Source: Pirellulales bacterium (GTDB lineage Bacteria > Planctomycetota > Planctomycetia > Pirellulales > JAEUIK01). Taken from it: DNA of 64,000 nt. This document shows, piece after piece, positions 1-64,000 of this stretch (positions within the stretch are counted from its first letter, which is position 1; each line of letters opens with the position of its first letter). A program made the position numbers and the translations under genes. The notes under the pieces are model-generated. The model saw nothing but the letters and a program-made list of their open reading frames with translations, did no database searches and had not been told where the DNA came from. The stretch spans positions 1 through 64,000 of the forward strand of contig JAHBXR010000022.1 in NCBI GenBank assembly GCA_019636335.1, written 5' to 3'.

Positions 1-101
1 AGAGTGTCCTGATTTATTACGTAGACGCGAAGCCGCACAACATCGTTTTTCCATCAAGCTAGGCACGCCACCCTTCTCCAAGCGCTGCGAACAACGGATA
101 G

Positions 102-129
102 TTGACACCCGTACACTAGTGCATAGAAT
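102..129 (+). promoter_or_regulatory. Near-consensus sigma-70 promoter for the 64-aa small protein
   Basis: TTGACA (102-107) is a perfect -35 hexamer, followed by a 16-base spacer and TAGAAT (124-129), a 5/6 match to the -10 hexamer. It lies about 65 bases upstream of a start codon with a strong ribosome binding site. This is one of the two best housekeeping promoter matches seen in the window. Confidence 0.65.
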
Positions 130-195
130 AGCCTCAGTCGATGGACGACTGCTGGGGCAATGCTCGAACGTTTCTTGCACGGAGGAGGTTCGACC

Positions 196-390
196 ATGTC
201 GATCGCCTACGAGACGACATCCTTGCTCGTCGAATTTGTGCCGGCTCGTCCGCCGGCCGCACGGCCCCGCCACCGCGAGGCGGAACAGCGCCCGCGTGCC
301 TTAACGCCGCGAGAATTACCTGCCGGCGTCCACGCGATCGGTGAGGTACTGCCGTTGGTTCTCGCCCAGATGGGGCTGAGAGTCACCTGA
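196..390 (+). CDS. Small uncharacterised protein (64 aa)
   Basis: A 64-codon frame starts at an ATG preceded by a very strong ribosome binding site, GGAGGAGG (181-188), 7 bases upstream, and by a near-consensus promoter. The protein has a short N-terminal segment (MSIAYETTSLLVEF), a central Pro/Arg/Ala-rich linker, and a hydrophobic C-terminal stretch (HAIGEVLPLVLAQMGL) that could form an amphipathic helix. No signal peptide, cysteine or catalytic motif is visible. The combination of promoter, ribosome binding site and frame argues for a real expressed gene although its function is unknown. Longer in-frame starts upstream ignore this ribosome binding site. It runs into an intergenic repeat before the convergent MBL hydrolase gene. 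Confidence 0.55.
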   Translation: MSIAYETTSLLVEFVPARPPAARPRHREAEQRPRALTPRELPAGVHAIGEVLPLVLAQMGLRVT

Positions 391-414
391 TCCGGCAATG
401 CTGCCAGGCTCGTT

Positions 415-530
415 CTCACACACCGGCCGGCGGCCGGTGCCACTTGGTTTTCACCAAGGAGTAAACTCGGTAACCACAGTGGCAATGCCGATGCAAAAAG
501 TGGCACAAGCTGCCAGTCTGTGCGGAACCA
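415..530. repeat. Intergenic repeat, copy 1 (CACCGG...GCCACTT / AAGTGGCACA units)
   Basis: Two short units are present: a GC-rich palindrome-like unit ending GGCCGGTGCCACTT (about 421-446) and an AAAAGTGGCACAAG...CAGTCTGTG unit (about 496-522). Both recur on the other side of the MBL gene (1690-1782), in the same orientation but in swapped order. The units share the GTGCCACTT / AAGTGGCAC core, so they are also inverted with respect to one another and can pair. Confidence 0.55.
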
Positions 531-541
531 ACAACCGGCTC

Positions 542-1561
542 TCACACGACCTCATACCGCAGCGCCGGGTTGTCTTCACTCTCCACCTCGTCGAGGTTCA
601 CCACCGCCAGCCGGCCATGCTGGTACAGGTACTCGACATGGGCCCCCACCTCTTCGAGCGCCAACAGCACATTGAATCCCTTGGCGCGGGGATACATCGC
701 CTTCGACACATCGCTGATCGTGGCCGGGCCTTCGTGTTCCTCGATCAGGCCCGAAACCTTGTCGAGCTTGCGGAGATGGCTGTCGCGGATCTGGTCGATG
801 CGGCGGTAAACGTCGCGAATCGGCGCCTCGTGCCCACCTAGCGCCAGATCGAACCCCCCGATCCGCCGCACGCGCTCGAGCGCGTCGAGATAGTGCCCCA
901 GACCCGTGTACGCTGTGATGCTTTCCGGAGCCTGGTGTGGAGTCGTCTGCTCGAGCACGTGGTCGGCCGAAAGCAGAATGTCCCCCAGCACGATGCAGAC
1001 CTGGCCGGGACAGTGCCCCGGCGTATGGATGAACTCCATGCCGTCGAGCGTGTCGCCGTCGGCGATCGTGGCATTGACGCGGCAAGAAGTGACATGCTTC
1101 TTCGAAAAGCCGTACATCTCCATCAGCCGCGGCTGAAACTCGGTCTCCACGCCGGCCCGTTCGAGATAGGTCCGCAGCGCCTTCGTGGCCACGATGACTC
1201 GTTCTTCGTAGGCCGAAAGGACCCGACTGTCGAGGCTGTGGATGCGCACCTCGGCCTCGGTCCGCGAGAGCAACATCGGCAGCCCGCCGAAGTGGTCGAT
1301 GTGGCCGTGCGTGATGATGATCCGCCGCACGTCTTCGAGCGTGATCGGCTCGCCGAATCGGGTACGCACCTCGTCGATGCCCGCCAGCAGATGGTCGTTC
1401 GACTGGCCATAACCGCTGCCAGCGTCGACGATCGTGGGAGGCCCTGCCTCGAGCAACACGTAGGCGTAGACGATAAAGCCGGGAAAGGCCTCGCAAGGAA
1501 TCCGGTAGACGCGCACGCCCGTGCTGGAGACGAACCGCTCGACGGGTGGGAGTTGAATCAT
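542..1561 (-). CDS. MBL-fold metallo-hydrolase with C-terminal winged-helix-like domain
   Basis: A 339-residue metallo-beta-lactamase-fold protein. From the chosen start (MIQLPPVERF) the metal ligands are visible in order: HxHxDH at residues 85-90 (THGHIDH), H183 in HTPGHCPGQ, D200 in LSADHV and H244 in GGHE. This is the complete di-metal site of the glyoxalase II/LACTB2-like group. The last 80 or so residues (from RKLDKVSGLIEEHEGPATI) look like the small winged-helix cap found in LACTB2-type hydrolases. It is probably a cytoplasmic thioesterase, lactonase or nuclease-like hydrolase; the substrate cannot be read from the sequence. The start at 1561 is preferred over 1600 because the first 13 codons of the longer frame precede the conserved fold. 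Confidence 0.85.
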   Translation of the reverse strand: MIQLPPVERFVSSTGVRVYRIPCEAFPGFIVYAYVLLEAGPPTIVDAGSGYGQSNDHLLAGIDEVRTRFGEPITLEDVRRIIITHGHIDHFGGLPMLLSRTEAEVRIHSLDSRVLSAYEERVIVATKALRTYLERAGVETEFQPRLMEMYGFSKKHVTSCRVNATIADGDTLDGMEFIHTPGHCPGQVCIVLGDILLSADHVLEQTTPHQAPESITAYTGLGHYLDALERVRRIGGFDLALGGHEAPIRDVYRRIDQIRDSHLRKLDKVSGLIEEHEGPATISDVSKAMYPRAKGFNVLLALEEVGAHVEYLYQHGRLAVVNLDEVESEDNPALRYEVV

Positions 1562-1689
1562 CGCGCGGTCCTGGAGAGATCGCCGGACACACCACACCAT
1601 CGGGTGCCCCGATGGCCGTGACCGCCTACGTTCTACTCACGTGCCCGCACGACGACAAGGAGCCTGGAAGTGTGGGAAATGTAAAGAAA

Positions 1690-1782
1690 AAAAGTGGGAC
1701 AAGTCAGACTGTGCGTGTGAAGAAGATCGACACTGAGCTTGCGCCACTCAAACACCGGTCAGCGGCCGGTGCCACTTTCTAA
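1690..1782. repeat. Intergenic repeat, copy 2
   Basis: The region between the MBL gene and the DUF1501 gene (1562-1871) holds a second copy of the units seen at 415-530: AAAAGTGGGACAAG..CAGACTGTG (about 1690-1714) and CACCGGTCAGCGGCCGGTGCCACTTT (about 1753-1779). The unit order is reversed compared with copy 1. Apart from this I see nothing gene-like in 1562-1871. Confidence 0.55.
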
Positions 1783-1871
1783 GCGCATCGAGTAAGACAG
1801 CGCGTGGAACGAAGCGTCCTCCGCAACTTCTCCCCACTCTGCGCGAGCTCTGGAACGCGCCGCCAACCGAC

Positions 1872-3173
1872 CTAGCCGAACAACTCCATCACCGGGGAGC
1901 CGCCATCGACAATCCGGATGGGCCGTCCGATGGGACTCATGTTCTCGATCGAGCCGTCGATCTTCAGGCTCTGGCAGAGCGATTGGAACAGGTCGGTCAC
2001 CGCCACCGGACGCTCGGTCGGCTCGACGCCCGCTTCATCGGTAGCGCCGATCACCTGGCCCCCCTTGATGCCGCCCCCTCCCAGCACGACGTTGAACGAG
2101 CGCGGGTAGTGGTCGCGTCCCACGCGGGGATTGATCTTCGGCGTGCGGCCGAACTCCCCCATCCAGACGACGAGCGTCGAATCGAGCAGGCCGCGGTCCT
2201 GGAGGTCGTCGATGAGGGCCGCGAAGGGTCGATCGACCTGTCCGGCCAGATTCTTCGTTCGCCCGAAGACGTCGTCGTGCGTGTCCCAACTGCCGGCCGA
2301 GACTTCGACGAAGGTCACGCCCGACTCGATCAGGCGACGCGCCAAGAGGCAGCCGTTGCCGAACTCGGTCTCGCCGTACGCGGCGCGGGTCTGGCTCGAC
2401 TCTTCGTCCAGCTTGAAGGCCTTCATCTGCGAGCTGAGGACCATCCGCGCCGTCTTCTTGTAGAGGCGTTCGTGATCAGCCACGAGATTCGCGCCACCGG
2501 CCGAGGCGTATCCCTCGTCCAGGTTGCTTAGCAAGCCGAGGCGGCGCTGATAGCGCTTCTCGTCGGTCGCCAGGGCGACGTTCGCCGGCAACTTGCTCGC
2601 GTCGGGCATGAGGAACGGATCGAAGTCGACGCCGAGGAAGCCTCCCGTTCCCGTGTTGCGAAACTGTTTGCCGATCCGCACAAACGACGGGATCTCGCAG
2701 GCGGCATCGGCGATCTGCTGCGAACAGATCGAACCGAACGCCGGATGCTTGACGCTGGCCGTGGGGGCATAGCCGGTGTGCAGCAGGAAGCTGGCCCGCT
2801 GGTGGTTGCCTTCCTTGCTCGTCATCGAGCGAATGATGGCCAGGTGTTCCATGCGTTGGGCCACCTCGGGAAAGCGGTCGGCGATCTGGATGCCGGGGAC
2901 CGAGGTGTCGATGGCCGCCGTTTCGCCCCCATTCTCGTGCCCCGGCTTGGGACTGAACGTTTCGAACTGACTCGGTCCTCCCTGCATCCACAGCACGATG
3001 CACGCCATGCCGCGGCGGCGCAGATCGCCGGCGCGCAGGCTCATGCCGTCGGTCCAACTCATCGTGCCGGCCGCCAAACCGGCGAGCGAGATTCCCTTGA
3101 GGAAATCGCGGCGGCCGACCACCTGCTGACGATCGACGCTCACTCCCATCACGCGGCGCAGGGCGGTGTGCAT
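1872..3173 (-). CDS. DUF1501 domain-containing protein (Tat-exported)
   Basis: A 433-residue DUF1501 family protein, a sulfatase/alkaline-phosphatase-like family greatly expanded in Planctomycetota. The N-terminus carries a twin-arginine signal (RRDFLKGISLAGLAAG, residues about 21-36), so export as a folded protein is expected. Diagnostic segments include MQGGPSQFETFSPKPG, SWDTHDD and MGEFGRTPKINPRVGRDHY, the last being the hallmark C-terminal motif of the family. It lies 58 bases downstream of the DUF1549/DUF1553 gene on the same strand; this pair is the standard planctomycete arrangement, and the two products are believed to act together outside the cytoplasm, function unproven. The ATG at 3173 is used; the Tat motif falls about 20 residues in. 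Confidence 0.9.
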   Translation of the reverse strand: MHTALRRVMGVSVDRQQVVGRRDFLKGISLAGLAAGTMSWTDGMSLRAGDLRRRGMACIVLWMQGGPSQFETFSPKPGHENGGETAAIDTSVPGIQIADRFPEVAQRMEHLAIIRSMTSKEGNHQRASFLLHTGYAPTASVKHPAFGSICSQQIADAACEIPSFVRIGKQFRNTGTGGFLGVDFDPFLMPDASKLPANVALATDEKRYQRRLGLLSNLDEGYASAGGANLVADHERLYKKTARMVLSSQMKAFKLDEESSQTRAAYGETEFGNGCLLARRLIESGVTFVEVSAGSWDTHDDVFGRTKNLAGQVDRPFAALIDDLQDRGLLDSTLVVWMGEFGRTPKINPRVGRDHYPRSFNVVLGGGGIKGGQVIGATDEAGVEPTERPVAVTDLFQSLCQSLKIDGSIENMSPIGRPIRIVDGGSPVMELFG

Positions 3174-3231
3174 GACTCGGTGACCTTTGCAGAGGAAGTT
3201 ACTGAGGACGACGGGGTGATGGAAACGGCGA

Positions 3232-4911
3232 CTACTTGCGATGCAGGAACTCGGTCGAGTTCACCAGCGCCCAGAGAATATCTTCGAACGCCTCGCGACG
3301 ATCGCCCACGCGGGCGACATACTGCAGGCACTTTTTCATCTCGTCAGCGCTCGGCTCGCGCGCCAGCGTGCGCAGATACAACTCGACCACGACCTCGTCG
3401 TTGTCCGCGACGCCTTCCAAGAGACGCGCCAGTTGCGTGGTCGGCTTGCTAGCGTTCAGCGCGGCGGCGATGATCGGCGAGTTCATCATCATCAGCGCCT
3501 GATCTATCGAGCCTTGCACCTCATCGCGCGGGTCGCTCGGGTCGAAGCCGAACACGGCGAGAAACTGCCCGCGCGGCGTGCCTCTCCCGGCGCGAAGCAC
3601 CTGGTACTCCCGGCGGGCATCGGCCGTGGCCGCTTGCTCTTCGATCCCCAGGGCCATGGCCACCGAGTCGAACAACTGGTCGGCCCGGAGCCGCTGTGGG
3701 CAGTTGGCCACGAAGGGAGTCTGTGCGGAATTTCGGCGCGGCTGGCTCGTGCGCTGGTAGGCCTCGGTCGAGGCGATCGTGCGCAGCAGCCACTTGAGAT
3801 CGTGGTCGTGCGCGACGAACTGCTCGGCCAGATAATCCATCGTCTGCGGCGCGCTGCACTCGCGATCCGGCCCCAGATCGTCGATCGGTTCGTAGAATCC
3901 TTCACCGACCATCTCGGCCCAGACGCGATTGACCAGCGCCTTGGCGAACCAGGGATTTTCCGACGAGGTCATCCACTCGGCGAGCGTCGAGCGGCGCTCG
4001 GCATCGGTGAGTCCCTCTTCCAACTTCTCTCCCGTCACGAAAAAGACGGGCTGCATCAGCGTGCCGTCGGCGGCGGGATCGTCGAGGTCGGGCATGAAGT
4101 GCTCGACCCGCTTCAACCCCGTCGGCTTCAACGGCTTTTTGTTCTTCGCATTCGCCGGACGCGAGCGATCGGTGATGAAGATCTCGAACCCACGGCGCTT
4201 GCCCTCTTCCGTCTTCAAGGCACGCACGCCGAGGCGGGGAAAGAACGCCGCCAGCTCGTGAAATTGCTCGCGCTTCCAGCGGTCGGTCGGGTGATCGTGG
4301 CACTGGGCACATTGAATCTGCACGCCCAGGAAGACACGCGAGATCTCGGCCGCCGTCTCGGGGATCTGCCCCCATTGCGACGCGATCAAGGCCGTCGCGC
4401 CATGCTCGTGCAGTTCACCTTTGGCGGTAATGAATTCTCGCGCCAGATCGTCCCAACGGGCGCCGGCGTTCAGTTCCTTCGTCAAATACTCGACCACGCT
4501 GACCGATGAGATCAGCGCGCGTTCGTCGCTGCGGCGCGAAAGCATCACATCGCGCCAATAGCGAGCCCAGTTCTCGCCATAGCGAGGATCGGCCAACAGA
4601 CGATCGATCGTCGCCCCGCGCTTGTCGGGTGAAGGATCGAGCGAGAAGGCCGTGACCTCCTCGGGCGTGGGCATTTCTCCGACCAGGTCGAGCGAGACGC
4701 GACGCAAGAACGTTTCGTCGTCGACGATCTCCGCCGGCACGATCGATCCATCGCTCGGTGACTGAAACAGCTCTTCGGCAAGGAGCCGATCGACCTGCGC
4801 AGCCGCCTGCCGCGTCTCGACCGACTCCGCGCGAGCCACCACCGGGCTCATCCACAGCACCAGCGCCCCAAGGACGGCGAAACCACGCGCGAAGACCTGA
4901 ACGTGCCGCAT
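3232..4911 (-). CDS. DUF1549/DUF1553 domain-containing protein (PSCyt2/PSD1)
   Basis: A secreted 559-residue protein. From the start at 4911 (MRHVQVFARGFAVLGALVLW) there is a Sec-type signal peptide ending near VVARAES. Next comes the DUF1549 domain with IQCAQCHDHPTDRWKREQFHELAAFF split by its typical CxxCH (heme-like) motif, then the DUF1553 domain with ENPWFAKALVNRVWAEMVGEGF and the C-terminal ALVNSTEFLHRK ending. Both domains are close to restricted to Planctomycetota and relatives. First gene of the pair with the DUF1501 protein. The longer frame to 4992 would put 27 extra residues before a clear signal peptide, so the inner ATG is chosen. It may carry a covalently bound heme; the biochemical role is unknown. 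Confidence 0.9.
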   Translation of the reverse strand: MRHVQVFARGFAVLGALVLWMSPVVARAESVETRQAAAQVDRLLAEELFQSPSDGSIVPAEIVDDETFLRRVSLDLVGEMPTPEEVTAFSLDPSPDKRGATIDRLLADPRYGENWARYWRDVMLSRRSDERALISSVSVVEYLTKELNAGARWDDLAREFITAKGELHEHGATALIASQWGQIPETAAEISRVFLGVQIQCAQCHDHPTDRWKREQFHELAAFFPRLGVRALKTEEGKRRGFEIFITDRSRPANAKNKKPLKPTGLKRVEHFMPDLDDPAADGTLMQPVFFVTGEKLEEGLTDAERRSTLAEWMTSSENPWFAKALVNRVWAEMVGEGFYEPIDDLGPDRECSAPQTMDYLAEQFVAHDHDLKWLLRTIASTEAYQRTSQPRRNSAQTPFVANCPQRLRADQLFDSVAMALGIEEQAATADARREYQVLRAGRGTPRGQFLAVFGFDPSDPRDEVQGSIDQALMMMNSPIIAAALNASKPTTQLARLLEGVADNDEVVVELYLRTLAREPSADEMKKCLQYVARVGDRREAFEDILWALVNSTEFLHRK

Positions 4912-5332
4912 CGGTAAAAAGTCCTTCGTGGGCTTTGGTCCACTACCGGTCTGTCGGGCCCGGGGCACTCGTAGTGCCGTTTCTATAAACAACTATCGTC
5001 CGCCACGGTTTCGGCGGTTTTGCCAGATGATAACATCTCCCCCCGAAATCCAACTTTCAACCGTGACCCGCCCCATTCTCGAACCCGATGACGCTGGAAG
5101 GGGCTCCATACGCCGCTGGTTGCCCTTTCGCCACACGATGTTTCGGCACGGCAACACGGTAGAAGCAACTCCAGCTTGGGCCGACTTTGCCGCTCAAACT
5201 TACAAGCCATTTCCCGGCAATGCTTTGCGCCTAGGACAGGAGAGCGTCAAGGCGGGGCGCCGCCGCTGGCATTATGCTTGCATTGCAGGAAGTGTCGTCC
5301 CGATCGACCGTCGCCCGACCACTGGCACCAGC
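4912..5332. other. Divergent intergenic region
   Basis: 421 bases separate the divergent DUF1549 and acyltransferase genes. The minus strand has an extended -10 element TGTTATCAT (5036-5028) with a weak TTGGAT 14 bases upstream of it, which could drive the DUF1549/DUF1501 pair. The plus strand has a TATGCT (5273-5278) about 55 bases before the acyltransferase start. I see no hairpin of note and no convincing small gene. Confidence 0.3.
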
Positions 5333-6466
5333 ATGCCCCACGTCCGCGAGATCAACGAAGTCCGCGAGCTCGAGACCCTGCGTCTCACCTGGCAGGTACT
5401 GCACGGTCAGACCCGCGACGCTTCGTTCTTCCAGACGCTCGACTGGCTGCTCGTCTACTGGAAGCACTACGCCGGCGAACAGACCCTCCGCGTGCTCGTG
5501 GTCAGCGCGGGAGACGAAACGCTCGGCATTCTGCCCCTGGTCGTGCGGAGCGAACCGACGCGCGTCGGTTCGCTCCGCGTGCTGACCTATCCGCTGCACA
5601 ACTGGGGCACCTTCTTCGGCCCGATTGGCCCGCACCCCACGGCCACGCTCATGGCCGGCATGGAGCACGTCCGCCGCACGCCGCGCGATTGGGACCTCGT
5701 CGATCTGCGTTGGGTAAATCGCGACGAAGTGGATCATCGCCGCACGCCCACCGCATTGGATCTGGCCGAGCTGACCTCGATCGAGCAGCATGCCGAAGCG
5801 GTGGCGATGGTCGAGTTCGACGGCACCTGGGACGAGTACTGGATGAGCCGTCCGGGCAAGTGGCGTTCGAATCTCCGCCGGGGCGAGAAATCGCTCGCCG
5901 CGCGGGGCACGGTTCGCTTCGAGCGTTACCGTCCGGCTGGCACGCTGGCGGGCGAGGACGATCCCCGCTGGGACCTCTACCATGCCTGCGAAGAAGTGGC
6001 TGGCCAGAGCTGGCAGGGCGCCGCGGCCGACGGCACCACAATGAGCAACGAAGCGGTGCGTGCGTTTCTCCGCGAGGCACACGTCGCCGCCGCCCACGCC
6101 GGCATGCTCGACATGTGCGTGCTCTTCGTCGACGAGGCGCCGGTCGCCTTCGCCTATAATTACCAGTGCGAAGGCCGCGTCTTCGGGCTGCGAACCGGCT
6201 ACGTCGCCGGATTCGAGAACGCCGGAACGGTTCTCATGCAGAAGATGTTCGCCGACAGTTTCGCACGCCGCGACGTGTCGCTCGACCTGGGAGCAGGTTA
6301 TCTCGACTGGAAGCGTCCCTGGCTGACGAAGATCGTCGACAGCTATCACTACACGCACTATGCCCCCGTCGCCGTGCGTGCTCAGGCCCTGCGTCTGAAG
6401 CGTTGGGTCTCGGCCCAATTCCAGGCGAACCAGGTCGCTATGGAAGACAAGAAGGGGGCCGTCTGA
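5333..6466 (+). CDS. FemAB/BioF2-like GNAT acyltransferase (CelD/BcsL type)
   Basis: A 377-residue cytoplasmic protein of the GNAT superfamily group that includes FemAB, CelD/BcsL and BioF2-like acetyltransferases. Recognisable segments are WQVLHGQTRDASFFQTLDWL near residue 20, the PGKWRSNLRRGEKSL segment typical of CelD-like proteins, and the core ending VAFAYNYQCEGRVFGLRTGYV..FENAGTVL with the DLGAGYLDWKRPW tail. Family members transfer acyl or aminoacyl groups in polysaccharide, lipid or peptidoglycan-related pathways, often near exopolysaccharide genes; here no such neighbour is adjacent, so the substrate is open. The ATG at 5333 is chosen because the 135 codons of open frame upstream do not resemble the family and are biased unlike coding sequence. 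Confidence 0.85.
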   Translation: MPHVREINEVRELETLRLTWQVLHGQTRDASFFQTLDWLLVYWKHYAGEQTLRVLVVSAGDETLGILPLVVRSEPTRVGSLRVLTYPLHNWGTFFGPIGPHPTATLMAGMEHVRRTPRDWDLVDLRWVNRDEVDHRRTPTALDLAELTSIEQHAEAVAMVEFDGTWDEYWMSRPGKWRSNLRRGEKSLAARGTVRFERYRPAGTLAGEDDPRWDLYHACEEVAGQSWQGAAADGTTMSNEAVRAFLREAHVAAAHAGMLDMCVLFVDEAPVAFAYNYQCEGRVFGLRTGYVAGFENAGTVLMQKMFADSFARRDVSLDLGAGYLDWKRPWLTKIVDSYHYTHYAPVAVRAQALRLKRWVSAQFQANQVAMEDKKGAV

Positions 6467-6589
6467 ATCCCGTGCCCTGCCCGCCGACGAAATTCACTCG
6501 CAGAAAGCTCGCCAGGCCCGCCGATATTGGCTAGGGGACTCTTCCCAGAGCACGGTTTGCTCGCGCCACCTCCAGGAAGGCGAATTGGC

Positions 6590-7036
6590 ATGAGAATCGA
6601 TTCGGCCGTCGGTCGACCGTACGCGCAGCAGGCGACACCGTTCGCCCAAGGGACAAGCCGTGACGCGGCGGCGATCGAGTCCACCAAGGCGCTGCCGAAC
6701 GCGACCGACGCCGCCCACGTGCAGGATCTCGATTTCACGAGCATGACGCGGCAGGAGCTGTTCGATTGGATGAACGGCCAGATCCGCAGCGGCCAGATGA
6801 CGCTGGATGAAAGCACGTCCTTCTTAGGAATGACCGTGAGGTTCGACGCGACGACGAGGCAATCGGTGGACATGGCCACCGACACCACGCGTTACGACTT
6901 TACCGAGCGTGCCCGCCAGGGCATCGCAGGCGCGCGCTGGTTCCACAATGAAGCTCTGGCCGAGCGATTGGAGTGGGCCTTGCGGCGCATGCAACAAGAG
7001 CAAGGTCAGCCGCTCAGGGTCGATGCCACGGTATAG
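6590..7036 (+). CDS. Conserved hypothetical protein (148 aa)
   Basis: A soluble protein starting MRIDSAVGRPYAQQ, with ribosome binding site AGGAAGG (6575-6581). An N-terminal low-complexity stretch of about 45 residues is followed by a compact helical segment containing MTRQELFDWMNGQIRSG, MTLDESTSFLGMTV, and VDMATDTTRYDF, then a C-terminal amphipathic helix (LAERLEWALRRMQQEQ). These helical motifs resemble a short conserved family of unknown function seen in several bacterial phyla; I cannot name it with certainty. No signal peptide or catalytic residues are apparent. It is followed by a palindromic repeat and a strong hairpin terminator, so it is likely a single-gene transcript. Confidence 0.7.
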   Translation: MRIDSAVGRPYAQQATPFAQGTSRDAAAIESTKALPNATDAAHVQDLDFTSMTRQELFDWMNGQIRSGQMTLDESTSFLGMTVRFDATTRQSVDMATDTTRYDFTERARQGIAGARWFHNEALAERLEWALRRMQQEQGQPLRVDATV

Positions 7037-7065
7037 AGGCCGGTGCGTGGAGAAACGAACTCGCG

Positions 7066-7134
7066 CGTAGGTCAGACACTTGTTCGACATGGCGAACTCG
7101 ATTGATTGTCAGGTACGCACGTCCCTGACATTCG
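7066..7134. repeat. REP-like palindromic repeat, degenerate copy
   Basis: Begins CGTAGGTCAG and ends with the imperfect palindrome TGTCAGGTACG-CACGTCCCTGACA (about 7107-7130). The same words, GTAGGTCAG and TGTCAGGTAC..GTACCTGACA, form the better-preserved element at 23791-23876, so these are two members of one dispersed intergenic family. Confidence 0.6.
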
Positions 7135-7140
7135 AGAGAT

Positions 7141-7184
7141 GGGCCGACCTCGATCGCAACATGGCGATCGAGGCCGGCCCTTCT
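7141..7184. terminator. Strong bidirectional-type hairpin between convergent genes
   Basis: A 17-base stem (7141-7157) pairs with 7164-7180 with a single mismatch, around the 6-base loop AACATG, and is followed by TTCT on the plus strand. It sits between the end of the 148-aa gene and the end of the convergent DUF11 gene, the right place to stop transcription from both sides. The T-run is short, so termination efficiency is uncertain. Confidence 0.6.
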
Positions 7185-7220
7185 GATTCGTGGGGCGTTC
7201 TGGCTCGCTGGCCGCACGCC

Positions 7221-9680
7221 CTAGTCTTGATAGATCCGCGTCAGCGTTTCCTGCTGCACGACTTTGCGGCATTCTTCGCTACGGAAGAAGGCGCGGAAGC
7301 GGACATCGCCTGCCCGCGAGCAATGGGCGTGGACTTCATAGACCTTGGTCTCGCCCGGCGCGAGCGTGGCAAGCGGCTCGAAGACGATGCGGTCGCCCGA
7401 GACGTTGCCGGCGGTGGCTCCGCGGATCTCGGCCGACTCCATCTCGGCCGGCAGGCGACAAGCCACCTGTACGTTCGTGGCCGCTTTTGTGCCGCGGTTC
7501 GTCACTTCGATGCGGTAAGCGGCCTGGCCGCCGACTTCGATCGGCGCGTCGGGGGCCGCCAGTTCCAGCGTCACCGACGGCACGCCGTCGATCAACGTAT
7601 CGAGATCGGTCCGCTCTTCGACGCCGAGATCGGCTCGCACCATCGCCAGCACCTTGTGAGCGCCCAGCTCGTGTGCGATCAATTCGTACTCGACCTTGGC
7701 GGTGCCTTGCGGTTCGAGTCGACCGATGAACCACGCCACGGCTCCGGCCGCTTCATCGAAGCCACCCCCGGCCGTGGCTCCTTCGTACTGGTAACCGGCA
7801 GGCACCGAACCAAAGAGCTGCACGTTCGTCGCGGCAACCGCGCTGGGGTTGTATGCCGTCAGGGTGAAGACGGCCTTGCGATCGACGAAGCGGAGCTTCG
7901 GGCCTTCGAGCATCAACTCTAGCGACGGACGCACGATCTCGACCACGCAGCCACCTTGCGCCGAGAGGCGATTGGCCGAAGTGGCCTCGGCCACGATGTT
8001 GACTTCTCCCGGCGTGGTACCGGTGACGGGCACTTCGAGCAGTCGCGTTTCGCCCGGCCCCAGGGTGCCGATCGCGTATTCCAGCTCGTTCCCCGCCGGA
8101 TGGCTCAGCCTGGCGTCGAGCCTTGCCTGCACGATCACGTTGCGGGCCTTGCCGGTGCCGGGATTGCTCACGCGAAGTTGATAGACCGCCGGTTGCGAGA
8201 CGAGCGCCTGTTCGGGCCCTTCGATCGAGACCGTCAGTTGCGGATCGAGCACGTGGATGCTGGCCGTGGCGGCACGCGTGTACGTGACCGCGGCCGTCGG
8301 CGCGAGATCGCCTTCTCCCTTGGACAGCAGCCGCACTTCAAAGGTCTTCGATTCCTGCGGCTCGAGGCGATCGAGCTGCCACGACAACACGCGTCCCTCG
8401 GGCTTGGCCGACGCCGTGGCGCTGGCGAGCTCGGCGTGCTCGGGCAACTGTACGTGAACGGCGATCGACACCGCCGGCGAATCGCTGTCGTTGGTCACCT
8501 TCAGACGGCAGGGGATCTCATCGCCTCGATTCACTTCGCCCGGCGTGAGCCAGTGGACCGATACGGCCCCTGCGCCCGACTTGTCGCTGGTAGTCGAAGC
8601 AGGCGTGGTGTTGGCAAACATCTGCTGCATCGCGGTCGGCGCGTTGTTCCCCTGCCATGAGGGAACCTCGGTGGTCGCAGCCATCGTTTGGCGCGGTGCC
8701 ACCGCGGGCGCTGGTTGCGGCTCGACCGTGGCCGTCACCTGCGGTTCGCGCGGCGACTCGAACGACGTCAGGCGACGCGGCTCGTCCAAGGGGACTGGCG
8801 AAGGCTCGAGAGCAGGAGCGGCTGAAACGGCTTGCGGCTTGCTGGTGGTGGCGAATGCCGGCTCGTCACTCGCGGCGGGCGTTGGCTCCACTGGCGCCGT
8901 CGTGGGGACGTCGGTCGCCTGGAATTCGGCATAGCGATCCTGCTTCACCGGCAGGGGCATGGTCGGTTCGATGGCTGCCGGAGTCGGCTCGTGGGCGATG
9001 GGAAGCGATGCTTCGGCCGGTTCCGGTGTTTCGCTGACTACCGCGGCGCGTGTGTCAGCATTCAAGGCTGGTTCGCTCGTGGCAGGCGAGAACGTCGGTG
9101 CTGCTGTGAGTTTCGGCGTCGCAGGTTGCGGCATGCGAGCGAGCAGAGGCTCGTCGCTCAGCAAGGCCGAGTCCGAGGCGAAAGCCTGTGGTTCCGGCAT
9201 CGACTCTTCGTCCGAGGCAAAGGCCCCCTGTTCCGGCTCCTCGGGAAGTGGAGCCAACTCCGAGGGCATCGCCCTGCCTGGCCTCGACGCATTCGAGTGC
9301 AAACGAGGCTGCTGTGCTTGCGTGGTGGCCGGCCCCATTTCCTGGCGGAAGGAGTTCGACTCGTCTTCCTCGAGCGAGAGACTCATATCTTCGAATCGCG
9401 CATCGAGCTGCGTGCGGCGGCTCGTCGAATCGGTCGACGGAGCAGGGCGACTCGCGGACTTCAATTCGTTGGGTGAGGGGGAGTTGTCGTAGTAGGCGGC
9501 CAACTCGTTTCGCGAACCGGCGGCCTGTTTCTGCTCGGCGGCGTGCGCCTCGGCCGGCGCCAGGAATGACAGCACCGAGGTGAGCGGCTCGTCGACTTGC
9601 CAGCGCTCTTCGCTGAGCGCGAGAATCGCGCCGCCGACCAGGATCAGCCCCATCGCCACATAGCCCAATGAGCGTCGCAT
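7221..9680 (-). CDS. DUF11 repeat surface protein
   Basis: An 819-residue secreted or membrane-anchored protein. The start at 9680 gives MRRSLGYVAMGLILVGGAILAL, a signal anchor or signal peptide. Residues about 30-420 are a long Pro/Ala/Glu/Ser-rich disordered stalk. The C-terminal half contains about four DUF11-type Ig-like repeats, each with a WxxxxLxPGE-like core: WLTPGEVNRGDEIPCRLKVTN, VYQLRVSNPGTGKARNV, AVFTLTAYNPSAVAATNV and AAYRIEVTNRGTKAATNV. DUF11 repeats build adhesin-like surface proteins in many phyla. It is the last gene of the minus-strand cluster with the sigma factor and anti-sigma-like protein, 174 bases after the latter, and so is a candidate target or partner of that sigma system. 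Confidence 0.8.
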   Translation of the reverse strand: MRRSLGYVAMGLILVGGAILALSEERWQVDEPLTSVLSFLAPAEAHAAEQKQAAGSRNELAAYYDNSPSPNELKSASRPAPSTDSTSRRTQLDARFEDMSLSLEEDESNSFRQEMGPATTQAQQPRLHSNASRPGRAMPSELAPLPEEPEQGAFASDEESMPEPQAFASDSALLSDEPLLARMPQPATPKLTAAPTFSPATSEPALNADTRAAVVSETPEPAEASLPIAHEPTPAAIEPTMPLPVKQDRYAEFQATDVPTTAPVEPTPAASDEPAFATTSKPQAVSAAPALEPSPVPLDEPRRLTSFESPREPQVTATVEPQPAPAVAPRQTMAATTEVPSWQGNNAPTAMQQMFANTTPASTTSDKSGAGAVSVHWLTPGEVNRGDEIPCRLKVTNDSDSPAVSIAVHVQLPEHAELASATASAKPEGRVLSWQLDRLEPQESKTFEVRLLSKGEGDLAPTAAVTYTRAATASIHVLDPQLTVSIEGPEQALVSQPAVYQLRVSNPGTGKARNVIVQARLDARLSHPAGNELEYAIGTLGPGETRLLEVPVTGTTPGEVNIVAEATSANRLSAQGGCVVEIVRPSLELMLEGPKLRFVDRKAVFTLTAYNPSAVAATNVQLFGSVPAGYQYEGATAGGGFDEAAGAVAWFIGRLEPQGTAKVEYELIAHELGAHKVLAMVRADLGVEERTDLDTLIDGVPSVTLELAAPDAPIEVGGQAAYRIEVTNRGTKAATNVQVACRLPAEMESAEIRGATAGNVSGDRIVFEPLATLAPGETKVYEVHAHCSRAGDVRFRAFFRSEECRKVVQQETLTRIYQD

Positions 9681-9854
9681 CGGTGGTGTTCCCTCACATC
9701 GACGGCGCAAGTGCGGCTTACTGTCGGGCTGGGTCGCCGCAGAATTTATCCAGCCCACAGGCAACGGCTACGAAGTCCGTGCCCCCGGTTTATCGACCTT
9801 GCCGGTGGCATGGGTTGAGAAGCAATGCGCAAACTTTGCCGATTGCAAAGCGCA

Positions 9855-10883
9855 TTATTCGCCGGTCGGCACGAGAAGAGGCGATCTTGGCAAGGTGGGC
9901 ACCTTGAGCCCGTGCGAGTCGGCGTCGTACCAACTACTGGCTTGCGGTGCTTCGCCCACCAGATGCAAGGTGACGTGTTCGATGCCGGCAGTCACGGGCT
10001 CGCGATGCCAGGCCAACTCGAGCCGGCAGGCGACTCCCGTGCTCGGATCGGCCCACAGATCGACGACATCGGGCCGCTCGTTCGAGCCGAGTCGATGCAG
10101 CCCGCGAACATGTCGCCACATGGCCGAGATCCCCGGACCGGCCGGTTCGTCGCCGACATACATCAACTCGTAGTCGGTTACCAGATACGATAGCAGCTCC
10201 GTCATCTGCAACTGCGGCAATCCGAACGTATCGGTCTCGGCCCAGCGCAGCGGGGACTGCAGACGGTCGACGAACTGGGCCGGGCCCAAGACCGGTTTGA
10301 TCCAGTAGTGGGTACCGTTCCCCCCCATCCACAGATCGCCCACCAGGCCGGGATGGTGCAGCGCGAAGTGCTTGGGTCCCCGCACGTAGAGCATGGCATC
10401 GAATTCGGTGAGCGCCCCGTGCAACGTACGGACCCGTGTATGAACGGCGTACTGCCGATCGGTCTCCTGCGTGGCGCTGCGAAAGGCCTCTTGCACGGCG
10501 GCCTCGGCGACCCGGCCCGCCGCCGTCATCCAATACAGCACGCACGAGCTCAGCAGCAACGCGGCGGCCAGCGTCATCGCGGCGGCCAACAGGCGACGAC
10601 GGGGACGCGCGGAACTCGGCCTCTCGTCCTCCCCGCGTGGGAGTGACGTGGTCGCTTCGTCTTGTAGTGTCGCGACGACGCGGGCCACACGCTCGGCGGT
10701 GCGTTCACGCTGGGGCTGGTGCAGTTGTTCGAGCAGCGCGTCGAGAAAGGTCAGGTCGGCGGCGCGCAAAGCGTCAAGCGTGCCCGCTTCTTCCCAGGCG
10801 TCGGCAGGCGCTTCATCGAGCCAGCAGGCAAGGCGTTTGTCCGTCTCGTGCTCGGAACGATGGCCTTCCGCATCGTAGCTCAT
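9855..10883 (-). CDS. Membrane-bound anti-sigma-factor-like protein
   Basis: A 342-residue protein with a cytoplasmic N-terminal part of about 95 residues, a single transmembrane helix at about 98-119 (LLAAAMTLAAALLLSSCVLYW), and an extracytoplasmic C-terminal domain of about 220 residues. Its ATG overlaps the stop of the sigma-factor gene (ATGA), so the two are translationally coupled, the usual arrangement for an ECF sigma factor and its anti-sigma factor. The classical zinc anti-sigma motif HxxxCxxC is absent from the N-terminal part, so it is either a non-zinc anti-sigma domain or a sensor of another type. The outer domain has the look of the outer-membrane-lipoprotein-like sensor domains (MLYVRGPKHFAL, NGTHYWIKP). 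Ligand unknown. Confidence 0.7.
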   Translation of the reverse strand: MSYDAEGHRSEHETDKRLACWLDEAPADAWEEAGTLDALRAADLTFLDALLEQLHQPQRERTAERVARVVATLQDEATTSLPRGEDERPSSARPRRRLLAAAMTLAAALLLSSCVLYWMTAAGRVAEAAVQEAFRSATQETDRQYAVHTRVRTLHGALTEFDAMLYVRGPKHFALHHPGLVGDLWMGGNGTHYWIKPVLGPAQFVDRLQSPLRWAETDTFGLPQLQMTELLSYLVTDYELMYVGDEPAGPGISAMWRHVRGLHRLGSNERPDVVDLWADPSTGVACRLELAWHREPVTAGIEHVTLHLVGEAPQASSWYDADSHGLKVPTLPRSPLLVPTGE

Positions 10884-11413
10884 GCGGTGCGCTCCAAGGG
10901 GGCCATCTTGCGCTCGAGACAGTCCAACAGTCGCGCGCGGCCGCGCTGCAATCGCTTCTTCAACGCCTCGATCGAGATCTCCAGTCGCGCGGCCAGACGC
11001 GGACCGCGCAGCCCTTCGCGATAGCGCAACTCAACGGCGTCGCGATACAACACCGGTAGATGCTCGAGACAATCGCGCAGCATTTCGAGCTTTTGATCGA
11101 GCGTATCGCCCGGCATCTGCGCCAGCGAGGCGTGACGAGCTTCGAGGTGCGCGAGGACCAGTTCATCGCACAGCAATGGCCGCCGCGCCTCGCGACGGCG
11201 CTGCGCGAGCACGAGCTTGGCGGCGATGCCCCGCAGCCACGGCCCGAAAGGACGCTCGCGATCGAATTTCTCGAGATTCCGCCAGGCCGTCATCATCGTT
11301 TCCTGGAACAAATCGTCGATCTGCGCCGGATCGCGCACCACGCAACGCAGGTAGACCGTGAGCATGTCCGCGTGCTCGCGGACCAGGATTTCGAAGAGAT
11401 CTTTTGGCGTCAT
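10880..11413 (-). CDS. ECF-type RNA polymerase sigma factor
   Basis: A 177-residue sigma-70 family protein with only regions 2 and 4. Region 2 is visible as AQIDDLFQETMMTAWRNLEKFD with GPWLRGIAAKLVLAQRRR. Region 4 is LPVLYRDAVELRYREGLRGPRLAARLEISIEALKKRLQRGRARL split across the helix-turn-helix. Planctomycetes have many such sigma factors, often with membrane or WD40-type regulators. It is followed by an overlapping anti-sigma-like gene. The ATG at 11413 (MTPKDLFEIL) is chosen over in-frame starts at 11449 and 11536, which add residues absent from the family. The gene 120 bases upstream encodes a large secreted propeller protein on the same strand. Confidence 0.9.
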   Translation of the reverse strand: MTPKDLFEILVREHADMLTVYLRCVVRDPAQIDDLFQETMMTAWRNLEKFDRERPFGPWLRGIAAKLVLAQRRREARRPLLCDELVLAHLEARHASLAQMPGDTLDQKLEMLRDCLEHLPVLYRDAVELRYREGLRGPRLAARLEISIEALKKRLQRGRARLLDCLERKMAPLERTA

Positions 11414-11532
11414 ATGCGGCGCTTCTCGGCCGCGTCTGCCGCTTGCCATGTATTGTCGCCCTACACGGCCAGCGGGACACGCGGGATGAACGATCGATGA
11501 AGATTGAGGTCGTACCACGGCGCCCAGGTGGG

Positions 11533-13791
11533 TCACTGCGCGACCGGCCCCTCTGCAGGCGGGCCTATGAACTCATGATAGCGGCCCATCCAGTAGGGGA
11601 GCAGCCAGTAAACGGTGCTGCTTTCCGTCCGCGACCCGTGCCCCCCCGAGGCGGAGTAGGGGTTTCCATCCCATTTGCCGACCCGTCGTTCGTCGGGTGG
11701 CAACAATCGAGAGGTCTGCCAGTGGTCGATCACGGGGCTCCGCACCAAGGTCACGTCCTCTCGGGCGTGGTTGTCGACCGTCCAGTCGATCAAGTCGAGG
11801 GGTACCTGCCGGAGAAACTCGACACAACCGGCCGATTCTCCGTCGGTACCGGTGATGGCGGAGTAAACAAACCCGTACAAAGGGCTGTGATCGCGGCGGA
11901 CCGGCTGAAACCAGTTCTCCACCCCCTGCAAGTAGCTCTTGCGCCGCTGAGGATCTTGCTCGTAGTCCAGCAGCGCTCGATACGCCAATGCCGCCAACTG
12001 CACGTCGATATAGGTGAACGCACCGGGGTCGAGTCGCAACGGATCGATCACGTTTTGCGCATAACCGTGCTCGGTAAGTAGCTTCTCGGCGGCGGCCTCG
12101 TACTTTGGCTCCCCCGTCATGTGATGAGTGACCTTGAGAAACGAAAGGATCTCGGTCGAATTCACGCCTCGATCGAGTCGCCAGGCCGGGTCGCCATTCA
12201 GACGCTTCGGCGACCAAACGCCCCACATCGTTGGCTTGCCATCGATGTCGAGCAGGTCGTAGTCGCCGGCTATCAGGTAGTCCATGATGCGGGCCACGTG
12301 CTTCCGCACGCGGGCGCGCTCGGGCTCGTCGGCAACCAGGTCGTAATAGATCGCATATGCGAAGAAGTGGCCGGTGATCTCGTCGGAGCTGGTGTCTCCT
12401 TTCCAGAGCCAGCGGCCGTCGGCACTTTTTCGCCAGCGAACGTCGACCACCTTCTCGCGCGGATCGTCGACCAGCAGTCGAGCGATCTCCTGCGGCGTGT
12501 GCGTGCGATTCGCATCGGCCATCTCGGTCCAATCGGCTGGAATCACCGTGCGCGCCACGAAGCCTGGCGTGTCGGTCACCGTCTGCAAGAACTCCATGGC
12601 ACGGTACGCAGCGCGGGCGTTTTCTAGCGCGGTGGGATCTTTAGTCACCGCGTAGCGATAAGCCTCGGTCGCCACGTAGAGTCCCGTGTACATGCCGTCG
12701 TTGTCGGTATCGACGGCGTACCACGTCGAGAGATCTCCCGGCGCGCGCAGGTCGCAGCGTTCGACAAGCCCGGGCTCGCGAACGTGCCGCGCGCGCACGA
12801 TCGCGCCGTAGTGAGCCGCCTTGTCGGCCAAGGTCATGGGGCGCGATTTGAGCGTGCTGATGCCGGCCCCCGTGCCCACGAGCGCCGCACCCGATTCGTC
12901 GAACGCGATGGCACGCGCCGAGTTGTTCGGCAACCAACGTTCGCTATGCCGCACGGCCCAGCGCTGGCCATCGTAGCGTGCGACGCCGAGTTGCGTGCCG
13001 ACCCAGGCGCGACCTTTTCGATCGAAGGCGATCTCGTTGACGAAGGCCGCGGGCAAGCCATCGCTCGGACGGTATCCTCCCACGCGCTCGTCGCCGCGGT
13101 AGAGGTCGATGCCGCCCGACGAACCGATCCACACTTGCCCCTGTGCGTCGCGCGCCAGGGCCAGCGCATTGCTGCTGGCAAGCTCTTCGCTCTTCGACAG
13201 GCAACGTGTCTGGCCATCCGCCACACGATACGCCCCCACGCCGGTGGCGAACCACCACTCGTCGCCGTTGATCAGAATGTCGCGCACTCGTTTGGCAACC
13301 GCCAGATCGAGAGGCTGCCACTCATTCTGCATCGACTTGCGCTCCCAGAAGCCGTGCGGCCCGGCCACGATCATGCGCTCGGGAGAAACGCCGATCGCTG
13401 AAATCGGCCCCACCACCTCGTCGACTTGCTCCCAGCGATCATCGACATAGCGATAGAAGCCGTTCCACGCACCGACCCAGACCGTGCCCGCATCATCGAC
13501 GGCGACGTCATAGGCTGGTCCATTCAGTTCGGCGCCGTGGGGAGTATGCCATTCGTTCTCGGCGTAGTAGGCGATGCCGCCGCGGCTAGCGACCCAGAGT
13601 CTCCCCTGGCGATCGAGCGTCAGAGCATGCACGTCGGAATGCTCGGGCGTCGATCCCTGCAGGAAGGGTTCACGATAGTCCTGCTCGAAGGGCGTGTCGG
13701 GAATCGCCGCGGGAGATGCGGCCATCGCCACGGTGACAGAGCAGCACACGACCAGCCCACAGAGAACAAGACGTGCAAGACGATGACGCAT
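11533..13791 (-). CDS. Secreted two-component-type beta-propeller / helical-toroid fusion protein
   Basis: A 752-residue exported protein with signal peptide MRHRLARLVLCGLVVCCSVTVAMA. Residues about 35-325 contain repeated LxxDxxGxxWVGxxxGxxxY blades (LTLDRQGRLWVASRGGIAYY, VAVDDAGTVWVGAWNGFYRY, LARDAQGQVWIGSSGGIDLY, IAFDRKGRAWVGTQLGVARY, IAFDESGAALVGTGAGISTL), the Reg_prop type found in sensor kinases. The remaining 400 residues look like an alpha/alpha barrel (repeated helical pairs with Trp/Tyr/Asp-rich loops, for example NDGMYTGLYVATEAYRYAV and ITGHFFAYAIYYDLV), as in some glycan-active enzymes. There is no kinase or membrane anchor. Upstream of the ECF sigma gene on the same strand. An alternative ATG lies at 13812. 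Function unknown; a periplasmic carbohydrate-active enzyme is my guess. Confidence 0.7.
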   Translation of the reverse strand: MRHRLARLVLCGLVVCCSVTVAMAASPAAIPDTPFEQDYREPFLQGSTPEHSDVHALTLDRQGRLWVASRGGIAYYAENEWHTPHGAELNGPAYDVAVDDAGTVWVGAWNGFYRYVDDRWEQVDEVVGPISAIGVSPERMIVAGPHGFWERKSMQNEWQPLDLAVAKRVRDILINGDEWWFATGVGAYRVADGQTRCLSKSEELASSNALALARDAQGQVWIGSSGGIDLYRGDERVGGYRPSDGLPAAFVNEIAFDRKGRAWVGTQLGVARYDGQRWAVRHSERWLPNNSARAIAFDESGAALVGTGAGISTLKSRPMTLADKAAHYGAIVRARHVREPGLVERCDLRAPGDLSTWYAVDTDNDGMYTGLYVATEAYRYAVTKDPTALENARAAYRAMEFLQTVTDTPGFVARTVIPADWTEMADANRTHTPQEIARLLVDDPREKVVDVRWRKSADGRWLWKGDTSSDEITGHFFAYAIYYDLVADEPERARVRKHVARIMDYLIAGDYDLLDIDGKPTMWGVWSPKRLNGDPAWRLDRGVNSTEILSFLKVTHHMTGEPKYEAAAEKLLTEHGYAQNVIDPLRLDPGAFTYIDVQLAALAYRALLDYEQDPQRRKSYLQGVENWFQPVRRDHSPLYGFVYSAITGTDGESAGCVEFLRQVPLDLIDWTVDNHAREDVTLVRSPVIDHWQTSRLLPPDERRVGKWDGNPYSASGGHGSRTESSTVYWLLPYWMGRYHEFIGPPAEGPVAQ

Positions 13792-14136
13792 GAGAATATC
13801 CAGGCGAGACATCGAGAGGGGCGGTGGCGATCCGACGGCGGATCGGCCGGGGACCCCACGTATAATCTCCCCGACGCTCGGGTCAACCCGGTACGGACCG
13901 CGCCGCGATCGTCGCAGTCGCTATAGCCGGCCTTTTGGGGCTATTTTTTGCCGGCCCCCCTAGGGGATCGGTAGTACGCTTTTCTTTGGGGATGATTTCG
14001 CGGTGCGTCGCCACGAGAGAGCGGCGGCAGGTCGAGTTATTGCTGCGCGGTTCGAAATCTTGCGGCTGGCGGCGAGGGGGCAACAGCGCCGACGAACTCA
14101 TTCATCCCTTGTATCTCTCTCCTTGGCGGACGCGCA
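13792..14136. other. Divergent intergenic region
   Basis: Separates the propeller protein gene from the GGDEF gene. It contains a run GGGGCTATTTTTTGCCGGCCCCCC (split: GGGGC at about 13936, T6, GCCGGC) that can fold weakly, and an A/T-rich patch around 13978-13990 (TTTTCTTTGG). No convincing promoter pair or small gene was found. Confidence 0.3.
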
Positions 14137-15369
14137 ATGCTCCTCGTCCTGATCGTGGCCGTGCTCAACTTCGGACTGGGCTTTGCCCTGGCGTATGCTC
14201 TTGCGCCATCCGGCCACGACACGTTGCTCACGTCGCTCGCGCCCTGGGGCGCCTTGCAGCGTCGACGGCGCACTCGGCGGACCGCGGACAACGAAGCCAC
14301 GACAGACGAATCCGAGCTCGACGAGCCGCATTCCCCGGCGGCGCCCCACAGCATCGAAGAAGAACCGCACGGCCAGAGCTCGCTCGAATCGGGCCTCGAG
14401 GAACTGTCGAATCGACTGGATGCCTACCGCGTGCAACTCTCGGAGGCCGACACGCAGTTGCACGGCGCCATCGATCAAGATCTGATCGCGGCAATTCTCG
14501 AGCATCTCGCCCCCAGCCATCGCCAGTGCCAGCAGGCCCTCGGGGCTGCGTCGAAAACGGTGGCGGCTGCCGGCAATGCCAACGAGATCGGCCAGGCGAT
14601 CGAACGCCACGTCCAGGAATTCTTGCACCAGGTCGACTCGGTCGATCGCCGTCTGGCGCATCTCGATCGATCGGGTGACGCCGCTGCCACCTCGTCAAAA
14701 ATCCGCGACCAGCTCGGACAGTTGCTCGAATCGAGCTTCGAGCTGCGCGATCACGTGGGCGAGGTACAGGCCTCCGTAGCCGAACAGGAAGGACGCTTCG
14801 GCACGGTCGGTCGCAGGGCGCGCGCCGACCGCGAGCTGACCACGCTCTCGCGCACGGGCTTGGAAGAAGAGTTGTGGCTCTGGTGGCAAAACGATCCCCA
14901 GCATCAGCGCCAACTGAGTCTGCTGGTAATCGATGTGGATCACTGCCGGCGCATCAACAGCGCGTATGGCACGGCGACGGGCGATCGGCTGCTGTGGGGC
15001 CTGGCACGACTGCTCGACGAAGAGCTGCGCGGCGATGATCGGCTGGCGCGCTTCTCGGGCCAGCGCTTCGTCCTGCTACTTCCCGACACGGGGCCCCACA
15101 ACGCCGCGGCGCTGGCCGAGCGGTTGCGCCAGCGGATCGAGGTCTGCACGTTCAAGCTTGGCGAGTTGAGCCTGAACTTCACCGTCACCTGTGGCACGAC
15201 CGAAGCGAACTCGAAGGACGATCTCGGTTCCTTGCTCGCACGCCTGGGCGAAGCCGTCCGCGAGGCGAAGCAGAGTGGCCGCAATCGGACGTGCGTTCAC
15301 GACGGCAAGATCATCTCGCCCGTGCTCCCGCCTAGCCTGCGATTCTCCGAACGCACGATGTCGCTCTGA
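14137..15369 (+). CDS. Membrane-anchored GGDEF protein with degenerate active site
   Basis: A 410-residue protein: an N-terminal transmembrane helix (MLLVLIVAVLNFGLGFALAYALA), a long charged and coiled-coil-rich cytoplasmic region (about 40-240), and a C-terminal GGDEF domain (about 250-395). The domain keeps the first metal aspartate motif (VIDVDHCRRINSAYG..GDRLLWGLARLL) and the RF..LLLPDTG core. However, the signature GGDEF/GGEEF at residues 307-311 reads SGQRF, so both the catalytic and second metal-binding acidic residues are lost. It is therefore probably not a diguanylate cyclase; such domains can bind GTP or c-di-GMP or act as protein-interaction modules. Single gene, with divergent and downstream neighbours of unrelated type. 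Confidence 0.85.
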   Translation: MLLVLIVAVLNFGLGFALAYALAPSGHDTLLTSLAPWGALQRRRRTRRTADNEATTDESELDEPHSPAAPHSIEEEPHGQSSLESGLEELSNRLDAYRVQLSEADTQLHGAIDQDLIAAILEHLAPSHRQCQQALGAASKTVAAAGNANEIGQAIERHVQEFLHQVDSVDRRLAHLDRSGDAAATSSKIRDQLGQLLESSFELRDHVGEVQASVAEQEGRFGTVGRRARADRELTTLSRTGLEEELWLWWQNDPQHQRQLSLLVIDVDHCRRINSAYGTATGDRLLWGLARLLDEELRGDDRLARFSGQRFVLLLPDTGPHNAAALAERLRQRIEVCTFKLGELSLNFTVTCGTTEANSKDDLGSLLARLGEAVREAKQSGRNRTCVHDGKIISPVLPPSLRFSERTMSL

Positions 15370-15500
15370 CGTGCGCGGCGCCATCCCAGACACCCGACTG
15401 ACTCGCGGCGGTGTCAGCCGCAAGTTGACAGCCTTGCGCTGGCAGGTCTAATCACACGCACGCGTGCCGCGCAACGCATGTTCCTCGACAGGCTGGCACC

Positions 15501-16133
15501 ATGATTCTCTACTGCGTCCGGCACGGCGAAAGTGTCTACAACGCCGAAGATCGAATCCAGGGACAGACCGATATTGCGCTGAGCGAACGAGGCCTGGCCC
15601 AGGCCGAGGCACTGGCCGCGGCGCTGGCCGGCGCGCCGCTCGATGCGGTCTTCTCGAGCCCGCTTGCCCGCGCGGCCGACACGGCGAGGGCTATCGCCGC
15701 GCGGCATCAACTCGAGGTGCGCTTCGAAGATCGCCTGAAGGAGATCAACGCCGGTATCTTCCAGGGATTGCTCTGGAGCGAGATCGAGCACTTGCATCCG
15801 ATCGAGGCGGTGCAGTGGCGGGCACAGGAGCCCGACTTCGTCATTCCGACCGGCGAATCGCGCCGCCAGTTGATGCAACGCGGCGCCGAGGCCTTCCGCG
15901 CGATTCGCGAGACGGGGCTCGCCCAGGTGGCCGTCGTGGCCCACGGAGGCGTGCTGACCGCTGCCTTTAAGGCCCTGCTCGAAATTCCTCCGCAGCGCAA
16001 GGCCTTCGCCCTGTTCAATGCCTCGATCAGCATCGTGCATTGGCAGAGCGAGTTCCGCCTGCACACGCTCAATCAGACCGAACACCTGCGCGAAGTGAAC
16101 GCGGGCCGAGCCGGCAACTCGGGCGATCTGTAA
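15501..16133 (+). CDS. Histidine phosphatase family protein (phosphoglycerate mutase-like)
   Basis: A 210-residue cytoplasmic branch-1 histidine phosphatase. The catalytic RHG motif is at residues 8-10 (YCVRHGESVYN), followed by IQGQTDIALSERGLAQA, SSPLARAADTARAIA with the second arginine, the acid residue region (LKEINAGIFQGLLWSEIE), and the second histidine in VAVVAHGGVLTAA. All four phosphate-pocket residues appear intact. Close relatives include GpmB-like, CobC-like and general phosphatases; nothing in the sequence or the neighbourhood selects one. Length is normal for the family. The ribosome binding site is weak (ACAGG). Confidence 0.9.
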   Translation: MILYCVRHGESVYNAEDRIQGQTDIALSERGLAQAEALAAALAGAPLDAVFSSPLARAADTARAIAARHQLEVRFEDRLKEINAGIFQGLLWSEIEHLHPIEAVQWRAQEPDFVIPTGESRRQLMQRGAEAFRAIRETGLAQVAVVAHGGVLTAAFKALLEIPPQRKAFALFNASISIVHWQSEFRLHTLNQTEHLREVNAGRAGNSGDL

Positions 16134-16204
16134 CCGGCAAGACTCGCGCGTCGAACGGGCGCGAGCGTGGCGCTGCCGAGCGGCGCGGCGGCCGCGTTAC
16201 ACGA

Positions 16205-16669
16205 CTACGAATTCAGCTCGAAGATCACTTCGATCTCGACGGCGATGTTGCCGGGCAGCGAGCCCATGCCGACGGCGCTGCGGGCGCCGACGCCGTGGTC
16301 GGGGCCGAAGATCTCGGCCATCAGTTCGCTAAAACCATTGATGACGGCCGGATGTTGCTGGAAGTCGGGCGCGGCATTGACCATGCCCAGCGTCTTGATG
16401 ACGCGCTTGACGCGATCCAACGAGCCGAGATCGCGCTGCAGCGTGGCGAGAATCGCCAAACCCGTCTGACGCGCTGCGTCGTAGCCGAACTTTTGATCGA
16501 CGTCGCCTCCCACGCGGCCGGTCATGAGGGTGCCGTCGGACTGGAGCGGCCCGTGCCCCGAGACATAGGCCAAGTTGCCGACCACCACGACCGGCTTGTA
16601 GACACCGGCCGGCTTCGGCGGCGGCGGCAACTCGATGCCCAATTCCTGGATACGTGCGTCGGCGCCCAT
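16205..16669 (-). CDS. RidA/YjgF/YER057c family protein
   Basis: A 154-residue protein of the RidA fold, whose archetype hydrolyses reactive enamine/imine intermediates. Visible family segments are PAGVYKPVVVVGNLAYVSGHGPLQ near the N-terminus, DAARQTGLAILATLQRDLGSLDRV in the centre, and GARSAVGMGSLPGNIAVEIEVIFEL at the C-terminus. The catalytic arginine of RidA (in the xARxxVxxxxLP motif) is present as GARSAVGMGSLP. The subgroup is the longer YjgF-like type with VNAAPDFQQHPAVINGFSEL, common in Planctomycetes. The ATG at 16669 is chosen because AGGAG lies 9 bases upstream; a TTG six codons earlier is possible. Confidence 0.9.
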   Translation of the reverse strand: MGADARIQELGIELPPPPKPAGVYKPVVVVGNLAYVSGHGPLQSDGTLMTGRVGGDVDQKFGYDAARQTGLAILATLQRDLGSLDRVKRVIKTLGMVNAAPDFQQHPAVINGFSELMAEIFGPDHGVGARSAVGMGSLPGNIAVEIEVIFELNS

Positions 16670-16868
16670 GTTCGTCGGCTCCTGCAAGTTGAGATGGCTT
16701 TCAAGGAAAAACGCGCCGCTTCCGAGCTACGGGACCGGCACTTCCGCGATCGAGCGGCGATTCTAGCCGTGCCCTCCGCGGTCGTCCAGGACGTTGAGGC
16801 GCGCCGAGCTCGTCGTGGCTTCGGACTGCCGGTACAACACGCGCAACGGGCCGAGACCGGACCGCGCG

Positions 16869-18122
16869 TCAATCTTCGATTCGATACAAGGCCGCATCGG
16901 TGCGTAAATAGATGACACCGTCGACGAACGCCGGCGTGGCCATGATCCGTTCATCGAGCTCGTTCTTGGCTAGCACCTCGAGCTCGTTGCTGGCGGCGAT
17001 GACCGTGCTCGCGCCTTCTTCGCTGAAGAAGTAGATGCGCCCCGCCGCCAAAACGGGAGACGCTGAGTAGTTGCCCCCCAAGCGTTGGCGAAAGCGAGTT
17101 TCGCCCGTCAGCGCATCGAGGCAAGAGGCCACCCCCTTGTCGCCGACGAAGTAGACGGCGTCGCCGACCAGGATGGGGGACGGGTTAGCGGGCACTTGGC
17201 GTTCCTCACGCCACACGACGTGCGTGTCGGTGACGTTGCCGGTGCCCTCGGGCCGCACGGCCCAAAGTTGCGGCTTGTTGTAGCCGGTGGCAAAGAAGAC
17301 CAGTCCATGCCCCACGATCGGACGCGGCACGTTCGAATAACCGTCGTAGACCACGTGCCAGATCTCTTGGCCGGTGGCCAGATCGTAAGCCGCCGTGCGA
17401 TCGGCCCCGACGCTCACCAATTGCTCCTTGTCGTCCACGCGCACCACGAGCGGCGTCGAGTAGGCCTTGCAAAGATCGCCGTCCGGCTTGTGTTCTCCCA
17501 ATCGTATCGAGCGCCACAAGATGTTGCCCGTGTGCTTGTCGAGCGCGGCAACGTATTGCAAATCGATGCCGTCGCAGTTCACGAAGAGACGGTCTCCGTG
17601 AATGATGGGCGAGCTGCCGGGTCCTTCCTTGTGATCGATCTTGAGATCCTGATTGCGCCACAGGATGTCGCCCGTCGCGGTATCGATGCAGGCGGTGCCG
17701 ACCGCACCGAAGTGGACGTAAAGCCGGCCGGACTCGAGTACTCCCGTCGGCGAGGCATGGCTGTTCTTGGCATTGACGTGCAGCGGCTCGTCGGTGAGGA
17801 AGACCTCGATGTCGTTCACGACACTGCCCGACGCGCGATCGATGCAAAGGGCGTGCAGCGACTTCCCCTCGTCGAGCGCGGCCGTCAGCCAGATGTGCCG
17901 CTCGTCGACCAACGGCGACGACCACCCCAGGCCGGACAGGGGAGTGCGCCAAGTGATATTCTCGGTCTTGCTCCAGGTGAGCGGGGCCTTCGTCGTCTCG
18001 GCGTGTCCCTGACCATCAACGCCGCGAAACTGCGGCCAGAGATCCACCGCCGGGCAGCGATCCACCGCCGAACCACCGGCCACACCAATCGCCAGCAGGC
18101 ATGCCAGCGTAAACGGACGCAT
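16869..18122 (-). CDS. PQQ-like beta-propeller protein (secreted)
   Basis: A 417-residue protein with signal peptide MRPFTLACLLAIGVAGGSA followed by an eight-blade-type PQQ propeller. Repeated blades contain the WxxxxLxxGxxxxxP pattern, for example LWPQFRGVDGQG at the start (a typical opening of planctomycete PQQ proteins), DTATGDILWRNQD, LDKHTGNILWRS, YDLATGQEIWHV and LDALTGETRFRQRL. Such proteins resemble BamB or quinoprotein dehydrogenase propellers, but the catalytic residues of PQQ dehydrogenases are not evident, so the call is structural. It lies 71 bases after a second PQQ-propeller gene on the same strand and probably shares a transcript with it. Confidence 0.85.
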   Translation of the reverse strand: MRPFTLACLLAIGVAGGSAVDRCPAVDLWPQFRGVDGQGHAETTKAPLTWSKTENITWRTPLSGLGWSSPLVDERHIWLTAALDEGKSLHALCIDRASGSVVNDIEVFLTDEPLHVNAKNSHASPTGVLESGRLYVHFGAVGTACIDTATGDILWRNQDLKIDHKEGPGSSPIIHGDRLFVNCDGIDLQYVAALDKHTGNILWRSIRLGEHKPDGDLCKAYSTPLVVRVDDKEQLVSVGADRTAAYDLATGQEIWHVVYDGYSNVPRPIVGHGLVFFATGYNKPQLWAVRPEGTGNVTDTHVVWREERQVPANPSPILVGDAVYFVGDKGVASCLDALTGETRFRQRLGGNYSASPVLAAGRIYFFSEEGASTVIAASNELEVLAKNELDERIMATPAFVDGVIYLRTDAALYRIED

Positions 18123-18193
18123 ACGAGAGCTCCTGGGAGGAGTGGGAAACCAGTACCCACTAGCATCACCCGAAACTCTAGCCGCCCGCAAGC

Positions 18194-19984
18194 CTATTCC
18201 GCCAGGGGGAGCTCATAGCAGACCGCCTCGCGATCGTTTCGCACGATCAGCAGCCGCCCGGCCAAGGTGGGATGATTCCAAGTACGACCCGAGAGGGCCG
18301 GCAAGGTGGCCAATTCTCGCTGTTCGGCGGGATCGGCCGCCACGAGCACGACCTCGCCACTTTCGGTCTGCACGAGCAAGACATCGTTCACGAGTAAAAC
18401 CTGCCCGTGCCCGTAGCGTCCGCTCTTCCAACGCTTCGAGCCGTCCTGCAGATCGACGCAATTCAGAATGCCGTCGTCGAGTCCGTACGCGAAGCCATCG
18501 TGTACTACGGCGCAGGTGAACTTGGTCTTCAGGTTGCGCGATTTCCAGAGCTCGCGTGATTCGCACGTGCCGTCGTCGCGCGGCGAGATCTCGACCAGCG
18601 TGCAGCCTTTGCCATAGCCCGAGCTGATCAAGATACGTGTAGGATCGCTGGCCACGACCAGCGGCTGTGAGACGCTGACCTGCTGCTCGTTCTGCCAGGG
18701 ATGGGTCCACAGGACGCGGCCAGTCGCGGGATCATGGGCCGAAACGCCCGGTGCGTTCAGAATCAGCACCTGCTCGTTGCCCGCCACGGTGCTGAGCTGC
18801 GGTGACGCATACCCACCGGCATCGCTGCCGGCATGCCAGGCACGGCTGCCGTCGGCCAGTCGATAGGCCGCCAGTGAATGCTCCTGCGGTCCGCCCGGAC
18901 TGACGATCACGAGATCGCCCACCACTAGGGGCGAACCGCAAGCGCCATGCACCAGGTTCTCCGCGCCGTTGTCCTCGAGTGTCTGGACCGACCACAGCAG
19001 GTGGCCGGTGTCGAGATCGAGACAATGGAGCATTCCGGTAGCGCCTAACGTGAGAACGCGGTCACCGGCGATTGTTGGCGTGGCGCGAGGGCCGTCTCCA
19101 GCGATCGTGCTGCGGAAGGCGGCTGCATGAGCGCGGTTCCAAATCTCGTGCCCCGTGGCCAGGTCGTAGCAGACGACCGATTCCTGTTCGCCGCGTTGCT
19201 CGTGCGTCACGGCCTTACCGTCCGAGACGGCGAACCCGCTCCAGCCCAGACCCACGGGAATGCGCCATCGTTCGCGAGGCGGGCGTGCGGCCCAGTCGGT
19301 CTCGAGGCGTATGCCTTCGAGGGCGCCGTCGCGCCGGGGCGAGCCCCGGAATTCGGCGAACTCGCCGGAGTCCATGCTGGGCGCCGTGGTTCCCTCGGAC
19401 CTGGTCGTTGCTGCCGCGGACGCGGCGCGTCCTGATCTTGCATAACGCCAGGAGAGCATCAAACGCATATCGCCATCGCGGCCGTCGGAACGGACGAGCC
19501 AGGTATTCAACGGCACGAGCGCGATCAACAGGGCGAGCACCAGTCCGCGCACGCGCAGGCTAGCAGGCACGAGAAAGGCCAGCCAGAACCAGTACAGCCA
19601 CAGCGAGGTGGCGGCCCCCAGGACGAGCAATCGCCAGTCGGGCAATAAGAGGGACGTCAATCGCCGTGAGATAATGATGCTGAGCGCCACCCAAACGGCG
19701 AGCCCGGCCAGCCCCACCAGGGCCACCGTGCTGCGCGGAATGCGCAGGGGCCAGCGCCACATCGACCACGAGACCAGCACCATCATCAGCAGCAGAAACA
19801 ACGAATCGAGCTGATAGACCCGTCCGTCGAAGCGCCAGTCGGTGTACGCCTTCAGCCAGGCCAGGGGAAAGGTGAGGAAGACGACCGCCGTGGCGAACGC
19901 GAATCCCGCGACGCGAAACAGCGATTCGCGCCGCGACACGGGGCGCGTCGCCGGGGGCTCGATCGTGTGGGGCGTCGTCGACAT
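18194..19984 (-). CDS. Membrane-anchored PQQ-like beta-propeller protein
   Basis: A 596-residue protein with four or so transmembrane helices at the N-terminus (about residues 25-45, 60-75, 88-107 and 120-160), then a linker, then an extracytoplasmic PQQ-type propeller from about 230 onward. Blades include CYDLATGHEIWNRAH, LDLDTGHLLWSVQ, YRLADGSRAWHAG, HDPATGRVLWTHPW and VDLQDGSKRWKSG. The fusion of a membrane domain to a soluble PQQ propeller recalls membrane glucose dehydrogenase, but the sequence lacks its recognisable catalytic segments. The next gene downstream is a purely secreted PQQ propeller, which suggests that the two products work together at the outer face of the cytoplasmic membrane. 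Confidence 0.85.
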   Translation of the reverse strand: MSTTPHTIEPPATRPVSRRESLFRVAGFAFATAVVFLTFPLAWLKAYTDWRFDGRVYQLDSLFLLLMMVLVSWSMWRWPLRIPRSTVALVGLAGLAVWVALSIIISRRLTSLLLPDWRLLVLGAATSLWLYWFWLAFLVPASLRVRGLVLALLIALVPLNTWLVRSDGRDGDMRLMLSWRYARSGRAASAAATTRSEGTTAPSMDSGEFAEFRGSPRRDGALEGIRLETDWAARPPRERWRIPVGLGWSGFAVSDGKAVTHEQRGEQESVVCYDLATGHEIWNRAHAAAFRSTIAGDGPRATPTIAGDRVLTLGATGMLHCLDLDTGHLLWSVQTLEDNGAENLVHGACGSPLVVGDLVIVSPGGPQEHSLAAYRLADGSRAWHAGSDAGGYASPQLSTVAGNEQVLILNAPGVSAHDPATGRVLWTHPWQNEQQVSVSQPLVVASDPTRILISSGYGKGCTLVEISPRDDGTCESRELWKSRNLKTKFTCAVVHDGFAYGLDDGILNCVDLQDGSKRWKSGRYGHGQVLLVNDVLLVQTESGEVVLVAADPAEQRELATLPALSGRTWNHPTLAGRLLIVRNDREAVCYELPLAE

Positions 19985-20035
19985 GGCTTCTCCACTCCAA
20001 GCGTAGCACGACCGACGAAGAGATTCTTCCCTTTC

Positions 20036-21928
20036 TCAGTCGCTGCTCTTCGCCGCGCGGCGATCTTCCTGGGAGTGCTTCGGCCTTTTCATCGGAAGAT
20101 CTTCGTCGTACGACAAGGTGGGCTCGCGCACGACGCCCCGCTCGCGGTCGTGCGCCTTGATCAGCTCGATGACCGCTAGGCCATATTCGGCCTGTTTTTT
20201 CTGTCCGATACCGCGAATCTCGCACAGCCGGTCGGCGCTCGCCGGCCGAACCCGCGCCAGCTCGCGGAGCGTCGCATCGCTAAAGACCATGAAGGGGGCC
20301 AGGCCGCGATCGTCGGCGATCTCGCGCCGCCAACCGCGCAGCGTATCGAACAATTCGCGGTCGACTCCGGCCCAGGAGGATCGCTCGGCGCGCGACTGCT
20401 TGCGCGTGCCGCTGGCTGGCCTCAACAAGCGCGGCATGAGCGCTCCGGCCAGCACCTGCCGGCCCCGATCGGTCACTTGCAGCACGCGGTACTCCCCCAC
20501 GCGCTCGAGCATGCCCTGGCCGGCCAGTTGATCGATCCACCCGCGCACGCTTTTCTGATCGTGATCGGACAACAGGCCGAAGGTGCTGAGGCGGTCGTGG
20601 CCATTCTGCGCGATGCGTTCGTCCCGCGAGGCGGTGAGGATCTGCGTCGTATACTCGCCGCCGAAGCGACCGTCGAGCCGCACGACGCAGGAGAGGATTT
20701 TCTGGGCCAGCACCAGCGCGTCGTCGACGAGATCGAGTTCCGCGAGGCACACGTCGCACGCGCCGCAGTTCTCGCTCGGCAATTGCTGGCCGAAATAGAG
20801 CGCGATCGCCTGATGGCGGCAGTTCACTCCCGAGCAGAATCCGTCCATACTATTGAGCACCTTCATGGCGATCTCGAAGGCGTGCTCCGGCAGGTCTCCC
20901 TGCAATTTGCGCCAGGTCTGAAAATCGGCCGGCGACCAGAGCAACCAGCACTCGGCCTCGAGGCCATCGCGTCCGGCGCGGCCGCTTTCCTGCTGGTAGT
21001 TCTCGAGCGACTTCGGCGCGCCGGCGTGAATCACGTAGCGGACATCCGACTTGTCGATCCCCATGCCGAAGGCGACCGTGGCCACGATGATCCGCGCGCG
21101 GTCGTTGAGAAACGCATCCTGATGGCGATGGCGATCCTCGTCCGACATGCCGGCGTGGTAGGGGAGCGCGTTGTACCCCAGGGCGCGCAGGCTGGCCGCC
21201 AGCTCGTCGACATCGGCCCGCCGGATGGCGTAGATGATGCCCGCATCGTCGCGATGGCGATCGACGACGTCGCACACCTGCTGCAGCAGGTTCTTGCGCC
21301 GCACGACGCGGTAGATCAACTTGGGCCGGTCGATCGAGCCGACGAGCACTTCGGCATTCTTCAGCCCCAACTCGCGCACGATATCCAGTCGCACGCGCGG
21401 CGTGGCGGTGGCGGTGTAGGCATGCACGCCGATGCCGGGAAACCGCTCCTTGAGCAGGCGTAGCGTGCGATACTCGGGGCGAAAGTCGTGCCCCCACTCG
21501 CTGATGCAGTGCGCCTCGTCGATGGCAAAGAACGAGAGCTGGCACTGCGCGAGAAAGTCGAGCGTGCGTTCCGTCGTCAGTCGCTCGGGCGAAAGATACA
21601 AGAGCTTCAGCCGGCCGGCGCGAATCTCGTCGGCCACCCGGCGTTTTTCGTCCGGGCCCATCGTGCTGTTGATGCAGGCGGCCGGCACGCCGCAATCGGC
21701 CAGGGCCCGCACTTGATCGGTCATCAGCGAGATCAGCGGCGAGACGACCACGGCCAGCCCCGGCATCTGCACAGCGGGGGCCTGAAAGCAGAGCGACTTG
21801 CCGCCACCGGTCGGCAACACGACGGCCGAATCGCGCCCCTCGACCACGGCCCGCATGGCCTCGGCCTGCAAGGGACGAAACTGATCGTAGCCCCAGTATT
21901 TTTCCAGGATCCGCAGAAGTTCTTGCAC
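20036..21928 (-). CDS. recQ: ATP-dependent DNA helicase RecQ
   Basis: A 630-residue RecQ helicase. In order: motif 0 and I (FRPLQAEAMRAVV..VVLPTGGGKSLCFQ), motif II DEAH with the RecQ-specific aromatic loop (AIDEAHCISEWGHDFRPEY), motif V/VI (VATVAFGMGIDKSDVRYVIH, QESGRAGRDG), the RQC zinc-binding cysteines (CSGVNCRHQ..CGACDVC), a winged helix, and a C-terminal HRDC domain (FDTLRGWRREIADDRGLAPFMVFSD..IRGIGQKK). It unwinds 3'-5' and acts in recombination and replication-fork repair. The start is GTG at 21928 with AGGA 8-11 bases upstream. It is divergent from glpD. Length and domain order are those of full-length bacterial RecQ. Confidence 0.96.
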   Translation of the reverse strand: MQELLRILEKYWGYDQFRPLQAEAMRAVVEGRDSAVVLPTGGGKSLCFQAPAVQMPGLAVVVSPLISLMTDQVRALADCGVPAACINSTMGPDEKRRVADEIRAGRLKLLYLSPERLTTERTLDFLAQCQLSFFAIDEAHCISEWGHDFRPEYRTLRLLKERFPGIGVHAYTATATPRVRLDIVRELGLKNAEVLVGSIDRPKLIYRVVRRKNLLQQVCDVVDRHRDDAGIIYAIRRADVDELAASLRALGYNALPYHAGMSDEDRHRHQDAFLNDRARIIVATVAFGMGIDKSDVRYVIHAGAPKSLENYQQESGRAGRDGLEAECWLLWSPADFQTWRKLQGDLPEHAFEIAMKVLNSMDGFCSGVNCRHQAIALYFGQQLPSENCGACDVCLAELDLVDDALVLAQKILSCVVRLDGRFGGEYTTQILTASRDERIAQNGHDRLSTFGLLSDHDQKSVRGWIDQLAGQGMLERVGEYRVLQVTDRGRQVLAGALMPRLLRPASGTRKQSRAERSSWAGVDRELFDTLRGWRREIADDRGLAPFMVFSDATLRELARVRPASADRLCEIRGIGQKKQAEYGLAVIELIKAHDRERGVVREPTLSYDEDLPMKRPKHSQEDRRAAKSSD

Positions 21929-22032
21929 GCGTGATTCCTGGCGACGATGACCCGATGTGCGAGGGAGCGGTTCTTTATAGCCCGCACGGGAAATGTGCTC
22001 AATGTGCCATCGGCTGTCAGATGCGGGGTACT

Positions 22033-22041
22033 TGCTATATT
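22033..22041 (+). promoter_or_regulatory. Extended -10 element upstream of glpD
   Basis: TGCTATATT matches the extended -10 consensus (TGn plus a 5/6 hexamer). No good -35 hexamer is visible, as is normal for extended -10 promoters. It lies only 7 bases before the GTG at 22048, and it overlaps the region just after the alternative ATG at 22021. Confidence 0.45.
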
Positions 22042-22047
22042 ACGGCC

Positions 22048-23727
22048 GTGTCAGGCGATCAGAAACCCATCCTGATTCTCGGAGCCGGAATCAACGGTTG
22101 CGCCATTGCGCGCGAGCTGCTGCTCAACCGCGTGCCGGTCTATCTCGTCGAAACGACCGACGTGGCCTACGGCGCCACGGCCTATTCGTCTCGTCTGATA
22201 CACGGTGGGCTGCGTTACCTCGAATACGGCGAGTTCGACCTGGTGCGCGAGTCGCTGGCCGAGCGGACGCGCTTGCTGCGCTTGGCTCCCCACCTGGTGC
22301 GCCCGCTGCAACTTTTCATTCCGGTGTCGAATCGCTTCGGCGGCCTGCTGGCCGCGCTGCCCCGGTTTCTTGGCTGGGGCGAGAAGCTGGCCGTCACCAA
22401 ACGGCGGGGCGTGTGGCTCGTGCGAATGGGGCTCTGGTTCTACGACCGCTATGCGCGCGATCCCTCGTTGCCGCGGCACGCCGTCTATTCGTCGCACGAG
22501 CGGAATGCCATGCCGGTCGATCGCCGCGCCTTCCCCTGGCTTTGCTCCTACTACGATGGTCAGGTTCGTTATCCGGAGCGATTCTCGCTGGCGTTGCTCG
22601 AGGACACGCGGCGATTGTCGGCCGAATATGGCGTCGAGTTTCGCGTGCTGATGCGGCATCGCGCCCGATTGGTCGGGCAGACAGTCGAACTATGCGCCGC
22701 GGACGCCGACGAGCATGCGCCGGCCGAATCGACTTTGGAGCCGGCGGCCATCGTGAATGCGACCGGCGCCTGGGTCGACCGCACGCTGGCGAGATTGCCC
22801 GTACACGCCCAACGCATGATGGGAGGCACCAAGGGAAGCCATCTCGTGACGAGCAACGAGGCTTTGCGCGCGGCGCTCGCCGATCGGGCCATCTATGCCG
22901 AGGCCGCCGATGGACGTCCCTTCTTCATCCTGCCCTTCGGCCATGAGACGCTGATCGGCACGACCGATCTGCCCTTTGACGAAGCGCCCGATCGCGCCGT
23001 GGCGACGCCGCAGGAGATCGACTACCTGATAGGCTCGGTGAACGAGATCCTGCCCGACGTAAAGCTGTCGCAGGCCGACGTCGACTTGCATTACAGCGGG
23101 GTACGGCCCCTTCCCTACATCGACCAGGCGACGCCGGGCGCGATCACTCGCCGCCACTGGCTCGCTCCGCTCGACGATGCGCCGCTGCCGATCTTTTCGG
23201 TCATCGGCGGCAAGCTGACGACCTGCCGCTCGCTGGCGGAAGAGTCGGTCCACACGATTCTGGCGCGGCTCGGTCGGCCGGTGCTGGCCAACAGCCGCGA
23301 ACGGCCACTCCCGGGAGGCGAGGATTATCCCCGCGACCGTGCCGCACTGATCGCGTGTTGGGAACAACTCGCCGCGAAATTCCATTTGCAGTGTGTGCAG
23401 GTCGAATCGATCTGGTGGCTCCTCGGCACGCGCACCGAAGGAGTGCTTGCTGGAATTGAAAATCTCTCGGCCGACTGTGTCGCCGGCACGAGCTTCCCGC
23501 GCGAGTTCGCCCGCTGGGTCATTCGCCACGAGTTCCCGCGCAATGTTTCCGATCTGGTCGAGCGGCGTCTGATGCTGCTCTACGTGCCGACGGTATCGGC
23601 CGACACGCTGCGCGAGCTGGCAACGCTGCTGGCGGAAGAAGGTGTGATCGGCCACGCGGACATCGAGCCAGAGATCGTGAGAACGATAGATCGCCTGGTG
23701 ACGCACTTCGGCAAATGCGTCCAATAA
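22048..23727 (+). CDS. glpD: Glycerol-3-phosphate dehydrogenase (aerobic, FAD)
   Basis: A 559-residue flavoprotein that oxidises sn-glycerol 3-phosphate to dihydroxyacetone phosphate and feeds electrons to quinones at the membrane. The FAD-binding motif GAGINGCAIARELL is at the extreme N-terminus, followed by the conserved YSSRLIHGGLRYLEYGEFDLVRESLAER and later GTTDLPFDEAP, YSGVRPLPY and GGKLTTCRSLAEE segments, all DAO/GlpD hallmarks. A helical C-terminal domain is present. First gene of a glpD-glpF-glpK glycerol module. The start is uncertain: GTG 22048 leaves 6 residues before the FAD motif, ATG 22021 leaves 15; neither has a clear ribosome binding site. I chose 22048 because a putative extended -10 lies between them. 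Confidence 0.93.
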   Translation: MSGDQKPILILGAGINGCAIARELLLNRVPVYLVETTDVAYGATAYSSRLIHGGLRYLEYGEFDLVRESLAERTRLLRLAPHLVRPLQLFIPVSNRFGGLLAALPRFLGWGEKLAVTKRRGVWLVRMGLWFYDRYARDPSLPRHAVYSSHERNAMPVDRRAFPWLCSYYDGQVRYPERFSLALLEDTRRLSAEYGVEFRVLMRHRARLVGQTVELCAADADEHAPAESTLEPAAIVNATGAWVDRTLARLPVHAQRMMGGTKGSHLVTSNEALRAALADRAIYAEAADGRPFFILPFGHETLIGTTDLPFDEAPDRAVATPQEIDYLIGSVNEILPDVKLSQADVDLHYSGVRPLPYIDQATPGAITRRHWLAPLDDAPLPIFSVIGGKLTTCRSLAEESVHTILARLGRPVLANSRERPLPGGEDYPRDRAALIACWEQLAAKFHLQCVQVESIWWLLGTRTEGVLAGIENLSADCVAGTSFPREFARWVIRHEFPRNVSDLVERRLMLLYVPTVSADTLRELATLLAEEGVIGHADIEPEIVRTIDRLVTHFGKCVQ

Positions 23728-23790
23728 GCGACGAACTATTTGATCTTTCGCGCGCCAAGCGGCACAATCTCTCCACACGCTCGGGGGAAT

Positions 23791-23876
23791 CTCGTAGGTC
23801 AGGTACGCGCGTACCTGACAATCGTTCGAGTTGCCACGTCGAGAACTGTCAGGTACGGGGTACCTGACCTACGAAG
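23791..23876. repeat. REP-like nested palindromic repeat
   Basis: Two arms, TCGTAGGTCAGGTACG-CGCGTACCTGACA (23792-23820) and TGTCAGGTACGG-GGTACCTGACCTACGA (23847-23874), are inverted copies of each other, and each arm is itself a palindrome (GTCAGGTAC..GTACCTGAC). The 26-base centre is unrelated. The element fills most of the glpD-glpF gap, and a degenerate relative lies at 7066-7134. The structure is that of REP/BIME elements mobilised by REP-associated (Y1) transposases; none is encoded here. Confidence 0.75.
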
Positions 23877-23925
23877 CCGCGTGAAGTAAATCAGACCGTG
23901 TTGCAGGCACCACAGGGGATATCGC

Positions 23926-24705
23926 ATGTCGCGTTCGCTCGTGCGTGAGTTGGCCGCCGAGTTTCTGGGCACGTTCATCCTGATCGTGTTCGGCGTGGCG
24001 GTGGTTGCGCAGGTCATTCTCAGCGGTAAGGAAAGCGGCGAGTTCCTGTCGATCAATCTCGGCTGGGGGCTCGGCGTGACGATGGGCATCTACGTGGCCG
24101 GAGGCGTGACCGGCGCCCATTTGAATCCGGCCGTCACGCTCGCGCTCGCCGCGCATCGCGGGTTCCCCTGGAGCAAGGTGATTCCCTATTCGCTGGCGCA
24201 GATCGCCGGAGCCTTCGTCGCCTCGGCCGTGGTCTTCGCCACCTACAACGAGGCCCTCACCCACTTCGACGGCGGCGTGCGCCAGATCACCGGCGAGCAA
24301 GGCACGGCGGGCATTTGGGCCACGTATCCGCAGCCCTATCTATCGAACGTTCCCGGCGGACTCGTCGATCAGATCGTGGGCACCGCCCTGTTGGTGCTGG
24401 TGATCTTCGCGTTGACCGACGAGCGTAACATGGCCCCCGAGTCAAAGTTGGGCGGATTGTTCGTCGGCGCGCTCGTGTTGTTGATTGGCATGACGTTCGG
24501 CCACAACTGCGGTTATGCCATCAACCCCGCGCGCGATTTCGGTCCGCGTTTGTTCACCGCGGTGGCAGGCTGGGGCATGGATGTGTTCCGCGCTGCCGAC
24601 TACTGGTGGTGGGTGCCGATCGTCGGTCCGCTAATCGGCGGCGTGCTGGGAGGCCTTGCCTACGACCAGTTGATCCGCCGCTTCCATCCCGCCGAAAAGA
24701 ACTAA
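23926..24705 (+). CDS. glpF: Glycerol uptake facilitator (MIP/aquaporin family)
   Basis: A 259-residue six-helix channel protein of the cytoplasmic membrane. Both aquaporin half-helix motifs are intact: [11 protein letters not shown] near residue 66 and [15 protein letters not shown] near residue 200. The aspartate after the second NPA (NPARD) is the residue typical of glycerol-conducting members (GlpF) instead of strict water channels. The long loop with [12 protein letters not shown] also fits glyceroporins. It lies between glpD and glpK, which supports glycerol as substrate. A ribosome binding site, AGGGGAT, precedes the ATG. A REP-like palindrome separates it from glpD and may affect mRNA processing. 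Confidence 0.95.
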
Positions 24706-24739
24706 CTCACGTCAGGCATCACGAGAGCAGATCGAACGC

Positions 24740-26236
24740 ATGTCCAAGTACATTCTCGCGCTGGATCAGGGCACGACTTCGAGCCGTGCGATCGTCTTCG
24801 GGCACGATGGCCGCGCCGTGGCGACGGCACAGCAGGAGTACGAGCAGATCCTGCCGGCGCCGGGCGTCGTCGAGCACGATCCCGAAGCCATCTGGAGCTC
24901 GCAGCTCAAGGTGGCGCAGGATGCCTTGAAGCAGGCGAAGCTCGAGGCCAAGGACATCGCCGCCCTGGGGCTCACCAACCAGCGCGAAACGACGGTCGTC
25001 TGGGATCGCGCGACCGGCAAGCCCGTGGCCAACGCCATCGTCTGGCAAAGCCGCATCACCGCACCGATCTGCGATCGCCTGAAAAGCGAGGGCCTGGCCG
25101 ATACGTTCCGGCAGAAGACCGGGCTTGTCGTCGACGCCTATTTCTCCGGCACGAAGATCAAGCACCTGCTCGATACCGTCAGCGGATTGCGCGCCAAGGC
25201 CGAACAAGGGAAGGTGCTCTTCGGCACCGTCGACAGCTTTCTCATCTGGCGCCTCACCGGCGGCCAGCGGCACGTCATCGACGTGAGCAACGCCAGCCGT
25301 ACGTTGATCTACAACATTCACAAGCTCGATTGGGATGACGAGCTGCTCGAGATCCTCGGCATCCCGCGCAAGATGCTGCCCGAGGTGCGCCCTTCAAGCG
25401 AAGTTTACGGCGAAACGGCCCCGGAACTTTTCGGCGGACCGATCCCCATCGCGGGAGACGCCGGAGATCAGCAGGCAGCCACGTTCGGCCAGGGCTGCTT
25501 CACGCCCGGCAGCGCCAAGAACACCTACGGCACGGGCTGCTTCCTGCTGTTGAACACCGGCGAGAAGCCCGTGGCGTCGCAGAATAACCTGCTGACGACC
25601 ATCGGCTGGCAGCTCGACGGTAAGACGACCTACTGCCTGGAAGGCTCGGTCTTCATCGCCGGCGCCGCCGTGCAGTGGCTCCGCGATGGGCTCAAGCTGG
25701 TCCAGAGCTCGCAAGAGGTCGAGACCCTGGCCAGCACCGTCGAGGATGCCGGAGGAGTCTATTTCGTGCCGGCCTTCGTGGGCCTGGGCGCGCCCTATTG
25801 GGATCAGTACGCGCGCGGCACCGTCATCGGCATCACGCGCGGTACCCAGGCTGGCCATCTGGCGCGGGCCACCGTCGAGTCGATGGCCTACCAGTCGCGC
25901 GACTTGATCGAAGCGATGGAAAAAGACGCCGGGCTGGAATTATCGACCTTGAAAGTCGACGGAGGCGCCACGGCCAACAACTCGCTGTTGCAATTCCAGG
26001 CCGACATCCTGGGCGCCAAGGTGCAACGTCCCGTGGTGGCGGAAACGACCGCGCTCGGCGCCGCCTATCTGGCAGGGCTCGCGGTCGGGTTCTGGCAGAA
26101 CAAGGACGACGTTACGCGGAACTGGGCCCTTGATCGCGAGTTCTCGCCTCAATGGGACGACGCCCAGCGAGAGAAGCTCTATCGCGGCTGGCGACGAGCC
26201 GTCGAACGCTCGCTCGACTGGGAAGAACACGCCTGA
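24740..26236 (+). CDS. glpK: Glycerol kinase
   Basis: A 498-residue FGGY-family kinase that phosphorylates glycerol to sn-glycerol 3-phosphate with ATP. The N-terminal phosphate motif [17 protein letters not shown], the substrate-contacting [19 protein letters not shown] and NAIVWQSR, the central [16 protein letters not shown] with [13 protein letters not shown], and the C-terminal [19 protein letters not shown] are all as in GlpK. Length is the family norm. It starts 34 bases after glpF and completes the module: uptake (GlpF), phosphorylation (GlpK), oxidation (GlpD). No phosphotransferase or glpR regulator is nearby. A small hairpin (AGGCTTTAGCCT) immediately follows the stop. Confidence 0.97.
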
Positions 26237-26361
26237 GGCTTTAGCCTGCACGTTCTCTCTGAGGGGGGTCGTACCGGGCCAAATTGCCTCGCCTTTTACA
26301 TTTGCGCTCCACTGCAACGCAGCCGCTGTCGGCCGATTTTTCGCCCCCATGTCTGGGCTTA

Positions 26362-26382
26362 ACTCCTTGTCAGTTAAGGAGT
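26362..26382. other. Perfect inverted repeat in the glpK-YTV gap
   Basis: ACTCCTT, a 7-base loop GTCAGTT, then AAGGAGT: a perfect 7-bp hairpin. No T-run follows, so it is not a standard terminator. It lies 17 bases upstream of a promoter candidate and could be an operator or mRNA 3' end structure. The rest of 26237-26510 shows nothing gene-like. Confidence 0.4.
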
Positions 26383-26398
26383 ACCCGAATCGCGCGCA

Positions 26399-26426
26399 TT
26401 GACTTCCGGCCAGACAAGACTATGCT
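26399..26426 (+). promoter_or_regulatory. Candidate promoter of the YTV cysteine-rich protein gene
   Basis: TTGACT (26399-26404, 5/6 to the -35 consensus), a 16-base spacer, and TATGCT (26421-26426, 4/6 to the -10 consensus). It lies about 85 bases before the start codon, which has GGAGAAAG as ribosome binding site. Confidence 0.45.
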
Positions 26427-26510
26427 TGCCGCGAACGACCTGTTTTGTGCAACCGGTAAACACACCTCATCTAACGCACCCTGACAACGACCGGCAACGG
26501 AGAAAGTGCG

Positions 26511-27566
26511 ATGCGGAATTCGTCGATCTTGGGTCTCGTGGCGGCGATCATGCTCGTGGCCCTGCCAACCATTCCCGCCTTGGCGGAAGCTCGCATCGGG
26601 TCGCACGCCTGTTCGACCCCCGGTTGTGAAACGTGCGCCCCGGCCGCGCCGAAGCTGGTCGAGCGCACGGTTCTTGTGCCCGAGATGTCCCTCGAGACGC
26701 GTACCGTCATGGTGCCCGAATATCGCCTGGAGCAGCGTCAGAAGAAGATCATCGTGCCGCACTATATCCCGCGTCAGGTGACGGTCGAGCGTCCCTACAC
26801 GATCTACCATCCCAAGTGCGTGACGAGGACGGTGCAGTGCATGGTGCGCACGCCGGTCTACGCCGACGTGCAGGAAAACTATACAGTCTGCGTACCGCAG
26901 CTCGTGACGAAGACCGGCACGCGCAAGGTGTGCAAGGTCGTAACGGCGCAGAAGACGCAGAAGGTGGTCGTCGACCAGGGGCATTGGGAAGACGCGCCGG
27001 CCGCTGGCTGCGGCGCCGTCGTCGACTGTGCGAGCCCGGTCGATTGTTGCCGCCCGCGCTGCCGCTTGTTCCGCCGCTGCAGCACCGGCTGCGGCACCGC
27101 GACGTGCGGCACGGCCGGCTGTGGCAGCCGAGTCTGGGTTTCGAACCCGGTCGAGAAGGAAGTGGCCTACACCTGCCAGGAAAAGGTCTGGGTCGACGAA
27201 CCGTACACTTGCCAGGTGACGGTGATGAAACCGGAGACGCGCACCCGCACGGTGCGCCGTTGTACCTGGAAGTTCGAACCGCGGATGAAGCAGGTGCAGC
27301 AAACGATTCTCGAGGCCGAGCATGGCACGAAGACCTGCACCGTGACGCGCTACGATTTCGCGCCGGAGGAAAAGACGGTCGTCTGCTGCGTATGCGTCCC
27401 TCACTTCGTGCCCAAGCAGGTGCAAGTCCAGATTTGCCGCATGGTGCCGAAGACGGTGCAGGTACCCGCGCCGTGCGAGACGCCCTCCTGCGCTGCCCCC
27501 AATTGCTGTGAGAACGGTTGCTGCCCGACCGGCCACGGCCATCCGCGCCGTTGCCGTGGGTGCTGA
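26511..27566 (+). CDS. Cysteine-rich YTV-type planctomycete wall/surface protein
   Basis: A 351-residue exported protein with signal peptide MRNSSILGLVAAIMLVALPTIPALAEA. I count about 32 cysteines (9%). The body is two beta-rich blocks of alternating valine and basic/aromatic residues (TVLVPEMSLETRTVMVPEY, ENYTVCVPQLVTKTGTRKV, EPYTCQVTVMKPETRTRTV, TVVCCVCVPHFVPKQVQVQ). The blocks are separated by a Cys-rich hinge (about residues 163-205) and closed by a Cys-rich tail ending HPRRCRGC. Repeats built on YTV/YTC with flanking VP are the mark of cysteine-rich proteins reported from the Rhodopirellula baltica cell-wall fraction. I infer a disulfide-cross-linked envelope protein. No enzyme motif is present. 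Confidence 0.75.
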   Translation: MRNSSILGLVAAIMLVALPTIPALAEARIGSHACSTPGCETCAPAAPKLVERTVLVPEMSLETRTVMVPEYRLEQRQKKIIVPHYIPRQVTVERPYTIYHPKCVTRTVQCMVRTPVYADVQENYTVCVPQLVTKTGTRKVCKVVTAQKTQKVVVDQGHWEDAPAAGCGAVVDCASPVDCCRPRCRLFRRCSTGCGTATCGTAGCGSRVWVSNPVEKEVAYTCQEKVWVDEPYTCQVTVMKPETRTRTVRRCTWKFEPRMKQVQQTILEAEHGTKTCTVTRYDFAPEEKTVVCCVCVPHFVPKQVQVQICRMVPKTVQVPAPCETPSCAAPNCCENGCCPTGHGHPRRCRGC

Positions 27567-27859
27567 TTGCTGGTGCGTCACAGAACCTTCGGCTCCTTTG
27601 ATCGCCAAAGGGCGGGCTCGACTTGTTGACGTCGGAGGGCTCCTAGCTCGCCCGTTCACCACGATAGCTGGAGTGATGCCGAGCGGTCTGCCTGGGCCGC
27701 CCGACGCGCCATGACATTCTTGGCGGCGGTGGCGCCTCTGGCCAGAATTCGTTCGCAATCGCCTGCTGAATTGCTATCGTGATGCACGGACATTCGTGCC
27801 GAATTTTCCATTGGCGCGATCGAGTGGCACTCTATTGTTCGTGCTGAAAGGGGTGGGCC

Positions 27860-28366
27860 ATGGCGCGCTGCGCGGTCTGTGGGACAACGATTCTATTTGG
27901 TGGCGTGACGGAAGGGGAGCTCCGCTTCTGCGGCAACGAATGCCATCAAGGGGGCTACTTGTTGGCTATTGCCGATCGCGTGCCACGCGACGTGATGGCC
28001 GAGCAGGTGGCGCAAGTTCATCAAGGCGACTGCCCGCGCTGCGGTGGTCCTGGTCCGGTCGACGTCCACACGTCTCACTCGGTCTGGTCGGCGCTGGTGA
28101 TGACGCAGTGGAAGAGCACGCCGGAAGTGTGCTGCCGTGCATGCGGCATCAAGTCGAAGCTCGTGGGCACGCTCTCGAGCGGCGTGCTGGGTTGGTGGGG
28201 CTTTCCCTGGGGCGTGATCTTCACGCCGATCCAGATCTTGCGAAACGTGAGCGGTCTATTCTCGGCGCCCGATCCCACCGTGCCATCGGCCGAGTTGGAA
28301 AAGATGGTCCGCCTGCAGCTCGCCTCGCAGTTCGTCGCGGCCAAGAGGCAGGAACAGGGGCGCTGA
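27860..28366 (+). CDS. Zinc-ribbon hypothetical protein (168 aa)
   Basis: Three CxxC-type pairs are visible in order: CAVC near residue 4 with CGNEC at about 24-28, CPRCGG near 59, and CCRACG near 91. This suggests two zinc ribbons. They are followed by a hydrophobic Gly/Trp/Pro-rich hairpin (GTLSSGVLGWWGFPWGVIFTPIQILRNV, split) that could dip into the membrane, and a C-terminal amphipathic helix. The pattern matches a widespread family of unknown function in which zinc ribbons precede this GWWG..TP.QI hairpin. A ribosome binding site (AAAGGGG) precedes the ATG. The 290-base gap upstream shows nothing I can identify. Confidence 0.65.
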   Translation: MARCAVCGTTILFGGVTEGELRFCGNECHQGGYLLAIADRVPRDVMAEQVAQVHQGDCPRCGGPGPVDVHTSHSVWSALVMTQWKSTPEVCCRACGIKSKLVGTLSSGVLGWWGFPWGVIFTPIQILRNVSGLFSAPDPTVPSAELEKMVRLQLASQFVAAKRQEQGR

Positions 28367-28420
28367 CCAACCGCATTGCTGGAAACGGTGCTGTGGCCAA
28401 GCAACGAATTGTCGGGTCTC

Positions 28421-28723
28421 ATGTCACAAATCTGGATCGCTCTCGCGCACGTCAAGCTGTGTACGGACAATGACGCATTGGAAACGGCGAAGGGAGCCTT
28501 TGTCCCCGTGCTTGGAATTGCCAGCGATTTGGATGCGTTCGTCGCGCTATGCGTCGACAAACTGCAAGCACTCGGATTCGAAGCCGTTGAATTCGAAGAT
28601 GTCCAGCCGTTCAAGACACGGTTGGAAACGTGCGAGGTATCAAGCGAGGTCATAGCTCTAGCAGACTCACTGTCCGTGGATTTTCCCTTTGCCTACGGGA
28701 CATTTCACAGCTACCCGAGTTGA
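28421..28723 (+). CDS. Small hypothetical protein (100 aa)
   Basis: A compact alpha/beta protein starting MSQIWIALAHVKLCTDNDALE, with no signal peptide or membrane segment, and with features of a real globular protein (balanced hydrophobic spacing, FAYGTFHSYPS end). It has lower GC in its second half (ATTCGAAGATGT and similar) than neighbouring genes, which may indicate recent acquisition. Small soluble proteins of this build include immunity-type proteins, but I cannot identify a family. It lies 54 bases after the zinc-ribbon gene and converges on the next gene. Confidence 0.55.
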   Translation: MSQIWIALAHVKLCTDNDALETAKGAFVPVLGIASDLDAFVALCVDKLQALGFEAVEFEDVQPFKTRLETCEVSSEVIALADSLSVDFPFAYGTFHSYPS

Positions 28724-28746
28724 TCGCCTGGAATCGTTGCGCGAGG

Positions 28747-29373
28747 TCAGTGCATGCCGTATTCCGGTACCCAGGGAACGATTGGATCCTTGCCTTGCCG
28801 AATCGCGGCGGCCGCTTTCTCTTGATCGGCCACGAAACGCGCCCAGTCGGCAGCCTTGACATAGCCAGTATCGCCATGAATGAACCCGACATAATGCCCT
28901 CCTTCGCGCAAGCGCTCGCCGTTGTGCCCCACCTCGCGCTTCGCCCAGAACAGGGCCACGTTTGACCAGCCGGCGCCTGGGGGTGGCTGGCGCAATCCAT
29001 CGACGTAATGCCAGCCGCACGTTTCAGGCGTGAGAGGTTTGCCCGCGGCGAGAAGATCGACCGCGGGCTGTAGCGGATAGGTGTTTCCTCGCAATAACCA
29101 ACCGTCGTCGTAGTCGGGATACAGCAGACTGAGTGACGCCTCGGGCGTGTCACCACCCGTGGGAAACTGGCCGCCATGCTGTTCCGCGTATCGCCAAAGC
29201 ACAAGGCCCAACTGCTTGTCGCAGCAATGGTCGTGGCCGTACGGGTAACGCCATCTCCAGGCACCCCAAACGAGGGTACAAAAGATGCCCACGGCCAACA
29301 GCACCGACGCAATTATCAGCGTCGTCCTGCGGCGCCAGCGAGAGACAAGCTGTGGGGGCCAGGCCTGTTCCAT
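28747..29373 (-). CDS. Hypothetical single-pass membrane protein
   Basis: A 208-residue protein with a short N-terminal cytoplasmic tail, a transmembrane helix at about residues 17-38 (TLIIASVLLAVGIFCTLVWGAW), and an outer domain. The start of the outer domain (CDKQLGLVLWRYAEQHGGQFPTGGDTPEASLSLLYPDY) resembles the region after the N-terminal helix in planctomycete pseudopilin-like and DUF1559-related proteins, with a later CGWHYVDGLRQPPPGAG and FIHGDTGYV. A true prepilin cleavage motif is not evident. The start at 29373 (MEQAWPPQLV) is preferred over 29445 because the extra residues precede a normal positively charged n-region. Function unknown. Confidence 0.6.
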   Translation of the reverse strand: MEQAWPPQLVSRWRRRTTLIIASVLLAVGIFCTLVWGAWRWRYPYGHDHCCDKQLGLVLWRYAEQHGGQFPTGGDTPEASLSLLYPDYDDGWLLRGNTYPLQPAVDLLAAGKPLTPETCGWHYVDGLRQPPPGAGWSNVALFWAKREVGHNGERLREGGHYVGFIHGDTGYVKAADWARFVADQEKAAAAIRQGKDPIVPWVPEYGMH

Positions 29374-29540
29374 ATCTGCAGCATAACGGCGAACTGCAGC
29401 CGCAGAAACACACGCGTCGTGCTTCGTCGTGCCGTGGTGGTTCAAACAGAAAGCCAGATGCTAACCACGACGACAAAACGCCACGACGTTACGGTGCCGC
29501 GCGAAGATAGAAGCCTCCGCGGAAGTGGGCCAATGTTTCG

Positions 29541-32500
29541 CTACTTCGCTTCCGGCGGGGCGAAGGTGACGACGGCCTTGCCGTCCGCGCCGTTCCAGAC
29601 ATGCAGCACGCTCGCCTCGCCGCCGGCGGCCACGAGACGTCCGTCGGGCGTGACGGCGCCGCCGTGCAGGAAATCGGTCGCGCCGCCAAAGTTCTTCACC
29701 GCCTTGCCGTCGCCGACCTGGAACTGCCGCACCGTCTTATCGCCACTCGAGGCCACCACCGTCTGGCCGTCGGACAGGAAGGCCACGCTCGTGACCTGCT
29801 TGCCGAAGCCGGCGATCGTGCGCTGTTGCTCGCCCGAATCGAAGTTCCAGATCTTTACGACCTGATCGGCTCCGCAACTGGCCAGCAGCTTGCCGTCGGG
29901 ACTCCAGGCCACGCCGAGTACGTGGTGCGTGTGTCCTTCGAAGGCTTTGACGAACTTGCCCGTGGCGATCTCGAAGACTTTGACGAACTTGTCGGCGCCG
30001 GCCGAGGCGAGATACTCGCCGTCGGGCGAGAAGGCGACGCTGAACACGGTGTCGCTGTGGGCGTCGGCAAAATCGTGCGCCAGCTTGCCGTCGGCCAGGT
30101 TCCACAACTTCAACTCGCCCGAGCGTGAAGGCTCGCCGCCACCACTGGCCAGTAGTTTACCGTCGGGCGAAAAAGCCAACGCCAACACGCGATCGACAAG
30201 CTGCGAATCTTCGACCGCCAGCGGGCGATCGGCCGGAGGACCAAGCGTCGCCTGCAGGTGCCAGTTCGGATAGAGTTGCCACACGGCTGCAGTGCCATCG
30301 ACCGTGGCGCTGGCCAGCAAACCGTTCGGGGTAAAGGCCAACGCCCCCGCGGCGACGCCGCGACCAGCAAACGTATCGAGCGGTAGACCGTTCTCGGCCT
30401 GGTAAACGTGGACCAGAGGATCGTCGCCGGCGGTGGCGAGTTGCACGCCGTCGGGCGAGAACGCGACCGTCCGCAGCGGACGCTCGTGGCCGGCGGCTTC
30501 TTGTTCGGCGGCGGCTTTCGCCTGGGCGGTGCTCGCTTCGCGCGATTGAGCCTTTTCGAGCCGCGTCTGGGCCTTGGGCACGGCGTCGGTGGCTCGAGCC
30601 AGCGCGTCGTCGGCATCGCGCGAGGCCTTCTTGGCATTGGCCTGCGCGGTGGTGGCGGCCTTGGCGGCGGCATCGGCATCGGTGGCCGCCTTGGTGGCGG
30701 CGGCCTGCTTGTCGGTGGCCTCCTTCGCGGCGGCGGCGGTCTGCTCGACTTCGGCCGCGGCCGTGGCCTGGGCCGCCGTCGCTACCTTTAGCGCCTCGGC
30801 CCGCGCGGCGGCGAGTTGCGTGGTGCTTTCGGCCACTGCTTTGGCTTGAGTGCCCGCCGCTTCGCTGTCGGCGGCCACTTTATCGGCGGCCGCTTTGGCC
30901 TCGACCAGCGCTTTATCTTCGGGCGCCTTGGCGAGACTGGCGGCAAGCGCGGCGGCCGAAGCCTTGGCCGCGTCGACCGCCTGGGCCACTTCAGCCGCCG
31001 CCGCGGTAGCCTTGGTCGAGGCGTCGGCCGCCAGGGTCATCGCCTCGGTCTGCGCCGTGACGAGTTGATCGGCGGCAGCCTTGGCATCGGCCTTGGTCTT
31101 GGCCGCCTCGGTGGCGGCGGTGGCCAGCTTGTCGGCCTCGGCCTTCGCTTCGGCGGTGGTCTTGGCGAGCGCCGTGGCCTCGGCGGCGGTCTTGTCGGCG
31201 GCGGCCAGCGCCTCGACCGACGTCTTGGCAGCGGCGGTCTTCTCGGTGAGATCTTTTTCCGCGGCGGCGAGCGCCTCGGTCGCGGCGCCGCGCTCCGCCT
31301 GCCACTTGGCGGCTTCGGCCGTGGCGCGGGCGAGCGCCTGGTTGGCCGTGTAGTCACCCTGCAACTCGACGACCTGGGCGCCGTCAGCGGCATTCCACAA
31401 CCGAGCGAGATTATTCAGACCGACTGAGGCGATGCGCGAACCGTCGGGCCGCACCGCCACATCGGCCACCGGACCCGCGTGATCCATCTGCCGCGCAACC
31501 GTTCCTGCCGCCAGATCCCAGAGGCGGACGATACCGTCCTCGCCGCCCGTGACGAACTGCTTGCCATCGGCAAACAGGGCAATCGCACTGGCCGGTGCTC
31601 CGTCGATCGCAATCACGCGCGGGGCCGCAAGCTGTGCCAGGCGAAGTTCTTGTTCGCCGGAGGTGAGGATGACGCTTTTCGCGTCCGCGCCGCGGGCAAA
31701 AACTCCCCAGTACGCACCGGCCGTCCGCGGTGCCGCCTGCAAGGCCTGCCCCGAGGCGCGATCGAGCACGACGAGCGCGCCTTCGTCAGCCACGGCGGCA
31801 ACGTGAGCGGCATCGGGCGAGAAGCTCACCTGCCGTACCGGCTTAGAAAAGTTGCCGATAGGAGCGCCACTGGCGGCGCCATCGCCCGCTTGAGCGATGC
31901 GTACCTTGCCGTCGGCGCCGCCCACGGCGAGCAAGGCGCCATCGCTGCTCAGCGTGAGCGAGGTCGCCGGCGCTTCGAGCGAAACGGTAAACCGCGCGGC
32001 GCCATCAGCGAGTTGCACGGCGGCCAACTTGCCTTCCGTGCCCGCGACGAAGATCGTGCCACGATCGGCGCTCGGCGCCAACGCTGCCACTTGTCCGACG
32101 GGAGTCGCTAGTGCGCGTTCGACGCGCAGCGGCGTGGCTCGCCACAGGCGATCGCTGGTGCCGATCAACAGTTCGCTGCCGGGCGTGAGGACGCCATAGC
32201 TCAACTCGCCCACGGATGCCGCCACTTCCAGCGGTGTCGCGCTGGCGGCGTCAAACACCGTGACGCGACGATCGGCGGTGCCGACCGCCAAACGTTGCCC
32301 CGTGGGATCGAACGCCAGCGACCGGACCTGCGTCGCCGGCGTGGTTGCCTCACCGGCCAGCGTGCCGTCGCGCCGAACGACGCGCAACGAATGATCGGCG
32401 GCCAAGAGTGCCAGGCTTTCTCCATCGCGACTCACGGCGCCAGCGAGGAGCGGCTTGCCCGGCTCGATGAGATCCTTGGCAGTGCCCTCGGCCACATCGA

Positions 32501-34466
32501 TCGCTTTGAGCGCTCCATCGGCGGCGATCGTGAAGAGGGCCGCGCCATCGGGCGTCGCGCCCACGGCGAGCAGGCCTGAGCCACCTGCATCGAATGACTT
32601 TACTTCCGCACCATCGGCGGCATTCCATTGACGCAGGCTGCCATCGGCGCCTCCGCTGACGATGGTGGCGCCATCGCCCACGATGGCAACCGCGGACACC
32701 GCGGCGGGATGACCGGTGTAGCGTGCCAACTCGCGCGGTTCGTCGCCGAGTTGCCAGACGCGCGCCGTCTTGTCGCTCGAGCCGGAGACGAGTCGCGAAC
32801 CCTCGGCATTAAAGGCCAAGGCGTGGATGGCCGCTTCGTGCCCCGTAAGCGTAGCGACGACGTTCCCGTCGGCGATCGTGCGGACGAGAATCGCCGTCTG
32901 CCCGCCGACCGTCGTATCGGTGGCGAGCAGCTTGCCATCGGGGCTGACCGCGGCGACGGTAGCGGCCGCGTCCCCCGAAGCGGTCAGCTCGCGCGTCGAC
33001 AAGTCGCCCGTGCGCGAAACGAGCAGTTGGTTCCCCGCGATTGCAACGAGCTTTCCCCCCGTCGCATCGAGCGCCAATCCGGCGGGCAGGTTTGCCGCCA
33101 GGCGGAACTCGTTCAGCAGTTTCGCACCGGCCAGATCGAAGAGCCTCGCGAGGCCATCGTCCGATGCGGCCACGAGCTTCGTGGCGTCGCCCGAGAGGGC
33201 AAGCGCCCGAACCGGCGTGTTGCCCGCTTGGAGCTTATGCTTCACCTCGCGACTGGCGACGTCGCGGATCTCGATCGAACCGTCGGCGGCGCCGCGATAG
33301 AACGTGACGCCATCGGCCGAGGTCATCGCCGCGGTAGTGGGGGAAGCGAGCTTTTCGCTGAACGGCAAAGCCACGGGGGTCTCCGCGACGCGGATCGCGC
33401 GATCGGCGCCGGCCAGCAACACTTGGGCGCCGTCGGCAGTGAGCGCCACATCGTTGACAGGTACCGGGGCGTCGAACTGGCCAAGCTGCTTGCCTTCGGC
33501 AACATTCCAAGTGCGCAGCGAACCGTCGGCCGAGCCGGAGACCAATCGTGCCCCGTCGGCCGAAAAGACCAGGCCAGTGACGACGGCCGTATGGCCAGCC
33601 AGCGTGTGAATCGTCTTGCCATCGGTCAGGGCAACGACGCGAATGCGCCCCTCGTCGTGACCGGTGGCGAACCACTTGCCGTCCGCGCTCGTGGCGGCGG
33701 AGCGCGCCGGACCGAAACCATCGGCACTCATCTCGATGGCCCGGGCGTCGCGGGGACGTTCCCAGATCTTGATATCGCGATAGCCGCCCGAGGCGAGGCG
33801 ATATCCCTCGGGGCTGAAGGCCAGTGACTGCACGAGGTCCAGCTCGGCCACCCCCGGCTGCTCGTAAATGCCCGCCTGCAACAAGCGTTCATCGGTCAAG
33901 CGGCAGATCGTTTTGCCGCTGGGGAGGTGATAGATGAAGATCTGATTCGCGCGCGCCGTGGGGGCGAACTGCCCATCGGGCGACAGGGCCACGGCGTAGA
34001 TCGGATTCACGCCCGCGGGAAGCGGTTGCCAAGCCACCGCTTGAGAACGCTTCACTTCGCCCTTCGCTCCCTGGTCGATCCATAGCTTGAGCAGGCCCAA
34101 CTCTTCGGGCGTGAGAGGCGAGGCGCCAACCTTGTTGTCCTTCGGCGGCATCACTGGGTCGCTCTCGCCGGTGGCGACCAACAGCAGCATGCTCGCGTCG
34201 GCACTGCCGGCCTCGACCGCTGGACCACTCGCGCCCCCCTGGGCGATGGTTTGCGGCGTCTCGAGCACGAGCTCGCTCTTCGCCACCGCTTCGCTATGGC
34301 AGGCCAGGCAGTTGCGGCGCAGGATGGGCAGGATCTCGCTCTCGAAATCGACCGGCTCGTTGCGCTCGATCTTGGCGACCGCGATCGGTTCGTCCGCCTG
34401 TACCGCAGCGGCAAATGCGACCAGGGCAATCAGGGGCAGTACGAGCTGGGCTTTGCGTTTTCGCAT
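29541..34466 (-). CDS. Giant WD40 protein with planctomycete cytochrome-c motif and alanine-rich coiled coil
   Basis: A 1641-residue exported protein: signal peptide (residues 1-24), PSCyt1-type domain with CLACH at 53-57 (CxxCH heme-binding), then WD40-like blades, a very Ala-rich coiled coil (about 1045-1325), and more blades to the end. I count 21 blades before the coil (for example VQSLAFSPEGYRLASGGYRDIKIWER, VRSLAFDPTGQRLAVGTADRRVTVFD) and 7 after it (for example VFSVAFSPDGEYLASAGADKFVKVFE). This would be three plus one seven-bladed propellers. The family belongs to planctomycete large cytochrome-like WD40 proteins of unknown function, thought to be periplasmic or surface-located. It lies 74 bases after the PPC-domain gene and is probably co-transcribed with it. 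Confidence 0.85.
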   Translation of the reverse strand: MRKRKAQLVLPLIALVAFAAAVQADEPIAVAKIERNEPVDFESEILPILRRNCLACHSEAVAKSELVLETPQTIAQGGASGPAVEAGSADASMLLLVATGESDPVMPPKDNKVGASPLTPEELGLLKLWIDQGAKGEVKRSQAVAWQPLPAGVNPIYAVALSPDGQFAPTARANQIFIYHLPSGKTICRLTDERLLQAGIYEQPGVAELDLVQSLAFSPEGYRLASGGYRDIKIWERPRDARAIEMSADGFGPARSAATSADGKWFATGHDEGRIRVVALTDGKTIHTLAGHTAVVTGLVFSADGARLVSGSADGSLRTWNVAEGKQLGQFDAPVPVNDVALTADGAQVLLAGADRAIRVAETPVALPFSEKLASPTTAAMTSADGVTFYRGAADGSIEIRDVASREVKHKLQAGNTPVRALALSGDATKLVAASDDGLARLFDLAGAKLLNEFRLAANLPAGLALDATGGKLVAIAGNQLLVSRTGDLSTRELTASGDAAATVAAVSPDGKLLATDTTVGGQTAILVRTIADGNVVATLTGHEAAIHALAFNAEGSRLVSGSSDKTARVWQLGDEPRELARYTGHPAAVSAVAIVGDGATIVSGGADGSLRQWNAADGAEVKSFDAGGSGLLAVGATPDGAALFTIAADGALKAIDVAEGTAKDLIEPGKPLLAGAVSRDGESLALLAADHSLRVVRRDGTLAGEATTPATQVRSLAFDPTGQRLAVGTADRRVTVFDAASATPLEVAASVGELSYGVLTPGSELLIGTSDRLWRATPLRVERALATPVGQVAALAPSADRGTIFVAGTEGKLAAVQLADGAARFTVSLEAPATSLTLSSDGALLAVGGADGKVRIAQAGDGAASGAPIGNFSKPVRQVSFSPDAAHVAAVADEGALVVLDRASGQALQAAPRTAGAYWGVFARGADAKSVILTSGEQELRLAQLAAPRVIAIDGAPASAIALFADGKQFVTGGEDGIVRLWDLAAGTVARQMDHAGPVADVAVRPDGSRIASVGLNNLARLWNAADGAQVVELQGDYTANQALARATAEAAKWQAERGAATEALAAAEKDLTEKTAAAKTSVEALAAADKTAAEATALAKTTAEAKAEADKLATAATEAAKTKADAKAAADQLVTAQTEAMTLAADASTKATAAAAEVAQAVDAAKASAAALAASLAKAPEDKALVEAKAAADKVAADSEAAGTQAKAVAESTTQLAAARAEALKVATAAQATAAAEVEQTAAAAKEATDKQAAATKAATDADAAAKAATTAQANAKKASRDADDALARATDAVPKAQTRLEKAQSREASTAQAKAAAEQEAAGHERPLRTVAFSPDGVQLATAGDDPLVHVYQAENGLPLDTFAGRGVAAGALAFTPNGLLASATVDGTAAVWQLYPNWHLQATLGPPADRPLAVEDSQLVDRVLALAFSPDGKLLASGGGEPSRSGELKLWNLADGKLAHDFADAHSDTVFSVAFSPDGEYLASAGADKFVKVFEIATGKFVKAFEGHTHHVLGVAWSPDGKLLASCGADQVVKIWNFDSGEQQRTIAGFGKQVTSVAFLSDGQTVVASSGDKTVRQFQVGDGKAVKNFGGATDFLHGGAVTPDGRLVAAGGEASVLHVWNGADGKAVVTFAPPEAK

Positions 34467-34540
34467 GGCTCTCGTGATCGGATGACAGGTTGAATCTCGG
34501 GAAGCAGCCGCGAGCGATCCACGCTCGCGGCTGTCGGTTC

Positions 34541-37123
34541 TTACTTCTGCACGTTCAAGGGAATGGGCTGATGACTCTCGACCGTCTTGCCGTCCAGGTC
34601 GAAGGTTGCCCGCACGACGACGTGGGCATGCTCCCCTTCGGTCGCTTCGGCGGAGGCCTGGATGACGAGCTTCGCGTCGGTGGCATCGGCAGCCAACTCG
34701 ACCGCTTCGGTCGTAACACCACCGATGTGCGGCGGCACGACGAGATCGAGCTTTACCGCCCCGGCAAAGTTGTGGCGCCGCGTGACCTTCACGGGAATCT
34801 CGAGCGAAGCGCCGCGTTTGATCTCGCCCTTGCCCGGCACCTCGGGCACCATCACCAGCGGGCCCGGCACGATCGACACCGTCACGGGCACGACCGACTC
34901 GGCGACGTTGACGTCTTTCTTATCGCTGCCGTCGGCATTCTTTGTGAAGGGAACCGGGGCCGTCGCCGACAGATAAACCGTGTACGTTCCCAGCGGCGCA
35001 TCCTGGGGAAAGTAGAGACGAACCGTACCTTCCGCGGCCCCTTCGGCGATCGTCACCGCATCGTTCTGTACCTTCTCGGGCAGGGCTGCTGCCGTCAGGG
35101 CGATTGGCTTGGCAAAGTCGCCGCGGCGCGTGACCTTGATCGGTAGCACCAATTGCCGGCCCTGCACGAAGGTTTCGCGCGCGACGGGCGAATCGACCGA
35201 GAACGGCGCAAGCGAACCGACCGAAAGGCCGATGTCGCGCGTCAGCCGCGCCGGCGCGACGATTCCCGTCAAGGGCCACGTCACCTGCGCGCCGCGCACC
35301 TCGCGCACGACGTCGGCGTCGCCGATCTTGGCGCGGCCGGTCAGCTCGATCGTGCCGCTCCAGTCGGGTGCTTCCTCGGCGGCCGTCAGCACGAGATCCG
35401 CCCTCGTCTGTCCGGGGCCGATCGTCGCGCCCGGACAAGTGACTCCCTCGGGCAGCCCCTCGACCTGCACGTCGATCGAGTCGTTGAATCCATCGCGGCG
35501 GAAGGCCAGCACCGAGAGCCGCGCCGTGCCCCCCTTGCGCAAGAACGTCGTCCACGGATTCGGCGCCTGCACGCCATTGATCGGAAACTCCGCGAGCGCC
35601 ACCAGGCGGAAGTCCGGCATCTCGCGGCGGACGCTCAGGCGGTAGACGAACGTCGGGTCCCCCTGGGTCTCGCGATATAAATCTCGCACCGCGATGCGAT
35701 AGTGGCCCTCCTCGGGCGCTGCGAAGCGGAACAGCGGATCATCGCTGTTCGTCGCGAAGGCCAATCCGCCAATATTCGCCCCCGAGTCGTCCTGTTCGGT
35801 GATCTCGGTGATGGTTTCCTCGCCCTTGTCGTCCTTCGTCACGCGTTCGACACGCAGCGTCGGATCGGTGGGCAAGCCGCGGCGCTGCGAGATGATCTCC
35901 AGGACGAGCACTTCCCCCTTCTTGGCATCGAAGGAATACCAGTCCACATCGCCGATGCTCTGCAACTGGCCATAGATCTCGCAGGGTGCCACGATCGCTT
36001 GCGCCGCGGCACGATCGTTCGGTTCGACTTCAGCCACGACCGGCGCCGATGCGATGCCAATCGTCACGGGATTCGAGCTGCCGACGGGCGAAGCCACGCG
36101 ATAGGGTGCGCCGTCGAAGCTGGCGGCCGCCGGGCCAATCGACTCATCTGAGACGAGACTCGCCCGGGCGGGCTCCTCGCCAGGCAGGGCCAGCTCGACG
36201 TCGAGCTGCTCGAGCCGCCTGCCGTCGCTCGTCGTCAACTCGGTGGGCACGCCTCCCGGAAGGTTGCGACCATACACCGAATATGTGGCCGTCGTGCCTG
36301 CCGCACCCGCGGGGGGCAACACGTAGTCGATCCACGGTCCCGTGCCGAGCGTCAGGCGATAGAAGTAGTCGGGTCCCCCCCCGAAGACGAAGTCGTAGAC
36401 CTTCAACTTGTATTCGCCGTCGACCGGCAACGTCACGTCGATCAGCGGATCCGCACCGCGGTAGTCGCGGCTCATTTCCACGAGCGAGCCCGAGGGATCG
36501 TAGAGTTCGAGCGTCGCATCCATCCGCGAGTCGATGCTGGCGGCATCGCAGTAGGCGATCAACCGCGTGCCTGCCTGGGCGGTAAAGCGAAAGCAATCGG
36601 TATCGCGTGCCGGTTCGGATCGCCCCCACACGACCGTATTGAGGGGCACCTCCATGGCCTGACCGAGCACGTTGTTCGGCTCGGCCTCGCTCAATTCGAC
36701 TCGGTCGCCGACGACAAAGGCGCGCGGATTCGACAGACCGTACGGGCCTGCCGCGCGGACCTCGTACGTGCCGACGGGTACGTCGGGCGCGACCGTTACT
36801 TTGAACTGGTTCGCGACGGGGGTTGGCTCGGTCTGCCCTTCGGCAACTTGTGTCTTTTGCACCGCGCTGATACCCGGGTGCGAGAAGTGCAGACGATTCA
36901 CTCCTTCGAGATCGGCGCCGGAGATGATCGTCAACTCGAACTCCGAGCCCTGCTTGCCCCCCGCCGGCGCGACCGCCGAGAGACGCGTGGCCGGCAATTG
37001 CGCGAGCGCGGTGCTCGACCATACCCCGATCAAAGCCGCGAACAGGCAGGCAGGCCCCACGCGATCGAGCCAGAGCATAGCTACCCGGGGATGGAGTCGG
37101 CCGTGACCGTCGCGGGGCGGCAT
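34541..37123 (-). CDS. Secreted PPC (pre-peptidase C-terminal) domain protein
   Basis: An 860-residue exported protein. The start at 37123 has GAGGA 8 bases upstream; a second ATG at 37078 begins the hydrophobic signal segment (MLWLDRVGPACLFAALIGVWSSTALAQ). After an N-terminal Ig-like region there are two PPC-type domains, each opening with an EPNN/EPND motif (LSEAEPNNVLGQAMEVP, VAEVEPNDRAAAQAIVAP) and containing D-W-F/Y cores (DTDCFRFTAQAGTRL, DVDWYSFDAKKGEVLVLEI). About 420 further residues look like NPCBM/Ig-like repeats ending in a final beta domain. Together with the downstream WD40/cytochrome protein it forms a pair common in Planctomycetota; PPC domains usually target or assemble secreted enzymes. 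No catalytic domain is evident. Confidence 0.75.
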   Translation of the reverse strand: MPPRDGHGRLHPRVAMLWLDRVGPACLFAALIGVWSSTALAQLPATRLSAVAPAGGKQGSEFELTIISGADLEGVNRLHFSHPGISAVQKTQVAEGQTEPTPVANQFKVTVAPDVPVGTYEVRAAGPYGLSNPRAFVVGDRVELSEAEPNNVLGQAMEVPLNTVVWGRSEPARDTDCFRFTAQAGTRLIAYCDAASIDSRMDATLELYDPSGSLVEMSRDYRGADPLIDVTLPVDGEYKLKVYDFVFGGGPDYFYRLTLGTGPWIDYVLPPAGAAGTTATYSVYGRNLPGGVPTELTTSDGRRLEQLDVELALPGEEPARASLVSDESIGPAAASFDGAPYRVASPVGSSNPVTIGIASAPVVAEVEPNDRAAAQAIVAPCEIYGQLQSIGDVDWYSFDAKKGEVLVLEIISQRRGLPTDPTLRVERVTKDDKGEETITEITEQDDSGANIGGLAFATNSDDPLFRFAAPEEGHYRIAVRDLYRETQGDPTFVYRLSVRREMPDFRLVALAEFPINGVQAPNPWTTFLRKGGTARLSVLAFRRDGFNDSIDVQVEGLPEGVTCPGATIGPGQTRADLVLTAAEEAPDWSGTIELTGRAKIGDADVVREVRGAQVTWPLTGIVAPARLTRDIGLSVGSLAPFSVDSPVARETFVQGRQLVLPIKVTRRGDFAKPIALTAAALPEKVQNDAVTIAEGAAEGTVRLYFPQDAPLGTYTVYLSATAPVPFTKNADGSDKKDVNVAESVVPVTVSIVPGPLVMVPEVPGKGEIKRGASLEIPVKVTRRHNFAGAVKLDLVVPPHIGGVTTEAVELAADATDAKLVIQASAEATEGEHAHVVVRATFDLDGKTVESHQPIPLNVQK

Positions 37124-37670
37124 GCGAAATCCTCGTGGTTGGCAGTCTTGAGCGGGCGCAGCAAGCAGGCAAGGCCGTCGGGCCGAACCGTAATAGCGAG
37201 CGTCCGAAGGTGGGGCGATCCGCCTGGCGGCCGTACGGCCAAAGGGTCGGGCTGGTGGTGTGTGGGGCGGGCATCTGGGCGGGAGCCAAGGGCTTCCGTG
37301 GACAGACGTTCGAGCAGGCATGCCGGAGGTGCTGGGTACCGGCCGCCACCCGGTCAGTTATCATAACCAGGGTCTGCGGACCCCGGAAACAAAAAAACGC
37401 CCCTGCCAGCGTCGAAGAGCGTCGAACGTTGCCTGCCCCGCCGACCGGAAAAATCCGCCTGGTTGAACCTTGCAAGGCGAGTCCCGGGCCAGGATGCGCG
37501 AACTCGGCCCGGTCGACTATTGTCAATCGACGAGTGTTGGCTTAGCATCAATCGTTCTGGCCATTTGGCAGGTCCGCCGCAGGGAGCCCTGGGCGTCGCC
37601 GGAGTAGTGGCAATGCTGCCCGCCGACGCATCCGCCGTCCCTGAATACTAGCGTCCCGCCAGGCCCATTT
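37124..37670. other. Intergenic region upstream of tRNA-Asn
   Basis: 547 bases between the divergent PPC gene and the tRNA. A promoter candidate is present at 37520-37548. The rest has GC-rich segments, some direct short repeats (GCGTCGAAGAGCGTCGAAC near 37410), and no gene that I can support. Confidence 0.4.
37520..37548 (+). promoter_or_regulatory. Candidate promoter for tRNA-Asn
   Basis: TTGTCA (37520-37525, 5/6 to the -35 consensus), a 17-base spacer, and TAGCAT (37543-37548, 4/6 to the -10 consensus), about 120 bases upstream of the tRNA. The fit is moderate and the leader is rather long. Confidence 0.35.
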
Positions 37671-37743
<73 letters not shown>

Positions 37744-37781
37744 CTTTGCGATTTTCTGTGGGCTCCATCCGCAGGCCAGTT

Positions 37782-37823
37782 AACGCCCGTCGCCGACAGA
37801 TCGGCCGCCGGGCGTTTTGCGTT
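37782..37823 (+). terminator. Rho-independent terminator of tRNA-Asn
   Basis: AACGCCCG (37782-37789) pairs perfectly with CGGGCGTT (37809-37816), and an inner GCCGA-CAGA-TCGGC hairpin (37792-37805) completes a long stem. It is followed by TTGCGTTT. It is placed 40 bases downstream of the tRNA. The remaining bases to miaA (37824-38145) contain nothing else that I can support. Confidence 0.65.
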
Positions 37824-38145
37824 TCTGGCCTTTCATCGCAACTGTTTACGACGATCCAATTGGTGTGCCGGCACTCGCTGTTACAAGAGATCGCAACGAA
37901 GTTGCCCCGCAGTTGGAGTGAAGCGGTTGGGGGTAGACTCCTTGTATGCGGAAGTGATCCGCAGCCATCGCGGCCAAGATGAGACGCGGCAAGCTGACGG
38001 GCTAGCAATGGGACGAGTTGTGGTTTTCCATGCGCGACGAGCGAGCCCGCCGCCGACTCGAAGAGCTCAAAAAAAGCGTCCCAATCAAGCTGATACATTC
38101 AGAGGCTTGTACCGCTCCTCTTAGCACGACTCGAACGGTTCCTGC

Positions 38146-39108
38146 ATGTCGGAGTTCGATTTCGCCACCGATTGCTGGTTCCTTACCGGTCCGACGGCGG
38201 CGGGGAAGAGCGCCATCGGGATTGAGTTGGCCGAATCGATCGGGGCGGAGATCGTCTCGCTTGACTCGATGGCTATCTATCGCGGCATGGATATCGGCAC
38301 GGCCAAACCGAATCGGACCGAGCGTGCCCGGGTGCCGCATCACTTGCTCGACATCGTCGAGCCCGGCGAGGAATTCAGTCTGGCCGAGTACCGTCGCCTG
38401 GCGGAGCGCACGTCGCGCGAGATCCGTTCGCGCGGCGCTGCGGTGTTGTTTGTCGGCGGCACGCCCCTCTATTTGAAGGCGCTGCTGCGCGGGATTTTCG
38501 AAGGGCCGCCCGCCGATTGGGAGTTCCGCCGCCAATGGGAACAGCGCGCGAGCGAAGAGCCCGACTTGTTGCACCAGCGCGTGAGCGAAGTCGACGCGCG
38601 TTCGGCGCAGAAGCTGCATCCGCGTGATACGCGGCGGTTGATCCGCGCGCTCGAAGTGCTGGAGAAGACGGGTCGGCCGATCAGCGATTGGCAGGAGCAG
38701 TTCGATCGCCCGCGCGCGGTGGAGTCGTGCCGGGTATTCACCTTACAGTGGCCGCGCGAGGAGTTGTACGCACGGATCAATGCCCGCGTCGAGGCGATGT
38801 TCGCCGAGGGGCTGGTCGAGGAATGCCGTGCGCTAATCTCCGACGGACGCGCGCTAGGACGCACGGCGCGGCAGGCGCTGGGATATCGCGAAGTGTTCGA
38901 GCATCTCGCGGGCAGGCTGACGCTGGCCGAAACGATTGACCTCGTGCAGCGCCGCACGCGCCAGTTCGCGCGGCGCCAGCTCACCTGGTTCCGCAGCTTG
39001 CAAGAATGCCGCAACGTGGAGTTATCGGGAGTGGTTGACCCCGGCGAAGTGACGCGGCGGATTATCAGCCCCGCAGGGGCGCAAAAAGGTAGCCCAGGGC
39101 TTTCATAG
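38146..39108 (+). CDS. miaA: tRNA dimethylallyltransferase
   Basis: A 320-residue cytoplasmic enzyme that transfers the dimethylallyl group to the N6 of A37 in tRNAs reading UNN codons. The P-loop GPTAAGKS is at residues 15-22, followed by SLDSMAIYRGMDIGTAKP (the DSxQxYRxmdIGTAKP motif with M in place of Q), PHHLLDIVEPGEEFSLAEYRR, FVGGTPLYLKALLRG and, towards the C-terminus, LGYREVFEHLAG and TRQFARRQLTWFR. Length is typical. The substitution of M for the usual Q in the D-S-x-Q-x-Y motif is a small oddity. The ribosome binding site is unclear. It follows tRNA-Asn by 400 bases with no evident functional link. Confidence 0.95.
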   Translation: MSEFDFATDCWFLTGPTAAGKSAIGIELAESIGAEIVSLDSMAIYRGMDIGTAKPNRTERARVPHHLLDIVEPGEEFSLAEYRRLAERTSREIRSRGAAVLFVGGTPLYLKALLRGIFEGPPADWEFRRQWEQRASEEPDLLHQRVSEVDARSAQKLHPRDTRRLIRALEVLEKTGRPISDWQEQFDRPRAVESCRVFTLQWPREELYARINARVEAMFAEGLVEECRALISDGRALGRTARQALGYREVFEHLAGRLTLAETIDLVQRRTRQFARRQLTWFRSLQECRNVELSGVVDPGEVTRRIISPAGAQKGSPGLS

Positions 39109-39139
39109 ATTGCCCTTTCAGGGCCACACATGTTGTCAC

Positions 39140-41698
39140 CTACTTCGTGACCAAGCCCGTCACGCCGCCGGAGATGAGTGAGGCGACGTCGGTGAGGATC
39201 AGCGGCAGGGCCATGCCGGCGGGCGAAGCCATGTACTTGGCGCGCCACTCGGGATCGAATTTGTCTTTGTAAGCTCGCAGCCCCTGGAAATTGTAGAAGT
39301 GCTCGCCGTGGCGGAAGAGGAGCGAGCCGGTGCGATTCCACCAGGTCGAGAGGGCGTGATCTTCGAGGCCCGCCAGCGGCGCCATGCCCAGGTTGAACCA
39401 GGCGAAGCCCTGCGCGCGGCCCCACAACATCAACTCGATGAAGAGATATTCCATCACCCCTTCGGGCGCCTCGGGCAGGTAACGCATCAGGTCGAGCGAC
39501 AACTCGCTTCCCGGCGCTCCACAGAAGAGGTTCGCGAAGGCGACGATCTTCCCTTCGTGGCGCACGATGCTCGCCGGGCAGCGCCGGACATAGTCGTCGT
39601 CGAAATAGCCCAGCGAGAAGCTCTTTTCGCGGGTGTTCTTTTCGGCGAGCCACGCCTCGGAGATGGCGCGCAGCTCCGGCAAGAGTGCGGCCACTTCGGC
39701 CTGCGGCACGACCTCGAACTGCACGCCCAGCTTTTCGAACTTGTGGTGCGTGTGACGCAGGCCGCGGCGGGCGCCTCCTTCCAGCGAGAACGTGCCGAGG
39801 GGGACGCGGGCCTCTTCGCCGATCTTCATCAGCGCGAGCCCGAGATCGATGTAGCGGCCGAGATTCTCTTCGCCGATCTCGTAGAACACCGTCCAGCCGT
39901 CGTAGCGATCGCACAGCTCGCGAAATCGCCAGGCGAGCTCGTCCTGCACGTCGGCCGGGCCGAAGGGATCGCCCAAGGCCACCCAGCTTCGGCCGTGGAT
40001 GCCGAACATGAGGAACCCGGCGTCATCGTCGGCGAACAGGATCCGTTTATCACCTACCAGCGCCAGGCCAGCCGAAGTTCGGTCGGAACGGGCCACCAGT
40101 GGGGCGACGCGGTCGAGCGTGGCGGCGTCGGTGTCGTGCGGCGGAGGGGGCGCCGGGCGGACGAGGCGCATCACGCCGAACGAGAGCAACACGCCAACCA
40201 CGCCGACGCTGGCTCGCAAGAAGCGCGACGCGCTGCCGTGCAGCGTGAACTGCCACCACAGCTCGTCGCGGAATTCGACGTGCTTGTAGTTGAACATGCC
40301 CAGCCACAACGCCGTGCCAAGCACCAGCAACACGAGCGCGATCCAGCGCGACGTTAGAGGCTGACGAAACAAGGAGCCGTGGCGGTAGAACTGGCGCCGC
40401 GCGGGCAACATGGCGACGAAGATCACCGCTAGGATCACGGCCTCCTCGAAGTCGAATCCCTTGAGCACCACGAGCACGATGCCGAGGGCCAGCGCTCCCA
40501 GCGTCAGCCAATAAGCCGCATCGAGCCGGCGCTGCAATCCCCGTGCGAGCAGAAGCAACACGGTGCCGACCACGCTGCCCAGAAAATGCGAGGTCTCGAT
40601 GACCGACAGGGGGAGCCAGCGGCGCACCAGATCGATGCGCGACGGATCGAGCGGTGTCGAACCCGAGAAGACCAGCACGGCGCCGGCGGCCACCGTGGCA
40701 AAAACAAAGACCAGGGGGGGGACGACGGGGGTTTTCTCGCGCACGGTCGTGGCGAGGCGGGCGAGATCACCGCTCCGCGCCCGCAACTCGTTCGCGCCCA
40801 TCAAGAGCGCCGCCAGGGCCAGCGGCAGCAGGAAGTAGATCACGCGATAGATCAACAGCGCGCCGAGCACCTCGCCCGGATGCTGGGGAGCCGTGAGGGT
40901 GAGAATCACCAGTTCGAAGACCCCCAAGCCCCCCGGCACGTGCGAGAAGATGACCACCACGGCGGCCAGCAGAAAAATGCCGACGAACTGCAGGTAGTTC
41001 ACCGGCACGTCGTCGGGAAAGAGGGTGTAGAGGATGCCCGCCGCGATGAAGAGATCGAGCGCCGCCACGCTCGTCTGGGCGATGGCCAGTCCCGGGCTTG
41101 GCAGGGCGAGTTCCAGTCCGCGGACGATAAAGGGCCGGCTGCGGAGGACCGTCAGCAGCAGATACATGGCCAGTGAGCCGAGCAGGATCCACCCCACGGG
41201 GCGCACATTGTCGAAGCCGAACTGGAAGCGGTCGGGAATATCGAACGGCTGCCAGACGAAGACGATGCCCGCGGCGGCGAACAGCCCCGGCCAATAGGCG
41301 AGCGCCAACCCGACCAGCAGCTTCATGATCTCGACGGCCGAGAGCCCCCACAGCGAGTAGAGTCGAAAGCGGACCGAGGTGCCGCCGAGCGCCGCGCCGA
41401 AGTTGTAGCTACTGACGAAGCCGACGAAGGAGACCATCGCCACCCGCGCCAGCGGCAGCTTGCGGCCGATGTAGACCAGGGCCAGCAGGTCGTACCCGAC
41501 GAGCACGACGTAGTTGAGCACGACGAGGAAGACCGCCTCGGCGATCCGCCGCGTGGGGATGGCGTCGAGGCTCTGGCGGATGTCGGAGTAGTGGTAGTGC
41601 TTCAGCTCGCCGTAGAGGAGCCAGGCGGCCACGCTGAAGGCCACCAGCATGCCCACGGCCGCTATCAGGGAGTGATATCGCCGAACCAGAGCCAGCAT
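39140..41698 (-). CDS. mprF: Bifunctional phosphatidylglycerol lysyltransferase/flippase (MprF-like)
   Basis: An 852-residue protein with an N-terminal membrane domain (about residues 1-520, some 14 hydrophobic helices, with the flippase-like segment GTSVRFRLYSLWGLSAVEIMK and HVPGGLGVFELVILTL) and a C-terminal cytoplasmic GNAT-fold synthase domain (about 540-850). The latter contains FADDDAGFLMFGIHGRSWVALGDPFGP, YIDLGLALMKIGEEARVPL and FNLGMAPLAGLEDHA, which are MprF/DUF2156 signatures. The known family aminoacylates phosphatidylglycerol (usually with lysine) and flips it to the outer leaflet, lowering negative charge and giving resistance to cationic peptides. Amino-acid specificity cannot be read from sequence. 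It is convergent with miaA. Confidence 0.9.
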   Translation of the reverse strand: MLALVRRYHSLIAAVGMLVAFSVAAWLLYGELKHYHYSDIRQSLDAIPTRRIAEAVFLVVLNYVVLVGYDLLALVYIGRKLPLARVAMVSFVGFVSSYNFGAALGGTSVRFRLYSLWGLSAVEIMKLLVGLALAYWPGLFAAAGIVFVWQPFDIPDRFQFGFDNVRPVGWILLGSLAMYLLLTVLRSRPFIVRGLELALPSPGLAIAQTSVAALDLFIAAGILYTLFPDDVPVNYLQFVGIFLLAAVVVIFSHVPGGLGVFELVILTLTAPQHPGEVLGALLIYRVIYFLLPLALAALLMGANELRARSGDLARLATTVREKTPVVPPLVFVFATVAAGAVLVFSGSTPLDPSRIDLVRRWLPLSVIETSHFLGSVVGTVLLLLARGLQRRLDAAYWLTLGALALGIVLVVLKGFDFEEAVILAVIFVAMLPARRQFYRHGSLFRQPLTSRWIALVLLVLGTALWLGMFNYKHVEFRDELWWQFTLHGSASRFLRASVGVVGVLLSFGVMRLVRPAPPPPHDTDAATLDRVAPLVARSDRTSAGLALVGDKRILFADDDAGFLMFGIHGRSWVALGDPFGPADVQDELAWRFRELCDRYDGWTVFYEIGEENLGRYIDLGLALMKIGEEARVPLGTFSLEGGARRGLRHTHHKFEKLGVQFEVVPQAEVAALLPELRAISEAWLAEKNTREKSFSLGYFDDDYVRRCPASIVRHEGKIVAFANLFCGAPGSELSLDLMRYLPEAPEGVMEYLFIELMLWGRAQGFAWFNLGMAPLAGLEDHALSTWWNRTGSLLFRHGEHFYNFQGLRAYKDKFDPEWRAKYMASPAGMALPLILTDVASLISGGVTGLVTK

Positions 41699-41859
41699 GA
41701 TTTCCTGTCCATGGCGCTGCGGCGCGTCCCGATTCCGCCGGTGCGCATGCTGCCGCCGCGAGTTTCGCTATAATCTCGCCGCGGCGCCCGGTGGCCGCCG
41801 CGAAGTGAGGACAGCATATCGCGCCGCCCCCGAACCGCCACGCCCGGATCGCTTCTGCT

Positions 41860-43338
41860 ATGGCAAACTTGCTCGTCATCGACGACGACCCCGCGGTGCC
41901 GCTCCTGGTGCGGCGCACGTTTCAGGATTCGGAAGTGCAGGTCTACAGCGCCGGCACGGCGGCGGCCGGCCTGGCGGAACTAGCCAACAACGACATCGAC
42001 GTGGTGGTGCTCGACGTGTTGTTGCCCGACCTGTCGGGGCTCGAAACCTTCGACCGCGTGCGCCAGCACGACCCGAAGATCCCGGTGATCATGATTACGG
42101 CCGGCACGACCAGCGACACCGCCATCGAGGCCATGAAACGGGGGGCGTACGAATACCTGGTCAAGCCTCTCGACCTAGCGCAGGTTCGCGAGCTCGTCGA
42201 CCGCGCGCTCGAGCTGCGGCGGATGATCAATCAGCCGGTGGCCATTCCGGGCGACACGATCGACGCCGGCGCGCAAACGCCCCAGGTCGATCAACTCGTC
42301 GGACGCTGCCAGGCGATGCAGGAGGTGTACAAGGCGGTGGGGCGCGTCGCCTCGCAGGATGTGACCGTGCTCGTGCGCGGCGAAAGCGGCACCGGCAAGG
42401 AGCTCGTGGCCCGGGCCATCTATCATCACAGTCACCGCGCGAAGGGGCCGTTCCTGGCGGTCAACTGCGCGGCGATTCCCGAGCAACTGCTCGAGAGCGA
42501 GCTCTTCGGCCACGAACGGGGATCGTTCACCGGCGCCGACCGGCAACGCATCGGCAAGTTCGAGCAATCCAACGGCGGGACCCTCTTTCTCGACGAGATC
42601 GGCGACATGGCACCCCTGCTGCAGAGCAAAATTCTGCGGCTGCTGCAGGAACACCGGTTCGAGCGCGTGGGGGGCAACGAGACGATCCATGCCGATGTGC
42701 GCGTCATCGCGGCCACGAATCGCGATTTGGAACACATGGTCGAGAATGGCGCCTTCCGCGAGGATCTCTTCTATCGCCTGAATGGCTACACGATCAAGCT
42801 GCCGCCGCTGCGCGAGCGCCGCGACGATTTGCCGATGCTGATCGAGCACTTCCTGGGACGCTTCGGCCGCGAGCTGCACAAGGATGTGCGCGGCGTGTCG
42901 AACGAGGCGACCGAGCTGCTGCTGTCCTACACATGGCCGGGCAACATTCGCGAAATGCAAAACGTGTTGCGCCAGGCGATCCTGCAGATGACCGGGCCGG
43001 TGCTCGTGCCCGAGTTCCTGCCCGAGTACGTCCGCGAGGCGGTGGTGCGGCTGCGGTCGCAAGGCGCGACACCGGCGACCGAGGGAGAGCGGCTCCCCTG
43101 GGCAGGGCTGATCGACGAACGGCTGCGCGAGGGGGCCGTCGGTCTCTACGACGAGGTGCTCGCCAGCATGGAACGCGATCTGTTCACGCGAGTGTTGCGA
43201 CACACGGGGGGAAACCAGATTCAGGCCGCCCGCATCTTGGGGATCGCGCGCGGCACGCTCCGCGCCAAGACGAGGGCGCTAGGTATCCGCCTGGAGAACG
43301 TCGTCGTTGCCGAAGAGGACGCGGACGGCGCCGACTGA
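41860..43338 (+). CDS. Sigma-54-dependent NtrC-family response regulator
   Basis: A 492-residue three-domain activator. The receiver domain has acidic D8-D10, phospho-acceptor D52 (VVVLDVLLPD), T80 and K102 (LVKPLD). The AAA+ domain has Walker A GESGTGKE (174-181), Walker B TLFLDEIGD (241-249), and the sigma-54 contact loop GSFTGA (221-226, the canonical motif being GAFTGA). The C-terminus has a Fis-type helix-turn-helix (GGNQIQAARILGIARGTLRAKTRAL). It therefore activates sigma-54 promoters when phosphorylated. No histidine kinase is encoded next to it, so the partner is elsewhere. It is divergent from mprF; the 161 bases between them contain no obvious -24/-12 element. Confidence 0.95.
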   Translation: MANLLVIDDDPAVPLLVRRTFQDSEVQVYSAGTAAAGLAELANNDIDVVVLDVLLPDLSGLETFDRVRQHDPKIPVIMITAGTTSDTAIEAMKRGAYEYLVKPLDLAQVRELVDRALELRRMINQPVAIPGDTIDAGAQTPQVDQLVGRCQAMQEVYKAVGRVASQDVTVLVRGESGTGKELVARAIYHHSHRAKGPFLAVNCAAIPEQLLESELFGHERGSFTGADRQRIGKFEQSNGGTLFLDEIGDMAPLLQSKILRLLQEHRFERVGGNETIHADVRVIAATNRDLEHMVENGAFREDLFYRLNGYTIKLPPLRERRDDLPMLIEHFLGRFGRELHKDVRGVSNEATELLLSYTWPGNIREMQNVLRQAILQMTGPVLVPEFLPEYVREAVVRLRSQGATPATEGERLPWAGLIDERLREGAVGLYDEVLASMERDLFTRVLRHTGGNQIQAARILGIARGTLRAKTRALGIRLENVVVAEEDADGAD

Positions 43339-43453
43339 CGGCGCGAACGATGCGACGTGCCCGGCTCAGGTTCAGCATGTCGGGGAGAACACGGTGCGGC
43401 GCAGGGCGATGCGCTGCCAGACTCCAGGCGGGCAATGTTCGTCGCCGCGCCCC

Positions 43454-46400
43454 TTACGACTTGCGCCAGCGCCAGGGGCCAATGTCGCGCGTGCCGCGCT
43501 GGCGGTCATCGCGATGTGCCACCTCGGTGACGAGCAGTGGGAAGAGGACCGCCGTCGTGGCATGGACCTGGCTCGGCGACATCTTCTTCGGTCGGGCCGG
43601 CTTGGCCTCGACGGCAGGTTGCTCGCCTGCGGCCGACTTATTCGCGGCGCCTGTCGGATTGGCCGCAGTACCGGCCTGCGCGTCGCGAGCCGCCAGCGCC
43701 AGTGGATCGACCTGCGGCGCGTTCGGACGCGACCTTAGGGCGAAGCTCACCCCGCCCGACTCCGTGCGGTCGGCCAGCAAGACCTCGAGCACGACGTCGG
43801 CCTGGGCCAGATCGAGCGAGGCGACGGCCGCTTCGTACAGCTCGTCTTCCGAGGGCTCGTTCTCGGCGGCGGGAGCGTGCTGCTCGGCGGTTGCTCCTGG
43901 CAGTGCGCCGGTGCTCCGGTGGGCGTTGTTCTCCTGCTTGTTCGCGGGATTCGCCCGATTGTCGTTGACCTTTTCCTGGCCCCCCTCTTCATTCTGAGGG
44001 CGTTGGACCTCGTGACGGTCGAGCGGCGGCAGCAGCGCCTGCACGCCCGTGTCGGGCCCGAAGCGGAAGTTCGGCGCGCCGGCGATGAACTCGGGGGGCT
44101 CGCCCACAAAGTCGTTTCCACCCCCCGGTGCTGTCACGGTGCTGACCAGGGGGAGCACTGGAGGCAACACCGCGCCACTGAGTAGCGTGGCCGTGCTGGC
44201 GAGTTGTGCCGCGAAGGGGCCGCCGGGGAACCAGGCCAACGGCGCGTCGTTGCCCACCTGAACGGTCACCACCAGCGACGACGAGAGCCCTTCCGAATCG
44301 GTGACGATCACCGTGAAGTTCACCTGCCGCGATTCTTCGTCCTCGGCCGTTTGCCAGGTGACGAGCCCGGTCGCGGGATCGATCGTGGCGCCTGCCGGTG
44401 CGTCGTCTCCCAGGCTGAAGGAGATCGTCTGCGTGGGGACATCGGAATCGTTGGCCACGACCGTGAAGCTGAGGAGATCTCCCTGCGAGACGAGGAGCGT
44501 TGGAATCGGGTTGATCGTGGGGGCCGAATTCGTCTCGATCACCTCGATCTGGAAGGTTTTCGAATCGAGGCCCCCGTTGCCGTCCGAAACTCGCACCTCG
44601 ATGGCGAACGTCTGGCCGCCATGCAGTTCGCCAGCGGTGAACGAGAAGGCCCCGGTCGAAGGATCGATCGTCGCGCCGTCCGGCGCGCCGGGTCCGAGCG
44701 AGTAGGTGAGCGTCTGGGCGGGCAAGTCGGCATCGGAGGCCGAGGCGGTGAACGAGACCGTACCCCCCTCTTCGATGACACGATCGACGAGCGCGGCGAG
44801 CGACGGCGGCGTGTTGACTTCGCCCACGGTGAAGCGCACGGTGCGATCGCCGGCCAGCCCGGTGTCGTCCTTCGCGCGGATCGTGATGTCGTAGGTGCCG
44901 GGGCCCTGGCTTTCGCTGGGGGTCCAGGTGAACTCACCCGTCGTGGGATCGATCGCCGCGCCGTTGGGAACCGTTCCCACGAGCGAGTAGGTCAGTTGGC
45001 TCGGGGGCGTGTTGGCATCGGTGGCCGTGACGATGATCGAGAAGGGCACCCCTTCGTTCAGCGACTGATTGGCAATCGCGGCGATCGTAGGGGGGACTTC
45101 GACATAGACCTCGAAGGGCTGATCGGTGATGGCGCCGAATTGATCGCGCGCCCGCACGACGACCGCGGCGCCATTGGGTTGTCCGACCGTCGGCACCCAG
45201 GTGATCTGTCCCGTGTTGGGGTCGATCGTCATGCCGGCCGGACGCTGTTGCAGCTCGTAGACCAGCCCCAGCGAGCCTTCTTCGTTCGTCTGGGCGTTGT
45301 AGCTATAGGTCAAGCCGGCGATGGCGGTCAGGACGGGCGTGCTCGTAAAGATGGGCGCCGTTGTATCGACGGTAATCGTGATCGGGTCGGCAATTGCCGT
45401 GAGCGTGCCGCCGTCGTCGCGATAGGCGGTGATGACGTGCGTGCCGTCGGCCAGCGGCACGGCGCCGTTGGTCGTCACGGTGGCCACGCCGTTGGCGTCG
45501 GCCACGGCGGAGCCGATAATGTCGTCGCCCCGTTTGAGCACGACCGTGCTGTTGGCGTTCGTGCCGACGCGGAACTGCATGAGCCTGCTCGGCGTGTTGT
45601 TGCGATCGGTGACCAGATCGCTCGAGCTGGCCCCGTTGTCGGTCAGCATCTGGAAATCGACGACATTGATCGTCAGCAACTGGCTGTCCGACGTCGTGGC
45701 ATTCGATGCCTGGTCGCCATCACGGACCGCGAGCCGCACCGTGTACGTGCCGGCCGGAGCCGTGGTATTGGTGATCTTGAAGGTCGTCGTACCGACTTGT
45801 CCGTCGGGCGTGACGGTCGCGGGCAACGCTTCAATTCCGAAACCGGATAGGCCGGTCAGCGTCCCGAAGATCATCTGCCCACCTTCGACGTCGGTGGCGC
45901 TGACGGAGAAGGTCGTCGACCCGCCGCGTGGAATGTTGACCACCGCCGGAGTCGGATGGAGGAATGGGCGGTTGTTCGTCGTGTCGGCCACGATCGTCAC
46001 CTGGAAGGTGCGCTGGGCCGTGCCGCCATTGCCGTCGCTGACCGTCACCGTCACGTTGGCGGTACCGGTCGTGCCCTCCGGCGCCGAGAGCCTTAGCACG
46101 CCGTTCTCGTGATCGACGAAGACCGACACGTTCTGCATGAAGACGGGGGACAAAGGCACGTCATTCGTGCCGACGGGAATCCCCTGAATCGCTGCCCGAA
46201 TGCTTTCGCCTTCCGTCAGGAAGCCGAAGATCGAGTGGTTGAAATCGAGATGCCGCGTGGCGGTCGCGGTGATGAAGAACTGCGAGTCGTTCGTGTCGTC
46301 GCTGGTTTTGGCCATCGACAAGATGCCCTTGCTCGTGTGCTGGAGCAGGACGTTAAACTCGTCATCGAAATTGACGCCGGAACCACCGGTGCCGTTGCCC

Positions 46401-46915
46401 GAGGGATCGCCACCCTGGATGACGAACGGATTCCCCGGCGAGGCGATGCGGTGGAAGGTGAGCCCGTTATAGAAACCCGACTGCGCGAGCTGCGCGATGC
46501 GACCGGCGGTATTGGGCGCGAGGTCGTCGAACAACTGGAAGATCATGTCGCCGTTGATCGCCACGTCGCCCGACTGGCCCGAGCTGGCATGTACGACCGA
46601 GATCTTCATGCTGCGATTCCCGGTGGGAATCGTCAGGCCCAGGTTGCCGTTGTCGGAAATGGCCGAGTAGGTGAGCTGGTCGCCGTCGGCGTCGAAGCCA
46701 TCGAGCGCGATGTGCAGCGGCGCGCCAGCCTGCAAGGTGACGTTCGAGATGGTGGCGAGCGTCGGGGCCGCGAAGACGCAGCGCTCTTCGAGCTGCTCGG
46801 GGGCATGGCGTCGAGCACGCGCGGGCAACGACTCTCCCAGGCGACGTGTCCGCCGACGAATGCGCTCACGAGAGGTGGACGGCAGGGGCGAGACGGTGCG
46901 CGGTTGTTGTGCCAT
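43454..46915 (-). CDS. Giant surface protein: LEERCVF N-terminus, cyclophilin domain and Ig-like repeats
   Basis: An 1153-residue protein starting MAQQPRTVSPLPSTSRE. Residues 41-48 read QLEERCVF, matching the Q-LExRxxL/F motif that marks the N-terminus of many exported planctomycete proteins. A cyclophilin-type peptidyl-prolyl isomerase domain follows (about 115-280: GLTFHRI, PFVIQGGDP, SMAKTSDDTNDSQFFIT, HLDFNHSIFGF). Then come cadherin/Ig-like domains, including four He_PIG units with the core xGATIDPxTGxFxW (MTIDPNTGQITW, AAIDPTTGEFTW, ATIDPSTGAFSF, ATIDPATGLVTW), and a Pro/Ala/Gln-rich tail. Fusing a cyclophilin to a surface Ig array is known in Planctomycetota. It probably acts outside the cell in adhesion or matrix assembly. 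Confidence 0.85.
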   Translation of the reverse strand: MAQQPRTVSPLPSTSRERIRRRTRRLGESLPARARRHAPEQLEERCVFAAPTLATISNVTLQAGAPLHIALDGFDADGDQLTYSAISDNGNLGLTIPTGNRSMKISVVHASSGQSGDVAINGDMIFQLFDDLAPNTAGRIAQLAQSGFYNGLTFHRIASPGNPFVIQGGDPSGNGTGGSGVNFDDEFNVLLQHTSKGILSMAKTSDDTNDSQFFITATATRHLDFNHSIFGFLTEGESIRAAIQGIPVGTNDVPLSPVFMQNVSVFVDHENGVLRLSAPEGTTGTANVTVTVSDGNGGTAQRTFQVTIVADTTNNRPFLHPTPAVVNIPRGGSTTFSVSATDVEGGQMIFGTLTGLSGFGIEALPATVTPDGQVGTTTFKITNTTAPAGTYTVRLAVRDGDQASNATTSDSQLLTINVVDFQMLTDNGASSSDLVTDRNNTPSRLMQFRVGTNANSTVVLKRGDDIIGSAVADANGVATVTTNGAVPLADGTHVITAYRDDGGTLTAIADPITITVDTTAPIFTSTPVLTAIAGLTYSYNAQTNEEGSLGLVYELQQRPAGMTIDPNTGQITWVPTVGQPNGAAVVVRARDQFGAITDQPFEVYVEVPPTIAAIANQSLNEGVPFSIIVTATDANTPPSQLTYSLVGTVPNGAAIDPTTGEFTWTPSESQGPGTYDITIRAKDDTGLAGDRTVRFTVGEVNTPPSLAALVDRVIEEGGTVSFTASASDADLPAQTLTYSLGPGAPDGATIDPSTGAFSFTAGELHGGQTFAIEVRVSDGNGGLDSKTFQIEVIETNSAPTINPIPTLLVSQGDLLSFTVVANDSDVPTQTISFSLGDDAPAGATIDPATGLVTWQTAEDEESRQVNFTVIVTDSEGLSSSLVVTVQVGNDAPLAWFPGGPFAAQLASTATLLSGAVLPPVLPLVSTVTAPGGGNDFVGEPPEFIAGAPNFRFGPDTGVQALLPPLDRHEVQRPQNEEGGQEKVNDNRANPANKQENNAHRSTGALPGATAEQHAPAAENEPSEDELYEAAVASLDLAQADVVLEVLLADRTESGGVSFALRSRPNAPQVDPLALAARDAQAGTAANPTGAANKSAAGEQPAVEAKPARPKKMSPSQVHATTAVLFPLLVTEVAHRDDRQRGTRDIGPWRWRKS

Positions 46916-47288
46916 AGCGTGCAATCGCAGGGGTCTGACGTGATCGCCTTCGAGACTTTCGCCGCGCCTGAATCGTGATTCAGCGGTGCCGAGCAACGTG
47001 ACGCCGCGAACGGGCCGATCGGCCCTGCGGCAGCTCGAGACATCTCTGTTCCACCAACGGCGAGCGCGACGCGCCGACTGCGGGAAGCCGGGCGATTTTT
47101 TCAGTAAAACGGAGCGCTCCCGGCTCGGCAAGCAGGAATTCGTAAGATTTGGCCCGGAAACGTCCTAGACGTGCTTACGGAGGCGGTACGTGAAAGGTTT
47201 GCCGATCCTGCCGAGTTTGCGTGACTGGGCTCGATCGCTACAACCCTCAGGGTCGCGCCGGCGGGGGAGTCCATCGCTCGCGCTACCG
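46916..47288. other. Intergenic region between the surface protein and tsaE
   Basis: 373 bases that hold the promoter of the surface-protein gene (leftward) and the 3' end of the tsaE transcript. The longest open stretches here are extensions of the surface-protein frame without signal-peptide character. I see no convincing promoter pair, hairpin terminator or small gene. Confidence 0.3.
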
Positions 47289-47780
47289 TCAGGCGGTCAA
47301 AATCGCTACCAATTTCGCCAGGGCGGGCTCATAGCGCGATCCGTGCGCTAGTAGGCAAAAACGTCTTGCCTGGTCGCCGGTTACCTCGATCGAGATCTCG
47401 AGCCGTGCGGCCGGCAGGCAGGCGGGAAAGCGATCGGCCCATTCGACGAACGTCAGCCCTGCCGAATCGAAGAACTCCTCGGGGCCCAGGCCGAGGAACT
47501 CGTCGTCGTCGGCCAGACGGTAGGTGTCGAGGTGGTAAATCTTACGGGCCCCGTCGTACTCGTTGACCAGCACGAAGGTGGGGCTGGTGACCACGCCTCG
47601 CGCGACCCCCTCGGCCGCGGCGACCGCCTGCACGAGCGCCGTCTTACCGGCGCCCAACGTGCCGATCAGGGCCACCACCGAACCATCGGGCAAGGACCCG
47701 GCCAGGGCCGCCCCCAGAGCATCGGTCCCCTGTTGATCTTGTACATCGTACGTAAACGATGGTGTTGCTGTATTGCTCAT
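47289..47780 (-). CDS. tsaE: tRNA threonylcarbamoyladenosine biosynthesis ATPase TsaE
   Basis: A 163-residue P-loop protein required, with TsaB and TsaD, to make threonylcarbamoyladenosine at position 37 of ANN-decoding tRNAs. The Walker A GTLGAGKT is at residues 40-47, followed by the family motifs TSPTFVLVNEY, IYHLDTYRL and the Walker-B-like FVEWADRF. Length is typical (about 150-165). Only 6 bases separate its start from the stop of thiL, so they are likely co-transcribed. The neighbourhood lacks tsaB and tsaD. Confidence 0.95.
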   Translation of the reverse strand: MSNTATPSFTYDVQDQQGTDALGAALAGSLPDGSVVALIGTLGAGKTALVQAVAAAEGVARGVVTSPTFVLVNEYDGARKIYHLDTYRLADDDEFLGLGPEEFFDSAGLTFVEWADRFPACLPAARLEISIEVTGDQARRFCLLAHGSRYEPALAKLVAILTA

Positions 47781-47786
47781 GGTCGT

Positions 47787-48713
47787 TCAATCGAGTCGAT
47801 GTTCGAATCCGCGCGGCGCCAACGGCGAGCGCAGGCCCGCTTGATCCTGCTGCCAGAGGCCAGGCGCCGCGACGAACTCGCCAATCTCGGTGAGGCGCAC
47901 GTCGGCAAGCGGTTGGTCGTGCAATAACCACGCGGCTTCGGCGGGGGGGACGGCGAGCAGCAGTTCGAAGTCTTCGCCATCGGCCAGTGCGTGGTCGAGT
48001 GGCGTCGAGCCATCGTCCAATTGCCGCGCGTAGTCCAAGGCCGCCGTCGAGATGGGCACGGCCGCCGTGCGCAGGATCGCGCCGCAACCGCTGGCACGGC
48101 AGAGTCGCGAGAGATCGAGCGCCAGACCGTCGCTGATATCCATGCCGGCGTGAACTTCGTAGCGCTCGTGCAGGAGTTGCGCTTCGGCGACGCGCGGTTC
48201 GAAATCGAGATGGTGTCCCAGGATACTTCCTCCCAGGGCGCCGGTGACGATGATCTTGTCTCCCGCGCGCGCCTGCGAGCGGCGTAGAGGACCGTGCGCC
48301 AACGGCCTGCCCAGCAGGGTGACATTCGCCACGAGTGGACCGTCCCAACTGTTCGTATCCCCACCGGCAATGAGAACCGCGTGTCGTTCGGCCAGCGGCA
48401 GCATGCCCCGATAAAGTTCCTGCGCGAGGGGGAGTCCCCCACGGCGTGGCAAGGCCAGCGAGACGCAGGCCGCCACCGGTTGCGCCGCCATCGCCGCCAG
48501 ATCGCTGAGATTCACGGCCAGGATCTTGTGGCCGACGCGCCGCGGTTCGACCTCGCCCAGCACAAAGTCGACGCCGTCCATGAGCATATCGGTGGTGGCG
48601 ACGACCTCGGAGCTGGCCCAGCGCACCACGGCGGCGTCGTCCTCGAGACCGACGCGCAGCGCTTCGCTCGTGGGCAAGGTCCGTCGCAGCCAGTCGATGA
48701 GTTCGGATTCCAT
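47787..48713 (-). CDS. thiL: Thiamine-monophosphate kinase
   Basis: A 308-residue enzyme of the PurM/ThiL superfamily that phosphorylates thiamine monophosphate to thiamine diphosphate. Visible motifs are GLEDDAAVV (nucleotide loop), TTDMLMDGVDFV, VGHKILAVNLSDLAAMAAQP, IAGGDTNSWDGP, VTGALGGSILGHHLDFEPR, MDISDGLALDLSRL and DGEDFELLLAV, in the correct order. The open frame extends further upstream to 49325, but ThiL homologs begin near MESELIDWLR and no family segment lies in the extension, so ATG 48713 is used. It lies between an SDR gene (80-base gap) and tsaE (6-base gap) on the same strand. Confidence 0.95.
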   Translation of the reverse strand: MESELIDWLRRTLPTSEALRVGLEDDAAVVRWASSEVVATTDMLMDGVDFVLGEVEPRRVGHKILAVNLSDLAAMAAQPVAACVSLALPRRGGLPLAQELYRGMLPLAERHAVLIAGGDTNSWDGPLVANVTLLGRPLAHGPLRRSQARAGDKIIVTGALGGSILGHHLDFEPRVAEAQLLHERYEVHAGMDISDGLALDLSRLCRASGCGAILRTAAVPISTAALDYARQLDDGSTPLDHALADGEDFELLLAVPPAEAAWLLHDQPLADVRLTEIGEFVAAPGLWQQDQAGLRSPLAPRGFEHRLD

Positions 48714-48793
48714 GGTGCGTTTCGACGCGCCGTCATCGTCGGGCGGCACGCGTACGGCGTTTGATCGATTGGGGTCAGGTCGCGCGGATGTGC

Positions 48794-49564
48794 CTAGAAA
48801 GTCTTGCAGAGCGTGCCACCGTCGACCACCAGGGTGGCGCCGGTGATATAGCTGCCGGCCTCGCTGGCGAGCAGCAACGCGGGACCGGCAAGTTCCTCGG
48901 GCTGGCCCCAGCGACCGAGCGCCGTGCGCTCGGCGAAGACTTGCTTCTGGGCGTCGGTCAGCAGTTGGCCGGGCAGATCGGTAAGGAAGGGTCCCGGCGC
49001 GAGACAGTTGACCGTGATATTGTACTCGCCCAGGTCGAGCGCCATGGCGCGTGCCAGGCCGAGGAGCGCGGACTTGGTGGCCGAGTACGCCCCGCGCCCC
49101 TCCTTTGAGGCGAGCCCCATGATCGACGAGATATGGATGATGCGTCCCCAGCGGCGTTCCTTCATCTGGCCGACGAGGGCCCGGCTCAGCGCCATGCAGG
49201 AGGAGAGATTCAGTTCGACGATTCGATCCCAGTCGTCGTCGGTGATCGCCTCGATCGATTGCGGATTGTTGCTGCCGGCGTTGTTGATGAGGATGTCGAC
49301 GCGGCCCATCTCCTCGAGCGTCCACTCGGCCAGTTGCCGCACGTCGTCGCGACGTTCCATGTCTGCGACGCGATAGGCGCCTCGTACGTCGAGTCCCGCT
49401 CGTATGTCGCTCATTGCCGTATGAAGTTCCGCGACATGCCGGCTGGAGATGACGATGTCGGCTCCTGCTTCGGCCAATCCCCGCGCCATGGCCTTGCCCA
49501 GGCCCTTGCTGCCGCCGGTGATGAGGGCCACGCGCCCTTTCAAATCGAACAACCTGGTGGACAT
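48794..49564 (-). CDS. Short-chain dehydrogenase/reductase (SDR family)
   Basis: A 256-residue classical SDR. The Rossmann motif TGGSKGLG is at residues 16-23, NNAG at 94-97 (LINNAGSNN), and the catalytic triad S147, Y160, K164 (IHISSIMG, YSATK). The C-terminal substrate-proximal segment has PGPFLTDLP. The closest general resemblance is to gluconate 5-dehydrogenase and 3-oxoacyl-ACP reductase-like SDRs; substrate unassigned. The start at 49564 has AGGAG 9 bases upstream. First gene of the SDR-thiL-tsaE minus-strand cluster; divergent from the glycan cluster with a 416-base gap. Confidence 0.9.
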   Translation of the reverse strand: MSTRLFDLKGRVALITGGSKGLGKAMARGLAEAGADIVISSRHVAELHTAMSDIRAGLDVRGAYRVADMERRDDVRQLAEWTLEEMGRVDILINNAGSNNPQSIEAITDDDWDRIVELNLSSCMALSRALVGQMKERRWGRIIHISSIMGLASKEGRGAYSATKSALLGLARAMALDLGEYNITVNCLAPGPFLTDLPGQLLTDAQKQVFAERTALGRWGQPEELAGPALLLASEAGSYITGATLVVDGGTLCKTF

Positions 49565-49980
49565 CGAGGAAACTCCTGCGGGGGCTATCTCATAGGCGAG
49601 CGAACTAACCATCGAATGGTGCCAGCATTGCTGACCGTTGCTGAATGTAACGCGAGCCGGCCCCTTTTTCAGCCCACCTCGGCGCGATCGTGGGCACTCG
49701 CAACGGGCGCCTTGCCAGCACTGGCAGCTAGTTTTGCGTCGCGGCGAGTTTTGCGGAGCAAATTGGGCTTGCTGCATCGGCGTGCAACCCTCACCCCCGA
49801 TTGGGGTTGACGCCCTGCACCGATTGTCCTATCCCTTCGCGACCTCACGCGGCCCTTAAGGTCCGTTCGTTGCGCCGGGAGCCGGCCGAAGTACCCGCTT
49901 CGCTCGACCGGTGCTGCGCCCGGGCTGGTCGTGTGCATAATCCAAGACACTTCTCGCGAATCGAGGTCGAGACGCACTCT
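49565..49980. other. Divergent intergenic region before the glycan cluster
   Basis: 416 bases separate the SDR gene from the GT2 gene. CATAAT (49936-49941) lies 40 bases before the GT2 start and could be a -10 element, with no good -35 at the right distance. No hairpin or small gene is evident. Confidence 0.3.
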
Positions 49981-50736
49981 ATGGCCACCGATATCACTCC
50001 CCGCCGCACCGTGCTCCGTCTTCGTCCCCCGTCCGTGCCGACCGTATCGCTGGTGCTCATCGTGCGGAACGAAGAGGCCGGCCTGCGGGCCGTGTTGCCC
50101 AAGATTCCCACTGGGGTCTTCGACGACCTGGTGGCCATCGACGGGCATTCGACCGATGCCTCGGTGGCGCTGCTGAACGCGGCGGGCTATCGCACGATGT
50201 TGCAGCGCGAGAAGGGGTTGGGCGCGGCGATGATCGAAGCTCGCGAGCACGTCCGCACGGATTGCTTCATCTTCTTCCATCCCGACGGCAATGAGGATCC
50301 CGCCGATTTGCCGCGCATGGCGAACCTGCTCCGCGAGGGGCATTCGTTCGTCGTGGCGTCGCGCATGATTCCAGGCGCCTGGAACGAAGAGGACGACAAA
50401 ATTTTCAAGTGGCGCAAGTTGGCCAACCAGGGTTTCATCACGCTGGCCAATCTGTGCTTTGCCCAGGGCGAGAATCGCACGTCCGACGTGACAAACGGCT
50501 TCCGCGGCATCAGTTGCCGCGCGTTCGATCAGATGCAGCTCACGTCGCGTGATCTGACGCTCGACTACCAGATGTGCATCCGCGCCCTGAAGTGCAACAT
50601 CCCGATCACCGAGTTCCCCACGCGCGAAGGAACGCGCATCGCGGGAGATACGAACTTTCCCAGCATCTCGACCGGGCTGGCCGAGGTGAAGCTGCTGTGG
50701 CGAGAATGTCGCATGGGACGCCGCAAAGTCGCTTAA
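49981..50736 (+). CDS. Family 2 glycosyltransferase (dolichyl-phosphate-mannose-synthase-like)
   Basis: A 251-residue GT-A glycosyltransferase. The N-terminal VSLVLIVRNEEAGLRAVLPKIP, DLVAIDGHSTDASV (equivalent of D-D/N-G-S-x-D), LGAAMIEAREHVRTDCFIFFHPDGNEDPADLPRM with the metal-binding DxD-like DGN, and SDVTNGFRGISCRAFDQM are characteristic of the DPM1/DPG synthase-like branch of GT2. Members transfer mannose or glucose from GDP or UDP to polyprenyl phosphate, or add sugars to glycans. No C-terminal membrane helices are present, so it is a soluble member. First gene of the putative glycan cluster; the next gene starts 58 bases downstream. Confidence 0.88.
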   Translation: MATDITPRRTVLRLRPPSVPTVSLVLIVRNEEAGLRAVLPKIPTGVFDDLVAIDGHSTDASVALLNAAGYRTMLQREKGLGAAMIEAREHVRTDCFIFFHPDGNEDPADLPRMANLLREGHSFVVASRMIPGAWNEEDDKIFKWRKLANQGFITLANLCFAQGENRTSDVTNGFRGISCRAFDQMQLTSRDLTLDYQMCIRALKCNIPITEFPTREGTRIAGDTNFPSISTGLAEVKLLWRECRMGRRKVA

Positions 50737-50794
50737 GAATCTCGATTTCGCCAGCTCATCCGTCGTCGTTTGTTCATCGGCAGGGAGGCCGAGC

Positions 50795-51817
50795 ATGCAG
50801 AACGATCGTTGGATCGTTGTCACGTCCATTAATCCGCCCACCCGCGCCATCCAGACGATCGCGGGTCTGCGCGACCAGGGTTGGTCGGCTGTCGTCGTCG
50901 GCGATACGAAGTCTCCGCCCGACTGGCACTGCGAGGGCGTGATGTTTCTCGACGTCGCCACGCAGCGCGAGCGTTACGGCGAGCTGGCCGACATGATCCC
51001 CTATCGCCAGTACGCGCGCAAGAACCTGGGCTATCTCTACGCGATCGAACATGGGGCGCGGGTCATCCTCGAAACGGACGACGACAACATCCCCTACGAA
51101 AGCTTCGGCCGCGCCATCGAACGCACGGTCGTAGGACACCGTTTAACCAGCGCCCCGTGGGCGAACATCTATCCGCACTTCGGCAGCAAGGCGCTCTGCT
51201 GGCCGCGCGGGCTGCCGCTCGACCATATCCGTACGCTCGGCAAGCTCGAGCCGCAGGCGACCCCATCGGTCTGCCCGATCCAACAGTATCTGGCCGATGG
51301 CGACCCCGACGTCGATGCCATCTACCGGCTGCTCTTCACCGAGACGACCACCTTCGATCCCGCGGCCGAGCCGGTGGTGCTCGATCGCGAGACCTGGGTT
51401 CCCTTCAACTCGCAGAACACGCTCTTCTTCGCCGAGGCGTTTCCGCTGTTGTACCTGCCGTGTCACGTGAGTTTCCGCATGACCGACATCTGGCGGTCGT
51501 TCGTCGCTCAGACGGCGCTGGCGCATCATGGCTGGTCGCTGGCGTTCCGCACGGCCACGGTCGTGCAAGAACGCAACGAGCACAACCTGATGCACGACTT
51601 TGCCGACGAGGTGGATGGCTACCTGCAGAACGACAAGTTCCGCACGGAGCTGCTCGCGGCGGAGCGACGCTTGCCGGTGGGGGGCTCGCCGGTGAACACC
51701 GTGCGGCATCTCTGGCGTGCCTTGGCCGCGGCACAACTCTTGCCAGTGGCCGAGCTTCCCATCGCCGAGAAGTGGTTGGCGCGACTCGATGCCTCGCACA
51801 GGAGCATGGCGGCATGA
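50795..51817 (+). CDS. STELLO-type glycosyltransferase (DUF288 family)
   Basis: A 340-residue protein with the DUF288/STELLO fold. The marks are WIVVTSINPPTRAIQTIAGL at the N-terminus, WSAVVVGDTKSPPDWHCEGV, the acidic motif ILETDDDNIPYESF near residue 95 (a likely metal-binding DDDN, the DxD of the family), and AFPLLYLPCHVSFRMTDIWRSFVAQ. Plant STELLO proteins are Golgi membrane-associated glycosyltransferase-like proteins that affect cellulose synthase assembly; other DUF288 proteins occur in nematodes and bacteria. The bacterial protein lacks transmembrane helices. A strong ribosome binding site (GGGAGG) precedes the ATG. Its stop overlaps the start of the membrane GT-C-like gene by 4 bases, so the two are coupled. 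Confidence 0.85.
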   Translation: MQNDRWIVVTSINPPTRAIQTIAGLRDQGWSAVVVGDTKSPPDWHCEGVMFLDVATQRERYGELADMIPYRQYARKNLGYLYAIEHGARVILETDDDNIPYESFGRAIERTVVGHRLTSAPWANIYPHFGSKALCWPRGLPLDHIRTLGKLEPQATPSVCPIQQYLADGDPDVDAIYRLLFTETTTFDPAAEPVVLDRETWVPFNSQNTLFFAEAFPLLYLPCHVSFRMTDIWRSFVAQTALAHHGWSLAFRTATVVQERNEHNLMHDFADEVDGYLQNDKFRTELLAAERRLPVGGSPVNTVRHLWRALAAAQLLPVAELPIAEKWLARLDASHRSMAA

Positions 51818-54800
51818 CGCGGATCGTACACACACGCCTTTGGCCCGCCTCGTTGACGCGGCCGCACTGGCTCGCGCAGGGCGTTCCCTATCAGGGGATC
51901 GTGCCGATTCTTGCGGCGACGGTGATCGCCTTCGTGCTCACTCGCTCGTTGTGGAACTCGTTGGAGTTTGGCCAGGTCTACCACGACCTCGTCGTCGGTG
52001 GTATTAGCTGGCAGGATGCCGACAAGACACGAGATTTCCGTGGGCTGGGCTTCTTTATCGGGACGCTCGCCGTAGCCTCGGTCGGCATCTCGCTGTTGGT
52101 GACGCGCGTGATCGCGGCTGCTCGCACGGCGCTGGTGCGTCCCGCGTGCGATGCCTTGCTGGTCTTTGCCATGCTGCCGGCGCTGTGGCGCTTCGGCGTG
52201 GTGGGGGCGAACCCCTTCGTCAAGGCGACTCCGAAGGATTCGGCGATCTTCCTGATCGTGGCCTGCTTCGTGCTGGCGATCTTGCCGCGCTTTCGCGATC
52301 GGCTCACCGCCGAAGCGATCGTGGCCACGGGAGGCCGGATTCTGCTCGGCGTGGGTCTGGCGATGTTCGCGGGCCTCGGCATCGGCCTGGCCCTGACACG
52401 CCTCGTACCCAGCTACGCACTCTGGCTCGCGCGGCATGACGATCTATTCTCGGTCGCGCCGATGATCGTGGCCGGGGTGGCGGGCATTCTCTTGCTCGCG
52501 CGCTCGCAAACGCTCGTCGAGGCCGATCGCTGGCTCGACCGGCTGCTCGTGTTGCTGCAGATTCCGTTACCGTTCTTGGTGTTTGCGGTCTTGCCGTCGC
52601 CCCAGATTGTCGACGACCAATTGATGCGCGGAAACTATCAACCCGCGCTGGCCGTGCTGCTGTTCGCCTATGTGGGCCTGGCCCTGGCGCTTTCCTGCGT
52701 GCAGTGGTATCGCGCGCGACGCACGCCGGGCACGCGATCGTGGCGCGAGGTGTGCGCTCCGCTCTGCCTGGCGGGGATCGCGGTGTTCGTCTTCGTGCCG
52801 TCGTTGGGTGTCCCCTGCTATTGGCGCGATCTGTTTCAGGCCGGCGAAGAACTGTTGCCCTGGCAGCAGTGGTCGCACTTCGGCAAGCTGCCATTTGTGG
52901 ATTTTGCACCGATTCACGGGCTGATGCCCCTCATGCGCGGTTTCATCGCCGAGTATTTCTTCACCGACAGCGCGGCCGAGTATTTTTCAGCCCAGGCGGT
53001 GATGATGGGCATGGGGGCACTGGCCACCTATCTCGCCCTGCATTACACGGCGGGGCCGCTGGTGGCATTGTTCCTCACCGCCTTCACGACGCCCCTCAAC
53101 GATCGCTTTTTCTTCCTGACGCCGGCGATTGTGATCCTGGCCTGGCCTTACTTGCTCGAACGTCCGCGACGCTGGCTGGCCTGCTGGCTGGGAATTTGCG
53201 CATTCATGGTCTTTTACAACGCCAGTCTGGGCAGCGCGCTGACGATCGGCACGTCTCCCGCCGCCGCCTGGATGGCGTATCGACTTTGGCGCTACGATCG
53301 ACGGGCACTCGCCCAATTGCTCGCCGGCGTGGCATTCGTCGCCTTGTTGGGGCTGGCGATCATGCCGGTCCGCGAGATGACGTTTGGGCTGATGACCTTC
53401 ATTCGCGAAAATGCCCAGACGAATGAGCTCGTCAGCGGCATTCCCTGGCAGACGGCGATGCCGCTCCGCGATCGCTATCCGGTGGCGGGCACCAGCTTCC
53501 AGTGGGAAGTTCTGCGTTTGTCGTGGCTGATCGTCGTGGCGGTGGCGCTGGTGCAACTTTGGCGACGGTCGACCGGGCACGGGGCGCGCGATCGTCGCCT
53601 GCTCTGGTTCGCGGCCATGTTGCCATTGACGTTGCTTCTGGCGTCGGCCTGGTCGCTCAATCGGATCGATCCGGGGCACCTGTCGCGCACGGGTGAAGTC
53701 TCGCGCGTGGCGGTCGGATATCTGTTGCCCTTGTTGTTCTTGTTGGGACGCCCCCTGGTCTCGCTGCCGATGGCGGTCGCCGGTCTGGCCGTGCTCGGCG
53801 GATTCGTCGTCTCGGTCGATCCTTACGAGGGCCAGCCCCCCCTCGCCAGTTCGCTCGCCGAACGCGCCTTCAAGATTCGTTCGTTGCCGCCGGAGCCCCA
53901 CATGGTGCATGGCGCGAAAGTCGGCCTGCCACGACTGGGGCACATTCGCATCGAAGAGCACCACCTCAAGAGTATCCAGGAATTGAAGGTCGAGCTCGAT
54001 CGGCTGCTCGAGCCGGGAGAGACCTACTTCGATCTGACGAGCAACTCCGCCTACTACTACTATCTCGATCGGGAAGTGCCGTCCCTCTACTCGGCGCACT
54101 ATGTCGCTGCCAACAGTCAGCAACAGAGGCGCATGCTCGAACAGTTGCGAGCCGATCTGCCCCCCGTGGTGATGATCGCTCCACGCGACGACCACGACGG
54201 TGGACCGCCTCCCTTGCGGTCGTATCTGCTGTTCCGGGAATTCGCGCTGAAATACGTCTGTATCGAGCGCGGCAAGTTCGTTTTCCTCGTCGACCAGTCG
54301 CGTGCGCCGGAGGCTGGGCCGCCGGGCAGCCCCGAGCAAATTGCTCTGATCGAGAAGCACGTCGGCGCGACGGATATCGCGCAGATCGCCGCGGCGTGGG
54401 GACGCAACTGGGAGCATTTGTCCGATCGCTTCGAGCCATTCGCGACCCTGGAGCACGAAGCCGAGCCGGGATTGGCTGTCGACGGCGCGGGGCATCCGAA
54501 GTCGACTGCCGGCACTCCGCTCATGTTGAACTACTCGCTCGGCGAACGGGCTATCGCCGGCGCCGAGGTCGAGTATTTATTGATCCGTCTCAAGAATATT
54601 GCCGAAAAACCGTCGGGACCGACGCGCGTGGCCTACCGCTGGAGCGAAGCCGGCGGCGCGGCCTCGCCTGGGACGTGGTTGACCGCTTCGTGCGATACCT
54701 TGCTCGTGCCGCTCGGCGCCAGTCCGCGCTGGTTGCTCTCGAAGCAACTGTCGACGCTGCACCTGGAGATCCATCCGAATCACGGTTCGTCGGACGTCGT

Positions 54801-54843
54801 GGTGGAAGAAGTCTGCCTGTTGCGACGGAAACCGACCCTTTAA
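51814..54843 (+). CDS. Large multi-pass membrane protein, GT-C-like glycosyltransferase candidate
   Basis: A 1009-residue protein. Residues 1 to about 690 are membrane-embedded (roughly 18 hydrophobic helices), containing a loop VDFAPIHGLMPLMRGF after a periplasmic segment, as in GT-C enzymes. Residues about 690-1009 are soluble, beginning GETYFDLTSNSAYYYYLDREVPSLYSAHY, a pattern typical of the C-terminal domain of GT39/PMT-like transferases. The family cannot be assigned with certainty. It starts within the stop of the STELLO gene (ATGA) and is 25 bases upstream of the GDP-fucose synthase gene, so it belongs to the same operon. The likely role is a membrane transferase or ligase that uses a polyprenyl-linked sugar. 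The frame is open 933 bases further upstream, overlapping the STELLO gene, which is rejected. Confidence 0.75.
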   Translation: MTRIVHTRLWPASLTRPHWLAQGVPYQGIVPILAATVIAFVLTRSLWNSLEFGQVYHDLVVGGISWQDADKTRDFRGLGFFIGTLAVASVGISLLVTRVIAAARTALVRPACDALLVFAMLPALWRFGVVGANPFVKATPKDSAIFLIVACFVLAILPRFRDRLTAEAIVATGGRILLGVGLAMFAGLGIGLALTRLVPSYALWLARHDDLFSVAPMIVAGVAGILLLARSQTLVEADRWLDRLLVLLQIPLPFLVFAVLPSPQIVDDQLMRGNYQPALAVLLFAYVGLALALSCVQWYRARRTPGTRSWREVCAPLCLAGIAVFVFVPSLGVPCYWRDLFQAGEELLPWQQWSHFGKLPFVDFAPIHGLMPLMRGFIAEYFFTDSAAEYFSAQAVMMGMGALATYLALHYTAGPLVALFLTAFTTPLNDRFFFLTPAIVILAWPYLLERPRRWLACWLGICAFMVFYNASLGSALTIGTSPAAAWMAYRLWRYDRRALAQLLAGVAFVALLGLAIMPVREMTFGLMTFIRENAQTNELVSGIPWQTAMPLRDRYPVAGTSFQWEVLRLSWLIVVAVALVQLWRRSTGHGARDRRLLWFAAMLPLTLLLASAWSLNRIDPGHLSRTGEVSRVAVGYLLPLLFLLGRPLVSLPMAVAGLAVLGGFVVSVDPYEGQPPLASSLAERAFKIRSLPPEPHMVHGAKVGLPRLGHIRIEEHHLKSIQELKVELDRLLEPGETYFDLTSNSAYYYYLDREVPSLYSAHYVAANSQQQRRMLEQLRADLPPVVMIAPRDDHDGGPPPLRSYLLFREFALKYVCIERGKFVFLVDQSRAPEAGPPGSPEQIALIEKHVGATDIAQIAAAWGRNWEHLSDRFEPFATLEHEAEPGLAVDGAGHPKSTAGTPLMLNYSLGERAIAGAEVEYLLIRLKNIAEKPSGPTRVAYRWSEAGGAASPGTWLTASCDTLLVPLGASPRWLLSKQLSTLHLEIHPNHGSSDVVVEEVCLLRRKPTL

Positions 54844-54867
54844 CACATTCGTCCGAAGGAATTCGAT

Positions 54868-55830
54868 ATGAGTTACCTGCGATCGCGCCGAGTGGTCGTG
54901 ACCGGGGGCGCGGGCTTTCTCGGCCGAGCCGTATGCGACGAGTTGGCACGCTACTCGCCGGCCGAGATCTTCGTGCCGCGCAGCGCGCAGTACGACCTGC
55001 GTCAGCCGGCGGCGATCGATCAACTCTTTGCCGACGCACGCCCCGATACCGTCATCCACCTGGCGGCCGTGGTGGGCGGCATCGGCGCGAATCGCGACAA
55101 CCCGGGCAAGTATTTCTACGACAATGCCACGATGGGCATTCATCTCATCGAGAAGGCCCGCACCTGGGGACTGGGCAAGATCGTCGTGGCGGGCACGATT
55201 TGTGCCTATCCCAAGTACACGCCCGTTCCTTTCCGAGAGAACGATCTCTGGAGCGGCTATCCGGAAGAGACGAACGCCGCCTATGGGCTGGCCAAGAAAA
55301 TGCTGCTCGTGCAGGCGCAGGCCTACCGGCAGCAGTACGGCTTGAACGCGGTCTACGTGTTGCCGGTGAACCTGTACGGTCCGCGCGATAATTTCGACTT
55401 GTATTCGAGCCACGTCGTGCCGGCGCTCATTCGCAAGGCCCTCGAGGCGCGCGACGCGGGACGCAAGTGGATCGAGGTGTGGGGCACGGGCAGCGCCTCG
55501 CGCGAGTTCCTCTTCGTGCGCGACGCCGCACGTGGTATCTGCCTGGCGACCGAGAAATACGACAGTCCCGAGCCGGTGAACCTCGGCTCGGGCCATGAAA
55601 TCACAATTCGCGATCTCGTGACGATGGTGTGCCGCCATTGCCGCTTCGAGGGCGAGGTGCGCTGGGAGACGTCGAAGCCCGACGGCCAGCCGCGCCGCTG
55701 CCTCGACACGTCGCGAGCTCGCGAGGTCTTTGGCTTCGGGGCGGAAGTAGCGCTCGAACAGGGCATCGCCGAGACCGTGGCCTGGTACGACGCCCAGCGA
55801 CGCGGGCAGGGTCTTTCGCGCGCCGCTTAG
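54868..55830 (+). CDS. fcl: GDP-L-fucose synthase (GDP-4-keto-6-deoxymannose epimerase/reductase)
   Basis: A 320-residue extended SDR that converts GDP-4-keto-6-deoxy-mannose to GDP-L-fucose. The Rossmann motif GGAGFLG is at 13-19. The catalytic region is [17 protein letters not shown] (T110, C112) with YGLAK (Y139, K143), and the C-terminal segment is [18 protein letters not shown], matching the Fcl/WcaG family. T110 replaces the usual serine of the triad, as in a common subgroup of the family, so it should not be read as inactivating; C112 corresponds to the epimerisation cysteine. The ribosome binding site AAGGA precedes the start. It is directly followed by gmd, whose product supplies its substrate. 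Confidence 0.93.
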
Positions 55831-55908
55831 GCCCCCGCGCTCCCAAACAACATCATCAAGAAAACACGCCTGCTTGCCTCTCGTCCAAATTCAGGAGCAC
55901 GTACGACC

Positions 55909-56937
55909 ATGACCGCTCGCCGCGCGATGATCACCGGTATTACGGGCCAAGACGGCTCGTATTTGGCCGAACTGCTTCTGTCGAAGGGCTACGACGTACA
56001 TGGTCTGGTTCGCCCGGCGAGCACGATCAGCACCTCGCGCATTGCCCATTTGATCGACGGAGCCGAGGCCCACTCGAACCTGCACCTGCACTACGGCGAC
56101 CTGTCCGACGGCGCCCGTGTGGCACAACTCGTCCTGTCGATCGAGCCGGACGAAGTCTACAACCTGGGCGCGCAAAGCCACGTTCGCGTGTCGTTCGACC
56201 AGCCGATCTATTCGGTCACGGTCGGCGCGGTGGGAGCGATGGCCCTGCTCGACGCCGTGCGACAACTCAGCGCCACGAAGGACGTGCGTTACTATCAGGC
56301 CTCGTCGAGCGAGATGTTCGGCAAGGTTCACGAAACTCCGCAGCGCGAGACGACGCCGTTTCATCCGCGCAGCCCCTACTCGTGCGCCAAGGTCTTCGCG
56401 CACTACCAGACGGTCAACTACCGCGAGGCATATAACCTTTTCGCCTGCAGCGGCATTCTGTTCAATCACGAATCGCCGCGGCGCGGCGAGAACTTTGTTA
56501 CCCGCAAGATCACGCGCGCCCTGGCACGCATTCGCTACGGCTTGCAAGACAAGTTGTTCCTGGGCAACCTCACGTCGAAGCGCGATTGGGGCTATGCCAA
56601 GGACTACGTCGAGGCGATGTGGATGATGCTGCAGCAGGAGACGCCCGACGATTACGTGATCGCCACGGGCGAATGCCACTCGATCGCGGACTTCCTGGAT
56701 ATCGCGGGAGAGCGGGCGGGACTCGATTGGCGGCGCTACGTCGAGATCGACCCGCGCTTCTTCCGCCCGGCCGAGGTGGACCTGCTGCTGGGCGATTCGA
56801 CGAAGGCCCGCGAAACGATCGGCTGGCAGCCTTCGACGTCGTTCGAGGAGTTGGTACAGATCATGGTCGATAGCGACCTGGCCTTGGCCGAACGTGAATG
56901 CCAGGGACAGGCGATGGTGCGGCGCCACGCGGCTTGA
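55909..56937 (+). CDS. gmd: GDP-mannose 4,6-dehydratase
   Basis: A 342-residue extended SDR catalysing the first step from GDP-D-mannose to GDP-4-keto-6-deoxymannose, with tightly bound NADP. The motif [18 protein letters not shown] is at 7-24, followed by [46 protein letters not shown] (split), catalytic YSCAKVFAH, and the C-terminal [28 protein letters not shown] and [11 protein letters not shown]. All are family hallmarks and the length is normal. A ribosome binding site AGGAG precedes the ATG. It forms the fucose pathway with the gene upstream. A GDP-mannose producer (manC/manB) is not in the window. Confidence 0.95.
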
Positions 56938-57014
56938 CGGGGGGGGCGATTCATCCGGGCCTTGGCTTGACGAATACGGTACAATCGAGGTGGTAAGCTA
57001 AAAGGAGCCATTCG

Positions 57015-57242
57015 ATGATTTACCGTGGCAAGCTAAAGGGGGGCGTCGTTGTCCTTGACGAGCAGGTCGACTTGCCCGACGGGACCGAGGTGCGCATTGA
57101 GCCGGTGGTAGTAAACCAACCCACTCCAGAACCTCCCACGCTCGCGGAGCAGTTCGCTGAATTCATCGGCATAGCGCCAGAGTTGCCCGTTGATATGGCC
57201 GATCAACACGATCACTATCTGCATGGGACACCGAAGCAATGA
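57015..57242 (+). CDS. Antitoxin-like protein (DUF104/AF2212-like)
   Basis: A 75-residue protein beginning MIYRGKLKGGVVVLDEQVDLPDGTEVRIEPVVV (split), the standard short beta N-terminus of the AF2212-like antitoxins, which bind their cognate PIN-domain toxins with the C-terminal tail. The rest is Pro/Glu-rich and flexible (TLAEQFAEFIGIAPELPVDMADQHDHYLHG), which fits the toxin-wrapping role. AAGGAG lies 8 bases before the ATG. Its stop overlaps the start of the PIN-domain gene (ATGA), so the two are translationally coupled and act as a toxin-antitoxin pair. Confidence 0.85.
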   Translation: MIYRGKLKGGVVVLDEQVDLPDGTEVRIEPVVVNQPTPEPPTLAEQFAEFIGIAPELPVDMADQHDHYLHGTPKQ

Positions 57243-57637
57243 GCGGTGTCTTCGCCGACTCATACTACTTTTTCGCGCTACTTAATCCGCGCGATCAGGC
57301 TCATGCTAAGGCAGTGGCCTTTTCTCAGCGTCCCGCTTCGCTCGTGACTACCGCCTGGGTTCTGACGGAACTGGGCGACGGATTGGCTCATATCGCCAGT
57401 CGTGCCGCTTTCGCCAAGTTTGTGGCGAGGTTTGCATCACGGCCGACTAATCGAATCATCCCGCCGACACAGGTTCTCTTCGAGCGCGGCGTTGCTCTTT
57501 ATGATGCACGGCGCGATAAAAGTTGGTCGCTCACCGATTGCATTTCCTTTGTCGTCATACGCGAAGAAGGAATCACCATGGCGCTGACGGCGGACCATCA
57601 TTTCGAACAGGCCGGATTCATTGCCTGCTTGAAGTGA
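57239..57637 (+). CDS. PIN-domain ribonuclease toxin (VapC-like)
   Basis: A 132-residue PIN-domain protein. The acidic catalytic residues of the family are visible: D7 (VFADSYYFFALLN), E44 (VLTELGD), D100 (WSLTDCISF) and D119 (TADHHFEQAG). VapC toxins cut RNA (often initiator tRNA or rRNA) under metal catalysis unless bound by the antitoxin. It is immediately downstream of, and overlapping with, an AF2212-like antitoxin gene. GC content in this pair is lower than in the neighbouring genes (runs such as CATACTACTTTTTCGCGC), which suggests mobility. It converges on the ABC-exporter cluster with only 13 bases between. Confidence 0.88.
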   Translation: MSGVFADSYYFFALLNPRDQAHAKAVAFSQRPASLVTTAWVLTELGDGLAHIASRAAFAKFVARFASRPTNRIIPPTQVLFERGVALYDARRDKSWSLTDCISFVVIREEGITMALTADHHFEQAGFIACLK

Positions 57638-57650
57638 AGCGTCACAGAAC

Positions 57651-59225
57651 TCAAGCAAAAATCTCGGTACCCACCAGTGCCGGCGTGGCGAACGGTTTCT
57701 CGCAGGCGGCACACGCATCCCGATCTCGCGGCACGATTTCGTGGCACTCGCCGCACTCCTCGAGCCTGGCGCGGTTCATTTCGAGCCGATAAGCCAACAA
57801 TCCCGCTGGCCCCAGCAAGAAGGCGAACGTACACCATGCGCCCGTATGGCGACGGAAATACTTGCGTTGCCACCGCGCTACCATGATGGCCGAGATGATG
57901 CCCGTAAGAGCGACCACGATCGCGCCGGGCCAGGCCTGCGCAAGCAAGCTCGAGACCGCCGCGGCGTAGGTTGGCTCCGAGCGACCGTTGAGCATGAAGA
58001 CGGGCGACAGGATGCCGATCACGCTCCCCCAGCCAAGAGGAACGGGCAGGGCCACCCCGATCAGCACGGAATCGAATGGCTCGTTACGACCGCGACGGGC
58101 AATGTTTTGTGCGAATTGGAAAGACTCCTCGCGCGTAAGTTGTCCATGGGGCGACAACCAGGCAAGGTGTTGCCGCTCGCCGGCCTGATGGTCCTGTTCC
58201 GACCAATGGAGCAGCAATTCGTCATCACCCGTTGCATAGGTGTACAAGGATTTCTCGCGCAGTGCCTCGGGCAGCAAAAACTCGTCAGCCGGCAAGGCGA
58301 CGGTCGCAGGCGTCCCGTCCTGATCGGGCGTTGGTTGGAACGCATCGTGAAAGATCAAAAGTCGATCGAGCGTTCGCACGGCCACCCGATGCTTCGCCAC
58401 CAGGCCGACTTCCTCGCGGTCGTGGGAGGAGGTCGATGTGGCATCGGTGAGGATGCCAATCGAGATGAGACCGGGACTGCGGTAGATCTCGTGAACTTCA
58501 CGCGCGCGCAGATCCACCTTGAGCAATCGATCTTCATCGAGGAGAAAGATCAGCCACAGATTCGATTCGGCGGCAGAGTTAACCACGCGGTACCAATCGG
58601 CAGGTGCGTTGTGCGTCAGTCCCTGGATGCTGGCCGCGCTCAGATCGCCGGCTCCCTGCGGGTTGGAGTGAAACCATTCATCGCGGGGTGGCAAGCTTGG
58701 TCGGAATCCCTTGCGACCGAGATAACCCACCAGGCGATTCGAGAATTGGTCGTAGCCGACGAAGTACGCGGACTTCGGTTGCCCCGACTCGCGAATCAGG
58801 TACCAGCTCGTGCGTGGCTTGTTGAAGTCGCTCGCGCCCCACGATTGTCCCCAATCCGGTAGAGCGGAGAAAAAGCGGGGCGGTAGCGACGGCGCACTCA
58901 AATTGGCCGACTGCAGAGTTCGTAGCTTTGAATTGTCGGAGAGCTCGGCGATCAGCTCGGCTGCCAGGGGACGCCCGTCCAAATGCCGATAGGTGATTTC
59001 CTGGTAGTTTTCGGCAGCGTGCGATTCGATCACCGGCATGCCTTGCAGGGTGACGGTGAGCGCTTCGTAAGGCACGGTGCGAACTACCGAGAACACGGTT
59101 TGTTCGAGCGTGTTGATGACCCACACCAGGACGAAGGCCCAGGCCAGGGCCAGCCCGCTGGCCACGATCGTCGCGGCAGCGATTCTACGGACCAGTCCGA
59201 CCGGTTGGTGAAGTTGCTGTGCCAT
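57651..59225 (-). CDS. Large membrane protein with C-terminal zinc ribbon, last gene of the ABC operon
   Basis: A 524-residue protein: one N-terminal helix (about 15-38), a long outer or soluble domain of about 350 residues rich in beta strands with propeller-like repeats (LYTYATGDDELLLHWSEQD), then C-terminal hydrophobic helices (about 395-420, 440-465, 475-495) and finally a zinc ribbon (CGECHEIVPRDRDACAACEKPF). I do not recognise the family. The gene is 3 bases after the permease gene on the same strand and must be part of the ABC transporter operon. The unusual combination suggests a sensor or accessory subunit of the exporter. Confidence 0.6.
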   Translation of the reverse strand: MAQQLHQPVGLVRRIAAATIVASGLALAWAFVLVWVINTLEQTVFSVVRTVPYEALTVTLQGMPVIESHAAENYQEITYRHLDGRPLAAELIAELSDNSKLRTLQSANLSAPSLPPRFFSALPDWGQSWGASDFNKPRTSWYLIRESGQPKSAYFVGYDQFSNRLVGYLGRKGFRPSLPPRDEWFHSNPQGAGDLSAASIQGLTHNAPADWYRVVNSAAESNLWLIFLLDEDRLLKVDLRAREVHEIYRSPGLISIGILTDATSTSSHDREEVGLVAKHRVAVRTLDRLLIFHDAFQPTPDQDGTPATVALPADEFLLPEALREKSLYTYATGDDELLLHWSEQDHQAGERQHLAWLSPHGQLTREESFQFAQNIARRGRNEPFDSVLIGVALPVPLGWGSVIGILSPVFMLNGRSEPTYAAAVSSLLAQAWPGAIVVALTGIISAIMVARWQRKYFRRHTGAWCTFAFLLGPAGLLAYRLEMNRARLEECGECHEIVPRDRDACAACEKPFATPALVGTEIFA

Positions 59226-59228
59226 CGT

Positions 59229-59882
59229 TTAATAGTCCCGCGTCTCGACGTACAGAAAGATGGTCGCCACAAAGGCCACGACCGAAATGCCGGCGATCAT
59301 CAGGCCGAGCCACCACCAGGGAACGGTGGTACAAAGCGTCACCAGCAGAACGCTGGCTGCCAGCGGCGCCAGCCGCGAACCGAACCAACGTCCGGGGCGT
59401 ACGCCGCTCAAGAACGCCCCCAGATACAGCAGCGGAAACGCGAACCACATCTGCCACATCGGGATGGTCATCGACCAAAAGAAGGGGGTGGCGTGCGTGC
59501 CGGGCGTGGCGGCCCACATCGCATAGAGCTGAATCAACGCGCCGGTAATCGCGAGCAGTACGGTTACCCCCACCATCAACTTCACACCAAACAGCGTACG
59601 ACGACTGGCCGGCCGATGGAGCAGGAAGAAGTAACTCCCCTGCCACAACTCCCAGGCCGATTGCTTCAGGCCGAGCAGAATGGCCAATCCGCCCGCCAAC
59701 AAGACGAAGTAGAAGCTGAAGTTCGAATCGCTGACGAACGGGTAGCTCGTGCTTTCGCCGTTTTGAAAAGGCAGCAATCGCACGCCCGTCATATCGGCCA
59801 GGATGAATACGGCGCCCAGCACGGCCACCGCGATCAGCTCGGCCGACTCACGCAGCTCCTTCCATACGAGCGCTTGGTGCAT
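59229..59882 (-). CDS. ABC-2-type transporter permease
   Basis: A 217-residue membrane protein with about six transmembrane helices (LIAVAVLGAVFILADM, FYFVLLAGGLAILLG, LMVGVTVLLAITGALIQLYAMW, WFAFPLLYLGAFLSG, LAASVLLVTLCTT, WWLGLMIAGISVVAFVATIFL). It begins MHQALVWKELRES, the short cytoplasmic start typical of ABC-2 permeases. Its start codon lies inside the end of the ATP-binding gene (35 bases overlap) and its stop is 3 bases before the last gene, indicating translational coupling. The permease is shorter than the usual YtrC/D subunits; the large downstream protein may supply further membrane parts. Confidence 0.8.
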   Translation of the reverse strand: MHQALVWKELRESAELIAVAVLGAVFILADMTGVRLLPFQNGESTSYPFVSDSNFSFYFVLLAGGLAILLGLKQSAWELWQGSYFFLLHRPASRRTLFGVKLMVGVTVLLAITGALIQLYAMWAATPGTHATPFFWSMTIPMWQMWFAFPLLYLGAFLSGVRPGRWFGSRLAPLAASVLLVTLCTTVPWWWLGLMIAGISVVAFVATIFLYVETRDY

Positions 59883-60798
59883 CGTCGATCTCCGTGGCAA
59901 AGAGCGGCAGCGAGCGACGCTTGCCGCGGGTGTACTCGATAAAGGCGTCTTCCAGGTTCAAATCGAGAATCTCGATCGATTGCGGTCGCAACTGCTCGAC
60001 CGCCTCGCGCTGCGCGTCGTCGTAGCCGACCAACACCAGCTCGAGATTTCTGCCCACCGGGCGGCAGCTCACCAGGCCCGGGATGCTGACCATCTCGGGG
60101 GGCGTGCCGAGGAATTCCAACACGATCTTGCGGACCGACTCGCGGAGCGCCTCGGTGCGGCAATCGACGCGCAGCACGCCGCCGACCATGATGCCGATGC
60201 GATCGGCCACGCGCTCGACGTCTCCCAAAATGTGCGAGCTGAAGAGAATGGTCCGCCTCTCGCGCTGGATGATCTGGATGAGCGATTCGAGGAAGTCACG
60301 TCGCACGACGGTATCCATGCCCAAAGTGGGATCGTCGAGCACGAGCAGTTCCGGCTCGGGCGCTACCGCCAGGGCGAGCGAGACTTGCGCCTGCTGGCCG
60401 CGCGACAAACGGCGATAGCGCTGCTTGCGCGACAGCTCGAAATGATCGAGAATCTGCTCGAGCAAAGTGTTGTTCCAACGTGGATAGAAGGCGCGCGTGA
60501 AGTCGACCGCCTGGCCGATCGTCATCCAGCCGTACAGCGGGTGTCCTTCGGCCAGATAGGCAATGCGCTGGCGCGCGTTGCTTGGTAGCTGGGCGATGTC
60601 CTCACCCAGCAAGGCGGCCGAGCCGCTGTCGGGCCGCACCATGCCCATCAGCATCTTGATCGCGGTCGACTTGCCGGCGCCGTTGCGTCCGAGCAATCCG
60701 TACACGCTTCCGGTCGGGATGCGCAACGACAGCGAGTCGACGACTCGCCGGCCGTGGTAGTGCTTGGTGAGCCGATCCGTAACGATGGCATCGCGCAT
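59848..60798 (-). CDS. ABC transporter ATP-binding protein (YtrB-like)
   Basis: A 316-residue ATPase. Walker A GRNGAGKST is at residues 37-45, the signature LSRGQ at 131-135 and Walker B LLVLDDPTLG at 151-160; the usual catalytic glutamate is an aspartate (D156). The following H-loop is in SSHILGDVERVAD. The C-terminal 90 residues form the extension common in ABC-2 exporters. It resembles the YtrB/YxlF-type ATPases that, with a YtrA-type GntR regulator encoded upstream, respond to cell-wall-active antibiotics in Firmicutes. Here the regulator gene lies 69 bases upstream. The substrate is unknown. Confidence 0.92.
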   Translation of the reverse strand: MRDAIVTDRLTKHYHGRRVVDSLSLRIPTGSVYGLLGRNGAGKSTAIKMLMGMVRPDSGSAALLGEDIAQLPSNARQRIAYLAEGHPLYGWMTIGQAVDFTRAFYPRWNNTLLEQILDHFELSRKQRYRRLSRGQQAQVSLALAVAPEPELLVLDDPTLGMDTVVRRDFLESLIQIIQRERRTILFSSHILGDVERVADRIGIMVGGVLRVDCRTEALRESVRKIVLEFLGTPPEMVSIPGLVSCRPVGRNLELVLVGYDDAQREAVEQLRPQSIEILDLNLEDAFIEYTRGKRRSLPLFATEIDDAPSARMEGAA

Positions 60799-60867
60799 GT
60801 TGTGCTCTCGCTCGAAAATGTCGGCCGTCGCTCGCGGGGCGCCGGCTTCCCCTGCCAGGTTCCGTGC

Positions 60868-61266
60868 CTAGTCTCCACCCGCCTCGGCAAACTGAAAGAC
60901 TTTGATGCGCTTCGCGACGGCAGCCAGAACTTCTTCGCCGCTGAAGCCGAGATGAACGGCCTCGGTCAGAAAGCGATCCAGCGCCTCGGCCAGTCGCTCG
61001 CGCCGCGCGCTGGCGCTCAGATCATCCTGCGGCTCGGCCACGAACACGCCCAGGCCCTGCCGTGTGTTGAGGACCCCTTCGCGCTCGAGCTCGGTGTAGG
61101 TGCGTGCGATCGTGTTCGGATTGACGACCAGCTCGCGCGACAATTGGCGCACCGAGGGTAAACGCGCGCCGGGCTTCAACCGCCCCCGCGCCACCGCCTG
61201 GCGCACCTGGTCCATCAACTGCCGATAGATCGGCACGCGGGACGTCGGGTCGCATTGAAATTCCAT
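60868..61266 (-). CDS. GntR-family regulator, YtrA subfamily
   Basis: A 132-residue repressor. The winged helix-turn-helix is at residues about 13-75 (PIYRQLMDQVRQAVARGRLKPGARLPSVRQLSRELVVNPNTIARTYTELEREGVL, split), exactly the GntR pattern. The C-terminal tail of only about 50 residues is diagnostic of the YtrA subfamily, which has no ligand-binding domain and uses a short dimerising helix. Such regulators repress the ABC-transporter operon in which they are the first gene. A perfect inverted repeat overlapping its own promoter (61283-61305) is the probable operator. The ribosome binding site GAGG precedes the ATG. Confidence 0.93.
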   Translation of the reverse strand: MEFQCDPTSRVPIYRQLMDQVRQAVARGRLKPGARLPSVRQLSRELVVNPNTIARTYTELEREGVLNTRQGLGVFVAEPQDDLSASARRERLAEALDRFLTEAVHLGFSGEEVLAAVAKRIKVFQFAEAGGD

Positions 61267-61282
61267 GGCCGTGACCTCAGTT

Positions 61283-61319
61283 CTGTACTAACTGTATTAG
61301 TACAGTATCTGGGTGTCAA
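61283..61319 (-). promoter_or_regulatory. Promoter with overlapping GntR/YtrA operator
   Basis: On the minus strand TTGACA (61319-61314) is a perfect -35, a 17-base spacer follows, and TACAGT (61296-61291) is a 4/6 -10. Within it CTGTACTAA (61283-61291) and TTAGTACAG (61297-61305) form a perfect 9-bp inverted repeat around CTGTA, covering the -10 hexamer. The repressor encoded immediately downstream would thus block its own promoter. The leader to the ATG is about 20 bases. Confidence 0.75.
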
Positions 61320-61425
61320 GCAGATTGCTAGGACTTTCTGGAAACGCGTTTCGGCCCTGTGCGCGCAGCTCGAGCGGCAGGATAACGTGGAAGAATACGC
61401 GATCGTTCGAGAATAGTGGCCGGGC

Positions 61426-64000
61426 CTACTTGCCCGGCGTGATGCGATCGCGCGAGATGTCGTCGAGCAACTTCTTGTACTGCGCGACCATCGCCGGTCC
61501 CGAGAGCTTGGGGGACAGGATCAGCGTGGCGTCGAGCAGCTTGCGGGCCTGCGCCAGATCGTCGGGCGACTTCTTGACAATCGCCTGTCGGCGGAGGCAC
61601 AAGGCCACGCTATAGACCGCCTCGAAATACTCCGCGGGTCGAGGCGTTTGCTTGCCGAGCGCGACTCGGATGTCGTTCCATTGCTTGAGCGCGGCGTCGA
61701 CCTGACTCAGGTCGGTGCGGCTCCAGGCCTCGAGAATTCTGCCGCGTTCGAGTGCGATGGCCAGCGAACGCGGGTGTTCCTTGAGTAGGATATCGGTTTC
61801 GGCGATGGCGCGCGAGTATTCTCCGCGTTCGCGCAAGAGCTGAACGAGCCGCGTTCGTGCGCGGGCCAGTTGCTGCGCCGATTGCGCGGCAAACGCTGGA
61901 TCGGTTTGCGCGGCGTCGATCAAGGCCTTGTACAGCTCGGCCGCCTGGTCGTGCGCGCCACGAAACATGCACAAATCGCCGAGCAACAGTTGCTCTTGCG
62001 GTCCCAGGTGTTCTCGCGCCGCCAGACTATTGATCATTTCGTCGACTTGCGAATTGGCGGCGGGCAGGTCACGGGGGGCAGTGCGTCCAGACGCGGTGTC
62101 CTCGTCCGCCGATTTGTCGGCGAGTAGATCGCGCACCGACATCCGCAGCATGTCGAGCACGATGCGATTGAACTCGGCCGTGTCGGGCGTGACTTGCTCG
62201 AGAGCAAACACGATCGCGCGAGCCTCGTCGTATTGCCCCAACACGACATGCGCACGAACGGCGGCGTGCATGCCGCGCAGCAGCGTGTGGTCGATGTCCG
62301 ACGAGTTGGCCGACATTCCGCCCGAGACCACCGGCGCGAGCCATTCGAGGGCCGCGACGGCGTCGCGCTGCGCGAGACAGACTTCGGCCAGCAGGGGACG
62401 CGCATCGCGCGGCTCGACGATACTGGCTGGATCTCCCTCGACCGGAATCGCGTTCGTGAGGCAGACCTTGGCACGTTCCACCAGGCGTTGCTTTTCGTCT
62501 GCGGGGGGGGCGTCAGAGTCTTTTTCGGACGACGCTGCCGCCTGCCGCCACAACAGCTTGCCCGCCTGATATTGGGCTTGGCGAAAGCGCGATGAATTCT
62601 TGGCGATCGACTCGAAGCGTTGCAGTGCGCTGTCTTGCTGGCCGAGGACGGCTTCGGCCAGGCCCAGCGCGATCTGGGCATCGTCTGCTTCGACCCGTTC
62701 GGGCCAACGCGAGCGAATCTGCTCGGCCAGCCGCACCAGCCGAGCGTGGATCTCGGGTTGCTCTTCGGCCGCGGCATTCGATAGCAAGCGGGCCGCGGCA
62801 TTCGTGCCAATCGCGGCGATGGCTGGCGCGGAAGAGGTATCGGCGGCCTGGTCGAGAACCTGTTCGGCGAGCGTCACCGCCGCCAGGAGTTCTCCTTGTC
62901 CAGCAAGCCACCGTGTGCGGCGCAGTTGCAGACGCGAGAGGTTTTCGCGCGTGTCGGCCAGCTTCTGTCCGGTGCCGAGCTTTTCTTGTGCCGCCAGGGC
63001 ATCGGCCAGATGTTTCTCGGCCTCGAGCCACATCAAGTTGCGCTCTTCTTCCGCGGCCAGGGCGAGCAACTCTTCGATTTCCTGCGCCGGTTCGAGCGCG
63101 TCGTTGTCCACCTTTCGTTCGATGCGCAACAGTTGCAGCGCCTCGAGCTGCTGGGAACCCGGGGCCTGGGCGATGTTCGCCAGGTACACGAGCGCCGATT
63201 TGCGCGCCGTACGCCGCCGGGGACCAAGCTCCAGTTCGGCCGCGGCCAGCTTGGCCTTGGCCAGTTCGAGCGAGATGGCGTGAAAGCCGGGGGCTTCCGG
63301 ACGCTTCTCGCGCGCGTCGAGCCAGCTCGTGGCTTCGGTCAAGATCTCCGGATTGCGGTTCTGCTTGCGCAACAGTTGCAGGCGCAGCAAGGTGACTTCG
63401 GCAAAGAAGGCGGCTTCGCGGCGATTTTGCGGCTCTTCGTCCGGCTCGGGGGCGAAACTCAGGGTTTCGTCGAGCATCTCGAGTGCGTTTTCATTGTCGC
63501 CCGCTTCGGCCAGGGCGCGGCCCTGCCAATACTGCGCGACGATGCCGGCCGATTCGCCGCGGCATTCGGCGGCGATCGTTGCCAGTTGCAGGGCGACGGC
63601 CAGGAATCCCGCCTGACGGGCCGTCATCGGCACCTTGGCCGGGGCCTCTTCCTCGCTCTCCGCCGGCGCTGGTTGCGGTGGCGCCGTGCCAGGCGAGTCA
63701 GACAGCATGCTCGCCAGCCAGTATTCGATCAGCGCGAGCTTCGTGCGTGCCTCGCCCCAGACTCGCCGCATGGGGGCATCGGGCGTGGGGGGGGCGTTCT
63801 CGGCGTCCAGGCTCATGCCGAGTGCCTGTTCGAAGTATTGTCGTGCGCCGGCAAAAGTCTTCGTCGCTCGATCGTAGGCGGCCTGCTTGCTGGCAGGCTC
63901 CGTGGCGCGATCTCCCACGCGCAGGTGCGCAATCGCGCGTTCGAGCAGGTAGTCCCCCTGCTCGACGACCGCCAGCGGCACGGCGGGATGGTTGGGATGC
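61426..64000 (-). CDS. Large helical-repeat (TPR-like) protein, truncated by the window end
   Basis: At least 858 codons run from the window edge to a stop at 61426, so the N-terminus is missing; a GTG at 63981 is merely internal. The sequence is mostly amphipathic helix pairs, typical of TPR/Sel1-like solenoids: for example YDRATKTFAGARQYFEQAL, LAVALQLATIAAECRGESAGIVAQYWQGRALAEAGDNENALEMLDE (split), ALGLAEAVLGQQDSALQRFESIAKN and LGPQEQLLLGDLCMFRGAHDQAAELYKALI. Acidic Pro/Ala linkers (about 95-120 of the visible part) separate the blocks. Planctomycetes have many such large scaffold proteins, often exported. No enzymatic motif is visible. It lies 160 bases from the GntR operon on the same strand. 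Confidence 0.75.
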   Translation of the reverse strand, partial: HPNHPAVPLAVVEQGDYLLERAIAHLRVGDRATEPASKQAAYDRATKTFAGARQYFEQALGMSLDAENAPPTPDAPMRRVWGEARTKLALIEYWLASMLSDSPGTAPPQPAPAESEEEAPAKVPMTARQAGFLAVALQLATIAAECRGESAGIVAQYWQGRALAEAGDNENALEMLDETLSFAPEPDEEPQNRREAAFFAEVTLLRLQLLRKQNRNPEILTEATSWLDAREKRPEAPGFHAISLELAKAKLAAAELELGPRRRTARKSALVYLANIAQAPGSQQLEALQLLRIERKVDNDALEPAQEIEELLALAAEEERNLMWLEAEKHLADALAAQEKLGTGQKLADTRENLSRLQLRRTRWLAGQGELLAAVTLAEQVLDQAADTSSAPAIAAIGTNAAARLLSNAAAEEQPEIHARLVRLAEQIRSRWPERVEADDAQIALGLAEAVLGQQDSALQRFESIAKNSSRFRQAQYQAGKLLWRQAAASSEKDSDAPPADEKQRLVERAKVCLTNAIPVEGDPASIVEPRDARPLLAEVCLAQRDAVAALEWLAPVVSGGMSANSSDIDHTLLRGMHAAVRAHVVLGQYDEARAIVFALEQVTPDTAEFNRIVLDMLRMSVRDLLADKSADEDTASGRTAPRDLPAANSQVDEMINSLAAREHLGPQEQLLLGDLCMFRGAHDQAAELYKALIDAAQTDPAFAAQSAQQLARARTRLVQLLRERGEYSRAIAETDILLKEHPRSLAIALERGRILEAWSRTDLSQVDAALKQWNDIRVALGKQTPRPAEYFEAVYSVALCLRRQAIVKKSPDDLAQARKLLDATLILSPKLSGPAMVAQYKKLLDDISRDRITPGK

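Follow-up and report, generated by a model that had tools for sequence, protein, structure and literature searches.

We identified, on the reverse strand of the window (the whole 64,000-nucleotide stretch of DNA that was analysed), a gene whose predicted product combines an export signal and a cytochrome domain with WD40-like blades and a long coiled coil. Coordinates and length of the open reading frame (29541-34466) match the window sequence exactly. Its features and its upstream partner gene are listed below, together with the evidence for each; L031 is an ortholog of 1029 aa with a named record, labelled Pirellula sp.

29541..34466, (-): whole gene, 1641 aa, with signal peptide, PSCyt1 domain, 28 WD40-like blades and coiled-coil hairpin
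34395..34466, (-): Sec-type signal peptide, residues 1-24, MRKRKAQLVLPLIALVAFAAAVQA, judged by inspection
34137..34310, (-): PSCyt1 mono-haem cytochrome domain, 50.3 bits against a Pfam cut-off of 22
33726..34025, (-): blades 1-2, putative opening part of outer ring A (proposed as blades 1, 2 and 24-28); blade scan, paralog matches, L031 model
33357..33725, (-): blades 3-5, putative opening part of ring B (proposed as 3-5, 20, 21, hairpin, 22, 23); blade scan, insertion points, paralog matches
32982..33356, (-): blades 6-8, putative opening part of ring C (proposed as 6-8 and 16-19); blade scan, insertion points
32112..32981, (-): blades 9-15, probable innermost ring D, seven blades without counterpart in 14-blade relatives; insertion point (8/10), window model
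31611..32111, (-): blades 16-19, putative closing part of ring C; blade scan, insertion points
31344..31610, (-): blades 20-21, putative part of ring B ahead of the hairpin; blade scan, blade comparison
30492..31343, (-): predicted antiparallel coiled-coil hairpin, Ala-rich; arm-length pairs, heptads, L031 model
31069..31229, (-): 63-bp tandem repeat, 2.6 copies, 72% match, equal to the 21-residue unit of the first arm
30894..30920, (-): predicted hairpin tip EDKALVEAK (consensus xNxxLxxAK); tip-motif scan
30222..30491, (-): blades 22-23, putative closing part of ring B past the hairpin; blade scan, paralog matches
29544..30221, (-): blades 24-28, putative closing part of ring A; blade scan, paralog matches
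34541..37321, (-): upstream partner gene with a PPC domain, syntenic in relatives

The PSCyt1 domain (PF07635) scored well above its curated cut-off and contains the motif CLACH (residues 53-57), which the earlier note had called cytochrome-like; its reading of a secreted cytochrome-type protein agrees with this domain and with the signal peptide. Met-Pro-Pro follows downstream at residues 106-108, and both the CxxCH motif and a following Met-Pro are kept in 84/84 sequences, the window protein counted among them. The window's own genome encodes 32 PSCyt1 domains. The PPC gene lies directly upstream, and the first ATG is probably upstream of its true start. Where the flanking DNA is long enough, the gene order in most relatives is PSCyt2/PSD1 (with Big_2), PPC and PSCyt1-WD40; the best PSCyt2/PSD1 relative in the window's genome (62% identity) is on another contig.

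Pfam matched WD40 to the window protein with 378 bits, and the best 25 Pfam matches of the protein are all WD40-type propeller families. Blades were located with a spacing-aware chain, which replaced an ordinary hmmsearch with a custom blade profile because that search missed weak blades. The chain scored 907 for the window protein, with no score above 6.7 among 100 shuffled versions, and contained 19 scored blades before the coil and seven after it. The gaps that hold the unscored blades 15 and 19 measure 79 and 82 residues, each equal to two blade lengths, and blades are scored at ordinal positions 15 and 19 in the collinear 21-blade orthologs L099 and L107; the total of 21 + 7 = 28 blades counted in the earlier note therefore stands. 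The profile match, the scan of ~40-residue repeats and the four-strand pattern of the models together place the protein among the WD40 beta-propellers. The blade count alone does not tell which blades share a ring.

We gathered ~100 relatives from the same order and phylum, and quote blade counts for strictly spaced cases only; automatic totals of 8, 9 or 22 blades, which are due to missed C-terminal blades or long loops, were excluded. Among the 62 unambiguous relatives, defined as those with no inferred blade before the coil, the pre-coil blades number seven in 53, fourteen in three and twenty-one in five, so that 61/62 conform to the exact multiples of seven noticed earlier; the exception, L110, has just four scored blades there. 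After the coil most relatives have seven blades, and those with five or six scored have gaps wide enough for the remainder. On a tree built from the conserved regions, the number of blades before the coil changes eight times, every time by seven, and these changes together with the counts of 7, 14 and 21 indicate that blades are, as read from sequence, gained or lost in whole sevens. The position of the coil is conserved in the orthologs. The orthologs do not conserve the 21/7 split as such; most of them are 7/7, and 14/7 and 21/7 are also present. In the genomes G105, G136, G285, G077 and G121 a 7/7 copy occurs beside a 14- or 21-blade copy, and thus long and short forms coexist.

Arm lengths of the coil were measured from the last pre-coil blade to the tip motif, whose seeds were chosen by eye from the alignment, and from this motif to the first post-coil blade. 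They come in the pairs (142,105), (163,126), (184,147) and (205,168) residues, with a difference that stays at ~37 residues, roughly the blade length included in the first figure. This relation holds in 36/38 relatives with a recognisable tip, some of which share a small insertion; the remaining two have a total coil length on the grid described below, and the motif scan most likely picked the wrong tip in them. With these two mis-tipped relatives left out, the lengths of the arms correlate at 0.99 and 0/10,000 permutations were as tight. Total coil lengths fall on a 42-residue grid in 43/65 cases (p ~1e-33 against a uniform distribution, a value that ignores relatedness and is inflated by it), and in none of 65 on a 14-residue grid alone. 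About one third are off the 42-residue grid, some of them sharing +4 or +8 by descent, and very short coils and several irregular relatives from outside the order follow the rule less closely. L127 (1466 aa) has an extreme hairpin with a coil spacing of 667 residues, or 289 plus nine times 42, which is still on the grid.

Heptads are phase-locked to the tip on both arms and show a 21-residue autocorrelation, and an AlphaFold model of L031 has helices at residues 470-587 and 595-715 with the turn (588-594) at the predicted tip. Taken with the arm-length pairs and the 63-bp repeat, these features identify the coil, at the level of sequence and model, as an antiparallel hairpin of two equal heptad arms folded back at the tip, both of which change together in 21-residue (three-heptad) units where the tip is recognisable. 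Each arm is ~140 residues long in the window protein, which, at 1.5 A for each residue, corresponds to ~21 nm. The earlier note had taken the coil for a stalk that separates one propeller from three, a picture at odds with the arm pairs and the L031 model, in which the ends of the hairpin lie together.

Blade-by-blade comparisons placed the extra seven blades of 14-blade relative to 7-blade forms after blade 5 (10/10 comparisons), and those of 21-blade relative to 14-blade forms after blade 8 (8/10). Neither 5 nor 8 is a multiple of seven or a boundary of rings 1-7, 8-14 and 15-21, and on sequence grounds both insertions look as if they fall inside rings. Shorter PSCyt1 paralogs from the window's genome and from relatives have exactly seven blades in 21/21 cases where blades were found, and were matched to the ortholog blades (7/7 numbering) after background correction, that is, with generic blade similarity removed from the match scores. 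Paralog blade 1 then matches ortholog blade 1 or 2 best in 21/21, not 8 or 9; the raw profile scan had given 15.1 bits for ortholog blade 8 versus 13.7 for blade 1 and 12.4 for blade 2. Paralog blade 2 matches ortholog blade 10, and a b-c loop lengthened by four residues is present in ortholog blade 10 (41/41) and paralog blade 2 (21/21) and in no ortholog blade other than 10. Blade 24 of the window protein bears a GGEPSRSGELK hairpin insertion. Paralog blade 5 has no clear ortholog counterpart. Since the paralog order runs from 1/2 to 10, the stretch of blades 3-9 with the coil has the look of a separate propeller that interrupts another ring, itself complete, between blades 2 and 10.

Both AlphaFold models were built from two-row alignments and have a mean pLDDT of 63 (L031) and 54 (window residues 1-1045); ring membership was read from aligned ranges, not coordinates. 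Each of these low-confidence models contains one closed ring, and 2YMU is the best Foldseek match for both. In the model of L031, a protein of 14 blades, the ring spans residues 159-1006, with 282 residues at ~1.9 A. One aligned structure begins at residue 171 and thus includes part of blade 1, which puts at least part of this blade in a ring with the C-terminal blades. In the window model, residues 497-780 closed as one ring (Z 31) that corresponds to blades 9-15, the exact seven missing from the 14-blade forms. A second ring resembles blades 3-8 plus 16, unlike the ring C proposed here. Structure prediction, which the earlier note had suggested as a check of ring closure, agrees for two of the rings with the nested grouping proposed below, within the low confidence of the models.

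We propose that the propeller cluster grew as complete propellers were inserted into loops of those already present. Ring A, the outermost, would consist of blades 1, 2 and 24-28 and enclose ring B (3-5 and 20-23). Ring B would bear the coiled-coil hairpin after blade 21 and ahead of blade 22 and would enclose ring C (6-8 and 16-19), which in turn would enclose ring D (9-15). The hairpin may project as a stiff arm of ~21 nm whose two helical halves would have to stay equal in length and so change together. The nesting of rings A and B is probable, as is ring D; which blades make up rings B and C is, in detail, a working model. The claim for the architecture is moderately strong, and we infer the closure of the rings. 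An exported PSCyt1 cytochrome with nested propellers, an equal-arm hairpin and a putative redox role is, as a whole, the explanation we favour with reasonable though far from full confidence; a complete Russian-doll fold of four levels, made by three successive complete-ring insertions and with a hairpin lengthened only by equal 21-residue units, we hold to be about evenly balanced between right and wrong.

The arrangement in the earlier note, with three rings (1-7, 8-14, 15-21), a stalk and one further ring (22-28), is probably wrong in view of the paralog matches, the insertion points and the L031 model. As a rival explanation, it has the rings in sequence, with the hairpin linking the first three to the fourth and with new rings arising by unequal crossing-over at any blade, which preserves multiples of seven. 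It is the simplest reading, and 7n blades on one side of the coil and seven on the other follow from it directly; under the nested reading they are a coincidence of 2+5 and 2+5. Aip1 and Utp21 have two rings formed in sequence by blades 1-7 and 8-14, except for one swapped strand (PMC3897721). Against such an arrangement in the window family stand the paralog blade order of 1/2 then 10 and the L031 model, of low confidence like its counterpart, in which the ring joins blade 1 with C-terminal blades. The insertion points 5 and 8 are no ring boundaries either, although crossing-over inside rings could also produce them, and we regard sequential rings as possible but rather unlikely. The low confidence of the models, the weak blades near residues 460, 753 and 918 and the relative with four scored blades would also suit rings that are not uniformly seven-bladed (such as an open super-propeller or the 7 + 8 arrangement of Apaf-1), with the sevens an accident of descent. 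At least eight changes of blade number, all by seven, and the seven blades of each of the 21 single-ring paralogs make this very improbable.

Two further alternatives concern the coil and the cytochrome domain. That the coil is a flexible low-complexity linker, with arm lengths matched by inheritance and not by constraint, would fit its Ala-rich composition, the common descent of the relatives and the weaker 42-residue grid outside the main clade, yet the coil length class changes 11 times on the tree, both arms changed together in every relative with a recognisable tip and the heptad phase is fixed to the tip; we give this reading hardly any weight. The PSCyt1 domain might instead be a haem-free fold or export module of an adhesive or structural scaffold, which would be compatible with nesting. 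PSCyt domains are described as functionally unknown and planctomycete PSCyt proteins as lacking a tested function (PMC5615132), but the strict conservation of CxxCH and Met-Pro speaks for haem, and we think a haem-free module unlikely. Redox reactions have been suggested for PSCyt domains (PMC2754498).

From the conserved neighbourhood with PSCyt2/PSD1 and PPC genes we infer an exported complex of three proteins in which the window protein would be a periplasmic redox scaffold, with haem binding likewise predicted. The PSCyt1 haem may pass electrons to, or receive them from, the PSCyt2/PSD1 and PPC operon partners in the planctomycete periplasm, the propellers could be docking sites for these partners, and the hairpin arm might set spacing or dimerise the complex. 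In L117 (4442-9382), PPC-type and PSCyt1-WD40 regions are in one open reading frame of 1646 residues, a fusion that supports a functional link between the operon products.

Genes that encode WD40 in addition to PSCyt domains are on record (PMC5615132). The window protein resembles known planctomycete proteins with PSCyt1 (PF07635) and PSCyt2/PSD1 (DUF1549/DUF1553) in its PSCyt1 domain above the Pfam cut-off and in the PSCyt2/PSD1 gene that usually adjoins it in relatives, and differs in the putatively nested multi-propeller region and the hairpin arm. No description of PSCyt1 with WD40 and a coiled coil, of nested propellers or of the hairpin arm turned up in the papers searched. The window protein would share with Aip1, Utp21 and 2YMU several seven-bladed WD40 rings in one chain; those proteins have two rings in sequence, whereas its rings appear inserted within rings and are accompanied by a coiled-coil arm. 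Three-propeller proteins of the DDB1 type form one ring from both chain ends, as proposed here; as generally described, DDB1 has no WD40-cytochrome combination and no hairpin, and fewer levels of nesting. As in SMC and Rad50, the chain goes out and back along an antiparallel coil. Propellers flank this coil where SMC and Rad50 have ATPase heads at its ends, there is no hinge, and the ~140-residue arms have 21-residue steps and a tight turn; we claim no kinship. SMC arm lengths fall in preferred classes (PMC5344682). The hairpin described here forms a natural series of arm lengths, with both sides changing together, that is well suited to testing what sets the length of a coiled coil.

According to published work, new propellers arise when single blades are amplified (PMC9218822). 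Growth in this family seems to proceed by setting one whole propeller inside another, and the Russian-doll fold, if true, would mean that closed repeat proteins can grow via whole-ring insertion instead of single-blade amplification. Related forms with a single ring and with 14, 21 and 28 blades are at hand, which makes the growth path testable step by step. The analysis also supplies an anatomy for one abundant planctomycete cytochrome family.

Elsewhere in the window, a second planctomycete pair is encoded at 1872-4992 (-), with DUF1501 (1872-3173) and PSCyt2/PSD1 (3232-4992). A Cys- and Val-rich repetitive protein of 351 residues at 26511-27566 (+) has a signal peptide, motifs like VPEMxLETRTVMVPEYRLEQR and no Pfam match. 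In the 1225-residue protein at 43454-47131 (-), many Ig-like domains follow a cyclophilin-type isomerase domain.
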